DNA of 64,000 bases, taken from NCBI GenBank assembly GCA_000442125.1, contig KE546970.1, forward strand, positions 1,418,667 through 1,482,666, in the 5' to 3' direction. Origin of the DNA: Opeltia flavorubescens. Lineage: Eukaryota; Ascomycota; Lecanoromycetes; Teloschistales; Teloschistaceae. The translations under genes were made by a program, and so were the position numbers. Each line of letters starts with the position of its first letter. Position 1 is the stretch's first letter. Positions 1 through 64,000 of the stretch are shown here, one piece after another. The notes beneath the pieces are model-generated. The model did no database searches. It was not told where the DNA came from and saw only the letters and a list, made by a program, of their open reading frames with translations.

Positions 1-1463
1 AGCATACTCAATCACATCCATAGGATCCCTATGCTCAAAAGGAGAAAAAGGTACTCACCCTCTTTAATTCCTTATTTGGCAAACACACACAGTTCTGCAC
101 CCTCACTTCATCACCAACTCCACAATCCTTGCCTAGAATAGTGATACTCTGCACTTTCACGCCATTCTTCACAATGCTTGTCGTATGACTCCCTACCGGC
201 GTCGGTTCTCCTTCTACCCTCGCCCAAGCGNCGANGCGACTGTTCCACCCAATGATCGAATACAAGACGCATGCGTCGTGTTTGATCTCCGCATCTTCCA
301 GCACGATAGATTCCTTAACGCGGACACCAGGGCCAATAACGGCGCGAGGACCAATAGATACATTAGGCCCGAGTTTCGCCGTGAAGTCGACTTCAGCAGT
401 ACGATCGATGAAGACAGGTGGTATGATATTCGCTGACGGAGGCGCAAGCTCGGGGGACTGTGACTGCCATGCTTTTTGCAGATAGAGAGCATTTGCCGGA
501 ACAGCTGACCCCGCCGTCTTGATCTGTCGCCAGAAATCCTTCGTTTCGAGCACGTAGAATTGTTTGCTGTCTGCGAGGTCGGAGAGGATATCCTGTTCGA
601 GGCGGAGGACTTCGTTTTTCTCGCCGTCTTCAAGCTGCATGGAGGAGACGTAGGCGTCTAGGTTTTCGGAGGAAGGGTAGGAGACCATGCGGGGGCGGTC
701 GGAGCGGCGTTTTATGGCCGATTTGATGGAGGGGAAGATGGTTTCTGTGGAGAAGAGGTAGACGCCGCAGTTGATGAGGTTAGAGATGTGGGATTCGGGC
801 TTCTCGACGTAGTGCAGGACGCGCTTGGTGTGGGCGTCCGAGACGATGCAGCCGAAGTTTGAGGCGGCGTCGTTGGAGACTCGGGTGCCGAGGATGACGG
901 CTTCGGCGTCCTTCTCCTCGAAGAGCTTGAGCATGTCGCTCAGCGGGAAGGAGCAGCAGACGTCGGCGTTGAGGACGAAGAAGCGGTCTGGGTTGCCTTT
1001 AAGGATGACGTCGCGGAAATGGTATAGGCCGCCTGCAGTTCCAAGGGCTTGGTATTCGCGGAGGTATTGCATTCGGATTTGGGGCAGTTCTCGAGTAGAG
1101 TCTTTGATGAAATCGCGGAATACGGACTCATCGTAGTAGCCGACAAGGATGACTTCTTTGATATTTGGAACTCGGGCGACTGCTTGTAGGCAGTGCCATA
1201 GAATAGGGTGACCGGCGACATCGAACAGGGGCTACGGAGCTTCGTCAATCAGAGATCAGTGCTGGTATGAATACTTGACTGACTTTGGGTACGTCGAGAG
1301 ACAGTGGTCTGAACCTCGTTCCTCGAGAAGGACCACCTACCTACGTCAATGGTCAATTGAATAGTAGAGCTTTCAAAGTTAAGCAGCTGCATACGAGAAT
1401 CACAGCCTTGGTAGACGCAGATCCAGAGGTCCCATTGGGCCGTCTGCCTGGAACATTGAGCAT
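1..1463 (-). CDS. Mannose-1-phosphate guanylyltransferase alpha-like (GMPPA type), 3' end off the left edge
   Basis: Member of the NDP-sugar pyrophosphorylase family related to GMPPA, the partner/regulator of GDP-mannose synthesis in the cytosol. I start it at the ATG at 1463 (MLNVPGRRPNG). Exon 1 ends at 1395 after ...KAVIL; exon 2 resumes at 1340 and completes the nucleotide-binding signature VGGPSRGTRFRPLSLD; a third exon begins near 1231 with PLFDVAGHPI. Further on are LNADVC (sugar-nucleotide site), the block VEKPESHISNLINCGVYLF, and a C-terminal hexapeptide-repeat beta-helix (INxGPNVSIGPRAVIGPGV-like). The coding exon stops at a GTGAGT donor at 58-57 after KELKR, where family members still have a few residues, so the last exon lies beyond the window. 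Two N bases (231, 235) hide two residues. The divergent N-terminal half and the GMPPA-like ending argue against the catalytic beta paralogue. Confidence 0.85.
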
Positions 1464-1955
1464 CTTGGGGTTGGTTATAAAGTAAGATTAGCTTTTCAAG
1501 GTAGTGCGAGCTCCCCTTGCTAATGCATCCAAATCTACAGTGTTGTCAAAGCTCGAAGTTCTAGAAAGTGTTCATATCGGAATTTTCCGCACGACGCTAG
1601 AGGCTCAAGTTGCATTAAAGTAAGGGATGTCGTATGACGCAGCTCTTAGGGGGGAGTTTGGCATTGTTGTCATGAGTCAGTCGATAAGCTCGTGCTGCTG
1701 ATATGAACAAGAAGGGTATTTGCATGAATCACCACAATACCCAGAGGACTTATCGTAAATAATGTGGGTTGGCTTTAGGGATTACATGACTTAAAAGTGT
1801 GACATTCTCCTCCCTCCTGACACGAAATTGCCAATACATACCATCTCTCAACTGCACGCTTGATAACAGATTATTCCCTCCCAGTGCCCGCATACATAGT
1901 TCCTTTGGCATGTAGAAATCATGAAAACCCTATACTCAACTTCCCATCAAAGCAA
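1464..1955. other. Intergenic region
   Basis: About 490 bases between the 5' end of the GMPPA-like gene and the 3' end of the next minus-strand gene. It should hold the GMPPA-like promoter. I see no convincing ORF, repeat or RNA gene. Confidence 0.5.
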
Positions 1956-3112
1956 TCAGGCGTCGTACTTTGAACGCGCCAAATCCTTAGCCGGTCTGCC
2001 CTTCTCGATTTTGGCAGGGGTGACTGCAGTGAGCCCATTCGCAACTGCTCCATGGAAGATTTTATGGCCGAGGTGGGCAGTTTGCTCGTTTTCATCTTCT
2101 TCTCCTCCATCAAAGAGGCGTTGAGAGTGGTGACCAGGCCCAAGAACGAAGGGAGGAAGACTTGGTGGCTGCCGAGGAGCAGAAAGATTTAGAGGAAGGA
2201 TAGGTAGCCCGCTGTACTTGGGCGCCTTGACTGAACGACCAGGCCAGGTATAGGCGGCATTGAGAGGAGTCCAGGGCTGAATGCGACGATAGGGTGTTTG
2301 AGCAATGGGCTTTGCGACCACCTCCTCCGGGTGATGACTTCCTGGACTAGCTGTTGAAGAGGCATGATGGGATGCAGATCTATTTTCGACGATGTCAATT
2401 GCCTCGACGATAGAATCTAGGCCTTTTCGGTCCTCGGAGTCGTTACGTATCTCGCTTTCTGTGTCAGAGCCGGCAGCGACGGCAGCGCCAATGAGATTGC
2501 TAGCAGCGGCATCGAGACTGTACTCCTGCTAGTGGGCATGAGTTATGGTGTCAAAAGTAGTAGCAGATGTATGTTACTTACATCTGAAGCGCTCATGTCT
2601 TCAAAGGATCTGTGTTGCTTGACAGAACGCTTTCTCTTATTCGCCTTGATAGCAGGGCCAAGTTTTGGAACGGAGGCTTCTTTGACTACGGAGGCTTCTT
2701 TGACATCGTCTTGACGGCGGCGCTTGGTTCCTGAGCCTTCAGATTGCTCAATCGGTCCAGGAGGAGTTATAGGAGCATATGCTCCTGCGCTCGCTACAGG
2801 TGAGTCCGGAATGGTCCCTTCGCGGTTTCTCTTTCGTCCAGATCCCACAGACGACGGCGAAGTTTCGGTTTGGGGTTTCGGTTCCTTTTTGGGTGGAAGA
2901 TCCGGTGCACGTTCGCCTTTGTACTTGAGGTTGTCCTTGTTGTGCAGTTGGTGTCTGCCATCCCCGCCTTTCTTCTCCCAGCATGTCAAGCACTCTTGCC
3001 GTCCACATTTTTCGCATCGGTAAATCTTTGAGGTGTTATGCTTGTTGCAGAGGTCACATTTTGCTGTGTGAATTGTAATCTCACGAAAAGTATCATGTAC
3101 TCCACCACGCAT
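1956..3112 (-). CDS. Cys-rich putative zinc-binding protein of unknown function
   Basis: I do not recognise this protein. Near its N-terminus it has a compact cysteine cluster, CDLCNKHNTSKIYRCEKCG followed by QECLTCW: four CxxC-type pairs or half pairs, spaced like a zinc ribbon or treble-clef. The rest is low-complexity, rich in Lys/Arg, Pro and Ser, with basic clusters (KRRRQDD, KANKRKRS) that look like nuclear localisation signals. An intron (donor GTAAGT just after ...MSASD, acceptor CCCACTAG near 2530) joins to a second exon beginning QEYSLDAAASNLIGAAVAAG and ending ...ARSKYDA at 1956. The first in-frame ATG is at 3112. The open frame continues upstream, and an intron near 3140-3195 could add an exon whose ATG would be at 3308, so the 5' end is unsure. 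Likely a nuclear protein, by inference only. Confidence 0.6.
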
Positions 3113-3582
3113 TTTGAAGGATGTCTTTGGTATCAAATCAGCTATCTCTTCATAACCGCCAGTTCATAGATAATATTTGATTATGGAAATGCTCACCAAT
3201 TTTAATGAATGGATGATTAGTTTCAAGGATTTGATAGCTTGTGGAAGAAGAGTAAAGAGTGAAAGTCTTAACGAAAGAGATTGAAAGAAGAGAGGAATAC
3301 AGGTCATGAACGGCAGGATAAAATAGTCACAGTGAAGTGCAAGCTCTTATCAGTGAGTAAGTGATGTTGAAGTGAAGAGGATCAACATGAATCATCAACA
3401 TTATTCCGCGATTTTTTATACCTACAACAGAACGCTTCGACATTGTCAACCACTAATTCCAAGCAGAGTAGCCAGATCAATGCATTCCTTGAAGCTGCAT
3501 TACAGTCTAGAGGACAGGTTACACGCAAATATGCTAGAGCCTCCGTGAAGCATTTTCTATTCGTTTCTATCTTTGCTGACAA
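3113..3582. other. Intergenic region / possible 5' exon of the Cys-rich gene
   Basis: The part near 3140-3308 may hold an upstream coding or 5'UTR exon of the Cys-rich gene: there is a GTGAGC donor near 3194 and an ATG at 3308 in a compatible frame. The rest, to the lysyl-tRNA synthetase 3' end, shows nothing I can name. Confidence 0.35.
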
Positions 3583-5591
3583 TTAGAGATTCATGGATGT
3601 CGGATGTTCGCTACTTGTGCGCTGTACAATTCATGGTCAATCATCATGGATTTGTATGCAGCGGTAGTTGACTCACGAATCCCCTCCTCCATCTCAGGCT
3701 TGATGCCCACCACCTCTGCTGCGGTTTTCTTCTCCTTCCCCGAGTTGGCTTCTTCTTTCATGAATGGGAATGCTAGGACTTCCTTAATACTGTAGTGGTT
3801 CGTCAAGAACATGACAAGTCGATCTATGCCCATGCCCCAGCCTCCCGTAGGAGGTAACCCGTACTCCAAGCTGGTACAGAAGTTCTCATCAATCATCTGT
3901 GCCTCGTCGTCTCCCTGGTCTTTCTGTCGTGCCTGCTCCTCGAATCGTAATCGCTGATCGAAGGGATCATTCAACTCAGTATAAGCGTTGACAATCTCCT
4001 TCTTGCAGACGAACGCTTCGAAACGCTCACAAAGGCCCGATCGATCTCGATGATACTTAGCCAGAGGTGACATCATTTGAGGATGCCCAGTTATGAAGGT
4101 CGGGTTGACACAGGTTTCCTCGATGAATTCGCCTACGAGCTTGTCCAGCATCCTAGCGTTCGTCTGTGGAGGCGTGCATTCGACATTCATCTTCTTGAGC
4201 ATGCGCTTGAGGAACTCGTTGGTGGCAGTGGTGTGGAGCTCTTCACCCGGAGGAAATTTCTCTTCGCAAGCCTTTTCGAGGGCACCGATCATGTCAATCT
4301 GCTTCCACGGCTTCTCCCAATTGACACGATACTCCTCTCCAGTCTGCGTGTAGAAGACCGTCTCATACCCTCCGGTGACGTGCTTGACAAGCCCAGAGAC
4401 AAGCTCTTCGGTGATGTCCATGAGATCGTAAACGTCAGCGTATGCCATGTAAAACTCGCATGTAGTAAATTCTGGGTTGTGTGTCAAGTCAATACCCTCA
4501 TTTCTGAACTGTCGTCCTACTTCGTAGACCCGCTCTAGTCCCCCGACGATCAGCATCTTGAGATAGAGCTCCGGTGCTACACGCATAAAGAGGTTCATGT
4601 CGAGGTCGTTGTGGTGTGTTACGAATGGTTTGGCGGTGGCGCCTCCAGCAATGGCATTCATCATGGGTGTCTCTACTTCAACAAAGTCCTTGTCGTCAAA
4701 GTACCGTCTGATGTACGTAATCATTTTGGAACGGGTAAGGAAGACATTGCGGGAGTTATCGTTCATAATCAGGTCCAGATAACGCTGGCGATACCTCTGC
4801 TCTTGATCCTTGAAGCCGTAGTGCTCGGATGGTATCTGGTGTAGACATGGTGTGAGGAGTATGATTTCCTTTGCGAATATCGACAGTTCGCCTTCGGGTC
4901 TATTCCGAGGTGCTGTCCGCCCAGGGTAGCCAATGATTCCTATGATATCTCCTCGTCGTAGATGCTCATGCTGCTGCTCGAAAGGAACACCTCCAGCCGC
5001 CTCCTGGGCTTGACACATGACCTGCACCTTCACGCCTTCGGCCCTGATATCGTAAAAGACCAATTTGGTTCCGGAGGCGCGTTTAGTGTAGATTCTTCCT
5101 CCAAGTCGAACCTCGACATCTTTAAGATGCTCGCCAGTCTTGATTGAGTCATGATCTTTGAGGAAATCTCTGAGATCGGTGGTGACATTAAATTTATGAG
5201 GGTAGGGGTTCGGGGCCTTGCTCTGTCGCAGCTGCTGGATTTTGCGCGATCGGATTTCAAAATATTGCTACCCACAGTTAGAAGATATTTTTGTTAACAG
5301 GAAGCTTTGTTCGATGCGCTGAACCCACATTGGGTGTGAGCTGTGATTCCTCGTCTTCCGCAGATACGGCCTTCTCTGTCTTAGGTTTGGACGGGGCAGC
5401 TGCGGCTTTCTCTCTCTTCTTTTCCTCTTGCATTCGCTGCTTCTGACGTTTTTTGAGTTCGCTCTTGCTACGGCAAGTATCAGCCGTGATGCAGCTTTAA
5501 TGAATTGCAGATCAACGAACCTGACTTTCTCCCCAGTCACTTCGTCCAAGTGGAGATTGGCGAGCTGATCGGCTCCTTCTGCTTCGGCCAT
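3583..5591 (-). CDS. KRS1: Cytosolic lysyl-tRNA synthetase (class IIb)
   Basis: Charges tRNA-Lys with lysine in the cytosol. The protein starts [23 protein letters not shown] at 5591, with a Lys-rich N-terminal extension ([18 protein letters not shown]) typical of eukaryotic LysRS that helps bind tRNA. An OB-fold anticodon-binding domain follows ([28 protein letters not shown]). The class II catalytic core has motif 2 ([20 protein letters not shown]) and motif 3 ([15 protein letters not shown]). Two short 5' introns are clear: after GEKV (GTTCGT...TTGCCGTAG) and before QYFEIRSRK (GTGGGT...GTGGGTAG). At the 3' end an optional 55-base intron (GTGAGT near 3666, TACAG near 3612) gives two possible C-termini: read-through ending ...VANIRHP at 3591, or spliced ending ...TSMNL at 3583. 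Family identification is firm; only the last few residues are uncertain. Confidence 0.95.
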
Positions 5592-5854
5592 CGCAGGGCG
5601 CGTTCAGTTGGTTTTGACCGGTCGGTGAATCAGCGATAGTGTTCCGAACCGGTTGACGCGACGTCAAGATTGAGACCAGCCTTTCGAAATTCAAATTCAG
5701 AGAAGAATTATTATTTGTTAAATCTTTCACACAAAGTATATCATCACAATAATGTTGCCAATTATGACTCATGCCCTACCAACCTAGTCATAGAACGATG
5801 TATAACACGTACCGATCTTCGATGGACTCTACATGTAGCACTAGTTTGTCGAAT

Positions 5855-6496
5855 TCAAGATTTTATTGAATATATCTCCTCTCTACTTTCATGTTCCTCT
5901 GCTGGTTGAAGAGAGTTGTAAAATGGGTTGTGTATCCACATCCTACAGACCATCCACTTCTTCCCATCCTCCCTGATCACCTCAAATTTGTACTCCCTAA
6001 ATCCATTGAAATCCACGAGACTTCTGATAGTATATAACATCCCGATCGCTAGATCCAAGCTCCAAAGTTCCAAGCCCATTGGACCATACACCCTTCCACA
6101 CTCCAGGAATACGTCTGTGAATCTGCGAGAAACTGTCAAGACTCCGGGGCCCCGACCATCAGGAGGTGGGTGACTGATGAGATATTGGACTTCGGACTGG
6201 CAGAGTCGCATGAAGTCTTCTGTATCTTGAGCGTTGCCGAAACCGTTGAGAGAGACGAAACTCAAATATGCGGATGGCGATGAGTAGATGACTTTGGCTA
6301 GGAAAGGAAGGTCGGGCCAATTACCGAGACTGAGAAAAGGGTCAGCATGTGGATTACTTAATACCTGATCCTGGAAAACGGGGCTGCATTGGGCTTGATG
6401 CAGTATTGTGACTCACCCAGAGTCTTCATTGGTGATATTTTGCGCGCTTGGGGGAAGCCTGTCAGCAGGATATGCAGTCACGACTTTTGGGATCAT
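5855..6496 (-). CDS. Conserved-looking small protein of unknown function
   Basis: Two exons give a protein of roughly 190 residues. Exon 1 starts at an ATG at 6496 (MIPKVVTAYPADRLPPSAQN) and ends ...ITNEDSG at a GTGAGT donor near 6413. The acceptor near 6325 leads into LGNWPDLPFLAKVIYSS. The frame then runs through SFVSLNGFGNAQDTEDFMRL, LISHPPPDGRGPGVLTV and WMVCRMWIHNPF to a stop at 5855. No signal peptide or membrane segment is obvious; the fold looks soluble and globular. I do not recognise the family. The balanced amino-acid composition and a clean intron keeping the frame support a real gene. It lies tail-on to the lysyl-tRNA synthetase promoter side, followed upstream by a transposon. 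Confidence 0.6.
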
Positions 6497-6834
6497 CAGT
6501 GGTGATTGTAGAAGACGATGAGATGAGTGAGGATATCAATCACCGCGATTGGACCAGATTAAGGCCAGAAAGACCCCAAAATTGAATAATTTCTGTAACA
6601 TTATATTCAATGCTGAAGGGCAACCCAACAAGAACTACCTCGTTGATTTCCTCTGATGCTGAGAGGATATTCAGTGCTGTTCCAAAATGCCTGCGTCTCT
6701 CCACGCACGCATTGAATCTTGCCGACGACTGCAGTGAAGATGCAGTGCCATGTCCGCAGGATTGTGCGGATCGAACATACTCAAGAGATAAAGAAAGCGG
6801 GCGGATATATCACCTCGATGGTACTAGACCTTTA
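6497..6834. other. Intergenic region
   Basis: Holds the presumed promoter of the small minus-strand gene. A plus-strand ORF (6610-6852) overlaps here but runs into the terminal repeat of the transposon and has no recognisable product; I do not accept it as a gene. Confidence 0.4.
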
Positions 6835-6895
6835 GCGTTCACGAAACTCTAGAGAATGCTTGGCATCGGAAACAACAACACCAACACACTCATTT
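6835..6895 (+). repeat. Left terminal inverted repeat of the MITE
   Basis: Pairs with 7264-7324 on the opposite strand. The outer 33 bases are identical and the inner 28 are diverged at several positions. Confidence 0.85.
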
Positions 6896-7263
6896 CAGTT
6901 TATAACTTCTTCGATAAATCAACAACCACCGCCTAGAACTAAATACGACTAAGAAGCAGAGTTAATAAGGGGACTTCTAAGAGGTCTATAAGGTTATTAT
7001 ACTTATAAACATCTTATTTTATTTTCGATTATAAAGCGGGGTATAGCGGGGCTCTATTACGGGACGCAGTAGTAGCCGCTCCGCGACTCTACGGTAAGCG
7101 CAATAAAGAGCACCCGAAATTTAGAGAAAGAAAAAACCTAAATTAAGGATAAATTGAAAACGTATTTAGCTTAATTTATATAGAGAGATAGATCTTATCT
7201 ATACTGTACCTTCTATTATTAAATTAGTACCGCGTATTACTGTTATATAAGTATTTTGACCTC

Positions 7264-7324
7264 GAATGGGTGTGTTGGTGCTGCTGTTCATGATGCCAAG
7301 CATTCTCTAGAGTTTCGTGAACGC
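7264..7324 (-). repeat. Right terminal inverted repeat of the MITE
   Basis: Inverted copy of 6835-6895. It contains the same CTCTAGAG core and is followed by the TA of the proposed target-site duplication. Confidence 0.85.
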
Positions 7325-7670
7325 TAACTCACACCCGAGCGCAACTTATATTATCTCGCAAAACATACGCCGTTTCAGCAGTCACTGGAGATGTCCTATC
7401 GGATTATTGTGTAATATAATCTTTCACTCATGTCGTGTTGTTTGCCTTAAATTCCAATGACGAGAATATTAACGCAAGACGAAATGATCGAGACTAAACC
7501 TTAGGGGAGATATTGAATCGCCTGAAGATCGACACTTTGATACATAGGCATAGCGGAATACATATTGAACGCATACTAAACATCTGTACTCGTGGTCTTC
7601 GATTTTCACCTTCCGAAATACGAACATGAAATCCGTAGTACAACGCTCGCCTGGAACGATACATACTTAC
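7325..7670. other. Intergenic region
   Basis: Between the MITE and the 3' end of the dynamin-like gene. It is likely 3' UTR and spacer; I see no gene in it. Confidence 0.4.
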
Positions 7671-10590
7671 TCAGGGTTGTGACTCCAACCATTTAGAAGC
7701 TTTCTCAAGGTTTTCCTTTTGCTTTATTAGTTCAATTCGTATTCTCTCACCCTCAGGATCAACCGCAAGGAGGACAGCGCAGCGCTGCTCGGCTAAGCAA
7801 CAATCAGCAACGACATGAAAACATGGAAATGTTGCTTACCATCTCTGTCCTCCAAACCGATGCGCTTCTTCAATGCTGAGCCCAAGTCGTTACGGCAAGA
7901 CGTAAAGAGGTTTGCCTGGATGCCTTGATAGACAACGTCAACGAATCGAGTGAATGCGCATTGGTAATAACCGCGGACATTCTATGAGAAGACTATTAGT
8001 TTGATTTCATTGCGGCAAGATAGTGGGAACTACCGAAATTGCACGTAGTTCGTGTACATAAGGGTTAGGACCCAGCTGATCGTCTGTAACTCTGAGGATC
8101 TTATCCTCCTTCGCCCGTGAAGTCAGGTTATCATCCCATCCCGGATCAATTTTGTTTAGTAGGGCCCTTGCGCGAGCATTGCGGCATGCGTTCTCTAGCA
8201 CTGTAAATGTTTTCTCACTGAACGTCTCCATCGTCTCTGCATGGAGGGTCAAAGCCTGCTGACGCTCTATATTGAGAGAGCGTTCTACCGACAAGACCTG
8301 TCTTTTGAGTTGTTCGTCAAAGAAAGACTTACAGATCTCCTCCGTAAGCCCGAAAAGCTGGGTTCCTCTCCAGATGCCAAAGGCCTCGTTTGCGCGCTCC
8401 AGGATCATGGCTAAGCATGTTTGTTCTGCAAATCGAAGAAGCTCTTGTAAAGGCTCATCCCAGCCAGCAAGACTTGCTCTGATCATACGTTTCGTTGCCT
8501 TAGGATCGACTTGGTTCGGAAGGCCAATGTGTGCATCTTGCAGAATGTTGCGAATTTCTATAAGCGTGAAGCGCTTTGCGTATGGCGCTGAGCGGTTGAT
8601 GCCAGAGCTGTCAGAGCTGCTGATAATGCTCTCTTGGGAAGATACATGCTTCGGAATTTCACTCATACGAAAGCGTTTGGAAGGGCTTGACTGCGGAGTT
8701 TTTTGACTGACTTGCTTCCTCTTCGATTGAGGAGTTGGGGTCAATGTTTGCGTACGATCGTCTTCATCATCTGATTCGATGGCGATGACTCTAGATCGGT
8801 GTCCTGAAGGAGTCGGAGTAGCGGAGAGCCGGTAAGCCAGACGATTCGCAGTCTGCGGTATTGCTAAAGGTTCGGAAAGATTCAAGCGGGGATATGATGA
8901 GGCAATGGTATCTCGAAAATGCATAGCAGCGGCATGCCACTCCTTCTGAAATGGATAGTCCTCAGTCCCACCATCGAAATGAGCGTGCAGTTCACGCTGG
9001 AAGGCTAGAATCCTATCATATATTTTGAATGATAAATTTCCCTCAGGAGGCTCGGGCAGTTCTTTTAAGCGTGCAACGACTTCCGCTGTCTTCGCGCGAA
9101 TCCGCTCCGTAATCTGTGGTAGGCTACTCTCGATTTAGTCCAAATTCTTGAGCAAATGAAAGGTAGATAACGACAACGATACCTTGTCCGTATCTCTGTG
9201 GTTAAGCGTTTAGATAACACTCCTTGAAGCTTCAAAGTTCCGAAACGCTCGCGATGAGACTTCAGCGTGGTCGCCCACGGCTCGTTGTCATTAAAAAACT
9301 CATCCTCCTCCTGACGGGCCACTAGATGGCTCACTCGAGGGTCGGGGTTGTTCTTCACCACAAAATAACCATGACCAAGCCTGAACTTGGTTCCCTTCAG
9401 AATATCGATCCACTGGGCCAGGCTCTCGCCACTTTGGACACGATCAGGCTTTGTCAGGACTCCGATCGTTCGGTTCTGTGCATTAAGTTCCTGCACTAAT
9501 TTGGACGCCGTGGAGTTGGCCGCGTCGTCAGTCATAGGTAAAGCAAGTAGATTGATACAATTTTCGGTCTTGATATAATCCTTGACGAGGTTCGCGACAA
9601 GCTTCACGAGGTATTCCTCTTCAGGTACCTCGGCCTGATTGATGACGCCCGGCAGACTGGATGATGCTATCAGCAAAGTCGATATACTAACGACAAAAGC
9701 TTACTCGTAAAATGACAAATTCTGCACATCGGGCGCTGAGATGTCCACCCTCACGACATTGGGAGAAAATTTGACCTGAATGCCTTCATCCACAAGAGAC
9801 TTCCCTGGGACATATTTTAAATAGTCACTTCCAGGATTGAGAACGGCTAGTTGTGCGAGATGGAGAGCTTCGGGGATCTCTGATTTTTTGTCGGTCCGGT
9901 AGAATAGGAATAACTCTGGAAGGCTTTGGGCCAACCAAGGACCTAGGGGTCGAGCACGAGTGGCCCCTTCTCCTTTGGGAATGCCATTTCTTCCAATAGG
10001 AGCCAAGACCTGAGATCCCTCGTATATGTACTTCTTATGAATAGATATGCTGCATTTCCAGGAGCTGCCGGGATCGCAGGTCGAAAGATTGATCTCAAGG
10101 GGACATCGTGTGCAAGTACCGCTGTTTCGAGGTACCTTGATCCCGCTGATACCTTCGATGAGGGATGACTTGCCAGTACTTTGATCACCCAGAACACATA
10201 TTTTCGGTAACGGCAGCACAAGCTCTTCGACTCCGAGATCGCGTAGGTCCTGAATTACAGTAACGAAGGCTTTCATTCCTTTGCCAAGAAGTTCGAGGCC
10301 AGCGTCGGAGTCTGAGTCAACAGTGCCTGACGAGCTATCCACATGCGCTTCAGAGGCGACTTCTCGCTCAAGGTTTTCATTTACTAATCTTAATTAGCTT
10401 AGTGGCAGTAGCAATTTTTGTGAAACTACTTACCCACGGGCTCAAGATTGTTAGAGCCCTCCATGTGCACATCATCGTCAATAACAGTCGCACTCGAGCT
10501 CACTTGATCATTTTGTTTTGCTGTTGCACCTCGATTCCGGCGCCGAGCTGTCGAGGTCGGCGAGATTTCTACTTTTACAGTTCGAGCCAT
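7671..10590 (-). CDS. Dynamin-family large GTPase (fungal, Mx/Vps1-like)
   Basis: GTP-driven membrane-remodelling or scaffold protein of the dynamin superfamily. Translation starts at 10590 (MARTVKVEISPTSTARRRNRG), with an acidic, disordered N-terminus across a first intron. The GTPase domain shows G1 GDQSTGKSSLIEG, the conserved TRCPLEI region, G3 DLPG (split by an intron near 9657-9703, GA|T), and G4 TKPD in GVLTKPDRVQSGE. A helical middle/stalk region follows. A low-complexity insert near 8640-8780 contains basic patches (KRKQVSQK, SPSKRFRM) and an acidic run (ESDDEDD). The C-terminal GED-like helix ends ...KASKWLESQP at 7671. No pleckstrin-homology or proline-rich domain is apparent. At least five introns are needed. 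Fungal genomes hold several such paralogues of unknown role, so the cellular membrane it acts on cannot be named. Confidence 0.85.
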
Positions 10591-11418
10591 CGTGAGAAAA
10601 AGAAGTTAACCCTGCAACGAATGACGAATCGAAGAATACAGGGATGATACAAGGAATAAAAGAAGAGCCAAGTTACATCGACAGTGACTGGAGCAATAGA
10701 AGCGATAAATTGGAATGATGTAGAAGCAAGAAGGTGAGGAGTAGGAAGGAGGAAATGAGTGGAAGGAAGGAAATTTGAGGTTGTGAATGCAATCTTAAAC
10801 GAGTATAATGATGATCATTCACTCTGGGCGAACACTTTCGAAATGAGAAAAGTTGTTTAATGTGTTGAAAATAGGAGGCCGAGTTCAAGAGCACACATTG
10901 GCCCTCTTCACATAAGGCGGTCTTCTTATATGATTCCAGGCATACAGTGGGGAAATGGAAATTGCGACGCGACATGGCCGCCACACATTGAAGCATCATT
11001 CTTATCCAATCGAAAGAAAGAATCCTTGTTGATGGATCCATCAAAGTTCATGTATTTACCGTGTTGTAAAAGCTAACAAGAACTTACAGATCATCTCTCT
11101 GCCCCGTAAGCGAGCATGCCAAGCCTCAGTGAATAACACTTGCTGTTGTCACAACCCGATGGTATCGCGCAGTGTTATGTCGTATCCACCAACAACATGA
11201 TCATCAGCATCAATCCTCGAGGCTTGCATTAGCATGAGGTAAGCGGGACCCTGTAAGGACGCTCATCATCCAAGACTTTACGGGCCATGTATATCATACA
11301 CAACAGTCTCGGCCACCCATTCATAACCCCATTGGGATATCTTGTAGATCGTTGATCCTACGAGACTGGCCCCTTGATGACTGTCATCAGCTCAAAAAAA
11401 CTTCAAGCAGGCAAAGAT
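10591..11418. other. Intergenic region
   Basis: About 830 bases with the dynamin-like promoter on its left side. A minus-strand ORF at 10673-11044 has no family features and biased composition. I see no supported gene. Confidence 0.4.
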
Positions 11419-12375
11419 TCACCAGCTCGCACTTGATGCTATAAACTGGAAGGAAGACGCCTTTTTCTTGTCTGGCATATTATGGCAGCCCTTTTCCCCC
11501 TTTTTGTCGCCATTTCTTATCATTTTCCGGTTATACTGTTTACCCTCGAAGGTGAACCACACAATTTCATCGCTTCGGAGCTTTCTGCTGAGGCGAAAAG
11601 ATTGCGAGGACGGCTTGTCGTCATATGAAACCTCGTCGGAGAAACCTATTTGCCAGGCGATGTTGGGGCGAGCGTGCATCTTGCCTTTACAATGCGGCAA
11701 TTCATAGACGGTGATATTCATACCGGAACCAGTGCGCTTGGCTAACAGATAGCGCCCCTTATTGCCAAATTCGCCATATGTTTCATCGATGGATCGATTT
11801 TCGTTCAATTCATTGCCTGACGCCAGTTTCCCGTCTACTGCTACAACTCTGTTGAGTCGACAGGGATTCACATACGGATGGACAGGATTTCGAACGGTGC
11901 TGTTGAACTCGTCGCAGGTCATGTTGTTGTATAGGTGCTTTTTGTCTTCACGTTTGTCCTCTTGATGGACGGTGATGTCCATGCCGGATGCAACACGCTT
12001 GATTGACGGCCCAGCGACGCCCTTCTCGATCCTGAATTTCGTGATGCTGTCTGAAAACGTATGGCATCCCTTATTCCTACGCTTCTCGTCTGCTGTAATG
12101 ACATGAATCTTTTGGTAAATTATCAGTTTTTCATCTGCTTTGAGATCTCTGCTGAGGCGATAAGATGTCGGACCAAAATCGTCCGCATATCCTGAGTCGT
12201 CCAAGAGGTCGCTGTAGGCGACCTTGGCGTGTTTATTACTCTTGCCTTTACAATGTCCTTCTTGATAGACGGTGATGTCTAAGCTGGATATAGTGGATTG
12301 GGTCAATGGTGTAGCAAGGACGATAGCCAGGAGCGAGGAGAGGAAAAAGAGGAAAAGCATTATTGGCTGCATCAT
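11419..12375 (-). CDS. Secreted three-module protein with Lys-Arg cleavage sites (Kex2-processed-repeat-like)
   Basis: I do not recognise a named family. From the ATG at 12375 (MMQPIMLFLFFLSSLLAIVLATP) the protein is 318 residues with a clear N-terminal signal peptide. Three diverged modules follow, at about residues 33-127, 128-214 and 215-318. Each opens with a motif of the type D/N-I-T-V-Y/H. Modules 1 and 3 share HCKGK, then FRLSR or YRLSR, then KGCH, giving two cysteines per module. Modules 2 and 3 are each immediately preceded by a Lys-Arg pair (PSIKR and YLLAKR), the site cut by the Golgi protease Kex2. The layout is that of fungal Kex2-processed repeat proteins, which release several peptides. 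An upstream codon in the same frame (12456) exists, but the MM start gives the best signal peptide. Function (effector, antimicrobial or developmental peptide) is unknown. Confidence 0.7.
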   Translation of the reverse strand: MMQPIMLFLFFLSSLLAIVLATPLTQSTISSLDITVYQEGHCKGKSNKHAKVAYSDLLDDSGYADDFGPTSYRLSRDLKADEKLIIYQKIHVITADEKRRNKGCHTFSDSITKFRIEKGVAGPSIKRVASGMDITVHQEDKREDKKHLYNNMTCDEFNSTVRNPVHPYVNPCRLNRVVAVDGKLASGNELNENRSIDETYGEFGNKGRYLLAKRTGSGMNITVYELPHCKGKMHARPNIAWQIGFSDEVSYDDKPSSQSFRLSRKLRSDEIVWFTFEGKQYNRKMIRNGDKKGEKGCHNMPDKKKASSFQFIASSASW

Positions 12376-12986
12376 TTGAAGGGTATCAACGCTTGAGGAA
12401 CTTGTTCTATATGTGAGTCCTTTTTTTGGAAAATTGTGGAAATTGGGTAGTCTCAAGATTCAAGATTGAGGGATGCTCTATAAGGGAATTATACCTGACC
12501 GAGCTTGAATAGTAAACCTTCCTCGTTCATCGCGCAGGTAGACAGAAGATGAAGTCTATGGTTTCTGTTCATCCGGCCTTAAACGATATTCATGCTTCCG
12601 TCATATAGTCTTTGCGATTGATTCATTACCCGATTCTCCTTAGCCACAATGCTTGATAAGCCTGTCATCTCAGTTGAGATGTTGTGTTCTACGTGCAAAC
12701 CTTAACGTCCACCATGGAGTAACGTTGTCCACTTCGCGAGAGTGAACGGAACCTTCTTTCGCATGAGAAGTGCCATGGCATTGTGTCTCAGTAGTAGTCC
12801 TGTCAGTCGCGGCGGCTGTAGGCATCCGAGTGCCAACAAGGCTTTCGTATTGGTGACCTCACATCGATTTACCATGCTTTTGACAGCGCCTGTCTGTACA
12901 AGGTCCACCAAACATGATCCAAGGATGATTCCCATCTCAATAGATAGATCGGAGTTTTCAAATTGGGGGTATTACGAAGTCTTGCC
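12376..12986. other. Intergenic region
   Basis: Promoter side of the secreted-repeat gene plus the 3' flank of COX15. Short ORFs on both strands around 12700-12990 have no recognisable product. Confidence 0.4.
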
Positions 12987-14496
12987 TTAAGTGATGGCTT
13001 TAGTAGGTATTTGGAAGCGTGATCTCTTGAGTTGTTGCTGAAGAAGCTTTGCTGCTCTTCGAGGAACCCATGTTCTTCCCCCAAGGATAATCACAGAAGA
13101 TAGCAGCGCCAGACTGCCTGCCTGGTGCGCTGACGCCAATGGAAGAGGGACAAGATAGAGCAAAGTGCTGATACCAAGGGCTACTTGAAGGCCCACGAAA
13201 CCCACAACACCATGCATACCCTTTTTGCATGCAGCTGGAAGCATCTTTCGAAGCGTCGGCGACATCTTTGTGTATGCCCATAAACTGACAACGGACGTAA
13301 AGGTCGTAGTCGCTAAGATGCGATGATCCAGTTGAACAAGGGATGGATTCTCTAACGCATTCCGCCACCAGACGTCACTTTTGTCTGGGGTGTGTGAGTA
13401 GAAGTCTGAGAAGAGCTCCGATTTAGGCGGTGTCAGACCGGCCCCCATGTATGGGAACTCGTTGTATATGAGACCAGCGTCAAGACCAGCAACAAGACCA
13501 CCAGACATAGCCGTGCAGAAGACCAATACCGCTAGAGCTCCTACCGATCTCCGGAATATTCGTAATTCAGGGCTCTTGAGATGCTCAAAGAGTTTTATGG
13601 CAGCCTTTGGATCTGCAAGGAGCTTATGCTCTCGAAGGATGGAAAGACCATTCCACAGCATTGCCGTATAACACAGAAAAGCGGTCCCAAGATGGGCTGT
13701 CAGCCGATACTGACTGACTCGTGGATGACTTCCGGGGGCAAAAAGGTCGTCCTTTAGTCCCGACTTGACCATCCACCATCCCAAGAATCCTTGAAACCCA
13801 ATCAGTCCAGCAATACCGACAATCTTGCCAGCCATCGGTGCTGATACTTTTCGTCTTGAAATGAAGTATGCGGCCGGTAGAAGGAAGGATACGCCGACGA
13901 GACGACCCCATAATCTGTGGGTCCATTCCATGTAGTAGATTGATTTAAACTCATCCAGGGTCATGCGCGGGTTAAGCAGCTTGAATTCTGGAGAAGAACG
14001 GTACTTAGTGAACTCCGCATCCCAGTCTGCAGCATCGCGTGGCGGTAAAGAACCCGTGACTGGTCTCCATTCAGTTATGCTCAGCCTACGAATTTTTCAG
14101 CATAAATTCAAAGGTCTGGATATTGGCGTCGTACCCAGACTCGGTAAGCCGTGTGAGCCCCCCGAATACAACGATTCCAAAAACGCTGGCGGCGCTCCCA
14201 AGTAGCCAGTATGCCACACTTTTCTCGGATGTCTCCGGAAAGTATTTTGCCTTACTCTTCGTCCCAGAATCTAGGAAGTTACTGGCCTCCCCAAACGTGG
14301 AAGTTATCGAAGGCCTTGATAGCAGCTCTGTGCTAGATCTTGAGACTCCCTTAGATCCGAAAAGTCTTTTTGAAGACTGATTCGTGAAGGAGGTTCTGCA
14401 GCCATGACTGCATGTGAATAGTTTTCTCGTCAAACGTGGAGCTGATTTCCGAAGCAGAGATATGACAGGAATAGATGAGAGTATCGTTGAAGTCAT
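12987..14496 (-). CDS. COX15: Heme A synthase, cytochrome c oxidase assembly protein COX15
   Basis: Inner mitochondrial membrane enzyme that oxidises heme O to heme A for cytochrome c oxidase. Exon 1 starts at 14496 (MTSTILSSIPVISLLRKS) with a Ser/Arg-rich mitochondrial presequence, then KSVAYWLLGSAASVFGIVVF and the signature GGLTRLTESG. A short intron (donor GTACGA, acceptor CGTAG near 14090) leads to LSITEWRPVTGSLPPRDAADW. The long second exon carries EFKSIYYMEWTHRLWGR (conserved His in EWTHR), repeated membrane segments, GLDAGLIYNEFPYMG, the second signature LDHRILATT, and a C-terminal HQAGSLALLSS. Haem-ligand histidines in EWTHR, LTAHLG, LDHR and SAHQ are all visible. Length and order match fungal COX15. 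It shares a 206-bp promoter region with the divergent BCKDH beta gene. Confidence 0.95.
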
Positions 14497-14702
14497 CTTG
14501 GTAGTCCTGGTCGCCTGCAGGGAGTTGCATACCAAGCTCAAAGTACGAACGATGAGGCAACGAAAAGATCCCTGTCAGAAATCCTACGCCGACGGTAGCC
14601 GGCTCAGGCTGTCAGGTTGACAGGCACAAGTTGACCTCCCGCTTCTTGTATATGAGCAGTCATGTCTCGACATAGGCATGAATATATGCATCTCTATCAG
14701 CT
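14497..14702. promoter_or_regulatory. Shared divergent promoter region of COX15 and the BCKDH E1-beta gene
   Basis: Only 206 bases separate the start codons of two head-to-head genes whose products both act in mitochondria. All upstream control of at least the core promoters must lie here. I cannot name a specific binding site. Confidence 0.5.
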
Positions 14703-15980
14703 ATGCGCCTCTCAGCACTATCTTCCAAAGTCCACTACAAGATCCCGAACCAATTCCTACAGCAGCGAACGTACTCCTCGCACCCGCCCAATGCCCGTCT
14801 CAATGTCCCCATAGATTACTCCACCCATCCCCTCCTCCACCACTCCTCCTCGTCCCTCCAGCGGCATCCTCAGTTTCCCAAAGACTCCTCTAGCTCACGC
14901 CTCAATTTCTTCCAAGCAATCAATAGCGCCTTGACCCATGCCCTCCGCACGGATGACCGAGTCCTCCTTTTCGGTGAAGATGTCGCTTTTGGTGGTGTTT
15001 TCCGATGCAGCATGAATCTTGCAACAGAGTTTGGATCTGAAAGAGTCTTCAATACGCCATTGAGTGAGCAGGGTATTGTAGGCTTTGCCATCGGCTGCGC
15101 GGCGCAGGGTATGAAACCCATAGCCGAGATACAATTTGCGGACTATGTGTACCCAGCTTTTGACCAATTGGTCAATGAAGCCGCAAAATGGCGATACAGA
15201 GAAGGAGGTACGGGTGGGAATGTAGGAGGACTGGTTGTGAGGATGCCATGTGGTGGCGTGGGGCATGGAGCCATGTACGTGGCTGATCAATGATACATGC
15301 TGGCACTCATGCTTACCAGTCCGACTCAGGTACCATTCTCAGTCGCCCGAATCTCTCTTCACTCATATCCCTGGCTTGCGTGTGCTTATGCCTCGGTCTC
15401 CGACTCAAGCCAAGGGAATGCTCCTAGCGGCCATTGCCTCCAATGACCCCGTCATATTCATGGAACCGAAAGTGCTCTACAGGGCAGCTGTCGAACAAGT
15501 GCCATCTGAAGCCTATGAACTATCCCTCTCCCAAGCCGAGACTGTCAAGGAAGGAAAGGACGTGACTATCATTTCTTACGGCCACCCCTTGTACACCTGC
15601 TCTTCGGCCATTGCAGCTGCTGAGAAAGATTTTGACATCTCTGTTGAGCTAATTGACCTTCGATCACTCTACCCGTGGGATAGAGAGACTGTTTTGAGCA
15701 GCGTGCGGAAGACAGGCCGAGCGGTCGTTGTTCACGAGAGTATGCTTAACGCAGGCGTGGGAGCGGAGGTAGCCGCAACGATACAAGAGGGTGCTTTCTT
15801 GACGCTCGAGGCTCCCGTTCAGAGAGTTGCGGGCTGGGCTACGCATATGGGGCTGGTCTATGAACGATTCAATCTCCCGGACGTGACCCGTAAGTCTGAT
15901 GCCCGTTCTGAATTAATCGAACTCAACTAAATACTTCTCTAGGTATCTACGATGCCATCAAAAAGTCCATCGAATTCTAA
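14703..15980 (+). CDS. Branched-chain alpha-keto acid dehydrogenase E1 beta subunit, mitochondrial
   Basis: Beta subunit of the thiamine-pyrophosphate-dependent 2-oxoisovalerate decarboxylase (E1) that commits Leu, Ile and Val keto acids to oxidation in the matrix. The start at 14703 gives a presequence ([20 protein letters not shown]). The mature part has [63 protein letters not shown] and KWRYREGG. An intron near 15274-15330 (donor GTACGT, acceptor GACTCAG) restores GHGAMYHSQSPE. A second intron near 15891-15942 (donor GTAAGT, acceptor TCTCTAG) gives the end [14 protein letters not shown] at 15980. IVGFAIGCA and [10 protein letters not shown] fit BCKDHB better than pyruvate dehydrogenase beta. 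Length is normal for the family. Confidence 0.93.
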
Positions 15981-16822
15981 GCTATGGCCTAAAAGCGTGT
16001 GTGTCACTCAAGCTACTGGCACTCAACCCTTGCTGGGTGCTCGTGGTGGTCCAATCAGACCGTACTGACCGGCAGCTTGCCCTGCCGTGACATGCAGAAC
16101 CAAAGGTCTCTTTGTCGAGGTATTGATTCACTCCCTTTGAGGTCCGTGAATGTGTTTTGTGGCTCTAGCTAACCAATAAAACAGTAACCGCGGGGGTGTA
16201 TGACAGTGTTGAGTTTCTAGCAAACGCACCTTGTCCTGCACGAATTACAGTGATGGCAGACCAGTCGGAAGGCCATTGAATGTCTGGCAGGGCCAGGTTT
16301 AGTTAAAAGTATGCGTGGGAAGACTACCACTCGCGTGTGAAGTGTAGTGTAGGTGGATATGAGAAGGAGTGGAGATGAAACTATTGTGTAAGGATGATAG
16401 ACAAAGTGCCTGGTCTACGCTCATACAGCCTTCATAAGGATTTTTCACATTGTTGTGTATCGATCTGTTGGGAACTAGTTGGAGGATAATAGGAGATTAA
16501 ATGATAGGCAATGACGGAATCTCCTTACCAAACTATTGTCGTGACTGAAGTACAATAAATCCTCACTTTGATCAAATCCAACTGTCCCTTCTCCTATTGA
16601 AGACCAATCCGTCATCTACCCAGTCACCCACCCAGAAAACTACTTGCCAGGAAACTCCTTTAACATACCGCTTCTGCTCATACACAATTACCATCTCAGT
16701 CAACATCTGCCAGTACCTATGAGCAAAACTAATACCAATCTCCACACTCAGCGAACAGTCAAACGTGTCAAAGAGCAGAAGTACCTTAACAGACTCCAAT
16801 ACACATTCTATATAGAATTAAA
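15981..16822. other. Intergenic region
   Basis: About 840 bases between two plus-strand genes. ORFs at 16572-16871 are short and without features. Nothing recognisable. Confidence 0.4.
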
Positions 16823-18340
16823 ATGGCTGCATACATGCCTCGCAACGATGTTGAACGAAAGGAAATTATGATTAATGGGGTTGCCTACCACTGGCTTATT
16901 GCCCCAGTGGAGTCTCCTAAGAAACGTAGGTCGTCACCATCATCATTTTAGATTTCAAAATGGAATACTAATAAGAAATAGCGGAGAAATCGATGGCAGA
17001 CAAGATGATTGAAAACATCATCTCTCTTCTGATCGGAGCGCTCATTACCACCCTAATCTTCTTTTCTGAATGCTGTGCTGTCGGCATGACTTATGCTTAT
17101 GGCTTCCTCTGCTCATTCTCTGTCATCGCCTCCACCAATCTCCGCTTCGTTGCCATCACCATCTTGACCATGATTCGTAATTTTTTGGCATTGGTGTTGT
17201 TGGCTGTACGTGGATTCTTTCCCAATTCGCGAAAATTTTGAGCTGACTAGCCTCAATCGACAGCGCTTCGTTCAAAATCAATCCCCGTCGTTCCTAGTGG
17301 ATGCCATACATAACTTTCTCCACTACATTGGTCACCGGGGCGATGGCAGTAATGAAACATACCTTCAAACGATCGCTCGACTCATGAAGGAAGCATCTTA
17401 CATAGCAAACGAAAACATGGCCCTTCAGGAGTCCAAACAAAAAATCGAAACAGAGAACGCAGACTTACGAGATGGGAATGCGGAACTACGGAGAAAGCTC
17501 GTTGGGGTAACTCGAGAAAAGGAAGAATTGGTGAAAATTTTGGCGGAGACGGGCTTTGCCCTTGATGGAGCAGAAGGACGCGAAGAACGTTTGAAAGAAG
17601 CAGCGAAAGAGAAAGACGAGGAGACTAGAGCAATGAAGGCACGCTGCACCAGAAAGGAGCAAGATCTGGAATATGAGATTAAGGAATTGAGGACTACCAC
17701 CGGCCGAGATACCTTGAAGATCAAGAATCTCAAATCCAGCTTGAAAGCAAAGAAAGATAGAATTGGCGAACTCGAGCAGCAGGCCGTCAAGGCTGAAGAA
17801 CGAAAGACTCACATTCAGCGTTTGAATGAAACATTCAACAAATATAAATGCGCAAGCAAGAAAGAACGCACAAAACTCAACAAAAAGATTGAGGAGTCCC
17901 AGGGGAAGATCGAACATTTAGAGACGAAGATCAAAGAACTGCAGATGGATGCTAAAGAGTACGAGAAGGAAGCGGAAAAGATGGGGGAACAGCTTGCGAC
18001 AGATATGCTGGAGAAAGATGAATTGAAAGATGTAGTGAATGAACAGAAGAGCCTTGCTGGCAAGGCGGAGGAGCGGGCAGATGACCTTATGGACACCAAT
18101 ACCAAATTACAAGCAACGCTGAGTGAGCACGAGAAAGAGCTCCATGCCCTCCAGTCAAAGCAATCAATCATGGGTGTCGTGCTGGCATGGGCAAAGACAG
18201 CGGAGATCGAGATTACGACCCTAAAGGCAGCGACGATGGAGTTGGAGGGACGACTGGCAGCAGCCGAGAAAGAGATTGCACATGCCAACGAAGAGCACAA
18301 GTCAGAGTCGGACGAGTCGGACTATCAGGATTGTCTGTGA
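16823..18340 (+). CDS. Membrane-anchored long coiled-coil protein of unknown function
   Basis: Three exons (16823-16925, 16982-17205, 17264-18340) join in frame to 467 codons. Exon 1 (MAAYMPRNDVERKEIMINGV) is short and soluble. Exon 2 begins PEKSMADKM and holds two or three hydrophobic segments (IISLLIGALITTLIFF, GFLCSFSVIAS, FVAITILTMI, LALVLLA). Exon 3 starts RFVQNQSPSFLVDAIHNFLHYIGHRGDG and then becomes a continuous charged heptad region of about 270 residues rich in Glu and Lys (EENMALQ..., KIENLEKKIKELQ-like patterns), ending with an acidic tail SDESDYQDCL. This is a membrane anchor plus rod layout, as in tethers and golgins. No catalytic domain is seen. The family is unknown to me, and coiled coils give misleading similarity. 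Introns with GTAGGT/AAATAG and GTACGT/CGACAG boundaries support the model. Confidence 0.65.
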
Positions 18341-19037
18341 TATTGGAGAGAATTGGACAAGATAAGAATCAAGTCGTTGGCGGCGGTGGCGGCTACAGTG
18401 ATATTGGACAGCAGTATGATGGTGTTTTTGAAGACGTGTATTTTGATGTATCTTGGAAGTCTATTTCTGTGTTCGTACAGTTGAAGCTATTAAGACGCAG
18501 TTTCCAAAGTGTTTAGAAACAACAATCAGCGCTTACAGGCGATTATTCTACCGGGTCCGCGCCTGCTAGCTAATGCAGGAACCAATCAACCAATCCTCGA
18601 TTCACTTGCTCCATCTTTGAAACTGTTCCTTGCATTTGTTTCGGACGACATTAATGCGCCGGCACAGGCATCCCAAATTATACACATCCGTCATAATTCC
18701 CTTACATTGTTCGAACAGAGGCATCTCATTGGTCGAGACCTTTTCGCCATTGCCGGAGGTCAATTGCTGGAACCAAGCTCTCTATTGCCTTTGTTGTCAC
18801 TCATTGTCCTTGCTCAAGACCATGGCTAAGCCCCATGATTCGATTGACAGTCCATCATCCTACCAAAATTTCTGATGGGATCAATCGTTCTCTTCTGCGC
18901 TCTTTACAGAATACTCTTACCGGCAGGACCGTCTTCTCTTTAAGTCTGACGTTCACTTCTCCGATTTCTTTCGCCCCAAAGTCGGGGCTCTAGGCACTCT
19001 TTACACACTTTTGAGCCATTTGTTATACCCAAAAGCC
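18341..19037. other. Intergenic region with CT-rich promoter stretch
   Basis: About 700 bases. The last 150 bases before 19038 are rich in C and T (runs of cttctc and ttct), typical of promoters of well-expressed genes in filamentous ascomycetes. Small ORFs at 18509-18875 have no features. Confidence 0.45.
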
Positions 19038-21048
19038 ATGGGCTGTTTCGGTGAACGTGAGAAGTTAGAGGAGGCTCGTGCAGAGCAGAAATGGAGTTAC
19101 ATCGTATGGAAAAGGAGACCCTCCCTCTCTCGCAGCAATAACTAACCTGAACCTAGAACCTCCGCGATTTCAGGTCAACATCTTGCTGGTCGCCCTTCTC
19201 CTACGCTATCCTCTACATATTCCTCCTAATCTCAGTCTCTGTTTACATCGTCGACCTCTTCACCGCTGCGAATCTTCTCTTCTTCAATCGCTGGTCGAGT
19301 CAGGTGAAGCCGGTCATTGAATTCAACATAGCAAAGTGGATCTTTGCTGCCTGTATCATACTGTCCCTAGTGCTCCTTGTCTACAGATGGATTCGTGCAT
19401 TGCGGGTCATCAAGAGCGGTGTTATCGCTGCCAGCTACCTGGATCCTTTGGCTGTACGGATACAGAGTATACGACCTGGTGCTAGAGGACAAGGATGGAG
19501 GAGATTTCTCGTCTTTTCGGCACTCACAGAAAGTCGGAAAGGCGCCGAGTATGTGGCACTATTCACGCACTTCTCCTTCGAAGGTAATTTGTTTCTCTTA
19601 ATCATAATTTGTCCACACTAACAGATGTTTCAGCCTGGATCCGCATCATCTTCGCACAAGGCCCACGGCAGCTACTTAATGCCCAGACTCTCTATGCCGT
19701 CATGCAGATCGACCTAGTACCCGCAGGAGATCACGCTGCCAAAGACGGCCGCACTTCGATATCCCAATTCTGGGCCAATGTTGGCGTCTTGGCGAACCAC
19801 AACCGAGAACAAGCAGCGATCCTGTTTGGTATGCTCTTTACCCTCGTTATATGGATCATCTCTGTTATTTCCCTGCTTCTCGCATGCATTTGTTACGTTA
19901 CCTTCCTCTGGCATCATATACCCCGCAGTGACGGCTCACTCACACGTTATTGTTGTCGGAAAATCGATACTCGGTTATCGAAGATCGTCAGCGTGAAGGT
20001 GAACAAAGCTTTAGCAAAGGAAGACAGCATTCGAGCCAGATATGCTGCAAAGACTTCCAGCGGGGACCGGCCACCACAAGTCAAACGACAACCGACCCTT
20101 CCTCTAGTTGATGACGATGATCAATCAGTAGCCCCGGGCGTTGTGACTCGCCGAACAACGCAAAACACATTTTCGAGCATTCCATCAGACCATGCTACAG
20201 GACCTGCAACGCTCACTCGTCAGCCGACTATCCCTGACGTCTCGCCTGTAAGCGAAAGGCCATACGCTCCCTCAAGATCCATTACACAAACATCGGCTAG
20301 AACCGACGACAGCTACGGATCCGACGCACCTCTCATGGCCGCAGCTGCAGGCATGGGTTACGGCCCTGTTCGAAGCTATTCCAGACCTTTACCCGCAAGG
20401 TCTGCTTCGGATCGATCAATGCCGTATGACCGCATGCCTATGAGCCGGAAACCTACGGATGGTTCACAGAGCACGCAATATTCGTACAACTCCGCGTACT
20501 CTTCACGACCTCCTCCAGGCGGCATCAATTCTAGTAGCATAATACGTGGTCCATCTCGCCAGAATACTGATACCCCTTCAGCGGAATATCAAGGCTACGG
20601 ACCACCCACTCGCAGAGCCACTCAAGACTCAATTGCATCACCACAATCTTACACGCAACTCCAGGAGTACGAAATGCATCCACAACCATCTACTATTGCT
20701 CCTTCTCGCGGCCCCAGTAACGGCCAATATGTCGCTTACAACCCCAACATACACAACGCGTCGGCGAATCTCCAACGTCCAGCCACCACTACCCCAGCGG
20801 AGGATTACTTCAGTCTCCAGCCCCTTCCACCTCCACCGCAACGCTCAGGTACCGCTCCCCCTCCTCTTTCACAGCCTCCCAGATCAGGTACAGCGCCTCC
20901 ACCCCGAGTATCACCTTATGAGAGTAACATGGATTCCGGTTTCGGAGCCCAGCGAAACGATTACCCCTTACCGCCGATACCTAGCAGACCCGCAACAGCG
21001 GGACCAGGAGCGTGGAACGGGCAGAGGAGACCTGTGCAAAGATTTTGA
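19038..21048 (+). CDS. Kch1-type low-affinity potassium transporter
   Basis: Plasma-membrane protein of the fungal Kch1/Prm6 group, linked in yeast to K+ influx during pheromone and calcium signalling. Three exons (19038-19103, 19157-19583, 19625-21048) give 638 residues. The N-terminus MGCFGEREKLEEARAEQKWSYI then NLRDFRSTSCWSPFSYAILY is characteristic of the group. Membrane segments follow: ILYIFLLISVSVYIVDLFTAA, WIFAACIILSLVLLVYRW, and FTLVIWIISVISLLLACICY. A cytoplasmic loop contains SAWIRIIFAQGPRQLLNAQTLY. The C-terminal 300 residues are a Ser/Pro/Thr/Tyr-rich disordered tail with many RxxS/T sites and proline stretches (PLPPPPQRSGTAPPP), likely a phosphoregulated cytosolic domain. Ion selectivity is inferred from the yeast relatives. 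Confidence 0.85.
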
Positions 21049-21412
21049 ATTGCATTTTAATGGAGCATCGGTGTTTTTGGATGGATTGGATGAGGTCAGG
21101 GAGTCGGTATTTTCGACATTTGAGATACCCCATTTGTAATTTTATAGGAATGAGGCAAAAAGGGAGTTGGAAACTAAAATGATGTTGGATGAAGGCTTAG
21201 AGATGTGATTACCGTTGTGCAGCGAGTGGCGGCAAGGCGACGCCATCGACACGCTCAATCTCGAAGACAAAACTTGAAAATTGGTAGAATGCATTCTTAA
21301 TTGAGACTTGATCAATATCCTACACTTCGGTGATACAAAACAAAGATCCACCGTAACCCCTTTCCATGCTTCTAATGCCTGTTAAACTCCAATCAAAACA
21401 CCACCCAATGCT

Positions 21413-24313
21413 TCACCAAATCCTCTTAGCAACCATGCTATACCTCCTTACCTTCCCGAAACCCGCATCCCCTACTCCAGCCCCTCCTGCAGCACCGGCC
21501 TTCCCCCTCTCCTCCCTCTCCCTCGCCCTCCTCCCTCCTTCCTTATCATCGCGATAAATCCACCTCCTCTTATCCTCATCCACCTCCACCACGCCCCACC
21601 CACCAACTCTCCTTCCTTCAGCGAGAAAACTCTCGTTTTCTCTCTCCTTCATACCTCTATACCTACTTCTCGCATAGGACAGCAACGCCATACCTAGGAG
21701 AAGTTTAACGATGAGTAAGAAGAGGAAGAGAAGGAGGAAGAACGCGAGCATGGTGAATAAAGCGATGAAATCGTCTGCAGACCAGTGGGACTGGTAGCGC
21801 AGCCAGCTTGTTGGATTGGAGAGGGAGAGGAGGGGAGGGGAGGAGGCGGCGCCGAGGGTGGAGCGACCGAGGGCGCGGCGGAAGATGTGGTCGATGTGGT
21901 GGATTGCTGCTGTGGAGGATGGGTGCGTTGCGGTTGAGGAGTCTACGGAGAGGGAAGTCGCTGTGGAGGTTATGGGCGGGGGGAGATGGGTGGCGAGGAA
22001 CATGTGATACGTCTGTACTAGAGCGCGGATGAAGAGGCATGAAAGCGGGATGACGGGGAGACCGAGACGGCGGGTGAGGTTCTGATCCGCGAAAGCGTTG
22101 GTGTAGTAGTCTTTTGCTAGGACGTCCAGGAAGCGGCCGTAGATGGCGGGTTTAGTATTGTTGAATTTGGTGATGTAGCAGTGCTTGAGGGAGTCGACAA
22201 GCATTTCGCTGCCGAGGACGAGTATGAAGGGTTGGAAGAGGAGGCCGGCCCAGGTGGGGAAGATGGTGAAGGATTTGGGGTAGATGCTGCTGCTGGTTTT
22301 GGAGAGAGGCGGAGATATGCCGTCGCTGGAGCTGAGGGTGAGGCCACCGGTCTCGATGAGGTTGCGGAGGGCGATGATCGTGAGCATCAGCCAGAGCTGG
22401 AAGCGTTCGACAACGTCGGCGCAGGTGAGCTGGAAAAGGTTTTCTTTCTCAAATTTCTTAAAGACAGTGGATTTGATTTCGACGAATTGATTGGACATGA
22501 GCAAGGTTAAGAGAGCATTGGAGTATGAATTGACAGCGACGTTGAGAGTGATAACCTGATAGAATAGCGCCGTCGAATGTATCAGATTGTAAGCAAGTGC
22601 AAGCATGAAAAGCCAAAAAGGCCGCATGACCTTGCTCCGCCCGTCAGGTCTTCGTTCGAGTGCTTCCTTGGAAAACAAGCACTCCAGTATGTCTTGGCCG
22701 ATGGCGGAGAATAGCCGATCACAGACCTCGAGTACATTGTAAATTACATATAGCTTGATTGCTGCTTGTCCGCGAATACCATGATACATCCTGCTAGCAT
22801 CAAATTGCATCAGGATGAGGCAGCTGCAAAGTATGAGGAATCCTTTAACAATATCTGCTTTATTATCAGGACCTAGTGTCGAGGGCGTCGACTTCGCTCT
22901 TTTGTGCTTTCGAAAAGCACCTTTCCGACGTTTACGAGGTGGCTCGTTTCTGTTATGGTCTGACGGTGGATTGTCGCTCTCGGTTGGAAACGAAAACTGG
23001 GGGGATTTGGGCGAAGGGCTTTGGGTATTGGAATCCTTCGGCACAGGCGGGATTATGCCTAGAAGTAACGGTCTTACCGGAGAGGTAGCGCTGGACGCTC
23101 GCCGGCGCCGCCAGAGGCGTCCAGGCCCAAAATACAACGAAAGAGCAATGAATTTCAACTCAGCTACCACATTTCGAATCACCGATTTGGAGAGTATCCA
23201 TGCTGCCTTGAGAAATCGCAGAGGTAAGATCGTGAATGAGGAGAGCCAGGCATCAAGGCAAGCAAAGAAGCCAAACCATAGAACACCCTCAAGCTGAAAT
23301 GGAACTCTGAGGAAATTTTGTAGACGCTCAATCTTGACCCTAGAAGATTCGTATGGAAAGTCGCTGTTACGTGAATGGTGGATATACAGCGGCGAAGGTC
23401 CGTGTGATGATAGCTCCAGTTGAAGATACGTGGGCAGGGAGTACGGAGGTAGGGGAATAGTTTGCGGCATTGGTGACGGTAAGGGACGATCCTCCGACAC
23501 TATATCATCCGCTCCAGGTTTCTTTTCATCGAGATGGAGTGGCTTTGGTGTCGACTTGGAGTTCCGCCGAGAGGAGGGCATTGGAGTCTGAGCCAAAAGT
23601 GACATCAAAGAAGAGTTCTTGCGGATTAGAGGTGGTGTCGACATGATCCGTGAACTTTTGCGGCTTGACCGGCTCGATGTTGTTGCGGTGATGTCTTCCG
23701 TGGTCGATTTTCTATCAGCGTTGCGCTGGTCCCCAAATTTCCAGGTCTGATTACCTCGGATTGGTGTTTCGACGCAGTCACTGGCGGAGGTCTGATAGTC
23801 TTGGCCCTTTGAGATGTGATCTGATAGTTGCGGGTTGCCCCTTATTCGAGATTCTCCATTTACGTCGCCATTGAGGATAAGAGTGATCCTTTCATTGGAG
23901 GCAGGAGCAGCCCGCGGCAGTGAGTCAGGTGACGATGTGAGCTCGTATATCTGTGCTTGGGACAATTTCAAGACCTTGCCCTTTTCCTCACTCTTCACCT
24001 CCACCTCTTGTAAGCTGTTTGCCTGCCCTTCACTCTCTGGACCAATATCATGCTTCCCATTCCCATACTCGCCAAGCAGGGTATTCGAAAGGCTGGTTTC
24101 CCCGTTCTGAAATTCTTCGGAATTTTCCTCTAACACTGGAATTGATTGTCTCCTAGCATCTCCGCCTGTCGATGCTGTCTGGCCATTCGTAGAGGCTGAC
24201 TGGTCTATCGATCCTTGGCGAACCACGAGTGAACTCGAGCGTTCGGACCTGTGCGTTTGCTCCTCTGCGGGAACAGGGCTTGAGTTGGTGGCATCGGTAT
24301 TCTCGTGATGCAT
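21413..24313 (-). CDS. TAPT1/Emp65 family ER membrane protein
   Basis: Multispanning ER protein of the TAPT1 family (human TAPT1, yeast Emp65), implicated in ER protein stability and folding through partnership with SUN-like Slp1. The ATG at 24313 (MHHENTDATNSS) is the first in frame; the frame stays open a little further upstream. The first 330 residues are Ser-rich and disordered. The family core is clear: KIERLQNFLRVPFQLEGVLW, FACLDAWLSSFTILPLRF, DIVKGFLILCSCLILMQFDA, SRMYHGIRGQAAIKLYVIYN, LEVCDRLFSAIGQDILE, LMSNQFVEIKSTVFKKFEKEN, FQLTCADVVERFQLWLML and the end of the core DSLKHCYITKFN. A cytoplasmic Lys/Arg-rich tail with EREER repeats ends at 21413. Length 966 residues, in the fungal range. 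No intron is required. Confidence 0.9.
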   Translation of the reverse strand: MHHENTDATNSSPVPAEEQTHRSERSSSLVVRQGSIDQSASTNGQTASTGGDARRQSIPVLEENSEEFQNGETSLSNTLLGEYGNGKHDIGPESEGQANSLQEVEVKSEEKGKVLKLSQAQIYELTSSPDSLPRAAPASNERITLILNGDVNGESRIRGNPQLSDHISKGQDYQTSASDCVETPIRGNQTWKFGDQRNADRKSTTEDITATTSSRSSRKSSRIMSTPPLIRKNSSLMSLLAQTPMPSSRRNSKSTPKPLHLDEKKPGADDIVSEDRPLPSPMPQTIPLPPYSLPTYLQLELSSHGPSPLYIHHSRNSDFPYESSRVKIERLQNFLRVPFQLEGVLWFGFFACLDAWLSSFTILPLRFLKAAWILSKSVIRNVVAELKFIALSLYFGPGRLWRRRRASSATSPVRPLLLGIIPPVPKDSNTQSPSPKSPQFSFPTESDNPPSDHNRNEPPRKRRKGAFRKHKRAKSTPSTLGPDNKADIVKGFLILCSCLILMQFDASRMYHGIRGQAAIKLYVIYNVLEVCDRLFSAIGQDILECLFSKEALERRPDGRSKVMRPFWLFMLALAYNLIHSTALFYQVITLNVAVNSYSNALLTLLMSNQFVEIKSTVFKKFEKENLFQLTCADVVERFQLWLMLTIIALRNLIETGGLTLSSSDGISPPLSKTSSSIYPKSFTIFPTWAGLLFQPFILVLGSEMLVDSLKHCYITKFNNTKPAIYGRFLDVLAKDYYTNAFADQNLTRRLGLPVIPLSCLFIRALVQTYHMFLATHLPPPITSTATSLSVDSSTATHPSSTAAIHHIDHIFRRALGRSTLGAASSPPLLSLSNPTSWLRYQSHWSADDFIALFTMLAFFLLLFLFLLIVKLLLGMALLSYARSRYRGMKERENESFLAEGRRVGGWGVVEVDEDKRRWIYRDDKEGGRRAREREERGKAGAAGGAGVGDAGFGKVRRYSMVAKRIW

Positions 24314-24605
24314 CTTCTGAAGCTCTGTCAATACTACCAAGGGAGTAGCCTTGGCTCTGATAGGATGCTTGCTGCATGATGCTGCTCTGGAGGAGTATCT
24401 TTGTGACAAAGCTCAGAGCACATCAAGCTCCTTCGGCGCCGAGGTGCGGAAGAGCGGAAAAGCACATGGAGGAAATACGGAATACAAAATTCGGTTCGTC
24501 TCTCCCACTACATTATTGTACATAATTCTATATCCAAACAGAATACTTATACAATGTTCTCATGCTACGTACTCTAGCTTCTCTGCAGGCGACCTGCGGC
24601 TATAC

Positions 24606-25867
24606 TTATTGAAACATTAATCGCAATGGAGATGGCTTCTTCTCCTTTTTCTCCACCTTTCTTTCACTTTTCTCCTTCCGATGTTTTGAATGCCTTGAAT
24701 GTCCATCCTTGCTAGACCTCGATCCTTGAGAGCTTTCTTTCTCGCTAGCCGTTTTCTTAGAACTTCTGTGACTTGAGCTGGAAGTCACATCATCATTCAA
24801 GTTCAACCTGGATAACGCAGCTGCCTGAGGTGTGATGAATTCGCCGTCCACGCTCGTACCAGTACTTTCTGCTTGAACTTCTGCAATTCCACGCCTCCAA
24901 TTGTCGATCCGGCTAACATCACCACCAATCTCAAGCATTTCATCCATACCAGGGTCATCTTCGGCATTCTTCGCTTTAATCTTCTTGATGATCTTGTACC
25001 CACCAAGAGCAACCACCGTGATTCCAACTCCGACTCCAGCAGCAATCATGAATTGTGGGCTAGCTAAAAGTGCGAAAACTGCTGGCGAACTGCCTTTGAG
25101 AGCCATAAGTGCACCGGGAGCCATTTTTGAAGCAATGTTACTAATCTCGGCAAGAGTTAGTGCAACGGCAGCCATAGCGTCAGGATCCTTTTGCAGTTTG
25201 GAGATGATGGATGTGGCTGAATACTGGAGGCATTCAGCTTCTTCTAGCATCACCTTGACCCTATAGACAAGTCCCTTCAACTCCACCTCCTCATCGACCC
25301 GGGCGACTTCGAGAGGTGGGGGAATGTCTCCGTATGCCAGGTCCATGTCAATAGTGCAAGGCGACGTTTGAGCTCTTGCGATGGAAGGTCGTTCCAGATC
25401 ACTATCAATATTGGTGTGTCGGCGCGCCAATGCTCTTGGTGATGGGGGTAAAGATGCGCCGTCATGTTGAGATTTGACTGGTGATAGGGGCGGTGATGGT
25501 CTTTGATGTGTTCGATTAGAGGTGATACTCTCAGAGTAGTAGCGGTTTGATGATGGCCTTCGATGGGAGTGCTTTGATCTTGACGAGTCCCTCGACGCTT
25601 TGGAAGACGCATCGTCCTCGATTGCGTATCCTCTAAGAGCGCGACGGGCTTTCTTCTCTTCTAGCTCATACTGTCGGCCGGCGACAATCTCCGCTTTCCT
25701 CTCACGGTAAGCGGCCTTAGCCTCTTTAAAAACATTAATTAGATGCTTGCTCTATTCAGGGCAGTCAGTATACTTGTAGGTCTCCTTGATGTACGCGATC
25801 CACTTACTGTGCTTACTACCTTCCCGGACCTATCAACTACTGCGATAGTCTGACCAAGGGCTGCCAT
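24606..25867 (-). CDS. Conserved fungal protein with a single hydrophobic segment, function unknown
   Basis: Two exons (25867-25808 and 25751-24606) join to 401 residues. Exon 1 reads MAALGQTIAVVDRSGKVVST, and exon 2 continues SKHLINVFKEAKAAYRERKAEI. The intron has a GTAAGT donor and an ATAG acceptor. A basic Ser/Arg/His-rich region follows. A predicted helical core (ELKGLVYRVKVMLEEAECLQ) and alanine-rich helices (MAAVALTLAEISNIASKM) precede a hydrophobic stretch, MIAAGVGVGITVVALGGYKI, which looks like a membrane or membrane-associated segment. The tail is strikingly Lys/Ser/Glu-rich (KHRKEKSERKVEKKEKK) and ends SPLRLMFQ. I recall similar N-termini in other Pezizomycotina proteins but no assigned function. 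Confidence 0.7.
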
Positions 25868-27855
25868 TTGAAAAGATTCTTGTAGACTGAATATCGATGG
25901 CTCCTGTACGTAATAGTACTATTGAAAAAGCGATGGTCCCAGACCCAAATTTGCCTCCTGATTAATTTACGAAGGGGAAAGCAGAACAGTGAGTGGTGAA
26001 GACAAAGCAAACTTTTAAAGACAATGCCGCTTGCAAACAAACAGTCAGAGCAGATGTTTCAACAATGNGCGAGCCAGGCTATGAACAGTCTATTGAAAAC
26101 GTGTGGAACAGACGAAGTTCACAGCTCTCTTAGAGTGAAAGGGAAAGGCCGAGGCACAGGTAGGAGAGATAAAACCGAAACTTGGAGAGGAGGATGAATG
26201 GTATTGATGAAGGAATTTACAGGTTTCTTGCTATCATTACTCGATTGAGAAATAATCAATCAGAGACAATTAGAGCGAAGATCAAGGGCGGTCAATTGAC
26301 CTTCTAGTGGCAACGATTGGGCACAAACCAGACCATGGGCTTCGGGCATAGGCGCCATTTGCTAGAAGTAGGCTTCCACTTGACAGCCACCAGGTGACAG
26401 CTTTGCCTTCAATCGCTAGTTTCGGGTTCTATCGTCAACGGATCCAGCTATTTGGCGTCTGAGAAGCGGCGAATCTCAGCTGATAATGTCGTTGAGGGGT
26501 GATGGGTGGCTGCAGTGTGATGACGACTACTGGTGGCGCCGGCCGTTTGGCGCCGTTGCCCCGATGGAAATCGGACACTACGAGCCAGGCAAGACAGAGA
26601 CGATTCCACATCCTAAACTATATCAGCAATCATCCGGACGATAGCGTTACTTTTTCTGGATAATTAAATAAGCTCCTGGACGTTCTCTGCGGGCTAAGTA
26701 AGGTGCCTGGAGAGTTCCCCTGTGTGAATTTCTTTCCTGTGAAAGCTCGGATCACGTGTACAACGCATTCACATCTGTGGATCATGGTATAGTAGCCATC
26801 TATATCCGTAACAAACATAGATAGCACCATCATGGTCAATTATTTTTAAGGTCATTACAGGGCTGAAGATTGAGCTGTCCTACAAAGGTGAAGGCATGAG
26901 GTGTAATCTTTGGAGACATTCGTTTAGATGTTAAAGGATTCTTCTCTAGATTTGGGCCTTGAAAACTGCATGGTGTGGTGGTACGTATCACATCCCGGGT
27001 TATGGCAATAGAATCAGGGGCATTTGCGTATACTAAGCTTTTTAATGCCATGTGTGACCCGGGATAGGATACTCGCCAAGACGGAATTTGGATTGCAAAG
27101 TTACAACGTCTGCGGCAAAGACATGGGCGATCAATGAAAAGCTGACACTCGAGTAAGCGATGGATGAGAGGCAATCTATTATTGAATGGTAAAAGATCAG
27201 ACTGTGCACATACGAGCTTGAGCGTTGCAACATGTAGAGGTACAGGCATGCAAAGTATGGCTTAATTACACGGGTCATGTATGACATGAGTAATTTGCTT
27301 TCTAGAAGTGATCAAATGCAGGAGCGATTCTTCGATACTGATCATTCCAAACTTCAAATGACTGATGTCTTCCATATCATATAACCCTATAATTAATGCA
27401 GCGAATCCTAAAATCGACAGTCCGAAGCCAACAGAGAACAGAGTTGCGCCATCCTTTTGTTGAATGACGCTCGCTCCTTGCGGACATAGTTGACCTACGG
27501 GCTGACTGTCTGACAGTCTGACATGGAGACAATTCCTTGCAGAGCTTTGAAACTCATCAGCTGAAAGACTGACTGCAATACTTAAATGGGGTGATTCCTG
27601 GGTTTTGTTGATCATCGTCTAATCATATTGGTGAGTAGTCTTTCATATTCCTACCCTTGGCTTCAACTTCGGCGGAAAGAGTGGATCCTGGAAACGTCGC
27701 GGCTGTGGAGCCAATCAGAAGGCTGATGACACGAGAGCTCCGGAGTCCCGCAGCTTAATGTACTTGCACTCTGAAGATGCACAAATAAAAAGCATCATGT
27801 TGGTTGCAGAGTCACTGACGATCGATATGGGTACTCTAGAAGCGGATGTTGCAAA
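25868..27855. other. Large intergenic region
   Basis: Almost 2 kb between divergent genes. Several short minus-strand ORFs (26630-26839, 26836-27249, 27262-27615) exist. One, ending at 27262, encodes a possible membrane helix (LFSVGFGLSILGFAALIIG) but shows no family match, so I leave it unannotated. One N base lies near 26067. No repeat or RNA gene was recognised. Confidence 0.4.
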
Positions 27856-30811
27856 ATGGTTTCGACTAACGGATCCACACCCAACGGATGTGACCATCCT
27901 TCACCAGCGCTTTTCCACAAGGTTAAGAACGATAAATCCATCCTTGCTCTTGCAGTCTGCGACTCAAGACTATTCGCAGGAACCCAATCTGGCGAGATAC
28001 TGGTAAAATACCGTGGTTCTGCTTTGTTAGATACGTGGCAGCTAAATCGGGATACCACAGGTCTGGTCGTTGGACACTTGCGAACGCGTAGCTTCAATCA
28101 AGGCCCACCTCCACAGCGTGCTCTCACTCTTCGTTACCAAAGACAAGCGTTTCCTTTTTTCAAGCGGTGGAGATGCTATCGTCAATGTACGACTCTCGAA
28201 AGTGCTCGCGTGCCACTGAAACTGATCATCACCAGGTGTGGAGCTTGGATACCCTCAGCGCCATATATTCCATCTATTCAACATATGATGTCGGAGATGT
28301 CTTCTGTGTCGCATATTCCTCTGCGCTTGAGACTGTGTACCTAGGTTCACAGAATACTAGTATCCAGGTGCGATAATCAGAGCTAGACAGTATGACTGTA
28401 TCTTTAGATTGACTATTACAGTGGTTTGACCTTTCGGAGAAGAATAATCATCAGATTCCCGATCTCTCGAGGCATCCTTTCAATCGCAATCACCGTTTCT
28501 TCGACTCAACGGGTCCGGGAGGGGTGGCAACACCACGCTCTCCTCCGCTATTGGAAACGCAATCACGAAATGGGCAAATGCTGGAGATCGACAATAGAAA
28601 CATCGTCCAATATGCACACAACGGCTATGTTTACTGTATGCTACTCGCTCGTGATCCTGAGGACGAGGACTCCGATGAAGAGATCTTGATTTCTGGGGGC
28701 GGAGATGGTACGATTAAGTTATGGTCGCTGGAAACTAAGAATGCGGGATCAATATCCAAACTGAAGACACTGAGAAGCGGCGACGACTCAGTGTTGGCTC
28801 TTGCACTTGATGACACATTTCTCTACAGCGGGAGATCAAACGGAGAAGTCAACGTTTGGGACCTCGAAACATGCCAACTGTTACGAAGGGTGGAAGCTCA
28901 TTCTACAGACGTCCTAACCTTGAGTGTTGGGCATGGCTTGATCTTCAGTGGGAGCGCGAATGGAAAAGTCAAAGTGAGTAGGAGCAATGTGGCTCGGCCG
29001 CAAATAAACAATACATTGACTATCGCAGCAATTCGATCCTCAATACGAATGTTTACACGAATGGGAAGCACACGATCAACTTATCCTTGCTTCAACCATG
29101 GCCGACTGCTGTGGAAAACAAATGTACGTCACTGGAGGCAATGATGGCTGTATAATAGTGTGGGATGTCGGTGAGGCGAAGAGTGAGCCTGCCGCGGTAG
29201 AATCAATCAAGAATGGTAAGACGCCTTGGGAACAAATATTTCGATTGCTAATATCTACCAGATCAACTTCTCCAATCTTTGTCTCAACTGGTGGCTTTCC
29301 GCACAGTGTCCTCGAAACCAGAATACGCCCAAGAGTGCCGGCGTGGAGCCTCTTGGTTGAAGAGTCTGTTTAAAGATCTCGGCGCAGATACAGAGATGTT
29401 AAGCACGCCAGGCAGCACAAATCCCGTGGTCTTTGCTCGCTTTAAAGGCCGAAATACATCATCGGGTCAGAGCAAAAGGATCCTCTTCTATGGGCATTAT
29501 GACGTGGTCCCTGCGGAAGACAAGCAACAAACGTGGGCCACGAACCCATTCGAGATGCGCGGCGTTAATGGTTACTTGTACGGTCGTGGGATATCGGACA
29601 ACAAAGGGCCCGTTATGGCAGCCGTTTATGCTGTAGCTGAGCTCGTGGCCGAAAAGGATCTAGACATGGACGTGGTTTTCCTGATAGAAGGCGAAGAAGA
29701 ATGTGGATCGAGAGGCTTCGAGGCAGCCATCAAGGAAAAGAAAAACCTTATTGGTGACATCGACTGGATTTTACTTGCAAACAGCTACTGGCTCGATGAT
29801 GACTATCCTTGTCTCACCTATGGTCTTAGAGGAGTAGTCCATGCGACAGTCCAAGTGACAAGTGAGCGGCCAAATCTCCACAGCGGTGTCGATGGAAGCC
29901 AAAGAATAAGTGAAGCGATGAAAGACTTGATCAATATCCTCGCGGTACTTTCAAATGGCGACGGTTCAGTCAAAATCCCAGGGTTTTACGATCCTGTCCT
30001 TCGGCCAAACCGTGTGGAGGATAAAAGGTATGCTGCGATAAGCAAGATGCTTGTTGCCCGCGATCCTAGTCGAGGCGATGCCTCCCAGCTGGCCGAGCAA
30101 CTCAAGGGGCGCTGGCGAGAACCTTCTTTGACCGTACACCGGATCACTACTTCCGGCCCTCCGGGATCGTCTGTAATACCTCATACTGCCACCGCGACAT
30201 TGTCAATTCGCCTGGTACCCAATCAGACAACTGCACTCGTCCAAGATGCGTTGAAGAAGGTTCTCCAGACAGCTTTCGCTGGGCTTTCTACATCTAATAA
30301 GATGTCCATAACTATCGATCATACGGCCGAGCCGTGGCTAGGCGATCCTGAGAACACCATCTATCGAACTCTGGAGGAAGCTGTGGTCAATGTCTGGGGT
30401 CCAGCAGGCCAGCACCGCCGCGGTTCCGTGCCAGCAGCGAAACCTCAACTGAATGGGCTACTTATGAACGGTTCGGCACATGCTAGGAGCGCGCAGGGAA
30501 CTTCTGCATCCTTGACTAATGGAAGCGATCATCATTCGCAGGCGACAGCAGAATCTCCGTCATCACCGACCAGTCCGAGAGGGATGAAAGCAAGTTTTGC
30601 CCCGTCGTGGAAGCCTCTCTACATTCGCGAGGGCGGCTCTATCCCAGCTATTCGATTCCTTGAGCAAGAATTTGAGGCGCCTGCAGCTCATTTGCCTTGC
30701 GGGCAAGCCAGTGATAAAGCCCATCTGGATAACGAGAGACTGCGCCTTTCCAACCTGTACAAGAGCAAAGATATCTTCAAAAGGGTCTTCAGGGAATTGC
30801 CTTCGAAATAA
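27856..30811 (+). CDS. DUG2: Dug2-like glutathione-degradation protein (WD40 repeats plus M20 peptidase domain)
   Basis: Large subunit of the cytosolic Dug2-Dug3 glutathione-degrading complex, which removes the gamma-glutamyl group before Dug1 cleaves Cys-Gly. The start at 27856 (MVSTNGSTPNGCDHPSPALF) fits the group. The first half has WD-type blades: FAGTQSGEIL, KRFLFSSGGDAIVN/VWSLDTLSAI, ISGGGDGTIKLWSLETK, YSGRSNGEVNVWDLETC, VTGGNDGCIIVWDV. Several short introns interrupt them; the two near 28003-28111 are the least certain. The second half is an M20 peptidase: LFYGHYDVVPA, YGRGISDNKGPVMAA, LIEGEEECGSRGFEAA, RPNLHSGVDG, ending VFRELPSK at 30811. A Ser/Asn-rich insert of about 70 residues lies near 30400-30600. 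Confidence 0.92.
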
Positions 30812-31251
30812 TGTAAAAGCTTGCTTCGCGCTACTTCTGTATACTACCTGTATTGGTTGGAGGTTTTCGGTTAGTTGGTCGGTCCAAATTGTAGTTCTAG
30901 CCAAGCAAGTTCCGCTGAGGATATTGAAAAGTTAGCATCAATCATCGTTACCTAAGATATTTTCAGCTTTCTCCAAAAACCAGTGTTCGCTGTCATGACT
31001 GAAAATAACTGCTATGATAATCAACTCCTTTCTAACCTGTCAGCGCATTCTGATCTCGTTACCACGACTTTCCCTGCATACTGGCTTATCAGTTTTCGAT
31101 CCCGATTCCTTATCGTCGACACTCAACCGCATAATCTACCCCCATCCCATCCCTCGTAATAAATGTCCCAAAACTCAGTTAATAAACTCCCGCCTTCTCC
31201 TTTCGCCATTCCTCCCTTCTCCCTGTCCCCCACCTTAAATAGTAACTCACA
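30812..31251. other. Intergenic region
   Basis: Spacer between two tandem plus-strand genes. The last 200 bases are rich in C/T and probably belong to the promoter of the asparaginase-like gene. Confidence 0.4.
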
Positions 31252-33009
31252 ATGTCCACCACCACCACCACCACAATTACCCCTCGATTCATCATCCACG
31301 GCGGCGCCGGCGCCATAACCCGCCATAACCTTCCCCCAGATACATATCTCCTCTACTCCGCCTCCCTACTCGAGGTCAACCGCGCCACGGCCTCGCGTCT
31401 GGATGCTGGGGCTTCGGCGCTCGAGGCGGCGACGGAGGCGGTGGCTGCGATGGAGGATATTCCGTACTTTAACTGCGGGAAGGGGAGTGTGTTTACGAGG
31501 GATGGGGGGGTGGAGTGTGAGGCTAGCGTGAGTTTGTAGTTTTCTCTTTCAACTTTTTAAAGATGGGGTTTTCGGGGGCGTTGGTTTTCCTTCTTGATAG
31601 GGTGAATTATTGGGGAGTGGATCGTATAGATGATCCACTGTATTAGGTTTTTTATATGTCGAATATGATTGTAATTTGAAAGAGGCAAGTACGGAAGGTC
31701 TAAAGATTTATGTTTTTCTATCTGTGTCTCTGCTGCTGATCGACGAAATTTCCAAAATTTTCCCGGAAAGCCAAATGTTTGTCCGAGGCAATATTTTGGG
31801 GTGTTGCAAATATGTACAATGCTCCCTTTTATTCAGGAATTCCTTGTTGTTTTCTCTTTAGATCCAGAAGAGAATTATCTTGTAGCTATCTACCACTATC
31901 CATTGCTTCCCCTGACAAAAACCAAGGTTATGACAACACGAGGTCACGACAAACGCGCCTGTGCTTGTACCCTCATCTCCCACATCAAAAACCCCATTCG
32001 CTTCGTCCGCGAAATGCTCCTCCACGGCAACACCGATCTCACTGGTCCTCCCAATAGTGGTGGGTCTGGCGATCCTAGTGGCAGCGAGGGTGGAGCACAG
32101 GGACACTCTGTTCTTAGCGGGGCCACGGCCGAGAAGCTGGCGCAGGAGTGGGGACTGGAGATGTGCGAGGAGAGGTATTACTGGACGAAGAAGCGGTGGG
32201 AGCAGCATCGACGGGGATTGAGGAAGGGGAAGGATAAGGGAACGCGAAGTGAGGAGGGTACGGTGCAGGAGGTAGGGAGTGGGGAGCCTGATGATGAGAG
32301 GGATCAAGAGGATTTCTGGGGGGATGAGGAAGGGTGGGATGGTTTGGAGTATTTACCGCAGGGTACAGTCGGATGCGTGGTGCTGGATCGGGAAGGAGTG
32401 ATGTGTGTGGCTACTAGTACCGGGGGACTGACGAACAAGTTGAGCGGGAGGATTGGGGATACGCCGACAATCGGAGCGGGCTTCTGGGCTGAAGAGTGGC
32501 GGGAGGAGAGATCAGAGAACTTGTCAGCGAGTCGACGAAGGAACGTACGGCCGCCTCTTGTGAGATGGTTGCCTGATACGCTGAGAGATACATTAGGGGA
32601 ATGTCTGCCTGCTTTGACCGGATATGAGAGCGCAGCAGAAGAAGATTTTGTGGATGAGAAGCGGAGGAGTAATAATGGTATTCGAGCTGTAGCTCTTTCA
32701 GGGACAGGTAATGGCGACTCTTTCCTACGGCTGGCAGCAACGCGAACAGCTGCTGCGATCGCTCGCTTCTCTTCGCATCACACTCTCACGGCTGCAGCCC
32801 GTCACGTTGCAGGACCCGGTGGGGAATTGCAGAGATCTGCTGGCGATCGATGGGGCAAGACCGGAGAAGGTGAAGGAGGAATCATTGGAATAGAGTTGGC
32901 GGATGGCGTTGGTCAGATCGTGGCGGAGTTCAATTGCGGTGGTATGTTTAGAACGTGGATAGATGGAACCGGCACAGAGAGAGTGATGGTGTTTCAGGAA
33001 GAGTATTGA
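31252..33009 (+). CDS. Asparaginase-like Ntn hydrolase (isoaspartyl peptidase / plant-type L-asparaginase family)
   Basis: Self-cleaving N-terminal-nucleophile hydrolase acting on L-asparagine or isoaspartyl peptides. Exon 1 (31252-31527) encodes [19 protein letters not shown] and the block [36 protein letters not shown]. Exon 2 (from 31927) resumes with [19 protein letters not shown] and [15 protein letters not shown]. The predicted nucleophile is the Thr in [11 protein letters not shown], followed by [23 protein letters not shown], the substrate site of the family. The end is [12 protein letters not shown]...FQEEY. Total about 453 residues, longer than the usual 300-350 because a Gly/Ser/Glu-rich linker ([16 protein letters not shown], then acidic) precedes the nucleophile. 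Such a long linker also recalls taspase. The 399-base intron is unusually long for this window. Confidence 0.88.
31528..31926 (+). other. Long intron of the asparaginase-like gene
   Basis: The donor GTGAGT follows CEAS, and the acceptor AACCAAG precedes VMTTRG. At 399 bases it is several times longer than the other introns here (45-155). It is T-rich with no coding sign. Small ORFs inside it are shadows. Confidence 0.75.
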
Positions 33010-33373
33010 TCATAGATCGAAGTCGACATAGACGGCTGCCTTGCCAACATAGAATAGATATAGACCATACCAGATCTCCTATTCTGCTAATTTGTGGTCT
33101 CCGAGAGTAGAAGCTGGCTGTCAGTCAAGGTCAGCCTTCCGATCCACCCAACTTAAACTTCAAGCGTACACTAGTGCCCTTCTCCTCTCCATTCAGTCAG
33201 TTCTTCATATGACAGGATCTTTTAAGTCTCGTCGAATTTGTCCTCATGACTTCGTGACAGATGCTAAGCCGTTTCCCTTGAGGTTCCAGTCGTAAAGCAG
33301 GAGCGTATTGCTTCCGTGTGCACTCGGTTTGTGCCTACCAGCTGTTCCTCGACATAACGATTTTTCACAAGTC
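33010..33373. other. Intergenic region between convergent genes
   Basis: 3' flanks of the asparaginase-like and ALB1-like genes; no feature recognised. Confidence 0.4.
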
Positions 33374-33721
33374 TCAATCGACTTCCATTCCCTCACTCTC
33401 CTTTCTCATCTCCACATCCTTCCCCTTCGCGGCCTTTTTGCCCTCCATATCCCTCATCTCCACCTCCGTCTCCAAGAACTTTTCTAATTCTTTTCGTTGC
33501 CGAGCATAACGCTCCTTCTTCTCTAGCTTCCGTGCCTTTTTTCTTGATAGTGATGCGGCCTGTCGAATTGCTTGGCTTGTGCGTGGAATTGCGGTTTTGC
33601 TGACTTTGGCTCTATTGTCGGCGGCCGATAGGTGTCTGATGTGTTTTCGCTTGCTCTTGAGGGTACTTGCGGTTTTACGCTTGAGTTTGGTGGGCGTGTT
33701 GGGGTTGGAGCGGGATGGCAT
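33374..33721 (-). CDS. ALB1: Alb1-like ribosome biogenesis protein
   Basis: Small very basic protein resembling fungal Alb1, a nuclear shuttling partner of Arx1 on pre-60S ribosomal subunits. The ATG at 33721 (MPSRSNPNTPTKLKRKTAST) gives 115 residues with no intron. The pattern of Lys/Arg-rich segments, LKSKRKHIRHLSAADNRAKV, then SKTAIPRTSQAIRQAASLSR and a KKARKLEKKERYARQRKELE helix with an acidic tail, matches that group. Upstream codons in frame (to 33835) read as 5' UTR. The protein is short and low-complexity, so similarity by eye has limited weight. Confidence 0.7.
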   Translation of the reverse strand: MPSRSNPNTPTKLKRKTASTLKSKRKHIRHLSAADNRAKVSKTAIPRTSQAIRQAASLSRKKARKLEKKERYARQRKELEKFLETEVEMRDMEGKKAAKGKDVEMRKESEGMEVD

Positions 33722-34235
33722 GGTGAGGGTGAAATTTTGATGTTTGTGGGGGCTGATTTTATGAGTAGAGTGGTGCGGAACCTTGGAGGGTGACAAAAAA
33801 AGTGAATAGAGGGGCCCGCCTTGGCATACGACCACCGCAGTAATTGCTCCTCAAACAATGGATAATATCCTACGAATGCTTCGATCAAAGCCGAAGTTTT
33901 TAAGGCCCTGGTATTACAACTACTGCTGAAGCTGCATGCGCAACTTTTTGTAAGATTTTTCGTTGTTATTGACTTGAAATCGAGGTGTCGTGTTCGCCTC
34001 TATTCACTTTTTTTGTTACCCGATGGGGAACATGTTCGTCCGCGAAAAAGACTGGCTTGGCATTCAAGTCGTAGATTACCTTAATTGCGTTCATTACGTT
34101 GCGTGACCTCGGTAAATGCAGCTTAATTGTAGATATGTAGCCCAATAGGCTGCCACACTTCGTAAATAATTACCGCTTGTCTATGAATCTTGTTAAATCT
34201 GCGAGCACGGGAGGTTTGGTCTTAATATACTTATT
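33722..34235. other. Intergenic region between divergent genes
   Basis: About 510 bases that must carry promoters for the ALB1-like gene and the P450. No specific site identified. Confidence 0.4.
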
Positions 34236-36044
34236 ATGCAGCTGACTCCTCACCCTTCTCCTCCTTCCTATGTAGATACTTTCGACAAACCTTGGGAGAT
34301 GGCTCCGGTCAAGCGTTTGCTCTTCTTGCTTTCATTGCTCAGTGTTACCTTTCCCGTCAAGTCATATCTACAATGGTCTATTTATGAATCTCTTCTTGCA
34401 ACTTCTTTGGCTTTGTCGAGCTTCACGCTCACAACATGGTTCGTATGGAAAGTTATTCTGTATCCCAAGTACTTCAGTCCTCTTCGCCACTTACCAGAAC
34501 CAACGGTAAGCATTCTCGATTTGGGGTAATGTCTCGACATCTCGATTTACAACGGTATAGGGTAATTCCCTTTTCATGGGCCAATTCACGGCCATTGCGA
34601 AGGAGCGAACTGGGTTGCCACAGCAAAGGTGGTCCAATGAGTTGCCAAATGATGGCCTGATTAGATATCTGAACGTATTTAACGGAGAAAGAGTACTGGT
34701 CACGAGCCCCAAAGCATTGATGGAAGTCTTGACGACCAAGAGTTATGAGTTCATCAAACCCGCTTTGGTCCGCAATGGATTAGGCCGAATATTGGGTGAA
34801 GGTATTCTGTTAGCAGAAGGCGAAGAACATAAGGTCAATATTTCTCCTTTCTAGCGGTGCTGAACGCTCACATGTTATAGATTCAACGCAAAAATCTAAT
34901 GCCCGCTTTTGCCTTTCGCCATGTCAAAGACCTTTACCCCGTGTTCTGGGCCAAATCATCCGAAATGGCTAGAGAAATTACCAACATTGTTATCTCCAAA
35001 GGTAAGGGAACCACCGAGCTCAAAGAAGCTCCAGCGGTCGAGATTTGCACTTGGTCAAGTAGGTCAACCTTGGACATCATTGGCTCTGCAGGCATGGGTC
35101 ACGACTTTGGTGCCATCAAGTCACCGGATACAGAGCTGAACGTCACTTACCGCAAGGTTATTAGTTCACCAAGCCGAGGGGCGAACCTGCTTGGTCTGCT
35201 CAGCTTTTTCCTGCCATTCTGGATTGTTCGAAATCTACCCATGAAACGTAATCAAGAAATCGTTGAAGCGTCACACTCGATACGCAAAATCTGCCGGCAA
35301 CTCATTGAAAAGAAGAAAAACAAGCTCAACTCCAAAGGTGAAGAACCGGACAACGACATCATCTCCGTTGCTCTCCGCTCTGGTGGCTTTACTGAGGAGA
35401 AACTTGTTGATCAAATGATGACCTTTCTCGCTGCTGGACATGAAACCACCGCCTCAGCCCTCATCTGGGCCATCCATTCCCTCGCGGTGCACCCTCACCA
35501 CCAGACCCGTCTACGCGAAGAAATCCGCGCTAATCTCCCTTCAATCGATGACCCTTCCGCTCCTATCACTGCGGAAATGTTCGACCGCCTGCCCTTCCTT
35601 CACGCCTTCTGTAATGAAGTCCTCCGTTTCAAGGCTCCAGTCAATCTCACTTTCCGCGAGGCCGCCAACAACACAACTATATGCGGTCAATACATCCCCA
35701 AGGGCACGAAGATCATTCTTTGCCCCGGCGCCGTGAACCACTCCAAGGTACTTTGGGGCGAAGATGCCTCGGAATTCAAACCGGAGCGGTGGTTGGGACC
35801 TGGGAGAGCGAATACAGGGGGTGCAACGAGTAATTACGCCTTTTTGACTTTCTTGCATGGCCCGAGGAGTTGCATCGGGCAAGCCTTTGCGAAGGCGGAG
35901 TTTGCGGTGCTGGTGGCTGGGTTGGCGGGGAGATTCGAGATGGAGTTGGAGGACAAGGAGGCGGAGATTAAGATTCGGACGGGATTAACGATACGGCCTA
36001 GGGATGGAATGAACGTGAGGATGAAGGTGGTTGAGGGGTGGTAA
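34236..36044 (+). CDS. Cytochrome P450 monooxygenase, microsomal
   Basis: Haem-thiolate monooxygenase anchored in the ER. The start at 34236 (MQLTPHPSPPSYVDT) is followed by hydrophobic segments (LLFLLSLLSVTF, SLLATSLALSSFTLTTWFVW) forming the membrane anchor; an alternative ATG at 34302 (MAPVKRL) would also serve. Two short introns, near 34506-34561 and 34835-34881, restore GNSLFMGQFTAIAKERT and IQRKNLMPAFAFRHVK. Family hallmarks are complete: I-helix AAGHETTASAL, K-helix EVLR within FCNEVLRFKAP, the PERW motif FKPERWLGPGR, and the haem loop FLHGPRSCIGQAFAKAEF with the cysteine ligand. No clustered biosynthetic enzymes lie next to it, so the substrate cannot be guessed. The intact motifs suggest an active enzyme. 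Confidence 0.93.
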
Positions 36045-36439
36045 TTGAATGTTGGTACATATGTCATATATCAGAGTACATTCATGATAGACAAGGGTTT
36101 TATAGACTGATGCAGATGATTTGATGTAACCAAAATAGAAAGCTATGATCTCCTCTGGTAAGATCAGTCGTTCATATCGATACATCGTCTTTCGCCAAGG
36201 CACCATAAGCTCCACTAAACCGAGCGATATCTGGTACAAGAACGCCGTCAAAGTCGCTATGCCAAAAATTTCCCGGCCTGTGGTTATACAAGCCTATGCT
36301 TCCTAGGCTCAATCGGGCCCTTACAATGACCTGCTTTCCGATGTGAAAGCTCCCGTACCGTATGGTAATTGAGTGGAGTAGAAGATTCAATGGAGGACTC
36401 GATGTCGTAAAGGATCAAATGTAATTAGATATGAGATTT
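36045..36439. other. Intergenic region between convergent genes
   Basis: About 395 bases between the P450 stop and the TIM17 stop. No feature recognised. Confidence 0.4.
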
Positions 36440-37257
36440 TCAAGCTATCATCGCCGACTGCGTGCCTTCCGCTGCTGGCGGCGGTGGTGGAGGTGGCACC
36501 TGTAAATTCACACTTTGTTAGCATTCGGAGTAAAACCCTCCCAATACAGCCATGCCACCTTGACAAAGGGGCAGGGCAGGGCAAGACGTACATCTAATCT
36601 CGTATTCTCCGCCATCATCCTCTGAATACCGATCCCCACTCCCTCAATCACAGCTAACAAAATTGCACACCCTATGGCGGAATTTCTTGCTGCCTTCATC
36701 CCTCCTCTTATCGCTAGCGAACCACCAGTGAAGAAACCTGCGATAACTGCATTGAGGATAACAATCAGCGAATCGTTCTTCCCATATTTCTTGCGCAGTC
36801 CCCATTCTTCCATCCTCATCTGCGTAGAGAATAGAGCACATACTGGCATTATACGGATCTTCCTTCTTCCGTATCCCCTTCACCGCACAGTCGAATGTGG
36901 AGAACAAGCCGCCCCATACCCCGAAATTCCCCCCCAGTACCGGCGCTCGAGCTTTTATAGCAGTGATGGCGCCGATGCGCCGTTCGCCATAGGGGGAGTT
37001 GCGGAAACCTTTGACGCCGTGCCAGACTGCACCACCGATACCCTGTTTATTGCAAATGCATCTGTCAGCAAAAATGATTCCGTGAACCCTTTGTAGATGA
37101 TATGGTGAAAGATTCGTCCTGGAGAAAGGGAAATGGAGACAGTTCTTGAAATTTTATGTTGGGTGTCTTTTTCTCTGGATTTCCTTACCCCCATGCAGAA
37201 CGCTCCGCCAAAATCACTCAGTGTTACCCATGGACATGGGTCTCTTGAGTGATCCAT
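36440..37257 (-). CDS. TIM17: TIM17, subunit of the mitochondrial presequence translocase
   Basis: Core subunit of TIM23, which moves presequence proteins into the matrix. Four exons: exon 1 from 37257 ([20 protein letters not shown]) ends at FCMG before a roughly 150-base intron; exon 2 reads [20 protein letters not shown], then [20 protein letters not shown] and [14 protein letters not shown]; a third exon has [20 protein letters not shown] and [20 protein letters not shown]; a last exon reads [19 protein letters not shown], ending at 36440. Four membrane helices and the family motif GGxWG/RxxKGxRNS are visible. DFGGAFCMG and the FDC segment contain the cysteines that form a disulfide in yeast Tim17. 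Overlapping ORFs in other frames are intron readings. Confidence 0.92.
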
Positions 37258-37766
37258 CTTCTATTATGAGATTTTTGAGGAGGGTTGGAGTTGATGAAAG
37301 AGGGCACGATGGCGGTTGCGGCGAGGAGACTAGAGCGCGACAATGTTTCGATGTCCAATATGATGAATGGACACCCGTAGTCTAATCGGAAAGATGGGCA
37401 GGGCGGTAGCTAGGATTTGGTTTCTGTGGTCAGTAGATTTGATGGAGGCAATCCAGCTTGCTGTCGATCATTACGAAAATTACGGCAGCCAAGTTTTTAC
37501 GGTTGGCGATTCGAAGATTTAACGCAATTTGATTCTAAATTTCCTCCGACAATTGAAAACGTGTTTTTAACCCCCAACTACCTACGCTGACTTTATAGCG
37601 GTCGTCCAAGATGCAGTCAGCTCATATAAAAAAGGTAAAGAGTGTCATCTGTACAAGATAATTATGTCTGCATGGATCGCTCTGCAGCGAGTTTCGATTC
37701 CTCATTAGCTCCCTCCTTTGACTCTCATGAGCCGTTTTCTTTTTACGATGCTCTATCTCTAAAGGT
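37258..37766. other. Intergenic region
   Basis: About 510 bases between TIM17 and the oxidoreductase, containing the TIM17 promoter. No supported feature. Confidence 0.4.
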
Positions 37767-39398
<1,632 letters not shown>

Positions 39399-39890
39399 CT
39401 TGAGACAATTGGGCGGTCAATTGGTACACGAGAAGAAAACGATTCAATAAAGACTTTGCATGACGGGATGCTGGTAAAATTCTACGAAATGTATGCAGGA
39501 GGGTGACAAATCTACGATGATGCTGTAATGATGCGTAATCTATGGCGAATACCAGGGGTCCCTTCTTGAACCGAACGTTTTTGAGCCTCTCAAACTTCCC
39601 CCAAGCTTGGTGGCCGTATGACGCCTTCCCGCCTATCGCTCGCCTATACCCCACTATCCGCTGATCCACGTTCAGCCCCCGCCTCCGCTATCGCTTTTTA
39701 CGATTAGGCTGCTGTATCTTACATGTGTATGGTCAGCTTCTGCCATCAGGCTTCAGCATCGTCATCAATCATCATACTTCTGCCGGTTCTTTCATGGTTC
39801 AGTAGCTAAATCTCTAGCCGACCAAGCAACTGCTGATTCACCTATAGTGGCTGGATTGCATAGCTTTCTCACACTATTAATTCTCTTCGG
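39399..39890. other. Intergenic region between divergent genes
   Basis: About 490 bases holding promoters for the oxidoreductase and the BTB gene. Nothing specific recognised. Confidence 0.4.
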
Positions 39891-42882
39891 ATGCGAATTC
39901 CAAGAATGTCAGAATCAGATGAGCCCGAATTGTCGTCACATGCCTTGCATGGGCTCCTATCGGACCTGAATACCTCATCTTCTTCCCGGAAAAACTCGTT
40001 ACCTCAAGCCCAGCTCCCAACATGGTCTTTCCCTCCAACCATCACCAGAGATTCACCATCTCCACGCCTGTCCGAGAACTTGGCCACTGCTACCATCTTT
40101 TCTCGCCGTTCAACTCCTCGAGTTGATCCTAACCCAGCACCCGAGCTAGATCTTGCCGCCCCCAATGCTGCCGCTGCCCAACAATCTTCTCTCTTCAATA
40201 CGCCAAGTCGGTCCATCTTCTCCTCTGGCCCGCCCACATCATCCGTCTCAGCTAATACAGCACATGCCTCGATGAGTTCTCCGCCACCTGTCAGCTCATC
40301 TCGCCCTTTATCAGTTCTGACCGGTCCTTCCGTAAGTACTCAACGGAGACAAGTACACTATTTGAGTGATGGACCATCCTCGATTCGGAATGGAAGAACT
40401 CCGCGGGCCGAGAAGGACACTGATGACCCATCGATATGTGGAGCCAGAAGCAGATCGGCGGAGAAGAGAGGCACGAACACTCCTACCGCCTTGACCCGAC
40501 TTTTCACTGCTCCTGAAGCAGCAACACCCACCATATCAAGACATGCATCTTGTATCCGAACCACCAGCGGCACACCCTACATCAGGGCTTCCACGACAGA
40601 TACGGCTCCTCTGCCTAATCATCTCTATACTCGAGGTCTATTGGGTGGAAAGCATTCTGATATTACGGTCATAGCATTTGGTCATCGATATCCATTACAT
40701 CGATTGCTTCTCGACCGAGCCCCATTCTTTGCTTCGGCTTTGTCGGAGCCATGGTTCGAAAGTACATCCAAGGACATTGTCCTCCACCCAGAAGATATCG
40801 ACTCCAACATCACCCAATCGTCATTTGAGCTGGCAGTAAAACGTTTGTATGGGTGTGAATCGCGAATCGAGGAAGACAAGGAAGCTATTGGACTCTTTGC
40901 AACCGGCTGCTGGTTAGAGATGGCCGATCTCATCGATTCGAGTGTTACTTCAATCTTGCGCCAGATGATACCAGGGCGATTGGCTTCTTTGATTCGTCTA
41001 GTCACAACCAATTACTATGGTAAGCCAGGGGATCGTATCCTTGAATCGGCAAAGGCAATGCTGTGTCGAGAAGGTTGGGAAATGCCTTTGAAGTATTGGG
41101 ATGGTATATCTGGGGAAATTGCAAGGGAGATCATCGGTGGAGATGGATTCTATGTTTCCGGAGAATGGGACAGATGGGTTCTAGCCAAGAGGATTCTGGA
41201 TCGCAAGTTGAAGCTGAAAGCAATCGAAGCCGGTTTGTTTGATGCCAACGGAAAGTACAAACGTGCACCACCGGACACAATGGGCTTCCTTGCCATTCGC
41301 TTTGATACTGTGTATCGCAAAGATGCGATGACTGCGTGTAAGAATTTGCCGGAAACTTACAACGCATGGCTTGCCCTCTACACTCATCCCGACATTGCAG
41401 CTCTGCTGGTCTTGCTCGATGAAGGAATACATTACGTTCATCTCAGTTTCGAGCAATTGCAAAAGATCCGAGACCAACGAGACGTCCTCGGTCTCCCGGT
41501 CATGCCTGAAAGGGTGATTACCAATGCTCTCTGGATGTCCATGGAGCTTCGACAAAAAGTACTTAACGCGCACGAAGTCGACATGGAGCTTGGCTTGACG
41601 CAAGTTTCCGAAGAGCTCTTCAATGACGGTCCATCCGACGAAGGAAATCTCATCAAGTCCTCTCCATCTCTCGATGCGGCTTCGATGACCAGCAAAGGCA
41701 AACAGCCAGAGAGTTCGTCTCATGATGGTGATGGAGACGAAATGGAATCTGGAAGCTGGGATGGAAATGGCAAGCCTCGGAAATTTTGGATTCCTCACAC
41801 AGATTCGACGTCAGTTATGGGTGGTAATCCCGATTCGCTCATGCATGCTTCTAATGGAACCCGTCCTTACTTGACCCGCCATCTGTCGCGCTTCTCCGCC
41901 TCTATTGATCCAGTCGATGTTCAATGGGCTTCAGACTTCACAGCTGCTGCCAATGAACGACCTCATACACCAGGTCGCTCTACGACCTCTGAGCCCGTCA
42001 CTCCAATTTCTTATACTCACTACCCACCTTTCCGCTTCTCGGCGGAATTCCCGAATCCTAAGAACCTGCGTGAGAAGAAGAGAGTTTACTCCAAAACAGT
42101 GTGGTATGCTGGCAGTCTCTGGAACGTTTACATCCAAAAAGTCGAAACCACGAAGAACATGCAGCTAGGTGTCTATCTGCACCGCGCAAAGGAGAAGGAC
42201 AACCCTGAAGATATCCGTGGCGGCTCTGTCGACGAACGCATCGGTCAGATGGAAATGCTCATGCGCCGCAATGGCCACCATCGTCGCCATCAACACCGTC
42301 GTATAAGCAGAGGTGACGCTGACGATTCCAGCGGCTCCGGCGGCGACGCAGATACCACTCTTGTCCCTTCACTCGCGGAGTCTACATCCCGCGCAAACGC
42401 CATCAGCAGCCTCCTTCAAGGCAGCAGCATCATGAAAGCTTCCCAAACTCCAGGCACCCTTACCCTCTCCTCTCTCCCCGATCGCTCTTACAACCCTTCA
42501 CTCATGGGCTCCGACGACGAAGCCAACGACGATCTCGAGAAAGCGAGCAAGAGATTCAATCGTATGCCCACTATGCCTCCTTACGTCGATGATCGTCCGA
42601 CGATCAAGACTTACTTCAAGATTTACTCACCGAGTAAGGGGGGAAGGATGTTGAGTGTCTACGAGAGCGCGCCGGATCACTTTAATTTCAGCCAGAGTTG
42701 GGGGTGGAAGAGTAGTACGATGATTTTGGATGATGCGCAGTTGGGGTATGAGGATGAGAGTGTGGCGAGGAGGGGGGATGGGAAGTTGAGGTTTATGGTT
42801 AGTGTTTTGCTTTGATGCTTTTTTTTCCGTGGAGATAGGATTGCTAATTTTTGTGATCTAGGTTGTTATTGGGAATGTTTGA
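39891..42882 (+). CDS. Large BTB/POZ domain protein
   Basis: Likely adaptor, perhaps for a Cullin-3 ubiquitin ligase or a transcription complex. The first ATG is at 39891, with a second at 39906 (MSESDEPELSSHALHG). Residues 1-240 are Ser/Pro/Thr-rich and disordered. A BTB fold follows: LLGGKHSDITVIAFGHRYPL, HRLLLDRAPFFASALSEPW, SFELAVKRLYGCESRI, then a BACK-like helical part (LDSSVTSILRQMI-type region, GDGFYVSGEWDRWVLAKRIL). The C-terminal half contains FRFSAEFPNPKNLREKKRVY, TVWYAGSLWNVYIQKVETTK, and IKTYFKIYSPSKGGRMLSVY, a beta-rich domain recalling MATH. A final short intron (GTTAGT...GATCTAG) gives the ending LRFMVVIGNV at 42882; reading through it would end at 42815. About 980 residues. 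Confidence 0.85.
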
Positions 42883-43335
42883 TCGATAATGACTACGAAG
42901 GATTATGATGGCTTCACCTCGCTGCAAGGATTGAGGACCGTATGCGCAAATTGAGCTTCGTGGCTAGGTAAGTGCTGCAGATGAATGAGCTTATTTGTAT
43001 GATAGTTGCATTTTTATATCAGCAAGCAGCATCGGTGGCGAGGCGCTTTTCAGGAGTATGTACATAGAGTCGTATTTCCCTGTGTTTCTTACACCAGTGC
43101 TTGCATGATTGCCCATAGATCATGGATCCTTTGGCCATCACTTCACTTAGTGTGAAATCAGAATCTGAATTGGATCAAGTATCAATCCTCAATCCAAGCC
43201 AGATCAAAAAAATTCGAGCTCTCGAGAACGCAATGAAGCCAATTCAATCCTCAATGATCATCCATGCATACGCGACCATACTCAATCGAGATCAAAAAGC
43301 CAGCCGTTGCCTTGCAACCCCTAAAACTCCAAGCT
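42883..43335. other. Intergenic region between convergent genes
   Basis: About 450 bases. A plus-strand ORF starting at 43122 continues antisense into the RSM1-like gene and is not accepted as a gene. Confidence 0.4.
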
Positions 43336-44841
43336 TTACTTCCCCCTATCCTTCGTCTTCTCGCCCTCCCCACCTTTCGGTTTCCTCCTCACCCGAAACA
43401 CCTGCTTCAACCTCTTCAGTCTCGCCCACCTTTCCTTATCCCTCTCCTCTTTACTCCTCTCCTGCCCTCCAGCCTCATCCCCATTCTCGACCTCCCCACC
43501 TCTCCCATCTCCTATCGTACCCACAATTTGCGGCGCGCCCTGCAGCGCCCCAGCCGGCGGCCGTATCCTCATCACCATATCCCTAAGGATTTCCCACCCG
43601 GGAAGATCCCCCCCCACGGGAACCGGGGAACGGGATTGCGATGTTGCGTTTATCCAGGGGCAGTAGGTTCTGTGTTCTGTGAGGGGGTCGAGGCGGGTTA
43701 GGACTGGTTCGGAGCGGGGGGTCGGTGATGATGATGATGGTGAGGAGGTGTGAGGGGAAGAAGGGGGAGTGTTGTAGAGCCAGAGGCCGAGGCGACGGAA
43801 ACAGGAGGCGCAGGTTACGATTGCGGGGGAGGGGGAGGTGGGGTCTGCTTGCCAGCCTGTGAGAGCGAGGGTGAGGGCTCGGGGGTTTATCGATGGTTGG
43901 GGGGTAGGTTGTTCTGGTGTTTGGGGGGGTTGGGGGGTTGTGGTGGGAGATGATGGGTGGTTGGTCGAAGGGGTGGGTCTTTGGGTTGGGTGGAGGATGT
44001 GGAAGAGGTGGGGGATTGTTTTTGAGATGTTAAGAGTTGGGGGGTTGGTGATTGTAGAGGGGAGGTCAGCGGAGAGGGCGCAAAGGGATTCGTAGCGCTG
44101 GCGGAGGGATTGGAAGGTCGTTGCTTGGTGGGCGAGGGGGAGGCGGTAGATAGAGTCTGTAGCAAGAGCGTGTTAGCTGGCTGGTCAAGTAGATAGGAAT
44201 TGGGTATGCCAACCGTCACAGCCTCGAGTTCGCCAGAGACATCCTTCGTCATGCTCCGTCACGATCATATCCGTGTACCTTACTACCAACTCTTTCTGTG
44301 CCTCTTCTCGCCAATCATAGTAATCGTCCACTGCATCTTCAGACGGCTCAAGACCTTCAATGGGCTGCTGTTCTTCCCGACTCGGCTCCAGCGAGATGAG
44401 CACTTCATTCCCACACCCACCCACACATCCTACTCGCTCCTTGCCCACGCATCTCCACCCTCTTTTTGCCCATTGTACTTCATTGATTGGATCCGGCTTG
44501 CTTATCCACTTGTCAACATGACGAAAAGTTTCCAGTCGAGAGAGGAAATGATTATGATCCCATGGCGCAAAGTGCGGCGGCTTCTTCTCTTCGGTCATTG
44601 TCGATGCGATTGAGGTTCCAGGAGTGGATGTTGTCGACGTCGACCGGATTGATCGAGTGAGACTGGCTGATAGATATGTTGGTGCAGGTCTTGCATGTTT
44701 GGGTCTCTTTGCAGAAGGTTCCTGCAGGCCAAGAAATGTTGAGGTCCCATTGTGTTGATTAAGATTTGAAGTGGCAGATGGATTTGATATGGACTCTAGT
44801 ATGTCGTGAAATTTCCGCTTTGTGGTGCTCAGTGCTGGCAT
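43336..44841 (-). CDS. RSM1: C3HC zinc-finger protein of the Rsm1 / ZC3HC1 (NIPA) family
   Basis: Nuclear protein with a C3HC-type zinc finger. Relatives are S. pombe Rsm1 (mRNA export), yeast Pml39 and human ZC3HC1 (nuclear basket). Exon 1 from 44841 (MPALSTTKRKFHDILESISN) has a disordered basic start (SAKRPKHARPAP) and then the C3HC domain: FAPWDHNHFLSRLETFRHVD, VQWAKRGWRCVGKERVGC, GCGNEVLISL, RYTDMIVTEHDEGCLWRTRG. A short intron (GTTGGC...GCTACAG) near 44168-44208 joins to DSIYRLPLAHQATTFQSLRQ. The second domain has the family's closing zinc site, VTCASCFRRLGLW and EHRTYCPWIN. A Lys/Arg-rich coiled tail ends KTKDRGK at 43336. An 8-base G tract on the coding strand near 43616 is in frame as printed. 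Confidence 0.88.
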
Positions 44842-45333
44842 GTTGAGGAACAGCTAGCCCCGCAAGCTGGACCCTGAATGAAAGGTGGAGACGAATACTC
44901 AAGAGCTCTCCATACATACGAAGCTAGGAAATATGTCAAAGGAATCGCGCGTCTAGCGCTTGAGACCGTGACCGCAGCATCGTCATTCTTCGGGATTTTA
45001 TTGTCCCTTCCATACAAATTTCACTCTGATTTCTCACGCTCGACACAGATTCAATTGATAATTCATCTCGACGTCTTCTCGGTCCGACTCTCTATTCAAA
45101 AGTACATGCACCCTAAAAGTCCAGATACCCGCTACCACATCCACCGCTTTTATCTCTACCTCTCCCTCATCGGTCTGACCCTTGGCCTAATCCTGGCCTT
45201 CTTCCCTCGCAGCGTAATAATCCGTGGACTCACCCGTCTCGACGATTCCCTCCCTTTCTCGATCTTTCCAGTGCACTACCTCTATTCCCCAGTCTATTAC
45301 TACAACGGATCGCCAAAACCTCCACCCCCAAAT

Positions 45334-46383
45334 ATGCCCCCCTACGCCGAGGAGCTCCACACCGCCCTCCTCGCCGTCCAGCGCGCTACCCTCCTCACCC
45401 AAACCGTCTTCCACACAAACGCCAAAGGTACCCTCTCAAAAGACGATGCTTCCCCAGTCACAATCGGCGATTTCGGCGCCCAAGCACTCATAATCGCCGC
45501 TTTACGCCATAATTTCCCCTCGGACGAGATCGTTGGTGAGGAGGAAGCGAGTTCCCTGCGCGAAAACACTTCTTTGGCAGAACAGATCTTCGCGCTGGTG
45601 AAGGAAAGTAAGCTGCATGATGCGGACTCGGAAACGGCATTGGGGGGACCGATACAAGATATCGAGGCTATGATGACGGCGATAGATGCGGGGAAGAGCG
45701 CAGGCGGGAAGGAAGGGAGGGTATGGGCTTTGGATCCGGTGGATGGGACAAAGGGGTTTTTAAGAGGGGGGCAGTATGCCGTTTGTCTCGCTTTAATGGT
45801 GGATGGGGATGTAAAGGTCGGGGTGCTCGGATGCCCGAATTTACCCGTCGATGATGCGGCGCCTATATCTGCGGATGTGGGTGGAGATGGTAAAGGCGTG
45901 CTCTTCGCTGCAGTAAAGGGACAAGGCGCGACGAGCCGACCGCTGACGGATGGAGCGTTGGCGACAGAGAAGAAAATCCAGATGAAGGAAGTAGAGGATA
46001 TTACACAAGCTACCTTCTGTGAGAGTGTGGAGGCCGGTCATTCGAGTCATGGCGATCAAGCGGAGATTGCAAAACGGCTCGGTATTTCCAAGGAGAGCGT
46101 AAGAATGGATTCTCAGGCCAAGTATGGAAGTATTGCTAGGGGAGCAGGGGATTTATATCTCAGGTTACCGGTGAAGAAGGATTATGAGGAGAAGATCTGG
46201 GATCACGCTGCGGGCGATTTAATCGTGAGGGAAGCTGGTGGGGAGGTGACGGACGCGGAGGGAAAGAGACTGGATTTCGGGGTGGGAAGGACGTTAAAGA
46301 GGAATAAAGGGGTTGTAGCCGCGCCAAAGGGGGTACATGAGACGGTCCTGGAGGTCGTGAAGGACGTGCTAGGGAGTAAATGA
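45334..46383 (+). CDS. HAL2: 3'(2'),5'-bisphosphate nucleotidase (Hal2/Met22)
   Basis: Mg2+-dependent phosphatase of the inositol-monophosphatase superfamily that converts 3'-phosphoadenosine 5'-phosphate to AMP. It is needed for sulfate assimilation and is the classic Li+/Na+ target in salt tolerance. The core from 45334 (MPPYAEELHTALLAVQRATL) is 349 residues, close to yeast Hal2 (357). Metal and catalytic motifs are intact: KDDASPVTIGDFGAQA, EIVGEEEASSL, WALDPVDGTKGFLRGGQYAV, and IWDHAAGDLIVREAGGEVTD. The phosphoadenosine-binding segment VEAGHSSHGDQAEIAKRLG is present. The open frame extends upstream with ATGs at 45103 and 44878; the 45103 start would add a membrane-type helix (FYLYLSLIGLTLGLILAFF). 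I choose 45334 because it matches the family start. No intron. Confidence 0.93.
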   Translation: MPPYAEELHTALLAVQRATLLTQTVFHTNAKGTLSKDDASPVTIGDFGAQALIIAALRHNFPSDEIVGEEEASSLRENTSLAEQIFALVKESKLHDADSETALGGPIQDIEAMMTAIDAGKSAGGKEGRVWALDPVDGTKGFLRGGQYAVCLALMVDGDVKVGVLGCPNLPVDDAAPISADVGGDGKGVLFAAVKGQGATSRPLTDGALATEKKIQMKEVEDITQATFCESVEAGHSSHGDQAEIAKRLGISKESVRMDSQAKYGSIARGAGDLYLRLPVKKDYEEKIWDHAAGDLIVREAGGEVTDAEGKRLDFGVGRTLKRNKGVVAAPKGVHETVLEVVKDVLGSK

Positions 46384-46777
46384 ACGACTTATGTGGATAT
46401 GATGAACGCACGACTCACGACGACTGACCATGTCTAGACACGAAGGAAATTCGGCTTCATAAGCCTTGAAGAATGCTGATTTCTCAATCCATCGTGTACT
46501 TATATACGTGACCCTAGCGAATCATGTACAAGAAGTCATCCGTCATAATCAAGCCCGTCATGTGCTGAGAAATAAACCGGCAAAGACCATCGCTTTCCAC
46601 GCCCATTCCCTTTCAACAGCGCCTTTGCTTGAATCCGCTCACATTAATGAATTCGAAAACGCTTCAATTTTAACCTCTGATGCAAACGCCGTCTCGATGA
46701 TGATGGGGGTTATAGTGGCAGTATCTGGTGACGCCAGCATCACTTCGAAATACTCCGGCTGGACGTAAAAATTAAGA

Positions 46778-49700
46778 TCATGAGGGTTCTCCTTGCGGTA
46801 AATTTGCAGCACCTTCCAAAGATGACTTGTTGATATCTCCTGATCCGCCTGGGTCCTCCGGCCTGGACTTTGCATGGACTGCATCGTCCTGTAGATTGTT
46901 CAACCGCTCTCTTTCCTTGTCGGTCGAGTCCTCCACTGCTTGTGGCGGAGCTGATTTCATTTCCGTACTCGTCACAGGTGTCGATGCTGACGGCGTTGTA
47001 GAAGCATCATCAAATACATCCCTTGGAGTCATTGCAAACCAGCCACCTCGTTCCCATTGTCCAGGCTTATAGAGACAGCTTTCCCTTGTTTTCTCCTCGA
47101 CGATGCCAGAGAGGAGCACACTCAGCCGTGGAAAGTCAATTGGCTTCAAAATCCAGCCATCGAAGCCAGCGTTAATGTAGTCATCCTTTTCCCTTTCCAA
47201 TAGTGAGGCGGAAACCGCAAAGATAGGTATTCGACCATTCAGTGCCGCTCGTCGTGAGATGTTGCTTCGAGAATGGCTCTTTGCAAATGACCGGATCATC
47301 TTGGTTGAGGTGAGGCCATTGACAATGGGCATCTAGGCGATCCTTAATTATGAGTCACTTATTTGAGCAAGGTCACTTACCTGCATATCCATCAGAACCA
47401 CATCGAATGCAGCCGGGTCATCACCGTAAGCGCTCGAGCACTCCTCTCCATTGACCGTCATATGGAGGGCATGGCCTAACTTCTCTAGTCTCTTTTTCAT
47501 GATTTTACTATTCACTGGATCATCCTCAGCAACTAGTATGTTCAGGTGATTTGCGTTGGGCGGGCTTGCTGCTCTATCTGGAAGGTCGAAGAGTACTCGT
47601 GATGGGCCACGGAAACCCGTCGCTACAGGAGAGCCCTGGCTGGTTTCACCTGGTACGCGGATGGATCTGACCGGGGTTTTGGAGTCAACAATGGCTGCTT
47701 CACCAGGACCTGCCTCCACTTGTTTGGGTTCCTCGACCATTATGCCGCTAGATGACTGTGGTCGCGAACGTGTGTATGTACTAGATCGTCTTGATAAAGC
47801 CGATTTCCTTGAGGAACCGTCGACACTCGCCGATTTGGTCTTGACGACAGGTTCTTGGATGGCCTCAATGAGTCTATCAACATCGCTCTTTGCGCTTGAC
47901 ACACTCTGGACGCTGTTCACACTCATCTTGCTTTTGATACTGTTGACGCTTTCAGTACTTGTTCGACGCGTCACGGTGTCTCTAGGTGTTGTGGGAGTCT
48001 CTTTCTGGGCACTCTTGTTGACAAGTAATATCTCTCCACGTTCAATTGGTGGTGTAATCGGATGTGTGCTTGTCGCATCAGCCTCGTTGGCTTCAGAATC
48101 CTTCACCAGACGTTGAGAATTTTCTTGAGTCGGATGACCAAAGCTCATCTGCATGACAACTCTTGATCCTTTGCCTTCTTCAGACTTGAGCCTCAACTGA
48201 CCATTCATGTTACGTATGATGCGAGCAACGAGTGCCAGGCCTAGACCAAGCGTTCTCTGCTCCTCCTGTGAAGCGGCGATGGCTTTGTTGTCAACGCCCA
48301 ATTTCTCCTGTAAACTTTCGTCGCTCTCACTTTGGACCTGTTCTAATTCTCTAAAAAGAGCATCAAGCTTCGAAGCAGACATACCACAGCCAGTGTCTTC
48401 GACTGCGATATCGATATCGATACGATCCTCAGTACGAGCCGCCAGCCATGTTTCGATTTTGACTGAACCCACAGATGTGTGTTGTATGGCATTTGCAATG
48501 ATATTGGAAATCGCCTGTCGAACGCGTCTTTGGTCCCCTAGAACGTGTTGGGGTACTCCTTCGTTGGCAATGACTTCGTACTTTATCTGCTTCCGCTTTG
48601 CATCACCACGAAACATATCCGTTGCTTCTTGCACGGTGGCTGGGAAATCAAATGCTTCATCCTTGATAAGGTCTTGTCCTTCCTCGGTTTTAGTCAGATC
48701 AAGAAGATCGTTGATAACGTATATGAGTGATTTAGATGCAGAGTGCGACTTCGCCAGATTCTCCCGAGTATCCGAATCAATTGACCCTTCCAAAGCTATT
48801 TCGAGATAATTGATAATGGCATTCAACGGTGTCCGGACTTCATGAGCTGAATTGGCGAGTAGTAATCGGGTCAATTGAGTGTTTTGAACTGCCTGCTCTT
48901 TTTGTCGCCATACTTCGATGAATTTACCGTAGACCAAACACAAGACGGCGGCTGTCTCAATTTGCTCTTCGGTCCATTCTTTACACTTGCCGATTACTGT
49001 CTCGCTCCAAGTTTTGAAACTCTTCCTTGGTTCGAGATAACCCTCAGTGCCTTGTTTGATGAACTTCTCGTAAGGGTTGCCAGCCCACTTGACTTCACGC
49101 ATCTGACCTTTTCGAAAGAAAACGATAAAATCACTCCCACCAACAGAGAGTGGTACAAGTAGAAGACCGGCTATAAAAGAGAAGCCTGGAGCATATTGCA
49201 AATCTGGAAAGTCTAGCCGGATATCGACTGAATCCATTACCGTCGAGAACTTTCTTAATCTCAAGTACTCCAGAAGGGCAAGGGCTTCCTGTGTCTGTTC
49301 AATCTTTCCTAGAATCTTAGTCTCTTCTCTGATCGATAGGAGGCCGCAATCAGCATCAAAAAGCTGAAGCAAATCGTCGGAGGAGGCGACAATATACCCG
49401 GATGGGTTTTTCTCCGTAGGTACGGTATTGATCAACTTTCGGGCTTGCAGTCTCGATGCGTATGAGAGTCGCTCGATGTTGCGTGATGCAGAGTCTCCCA
49501 CAAGACGACACATCTTTCGGATAGGAAACGAAACCCTCATACCCTTCGAACCATAAGAGTGGCATGCGATTAGCCCCCATAGCTCGTTGAATGCATTGAT
49601 GGAGATAGACATGGAGGCTCGAACCGCCATATTGGCAAGATATTTTATGTGGATCGGTGACATTGCACGGAGGTATGCAAATGTCATGTCTAAAGGTGTC

Positions 49701-51391
49701 TCGAGATCTGCAGTTGTTCGACACACCAGACGAGCGGTTTCTTGATCTCGATCATAGAGTAGGCGAACCTTATTGATCTTGTACATATCTCGTGCTTGCT
49801 TTGGTATGTCCGACGCTGGGAAATTCAGACCTTTGTAAAGATCCTTGGTCGCTCTAGGATCTACAAGTTCAGTCACGACTCGTCCATTCCAAGATTGGTC
49901 GAATTGGTATATCATGACGCGATGAAATCCCGTCAACTCTTTCACCACTCCCACTAGTATTTTCAGAAAATTGTCCAGATTCGCAGCATTTGCGAGTTGT
50001 TCTTGAACTTGGGACATGATGTTGAATACTTCCATCGCAGCCGCTTCTCCTTTGCGTTTCCTCGCAGTTCGCAGCACACGGAGAGGTTTGCTCGAGTTGA
50101 CTGTACTTTCAGCCAGTTCTTCTTCTGTGGGATTGCTTTCTAGTGTGTCTTCCGGGAGATCTGGTGTACCTTCGCCATGAGGAATCAAAGGGTTGATAGT
50201 ATCATCCTCAAGCTCAAATTCGCAGATGATCAGGTCGCGATTGGCCTCATTAATATGCATTGCGCACCACAACTTTTGAGATCTCCTTGACTTAGGGGAC
50301 CGTATCGCCATGGTAAAAACTTCAGGGCCATTGGTTGCCGGGTCTGCATCATCGTCACGTATGAAGTCGATATGATCTAGAAGGTTGTCCGCTTGATCTT
50401 CAGTCAGGATGTCACAGAAGCTGTCAAGCTCGAAAAGTTGTCGGGGGGTATATCCAATAATCTTCTTCGAATTTTCGCTCACGGTCCTGACCGAGAAACG
50501 GCCCTCTTCCTCCTCTCTTAAAGTAATGAGTAGACCGAAACTTTGTACTGCTCCAGGCATGTGAATTGGTTCGTCCTCACACCTTTGTAACGTATCCCCA
50601 TCACGACCAATGATAACAGCATGACCTTCGTCCGTCACAACATGCTTAAAGCGTGCGGTGAGGATTCCTTCGGCCTCGTCCTGCCCACCTCTTTGGCTGT
50701 CTGCAATGCTTTGCGGCGCTGACATGCTGGGACCGCTTTCTGATTGAGCAGAGCTATTGTTAACAAACGTCTGTAGCTGTCTGGCGCCACCCATGCGTTC
50801 TTTTTCTGCGGATTGTGTTATTGATCCTCTACTGGTTGCGGAAGGCGGCCACCGCCCAGAGTTCTCAGGGATAGATGAGGACATGGACGCGGCACCCAAC
50901 GGGGTTTTCGGCGTAGATGCAGCGCTTGGCGTCTGTGGTGTGCTCTCATCGATGTTAGGCACACTGCTTATAGAATGTCGACGAGAGCTGGAGAGTGACT
51001 CTGCAGTACTCCTGGCAGTGTTCCTCCTTGGTATTGCCATTCCAGGAAAGCTATCTTCATTGTTTTCGGTTCTCGCCGTAGGGGTCTGTGAAGGATCAAC
51101 AGATATGACTGATCTTACTGGAAACACACGGTCCGTAACGGATGGGCTCATGAATGGCGAATCAGAAGGAGGTGAGAAGGTGGTATTGTTCGGAGGCAGT
51201 TGAGCTGACATGCCAACACTGGGCAGATGTGGCCTTTCTTGATCGTTGGGTGGCCATGACGTTGATCTTGAGGCTTGAGAAGCTGAGGGNGTAGCTTCAG
51301 AATTTGATCGTTGGTGACTCGATAATGAAGGTTGATCATCTTTCGATGAGCTCTGGGGGTCCTGTGAAGGCTGGTTGGAGCTGGACCACAT
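46778..51391 (-). CDS. FPH1: Fungal phytochrome: red-light-sensing hybrid histidine kinase
   Basis: Biliverdin-binding photoreceptor and hybrid histidine kinase (FphA/PHY-1 type). The start at 51391 (MWSSSNQPSQDPQSSSKDDQ) opens a long Ser-rich tail. In order come PAS with the chromophore-attachment cysteine in TLQRCEDEPIHMPGAVQSFG, GAF with FPASDIPKQARDMYKINKVR and PIHIKYLANMAVRASMSISI, and PHY. The kinase follows: H-box ANSAHEVRTPLNAIINYLE, DHp helices, N-box IIANAIQHT, G-boxes DTGCGMS and LGLGLALVARIIRNMNGQL. The receiver domain starts LNILVAEDDPVNSKIMKKRL with phospho-acceptor Asp in VVLMDMQ, an intron (GTAAGT...GCCTAG), then MPIVNGLTSTKMIR and the Lys of GWILKPID. The end is at 46778. Length about 1,520 residues is normal. 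All photosensory and catalytic residues look intact. One N base near 51290 is in the N-terminal tail. Confidence 0.94.
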
Positions 51392-52412
51392 GGCCAATTG
51401 CACAGATCTCTATCCCCGAAAGTGACAAATAATAACCCGTGGAAAGAGCCTTTACGCGATAGCTCTTCAAGATGATGTAGTGAACATTGGGCTCGAAAGG
51501 CTGTTAATCGTGGAGGCTCGCCCGTATGTCCGTATCGACGTGCGCTGCGACATCTTCCCTTGGATGATCCCCATCTCGTAAACCGGTATCATCTCAATGT
51601 GGCAAATAGACCGTGGATCAGCCCTACCCGTCAACCTAATGTTTGGCTCATCTGATTTTGACGCGTTTACGCTTAGTAAGCGACTGTTTCAGCCACTTCG
51701 ACTCATGGATGCAAGGTTCCCGGTACTGATGCGACAAATTCGATCCATCGAATTTACTGCGACTTCTATCGACGATTCACATGTGCAAGCTGACAGCAAC
51801 ATTGAGCTTCACCTGGCCTAGTGTAATCGAGACTCTCGGCTCCTTGCCAGACACAAGAGCTGAGAGGTAATACCGCACTACGTCCACCTAGAACTCGACG
51901 AAGCTGTGGAGTGCGAGAGCCGCTCTGCTGCGCACATGCATTGGCACAAGATATTGCTGCTATTTGATGGATTCTCTTGACATTACATCAGAATGTCTCG
52001 AAGCACATTAAATAGGGTAGGCATTGGTCCAAAATTCGGTAGGCCCTCCATGACGGCTGCTTCCAATACAAGGATAGAGTCAAATAATTTCAGACAATAC
52101 CTAGGTCGNCTGACCATGACTTGGTATTCCGTACACATTGTACAAATCTTCTCCGTGTTAGAAACTTTCAATGACCGTCCCATTGGTATCATATCAAACA
52201 TCATGGTGGACGCACAAAGAATGATTTTGGCAACCCTTAAGTTCTAAACCAGGATTGCTTCCAGCGGCAGCCAGCGATGTCTTCTTTTCATCAGCCCCAG
52301 CGTCGTCAGTAATCAAACGAAAGCAGGACGCTGCACGCAAAATTTGATCATGTGGCCCACAGGCTTGCGAACACTGAAATGAAGTTCAAATCAAGGTGGA
52401 AGACCATTGATG
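51392..52412. other. Intergenic region, start of the gene-poor accessory block
   Basis: About 1 kb with the phytochrome promoter on the left. Two short ORFs (51597-51821 plus, 51983-52204 minus) have no features I can name. An N base lies near 52089. Confidence 0.4.
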
Positions 52413-53128
52413 TTATGAGGCCAAAGGTTTAGCCAGCCGTTTCTCTCGATCTCGTTCTTCTTGTTGTTTTTTCTCTTCAGCTCGTCGTTTATCAGCTTCT
52501 ACCTTGTTTTGCGCTTGTTGAGCCTGTGCAGCTGATTTGGCAGCAGCAGTTAGCAATGACAGATGCAAAGTCTGATAGACGAGGAACATCGTAAGGCTAC
52601 GTCAGTTCATACCAGGAGTTTGTTGCCCATTGAACAGTGGGTATAAGCCCCTGTCGCTGTCGTTACGGTGGCTCATAAGAGTATTCCTCCCAAAGGTAAC
52701 AATGTAGGTGCCAGATTCGATAACATGAAACGTTGCCGGGTACTGCATTGCAACATTTGTTTTGTGCCACAGAAGATCGATTTTACCAAGGATCCTATTC
52801 ATGTGATATCCTGCTTCTTGAGCTCCAGGCTCCTTGCAAGGTTCATAGTCTAAGCCTAACCGTTTGACCACTGAAGTTGAGATGATATTCAGAGAAGTGG
52901 AATTGTCCACATCCGCATGGGTATGAAGTTGTGTTTCTATCTCGGCGTGGAACAGTACAATGTTGACTCCGTTGAAAGCGTCCTTTAGGGTATTTCAGCC
53001 CACGTGTCATCAAAAGTACTAGAGCATACCATGATTGTGAGTGTAGGACTATTATAAGGGAAATGAGGATGAAGCCAGAATATCCCAAGTAGGGTCTGGA
53101 AGGTGGATGGTCTAAAATCGAATTGCAT
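52413..53128 (-). CDS. Retropepsin-like domain protein, type A copy 1 (with C-terminal coiled coil)
   Basis: Three exons make a protein of roughly 205 residues. Exon 1 is 33 codons from 53128 (MQFDFRPSTFQTLLGIFWLH). A phase-0 intron leads to DAFNGVNIVLFHAEIETQLH and then a retropepsin-like segment (SLNIISTSVVKRLGLDYEP, ILGKIDLLWHK, ATFHVIESGTYIVTFGRN). A phase-1 intron after QQTPG leads to a charged coiled-coil tail (AQQAQNKVEADKRRAEEKKQ, EERDREKR). The domain aligns by eye with the clearer aspartic-protease pattern of the type B genes here but is diverged around the active site, so activity is doubtful. It is paralogous to 56054-56761 with the same intron phases. The intron-bearing structure and the lack of reverse transcriptase, integrase or LTRs nearby suggest a resident gene family, possibly derived long ago from an LTR-type element. 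Confidence 0.55.
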
Positions 53129-53900
53129 TTGGGATGCGAGGAAGATCGCTGGGAGATATGGAATGCTTGCTCGTGGGCAAGGTGTCACGAAGAAAGAGCC
53201 GCAAACCCTCGCTTTGATGTTGGGAACAACATAGCCAGGCAAACGCTTTTGCTAAATGGTGTGCGAACGTTGGATATTACAGGTCAGCGCTGTACATGTA
53301 GCAACGACGATGTAGGTAGCCTTTGTGCGAACGTAACCGTCTGTACTCCGTCATATTTGTTTGTGCTTTCGACTATCGAATTTCGACTGAAGTTTGTGGT
53401 TTCAAATATTAGCTGAAAGTGCTGCAACAACCAAAGACTTTCAAGTAACATCATTCTGACCATATGTACGGATGAAGTAGTATAGTAGGTCCTTCCCATA
53501 AAACAAGGCAATCGAAACGAGGGTATCTGACGCACCATAACTTGCAGCTGTCGACATGCATGCAGTTCTCGCAGAAGACCCGATGGTTATGATTGGTCCA
53601 TGTAGCATTCATGCATGTTCTGTGGCTTTCATTCCGTAATGCTATTGGCTACCCCTTTGATTCACCGTGATGCAGCATTTTCTGCTAGCCCCAAAAATTC
53701 ATGGAAGATGCGCCATTGGTCCGAACTCAATTAGCCCGCTTTTACGGAGATGCACTGCCGAGTTCCACATTCCTTGTCGAATAGGCTAAACCATTCATGG
53801 TAGATGATCAGTCACCCGAAGACGGAGCAACCACATCCGGTTTGAAAGATTAACTTTCAGTGTGCTCTTCTTCATATCAGAACACTGCCAATGTCAAACA
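53129..53900. other. Spacer between type A copy 1 and type B copy 2
   Basis: About 770 bases, similar in length to the spacer between the other A-B pair (720). No ORF with recognisable features. Confidence 0.4.
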
Positions 53901-54275
53901 TTACATATCAGTACACCATGGGCCTGGGATCGGGTCTTCAACAAAGAAAACTGTTGAATTCGGAGACCAAAACCCGATCTTCGCAATCTCAGGATAAGAC
54001 AGAAGGATGTTGAAGTGGTTTGTCCAGTTTCCGTCCTCTATCACAGCGAAAGTGCTTGTGTAAACACGTTTTCTCTCCGAGACATGCCAATCAAAAGTCA
54101 CGCGACCCATGGGTCGGAAGCTGGGTCCAATGGGCTCGAGTTCTGGACCAAGATAGTCTTCCATGTAGAGACAATGCGACAATACAAAACTCCGGCTGAT
54201 GAGGTTTTGTGAAGATCCTGAATCTAGCTTCGCTACCTGTATTACTCTCGCCCCACCTGGTCTGTGTATCACCAT
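53901..54275 (-). CDS. Retropepsin-like domain protein, type B copy 2
   Basis: An open exon of about 125 codons carrying an aspartic-protease-like pattern: QVAKLDSGSSQNLISRSFVL (Asp-Ser-Gly-Ser followed by the NLIS strand), then ELEPIGPSFRPMGRVTFDWH and STFAVIEDGNWTNHFNILLS. It matches the type B gene at 57482-58324 along its whole length, including the lead-in TTCLMVIHRPGG versus TTFLMAIHGPEG. The upstream exons and true start are unclear; the long N-terminal part of the other type B gene was not found upstream. It may be a short or partly decayed relative. Domain assignment is by motif only. Ends at 53901 (GPWCTDM). Confidence 0.5.
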   Translation of the reverse strand: MVIHRPGGARVIQVAKLDSGSSQNLISRSFVLSHCLYMEDYLGPELEPIGPSFRPMGRVTFDWHVSERKRVYTSTFAVIEDGNWTNHFNILLSYPEIAKIGFWSPNSTVFFVEDPIPGPWCTDM

Positions 54276-56053
54276 TAGGCACGTGGTCTGGGAGCTGTTG
54301 CTGCTGCTTTCTCCCTATCAATAGACAGTAAGCGATTTCGTTCCGACAGCACAGAGCTGACGGTACCTTAAATATATTCCAAATACCGTATATGGCGGCT
54401 AAACAAAGTCCGAACTCTTGGAGCGTACGATTGGTCTCGCCAATATCCTTTCAAAAATGTATAAGCGACATGACCACATAAGGAAGATAGATGAGTCACC
54501 TTGACAGTAAACCTCTCGGAGATTTTCCATATGCTCAGGGAACATATGAAAACCATCCAGAAATGTACAGGAACTCTTGGTCTTGGCATTCTGTCAAATT
54601 ATTCTATCCAATGGAGATAACGAGTCACCTGAAATTCGAAAATTTCTTTCGATATCGCCTTGGGTCAGGACCTGCAATCTTGACTGCTGAGATCCCTCTT
54701 GATCAATTGTGACAGGATCGGAACTTCTTACGGACTCAAAACGGCATTCAAAATGGTCTTTGACAAGCTCTCAGTAGGTCCGGAGTTTTGACCAGAAAGT
54801 GTATGGACTTATTTTCCAATTATCTCTCTTTATTGCCTTGTCCCGAGAGTATCCCGGTCTTGTTCTCGTTGGTTATGTCTCTTCTTCGATACCCTTTGCT
54901 TGTGTTTACTTTTCGTACAAGGAAGGGAGTAGACCTCAGTGGAGTTGATCTAACGTAGCAGGAGTTCTCTAAGAGTCAGTGCCAGGTTCACGGACACGAA
55001 ATACAACTGAAAGTGCTTGATGGTGCAGAGCTGAGTTCGAGGGACCTGAGGTATTTCCGAGGATTAGGAAGTATAGATTTGAGTCCAGCGGTGAGCGAAT
55101 GTTCTCTGGATGAAGGATCAAACTGGGTCTCAATGGAGAAGTAAGCTTCTTCGCAATTAAAGAATGAGCTGATAGAGGGGAATGCGGTGGTAGAGGTAAT
55201 CATCACTGGGTGGTGCGTACGCAAATTGTGCAACAATGATGAGAGAACTCAGTGATATCGCTAAACTTTGTCTCGAATTGTGACCAATTAAAAAGATAAA
55301 ATTACCAGTGAACAGCAAGGGAACATTTCGAAGACTCACATGCAGTATCTAGTCTACTTATCTGCGTGGATGATGCAATTACGATCGTAGAGTGCTCGTT
55401 CTACCCGGTCCACATTGCCATTCTCAAATGCCCGCCCATGGCGGCGGGCACTAGTGGCGCATCCGGCTTGGTCTTGCCACCACAAAGTCCTGGTACCTTA
55501 TATTAGCTTCCTGTGGTATGAACCCAGCCCACAAGACATAGATGGTATACTATGACCCGCACCCTTATAGATCGGAGTGTGTTAAATGACATAATCCAAA
55601 GATTTGCTATATAAATGTCACGATATGCAATAATGCGATAGGATGATTAGCAACAGTACAGATCTCTCCTGATTATCATTGATTGCACGACACATCATGC
55701 CTACTTGCTTGTACAATATTTTCTTAAAGTTTCTACCTTATCAGATCCCTTGCCTAGGGTTCTACGCTGGGTAACATACAGCTCGAGGCTACAACAGGAT
55801 CAGGACTAAAAAGAATAGAGGTCGACAATGCTAGCGTTTTTCCCGTATCTTAATCATCAAATTTATATACAACGATTTTGCAGGTGTTTTATCCTTACAC
55901 ATCTACTGCGATGTGTCTTCTGTGTCTAGCAACCATTCTTTAGGATGCATAGAACGAACGAAAGAGAAGTGAGGATTTCTTGCTTCGAAGAATCCACGCA
56001 CAGACAAGAGACCCAACCGTACAGTGTATGCTGTTACACCGCTAATGGCCTGC
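54276..56053. other. Gene-poor spacer between the two A-B units
   Basis: About 1.8 kb. It may include 5' parts of type B copy 2. Short minus-strand ORFs at 54368-54589 and 54988-55236 lack family features. No terminal repeats or transposase sequence recognised. Confidence 0.4.
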
Positions 56054-56761
56054 TCACCGCTTCTCTCGATCTCGAGCTTCTTGCTGCTTCTGTTCTTCGG
56101 CTCGTCGTTTCTCTGCTTCTGCTTTCTTTTGCGCCTGTTGGGCTTTTTGTTCTGGAACCAGCAGAGCTTTAGCAACTCTGCAAAATTTTCCAGAAATGCA
56201 GTTGAGCTTGAGATGAATCAATTACGTACCAGGTGTTTGTTGTCCAAGTTCTAGAGGATATATTCCAGCACTTGACTCGTTGGGATTATCTGAGCATGCC
56301 GTTGCTCCGAGCGTTACCAATTTAATTTCGGATTCAATAACATAGAAGGTTTCGGCGTACTGCTTCGCAAACCCCTCTTTATGCCATTGGAGGTCGATTT
56401 TCCCAAATGGACGATACGTCTGATTTCTTCCATCTCGTATTTCAATTGCCTCGCAATTAATACATGCCTGCTGTAACCAATTCAAGACAGGTCTTGATAT
56501 AATGCTGACGGGTATAGACTCGTCCACATCTGCATGAATATCGAGATGTGTTTCTACTTCTCCAGGGAATAATATACCCGGGAACAGTGTGATATCAACG
56601 CCGTCGAAAGCGTCCTTTATCAGCTGTCAGAGCATTGCCCAAGAAAGACAGCTTAGACTTACCATAGCTGTTAGGCTAGGAGCACCCGTGCGAAATTTCC
56701 GTCGAAGCCAAGAAATCCCAATAAGGCTTGAGAAAATTGGATGGCTGCGGTCGACCAACAT
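56054..56761 (-). CDS. Retropepsin-like domain protein, type A copy 3 (with C-terminal coiled coil)
   Basis: Paralogue of 52413-53128 with the same three-exon plan. Exon 1 is again exactly 33 codons from 56761 (MLVDRSHPIFSSLIGISWLR), followed by a phase-0 intron (GTAAGT...ATAAAG). Exon 2 starts DAFDGVDITLFPG and has the diverged retropepsin-like segment (PVSIISRPVLNWLQQAC, PFGKIDLQWHKEGF, ETFYVIESEIKLVTLG). After QQTPG comes a phase-1 intron (GTACGT...GCTAAAG). Exon 3 encodes ALLVPEQKAQQAQKKAEAEK and a charged helix, ending RDREKR at 56054. Conserved exon lengths and phases across two diverged copies are good evidence that both are real, spliced genes. Function unknown; the coiled coil suggests oligomerisation or a partner protein. 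Confidence 0.6.
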
Positions 56762-57481
56762 TGTGTTTAGAGGACAACTATATTATAATTTAGACCATGC
56801 GACAGCCTCGTCAGGCAATGCTCCATAGAAACAGAGCCTCAGAAGCCTCGCCGTGCGATGCATCCTCAATGAAAGTGATGTGTGGGAGGCCAATAGGTAA
56901 TCTTACAAGCCTGCAAGGCGTGACGAACACCGGTAACGAACGCCGGTAAGGCTGAGAGCATGACATGTCACATTCCAAAATTTGATTCGGGGTTGCATGA
57001 GCCAACCAGGAATCAAGTCAGATCAAAGACATTTCTGAGCATGATCTCGGCGCATGTCTAGATCCTTGTGAACCAATTTGGGATCTCTAATTTCCGGTAT
57101 CCGCGATGGAAAGTGGAGTCCAAACTCATAATCCAATCGACCGCTTTCCTGCACGCTGTGACCATATAGGTACTAGTCCAGAATCTAGCACGCATATACC
57201 CGTGTTTGTAGTGTTTCTAGTTGGCTGGCGAGGCTGGATATAGCGAAGATCTCGGCGGCTTTAGGCTTACTCTGGAACGGATATTGTAAGGGCCACGGCA
57301 AGGCTGTGCATAACCCCTCGCTTCGGTGCCTACTTAATATCCATCAAGTAGTAAATGGTGTTCTTATTTTCTAGATACAAAAATAATTTGCTCAACACTA
57401 TTCATCTGAGTTTTCAAGCTACCAAGATCATATATCTAAACCAAAAGTACCCAAAGCCTTCAACTCAGGCCTTCAAAGAAC
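56762..57481. other. Spacer between type A copy 3 and type B copy 4
   Basis: About 720 bases without a convincing ORF. It probably carries the promoter of type A copy 3. Confidence 0.4.
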
Positions 57482-58324
57482 TCATTGAATGTAAAAGACT
57501 TCATGATTCCGAACGTAAAAACGGTGTTTTTGTATCTCCTGCTCAGAGAGTAGAATGTCGAAGCCAAGTTGATGGTCCTCTAAGATCGTGAAAGTGGTTC
57601 GATGGATGGTTTGTCTTTCCGAGACATGCCAGTCGAATGTTACTTGGTGTTTTGGAGAGACTAGAGGTCCAATTGGCTTGAGGGCAAGGCCGCTGTATGC
57701 TTCTACGCGAAGACCGATTGACGTTGTGAGCTTCCGACTGATGAGATTCTGCTTCGATCCTGTGTCTAATTTGGTCACATGCATTATTGTCTTCCCTTCT
57801 GGTCCGTGGATAGCCATAAGAAATGTCGTTGGCAAAGAGGGATTTGACACAAAATCCGTGGTCGATATTGGCAAGATCTTCCGAAGTAGCTGCCGGCCTA
57901 CGACACTCCATTTTCGAGGGTCTTCAGACTGCATATCCGCAGTGCCCAAATCGCTGACGGCGTCCGTGCCAACATCATTCAGATTGCAACGACATGTGAG
58001 GACTCTCTCTAGGTTTTGCAGGATACTTCGCGCAGCTTTTGCTGTTGCTATCTGGTCTTCCAATTCTTTCCTCCCATTCACTGACAGATTTGGATTGGCA
58101 CCAGCCCCTGGTTGACAAGCCAGGTCAACGGTAGGTCCCTCTCGAATTATGAATTCCTCCCATCTCTTTAAGATGTGTTGTTCAGCTGTTGAGTATACAA
58201 TTCGATCTTCCAGCTCTTTCTTTTCGGTCGTCACAAAATGTTCGAATAAGGAGCGAAATGAAGTCTTTATTGGGAGATTCTCCGGTACCCTCAGTGGTGC
58301 TTCCGGTTTTGGAGGTGGATTCAT
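57482..58324 (-). CDS. Retropepsin-like domain protein, type B copy 4
   Basis: Best preserved of the four. The exon from 58324 (MNPPPKPEAPLRVPENLPIK) encodes 280 residues. The N-terminal half holds two similar helical stretches (KKELEDRIVYSTAEQHILKR and RKELEDQIATAKAARSILQN), an internal repeat. The C-terminal half is a single retropepsin-like domain: MHVTKLDTGSKQNLISRKLT with an Asp-Thr-Gly-Ser active-site pattern, LKPIGPLVSPKHQVTFDWH, and FTILEDHQLGFDILLSEQEI where the family often has a flap and second glycine. Upstream, a frame-compatible intron (CAG|GTTAGT...GCCAG) near 58345-58395 would add DQIAKLNKADILMRISIQ, so the true start is probably upstream of 58324. Retropepsins act as homodimers. 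Whether this one cuts protein is unknown. Confidence 0.6.
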   Translation of the reverse strand: MNPPPKPEAPLRVPENLPIKTSFRSLFEHFVTTEKKELEDRIVYSTAEQHILKRWEEFIIREGPTVDLACQPGAGANPNLSVNGRKELEDQIATAKAARSILQNLERVLTCRCNLNDVGTDAVSDLGTADMQSEDPRKWSVVGRQLLRKILPISTTDFVSNPSLPTTFLMAIHGPEGKTIMHVTKLDTGSKQNLISRKLTTSIGLRVEAYSGLALKPIGPLVSPKHQVTFDWHVSERQTIHRTTFTILEDHQLGFDILLSEQEIQKHRFYVRNHEVFYIQ

Positions 58325-58479
58325 GTCGCTATCCGTCTGGCATATTTCTTCAGCGACCGTTCAAAACCTCAACAAATCCAACTAACCTGTATAGAAATCC
58401 TCATCAAAATATCCGCTTTGTTAAGCTTCGCGATCTGGTCTCCCGGACAGAGGAGGTCTTCCCGGGGAACGGATTGAAC

Positions 58480-59795
58480 GTCAAGCGCCCGGGGTGCAAG
58501 CTGGTATGCGGGAGGGGAGCCGTATGGATGATGGAATTTCTTGCCAGTGTTGTTCCCCGGATCAGTGGCCGAGCAGTGATGATATCTAGTATTGCTTGCT
58601 GGACGACAATGGGTGGAAACCCAGGTGATCCGAGTCTTTCTCACTCACGAGGATTAGGGTTTTAATCCCTGTTGGTCGCCGATCAAATTCGTTCGTGTAG
58701 GCTTGCTCATCATGTAAAGGAGTGGTATTCAAGTCTATCGTTCACTTTCGCGCTAAACTGTGACGAGGTTGATGAGGCAAGAACACTTTGTATAAAAAAT
58801 GTAGTAATCTGTGGCTACGAGGGTTGTTTATTTATTCGAACCATTTGTCCAGTTCCTGTACTGTTGAGTTCCGTATCCGGCAAGCGGTCCGCATCCGCAC
58901 ACCTGTAATCTGAAACCTCCAGCTGCCTCCTGACTTGGCTACCAGCTAACAGGCTAGTCTGCATGGGGACTAGTAACTGTTGTGATATATGGTGCATCAA
59001 CTGCTGAGATCTGCACTCATTCCCTCGGAATCGGCCCCTTCTTTTGCAGTCGGACAGTACGCATAGTACACCTTTGCTTATTGCGCCTCTCAATTTTGCC
59101 CCTACAACATCTTCTGCGACTACTTTGACCTCCATGCTCTCAAACATTGGTCTTCATGAATGTTGTCCTCTATCATGAGCTCTGAGAGATGGTCTGGTAC
59201 TGTTGTAGATATCCAATGCTGTTAGTTGCTCACAATCCCCTTGCTTATCACTATCAAGAAATGGCTGTGAGAGTAGGAGACAGGCATTGTTTGCTTCTGA
59301 TAAGTATACTATTCGTTGCCGCCTGGGTTAGACCACATTTGGTAGGATGTAAATGGGTGTGCATGTCCATTTAGTCAGACGGTGCCCAGTAACACAACCC
59401 TGTCACCGGCCTTTGATTCCCTTGGATTTTGATCTGTTGCGGGCCGTGTATGTGCCCGCGTGCGAGTGGCGTGCAATCAATATGATTTCCTTACTAGTCC
59501 GGTGGTATTGTATTCGAAATTCCTCGACGGATGTGGAAAACCATTTGATGGGGGACAAGTCTCTCACTTATTTCACCCTAATGACTAAGTAATCTGTTAT
59601 ATCCCTCGGGACTAGACATTGGGCATGACCGTGTCATAGTTTTTTTTTTAAAAAACGGGACCATGCAGCAAATTATAATGTGGTTCGCTTTGCTTAGAGA
59701 AGTGCCTGATCGCCTCGTGAATGAACATAAAGTCTACCCCAGCTCAGCGTCTCCTGTCATGACTTCATTATATTTCATTCTAATTTCTATAAGCT
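58480..59795. other. Gene-poor region
   Basis: About 1.3 kb between the type B copy 4 upstream region and the DUF6594 gene. It may hold further 5' sequence of the former. A T-then-A homopolymer palindrome lies near 59640-59656. Nothing else recognised. Confidence 0.4.
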
Positions 59796-60794
59796 ATGGC
59801 TGACTATAACAGGCTTGCATCTATGATTGCACATCATGGAGAGGCTGCTCTTTTCCGTCGTTTCGATGCTTTGAACATCAAGAGTTTATTATATATGCAA
59901 GCTGAAATTATTCATCTTGAGGCTGAGCTACATCAGATCGAAACAGAAGCAAAGTCGTCGGCTGACAAAGGCAAAAATCTTTACCCATTCTCTGTATACG
60001 ATCTCCGAGAATCCGCTTCTACAGGGATGGTCACGCAATGGACCAAATATCAAGAGATTCAAGGCAAGATACAGGCGTACAGTATGTATCATGAAGTCAC
60101 CGCATCTCTAGCCTATTGAATATTGTGCCTCTCAGATCACGCTCTGCTCCAGTACCACTCTCTCAGGAATATTGCCAAACCAACAGCCAATACTGCTGAA
60201 TTCCTTCGAGAATGGTTGGATCGACCCGAGGGAGGTGATTTTTTCCTAAAAGGTCGCGAAGCTACCATTTGGGAGGCAGAGGATGATCTCGTCTCTTTGG
60301 ACTCTCAACAGCCGGATAGAGATGCCTTGACATCTTTTATCAATGAAAAGCTCGTTCCTTGGTACCATCACCGTTGGGGACATCGTACAAAGGTAAAGCT
60401 ATGGCGATGGATATCATCGTACATTCGTTGACCGAGGAGAAGCCTGCATCAACCGCAGAATGGTACGGCGTCTGGCAGTACGATAAGGAGAAACTCAGTG
60501 TACTTGCCAATGCCATCAACACGCTTCTGGCGTCTCTGCTACCGAGCATCTCGATTCTCGTCCTGTACTTTCTCTCGAAACCCGTAACAAGGCTCGTAGC
60601 CATACTGGGGTTTAGTTTTTTCTTCTCCTTGATCTTGACCATGGTGTCTTCTGCTAGACGGATCGAAGTTTTCGCGGCAACAACAGCGTGAGTCTTGCTC
60701 TTGCACGCCAATGATCCATATCTGACTGGTGCTTCCTAGCTTGGCCGCGGTGCAAGTGGTATTCGTATCTGGAGCAGGATTTTGCTCTTGCTGA
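59796..60794 (+). CDS. DUF6594 family membrane protein
   Basis: Fungus-specific protein of the DUF6594 type. Four exons: from 59796 (MADYNRLASMIAHHGEAALF) through FDALNIKSLLYMQAEIIHLE (the conserved R/F-x-L-N-...-LLxxQxEL pattern); then NHALLQYHSLRNIAKPTANT and WEAEDDLVSLDSQQPDRD; then EKPASTAEWYGVWQYDKEKL with two membrane helices (LLASLLPSISILVLYFLS, LVAILGFSFFFSLILTMVS) and the family ending ARRIEVFAATTA; the last exon gives LAAVQVVFVSGAGFCSC, with the stop at 60794. Introns start GTATGT, GTAAAG and GTGAGT. Members are often lineage-expanded and found in variable parts of the genome near incompatibility-like genes. Role unknown. Confidence 0.85.
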
Positions 60795-61824
60795 GAGGAA
60801 GAGGTGGCATACACTGTAAGACGTCGTTATATCATCGGCACCTTACCAGCTTGAACGTCAAATGTAGTATACCCACTGTTCGTCACATCGTTCCCACGGT
60901 CTTCTTTCGAATTTTCGCAAGGAAATAAGTTGAGTGCAAAGACGCTGTCGATGAGTTAGACTGTGTCTCTGATAGTCGAGTGCTTGTGACGAAAGTCAAG
61001 TCAGAAGAAAGGCAGCGAGAGCAACCGTTCACTAGACAGCTCAGAGAACTGGTGCATCGATTGCTTCTCGTTTACTTTCTTGGAGTCCCGTATTGGAGGA
61101 ATATCAATGCCAACATGACATCCTTGGAGACACGGTCTGACTTCCAAGTAAAGAATTCATCCGAGAACACATAACAACGCTGAAGATTGAGGCAGGCCTA
61201 CCACGACAGCCTCATGCCGGGCGCACTGTTCCTTCTGACAACTCATCCGTCTTATGCAATCCTCCACTGCCAAGGACCACTTTTGGCGGAAGACCAGCAT
61301 CCAATGAGCTGGTTGTGCAACCACACAGAGCTTCCGAGGCTGCACCGATTACGTGACCTACGTGTCTGCTCTGTAACAGTACGTCAGATGTCAAGCTCAT
61401 TGGTCAAAGTTGCGGTGTCCTCAATACCTCTATTTCCGAACGCTCTAAGATAGCTAGGAATAAGTGTCGAATGGGTATACGAAAGAATTTACTCCACCCT
61501 TAGGACAATTCTAGTTCAACCGTGGAAGAAGACACACTGAAAAGACATGTGAGGCAGTATCAAAATAACGAATTATCGACTCCACAGGCGAACGTTTTTG
61601 AATGGTGTCTAGCATGGAGGCTGAGTTTGTCTTCACCTGGAAAATGAGAGCCTTGAAATCTGCAGTCCAGTCGGCGCATCCAATTTCAAGAAAATCTAGC
61701 ACGTCCGGGGTACCAGAACATTCAGAGTAACCATGCGAGCTATCCACCCGTCCCGATCAACAAGGTCCGGGCGGAACACAAGATCAATTCATATCCAAGA
61801 TCTAGCAAACGACAGACAACATCT
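60795..61824. other. Intergenic region
   Basis: About 1 kb between convergent genes. Short ORFs on both strands (60980-61174, 61187-61453, 61511-61747) show no family features. Confidence 0.4.
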
Positions 61825-63718
61825 TCATACCTTCTCCTCAACTTCCACACCTCCCACCTCCTTCTCCCCAGCTCCCTCTCTAACCCGCCTACTCTCCTGC
61901 TGAAACTCCTTACTCCCCATCGCCCTCGTATCCCATCCTTTCTCCTCCAAATACTCCCGAAACTTCACATCCTCCATCGAAATCGTATCCTGCCCAATCT
62001 CCGGCAACAACGCCCACGCCAGCAGGGCACTAAACAGACACAAGCTGCTGCTGACGAAAAAGGGATCCTGGCCACCGCGCGTAGAATCTGCTCCGCCGGG
62101 AGCGTTGTCCTGGATGATCGGGAAGAGGTAGGTGCCGACGAAGGCACCAATCTTACCGCACGCGGCTGCGATGGCGTAGTATTGGCCGCGGATAGCAGTG
62201 GCGGAGGTTTTGGAGGCGACAAGGCCAATATTGTCGCCGGGGCCGGCTTCACCAAGGGAGAGGAAGATGCTGTAGCAAAGAGGACCTCGATCAGAGAAGG
62301 GGAAAAAGAGAAATTTTATTAAGGAAAGGTTCAGAACATACCCGTATATCACCACAAAACCAGCCACATTCGCTTTTTTGTCCAGTATTCCATACAACCC
62401 CGCCATCAGGAAACCCACTAAACCTTGGAGAAATACGAAGATGTAAAGAGCGCGACGGGGACCGATCCAATCGCTAATATACGCGCCGGCAATTGCGCCT
62501 GGGAGGTAGAAGGCATTAACCAATGTTCCCCAGGCGAAACTCTTCCAGAGAGAGGTGTCGTCGCCGAGGATGAGGCTGATCCATTGCGTGGAGTAGATGC
62601 TGAAGGAATAGGCGGAGAAATCGTAGATGAACCAGATGAGAGAGACGACAGCTAGACGGAGCCAATAGAACCTATTCGTCTTTTGTGAGCATCATCTTCT
62701 CGTCGTATGCAACAGCGACGCTTGATTACGCACCTCAAAACCAGCAACCAAGGCGTTTTGGTATTTTTCATGGTCTCCCTCTTGAATTCCTCCGGTTCAT
62801 CCAATTTCAACCGAAGCCACAGAAGACTCAATGGCGGTATCACGCCCAGTCCTAGCGATAACCGCCATACCAATCGAAGGTGGCTTTCCGAGCAGATCAA
62901 GACCAGGATCATCGGAACGAGTGTAGAGAGGATAAAGCCGGCATCGATTTGCACATTGGTGAACATGATGAACCAGCGGTTCCGATGGCCGGATTTGAGT
63001 TCTCCGGTGTTTTCAGCACAGGCGACGCTGCCGGCTGGATATTCTCCGCTAAATCAATCACACCTCTGTCAGTCGGGCTTCACCGTGCCAGGATTCTCTA
63101 GGAAGTTCGAAACTTGTGATAGTTTTCTGCTCACCCAATACCAATCCCAATCAGAAACCGCCACGCCGTCAACGCAGCGAACATACCACCAAGATTCCCT
63201 CCCGCGCCATACGAACCGGCAGAGAGCGCGGCGAAGATTATAAGGATGATGGTCGAAGCCATGAGTGCCCATTTCCGCGAATAGTGATCGCTGACATAGC
63301 CGAAGAAGAGCTGTCCGACGACCGTTCCCGCGAAAGTTATGGCGGTGACGTTACTTTGGGCTGGGGATGCGGTGTAGGCTTTTCCGTAGAGCTTCTTGAG
63401 GATGGTGTTGACTTGGCCGATGACGCTGTGGAGCTTGATCAGCTCGAGATAGGTTGGTGCGCATGGAGGCGGACGTACCCGTTTAGATAGCCGTCGGAGA
63501 ATAATCCTAGGGAATGAAATGTCAGAGCTTTAATCGCAAGAACAAACATAAGTGAATGTGGAGAACCTACCGGCACCACAAGCAATCGTCGGCCAACTGC
63601 GATCCCATCTCCCCTTTGGTATCTCATCAATCGGAACCGCAGCATCATGCGCATACTCCCCAGTCGAATCGCCAGAAGGTGAACTCTCTTTCTCGCCGCG
63701 GCGCATCGAGAACTTCAT
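61825..63718 (-). CDS. MFS transporter of the phosphate / glycerophosphoinositol (Git1-like) group
   Basis: Twelve-helix plasma-membrane permease. The start at 63718 is MKFSMRRGEKESSPSG; a farther ATG at 63853 is in the same frame. After several short introns the protein shows AGTVVGQLFFGYVSDHYSRK (the MFS signature after helix 2), LTAWRFLIGIGIGGEYPAGS (helices 4-5, matching the GEYPLS-type motif of phosphate:H+ symporters), NRWFIMFTNVQIDAGF, VVSLIWFIYDFSAYSFSIYS, GRRALY-type loop DWIGPRRALYIFVF, and SLGEAGPGDNIGLVASKTSA, TAIRGQYYAIAAACGKIGAF (a pattern shared with Git1/Pho84 relatives). The cytosolic tail is acidic (EFREYLEEKGWD-like, then VGGVEVEEKV) and ends at 61825. Substrate, whether phosphate, glycerophosphoinositol or glycerophosphocholine, cannot be told from sequence alone. 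Confidence 0.88.
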
Positions 63719-64000
63719 GGTCGCAATCAAGGACCGAAATTCGGCGACGATTCTTAAGGCTGAGACTTTGAAGATTGAGGTGCTGAAGAGAGCTTTTTGG
63801 AGTGGAGTGGAGAGACGGGAAGTGGAAGTTGAATCCCAACCCCGACCCCACATTTTGTAGATTTAGCCTTGGCGGCGGAGGAAGAGCTATCCATGGCTCG
63901 TGATCTTAGATCTGAGACCAATTGCGGCAGGTAGTACTAAGGTAAACCTCCGAATTAGTAGATCGATGAGGATGGGATGACATGTGTTTTTTACGTTGTT

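Follow-up and report, generated by a model that had tools for sequence, protein, structure and literature searches.

Two kinds of retropepsin-like gene in Opeltia flavorubescens, here named D and T (types B and A, respectively, of the first-pass annotation), are paralogous, are linked in three pairs, have lost parts of their active-site motifs and are under purifying selection. Two of the pairs lie in our window, a stretch of 64,000 nt (assembly GCA_000442125.1, contig KE546970.1, positions 1,418,667-1,482,666 of the forward strand), and would represent two copies of an old D-then-T unit encoding paralogous one-lobe, Ddi1-like proteins of clan AA. Judging from their sequences, we tentatively favour, with somewhat less than even confidence, a largely non-catalytic partnership of D and T, in which the heterodimer would be a binding or regulatory module.

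The four genes occupy 52,413-58,324 on the minus strand as two tandem units, each with D followed by T in the 5′ to 3′ direction. The stop-to-ATG gaps from D to the downstream T are 720 and 772 bp, and the order, strand, coordinates and spacing had been given correctly by the first-pass annotation. D1 (57,482-58,324, minus strand) is a single open frame of 280 aa with a retropepsin-like sequence, KLDTGSKQNLIS. T1 (56,761-56,054, minus strand; predicted exons 56,761-56,663, 56,614-56,230, and 56,175-56,054) encodes a diverged retropepsin-like domain (VDES, VTLG), ADVDESIPVSIIS, plus a charged tail exon. The domain exon of D2 (≤54,314-53,901, minus strand) is retropepsin-like (LDSGS, ILLS), KLDSGSSQNLIS, and is probably preceded by an upstream exon. 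T2 (53,128-52,413, minus strand; predicted exons 53,128-53,030, 52,982-52,613, and 52,531-52,413) again has a diverged domain (VDNS, VTFG), ADVDNSTSLNIIS, plus a charged tail exon. The splice sites of the T genes are predictions picked by hand from the sequence; the three-exon model fits these genes, with introns matched in place and phase in all three copies known in the genome. The T tails consist of 49–62% D/E/K/R with at most one P or G, and their designation as coiled coil is a call from composition alone. D and T are unlike in gene structure and tails.

The homology between the two halves that the first-pass annotation had presupposed is present in both protein and DNA. D1 and D2 are 48% identical and T1 and T2 46%, while blastn (E 1e-3 or better) aligned four segments of the halves, all in coding stretches, the best being in the tail exon (82% over 87 nt, E 2e-19). 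The differences at codon positions 1, 2, and 3 are 37, 33, and 58% between D1 and D2 and 37, 31, and 61% between T1 and T2; since they concentrate at position 3, both frames look to be under purifying selection. D and T were confirmed as paralogues by hhalign (E 1e-8); a point against our reading is that D1 was absent from the matches of a T profile search at E up to 10. In a tree of D and T only, the D clade stands apart from the T clade with a support of 100/100, and D1+D2 and T1+T2 each form a pair (92/99 and a weak 64/51). This topology, the nearly equal dN in both pairs (0.46 and 0.44) and a third linked pair elsewhere argue for duplication of the D-T pair as a unit, as had been proposed. 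Against it counts the 12-row tree, in which T1 groups with T3 (100/99, with long-branch warnings). Unit duplication is supported by these sequence comparisons but is not certain, and the T1+T3 grouping also weighs against our favoured explanation.

The third pair, D3 and T3, lies 268 kb from the window pair and is 38–42% identical to it, so that all three T genes found genome-wide sit after a D gene. A NACHT gene begins about 4–5 kb downstream of this pair; we do not rely on an NLR association, as the genome has 50 exon-level NPHP3_N matches. A fourth D domain, D4, forms the C-terminal end of a caspase-like protein on a different contig, and no T gene was detected in the surrounding ~10 kb. 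The profile of three caspase-like domains had no PDB match at E 0.01. In viral contigs, the D alignment as sole query gave 22 pattern matches, of which none was confirmed.

These copies bear on whether the products work together, as had been suggested before. Linkage retained by three of three T genes adds some weight to joint action, although it may be mere inheritance from the duplication. D and T could then be tandem paralogues acting singly, as homodimers or monomers, with the linkage a functionally meaningless leftover. The D4 domain, fused to a caspase-like domain and without a detected T, fits such independence and tells against partnership, and the differing gene structures and tails agree with it. 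However, every T gene adjoins a D gene despite the distance and divergence of the third pair, and we regard independent action as rather unlikely.

The kinship of D and T with retropepsins is supported at the profile level, via intermediates in the same genome. Genes on C17 and C7 carry two retropepsin-like domains per chain, and the one on C17 passes the Asp_protease_2 cut-off (31.1 versus 24.3 bits). By hhalign, D is related to these two-domain genes at E 6e-8 and T at E 4e-5, and the two-domain genes are related to Ddi1 at E 4e-8. A profile of all 11 domains had nine PDB matches, among which Ddi1 structures were the best (E 5e-6) and Ty3 Gag-Pol the weakest (E 0.59). Single members miss the curated Pfam cut-offs (D1, 14.3 versus 24.3 bits for Asp_protease_2; T2, 13.2 versus 26 bits for Asp_protease), T1 and D2 had no match, and the best PDB match of a profile of D and T only was at just E 0.03; these values stand against our favoured explanation. 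When the comparison was restricted to the Ddi1 of this genome, 43 (D profile), 4 (T), and 9 (joint) of 2000 shuffles scored equally high, which is near the shuffled controls and likewise counts against our reading. The retropepsin-like identity proposed in the first-pass annotation is thus upheld by profiles through the two-domain genes, while the AlphaFold check gave only a pLDDT of about 35 (D1 run with D2, 34.9; T1 run with T2, 34.5), too low to be informative on the fold.

A Rosetta-stone correspondence, with domain 1 of the C17 gene equivalent to D and domain 2 to T, was not upheld by hhalign or tree. With C17 alone, hhalign gave 63% (domain 1) and 45% (domain 2) for D, and 2% and 44% for T; with C7 added, the values were 74% and 87% for D and 3% and 42% for T. 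In the tree, too, D failed to group with the first domains. N-terminal repeats common to D1 and the C17 gene were also rejected (best E 3.1).

The Asp at the catalytic position is retained in all 11 domains. Both retropepsin motifs are intact in four of the four domains of the two-domain genes and in none of the seven D and T domains. The Asp-Thr/Ser-Gly motif is present in D1 and D2 but absent from D3 (DTM), D4 (DTA), and T1–T3 (DES, DNS, DES). The hydrophobic-hydrophobic-Gly (psi-loop) motif is present in D3, D4, and T1–T3, and in D1 and D2 reads ILLS, with Ser for Gly. No D or T copy has a complete protease signature, and these proteins may therefore be partners rather than an ordinary protease.

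One form of partnership, close to the active subunit with a diverged partner suggested previously, is an active heterodimeric protease, in which D would give the D-T/S-G loop, while T would complete the cleft and carry a targeting tail. Because D1 and D2 keep D-T/S-G and T1–T3 keep the Asp and the later Gly motif, both motifs are held once across the two chains, and the linkage of D and T is in line with this. But D1 and D2 have lost the Gly of the second motif, D3 and D4 that of the DTG, and in the third pair neither partner has D-T/S-G. We consider an active heterodimer doubtful.

One-lobe retropepsins form their cleft by dimerising. In the largely non-catalytic partnership that we favour, D and T would form, or would once have formed, a heterodimer; since neither chain has the full signature, it would act mainly in binding or regulation, with proteolysis absent or weak, and the charged T tail may recruit a partner. 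The D-T/S-G kept in D1 and D2 and the invariant Asp would be odd if catalysis were useless.

Retroelement proteases belong among the retropepsins, and Ty3 Gag-Pol is among the PDB matches, albeit the weakest, so the genes might be decaying relics of an LTR-type element. However, when the ORFs and repeats around these loci were read by eye, neither LTRs nor a reverse transcriptase or integrase came to light, in agreement with the first-pass annotation. The introns lie in matching places, the frames are open and selected, and Ddi1 is the closest structure, all of which makes such relics very improbable. An RVP (PF00077) profile search of the genome found nothing at E 0.001.

A DUF6594 gene (59,796-60,691, plus strand) lies head-to-head with D1, with 1,471 bp between the ATGs, and its product has two hydrophobic segments close to the C-terminus. 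Nine DUF6594 loci were found, and such a head-to-head membrane-protein gene occurs at three loci, namely the window unit and the C17 and C7 two-domain genes. Because this linkage recurs, we infer a tie between such retropepsin-like units and DUF6594 membrane proteins. The linked DUF6594 genes were recovered as a single clade in 18% of 200 bootstrap trees, and that grouping was not adopted. The family name was not found in the literature searched, and the recurrent neighbour offers a testable functional lead for this Pfam family. It is a long shot that D-T pairs or two-domain chains and divergently transcribed DUF6594 membrane proteins make up a fungal module that has not been described before. 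In it, a sensor or regulator with a retropepsin fold would control a membrane effector, some units having become pseudo-protease heterodimers and one D domain having been recruited to a caspase-like protein.

Fungal gasdermin two-gene clusters have an S8 serine or CHAT cysteine protease as partner (PMC10197012). Our loci resemble these HET-Q2/HET-Q1-type clusters by analogy only, in that a protease-fold gene adjoins a putative membrane-protein gene, and differ from them in having retropepsin-like genes and DUF6594 instead of S8/CHAT and gasdermin. A role in cell death is speculation from this analogy.

Among known systems, the retropepsin-like domain of Ddi1/Ddi2 (PF09668, Asp_protease) has the closest solved structures by profile, and shares with D and T the one-lobe domain, the Asp position and the motif order. 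In this genome Ddi1 is encoded apart from them, on C8, and has both motifs (VDSGA, LLLG), whereas D and T score under the Pfam cut-off and each has lost one of the two motifs. The C17 and C7 genes (PF13650 Asp_protease_2/PF13975 gag-asp_proteas) are profile relatives of D and T and, like the window unit, have a head-to-head DUF6594 gene, but they carry two domains in one chain, each with both motifs intact, whereas D and T are separate genes. If D and T do pair, they would be a natural example of a one-lobe protease fold divided between two linked genes that have diverged and lost complementary halves of the signature, and would stand half-way between homodimeric retropepsins and two-domain chains.

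Four retropepsin-like genes were found on the minus strand of the window, where the first-pass annotation had placed them. T1 and T2, which are of the diverged type whose tail is charged (type A of the first-pass annotation), fit three-exon models with an exon 1 of 33 codons in both and introns matching in place and phase (48 and 54 nt in T1, 47 and 81 nt in T2); the T splice sites are sequence-based predictions, hand-picked for agreement between copies. T3, the T gene of a third pair (D3-T3) on the same contig beyond the window, fits this exon structure too, with a longer exon 1. Among the genes with an Asp-Thr/Ser-Gly motif or its remnant (type B of the first-pass annotation), D1 comprises a single open frame (280 aa), and the domain exon of D2 starts no earlier than 54,314 and D2 probably has a further exon upstream. 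The proposed homology between the two halves of the cluster held, with four blastn segments at E 1e-3 or better, located in coding stretches. By NG86, dN was 0.46 and dS 2.4 between D1 and D2, and dN was 0.44 with saturated dS between T1 and T2. Elsewhere in the window, a large open frame at 47348-51403 (minus strand) resembles by eye a phytochrome-type hybrid histidine kinase, and ORFs at 61825-62966 (minus strand) likewise resemble an MFS transporter.

The window belongs to contig C6 of a 34.4 Mb genome (23 contigs), apparently that of a filamentous ascomycete. For D domains, the queries run on this genome were D1, D3 and the protein on C15; for T domains, T1 and T3. At least four D domains, D1, D2, D3 (C6:1,744.9 kb) and D4 (C15:1,393.5 kb), and at least three T domains, T1, T2 and T3, were identified; these counts are lower bounds because exon-level searches score best candidates only. 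D3 and T3 share a strand, with 1,008 bp between the D3 stop and the downstream start of T3, which lies 268 kb away from D1; a D gene precedes every T found. About 5 kb downstream of this pair lies a NACHT (NPHP3_N) gene (L039:5541-7049; C6:1,751.5 kb, plus strand), probably of the NACHT-WD40 type; NACHT genes are numerous in this genome. The D/T-domain tree separated D and T into two clades (100/100) and grouped D1 with D2 (92/99) and, weakly, T1 with T2 (64/51); a wider tree grouped T1 with T3 (100/99), with long-branch warnings attached. Beside the D/T-domain tree, the about equal dN and the similarity of the tail exons make it the simplest account that an already diverged D-T pair would have been copied as a unit.

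Judged by their profiles, D and T are paralogues. The two aligned in hhalign with a probability of 95.7% (E 1e-8); the D profile matched T2 (E 6.5e-7), T3 (3.1e-5) and T1 (1.3e-4), and the T profile matched D2 (E 1.7e-5), D3 (0.0015) and D4 (0.015) and did not recover D1. Single D/T members fall below the Pfam cut-offs. Two genes of the same genome, each encoding two retropepsin-like domains in one chain, are intermediates: that on C17 exceeds the Asp_protease_2 cut-off (31.1 vs 24.3 bits), and that on C7 lies just under the gag-asp_proteas cut-off (26.9 vs 28.2 bits). Their four domains were matched by the D and T profiles at E 6e-8 and 4e-5, and themselves matched the genome's Ddi1 at E 4e-8; D or T directly against Ddi1 came close to shuffled controls. 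An alignment of all 11 domains, searched against PDB, had nine matches with E of 10 or lower (best E 5e-6), of which six carry a DDI1 or DDI2 label and two a UBA-domain or ubiquitin-family label; the last-ranked is Ty3 Gag-Pol. The D/T-only profile gave five, the best of which (7efy, E 0.03) was also among the former nine. AlphaFold models were uninformative for D/T. By these profile matches, the kinship of D/T with retropepsins is well supported through the intermediate genes and weak from D/T alone.

The Asp is conserved in 11 out of 11 domains. D-T/S-G is complete in both C17 domains, both C7 domains, D1 and D2, and elsewhere reads DTM (D3), DTA (D4), DES (T1 and T3) or DNS (T2). At the later hydrophobic-hydrophobic-Gly position, the two-domain genes have LILG, VILG, LIMG and VLFG; D1 and D2 share ILLS, D3 has VIIG, D4 IMLG, T1 VTLG, T2 VTFG and T3 VILG. 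Both motifs are complete in all four domains of the two-domain genes vs none of the seven D/T domains. Passages of PMC2761423 describe a psi-loop made of the two motifs, obligatory dimerisation of retropepsin, and two bacterial pepsin homologues without the Gly motif that are probably inactive. Taken with these passages, the motif pattern indicates that proteolysis was probably lost or weakened in the D/T line, with the proteins still under selection. Half of the first-pass interpretation stands: the pair is duplicated, kept together and related to retropepsins, and a plain active-plus-dead protease is probably not what its members form. A D-T heterodimer of complementary halves is possible.

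D4 is the C-terminal part of a 556-aa open frame that also carries the portion of a caspase-like domain with LDCCAA; the portion with YYGGHG falls in an upstream exon. This caspase-like protein is encoded at L009:3423-5536 (C15:1,393.4-1,395.5 kb, minus strand). Its caspase-like label rests on these two motifs and on sub-cut-off Pfam matches to Raptor_N (E 0.006) and Peptidase_C14 (E 0.012). A PDB search with three caspase-like domains gave no match at E 0.01. Among the caspase-like relatives, the extracted stretches from C1, C6:68.8 kb and C14 contained no D domain by the D profile. Within about 10 kb of D4, the T profile found nothing better than E 0.9 in frames of at least 40 aa, D4 itself aside.

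A DUF6594 gene (59,796-60,691, plus strand) lies head-to-head with D1, 1,471 bp from ATG to ATG. The C17 two-domain gene (L037:3189-4370, minus strand) is likewise head-to-head with a DUF6594 gene (L037:4863-5864, plus strand), 492 bp apart; a run of unknown bases at L037:4158-4222, within a repeat-like helical stretch of the former, is perhaps a collapsed assembly repeat or a withheld stretch. Eighteen exon-level DUF6594 matches in the genome were grouped into nine loci. Under uniform placement, the chance of at least two of the four retropepsin-like loci known before the C7 gene was recognised (the window, pair 3, C15 and C17) lying within 5 kb of any of the nine was 4e-5, or 7e-5 with Ddi1 as a fifth locus, for a pattern noticed before computing. 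The surroundings of the other seven DUF6594 loci were scanned, and one, on C7 (L034:4472-5591, minus strand), adjoins a two-domain gene head-to-head (L034:6197-7207, plus strand; 605 bp apart), whose D-profile score was non-significant (E 0.47) and which is supported by a sub-cut-off Pfam match (E 7e-6). The six remaining loci, with ORFs read at C5 alone, gave profile matches at chance level only, and pair 3 and D4 had no DUF6594 match within the stretches searched. The three linked DUF6594 genes formed no supported clade; their C-terminal exons each contain two or three hydrophobic segments.

No description of linked retropepsin-like pairs was found in titles or abstract openings among the matches listed (15 of 451 for one search); such pairs may still be in print, most subscription papers lying outside the literature search. 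In passages of three papers, 'retropepsin' concerns secreted pepsins (PMC13414439), a retrotransposon-like sequence (PMC8454179) and a table of proteases (PMC13301806). A cell-death role of the retropepsin-like/DUF6594 units would be speculation by analogy. According to section 15 of PMC10197012, some 80% of gasdermin genes in fungi lie in clusters with genes for their protease-bearing activators, and we liken to these clusters a retropepsin-fold gene adjoining a membrane-protein gene. The D domain fused to a caspase-like domain would point the same way.
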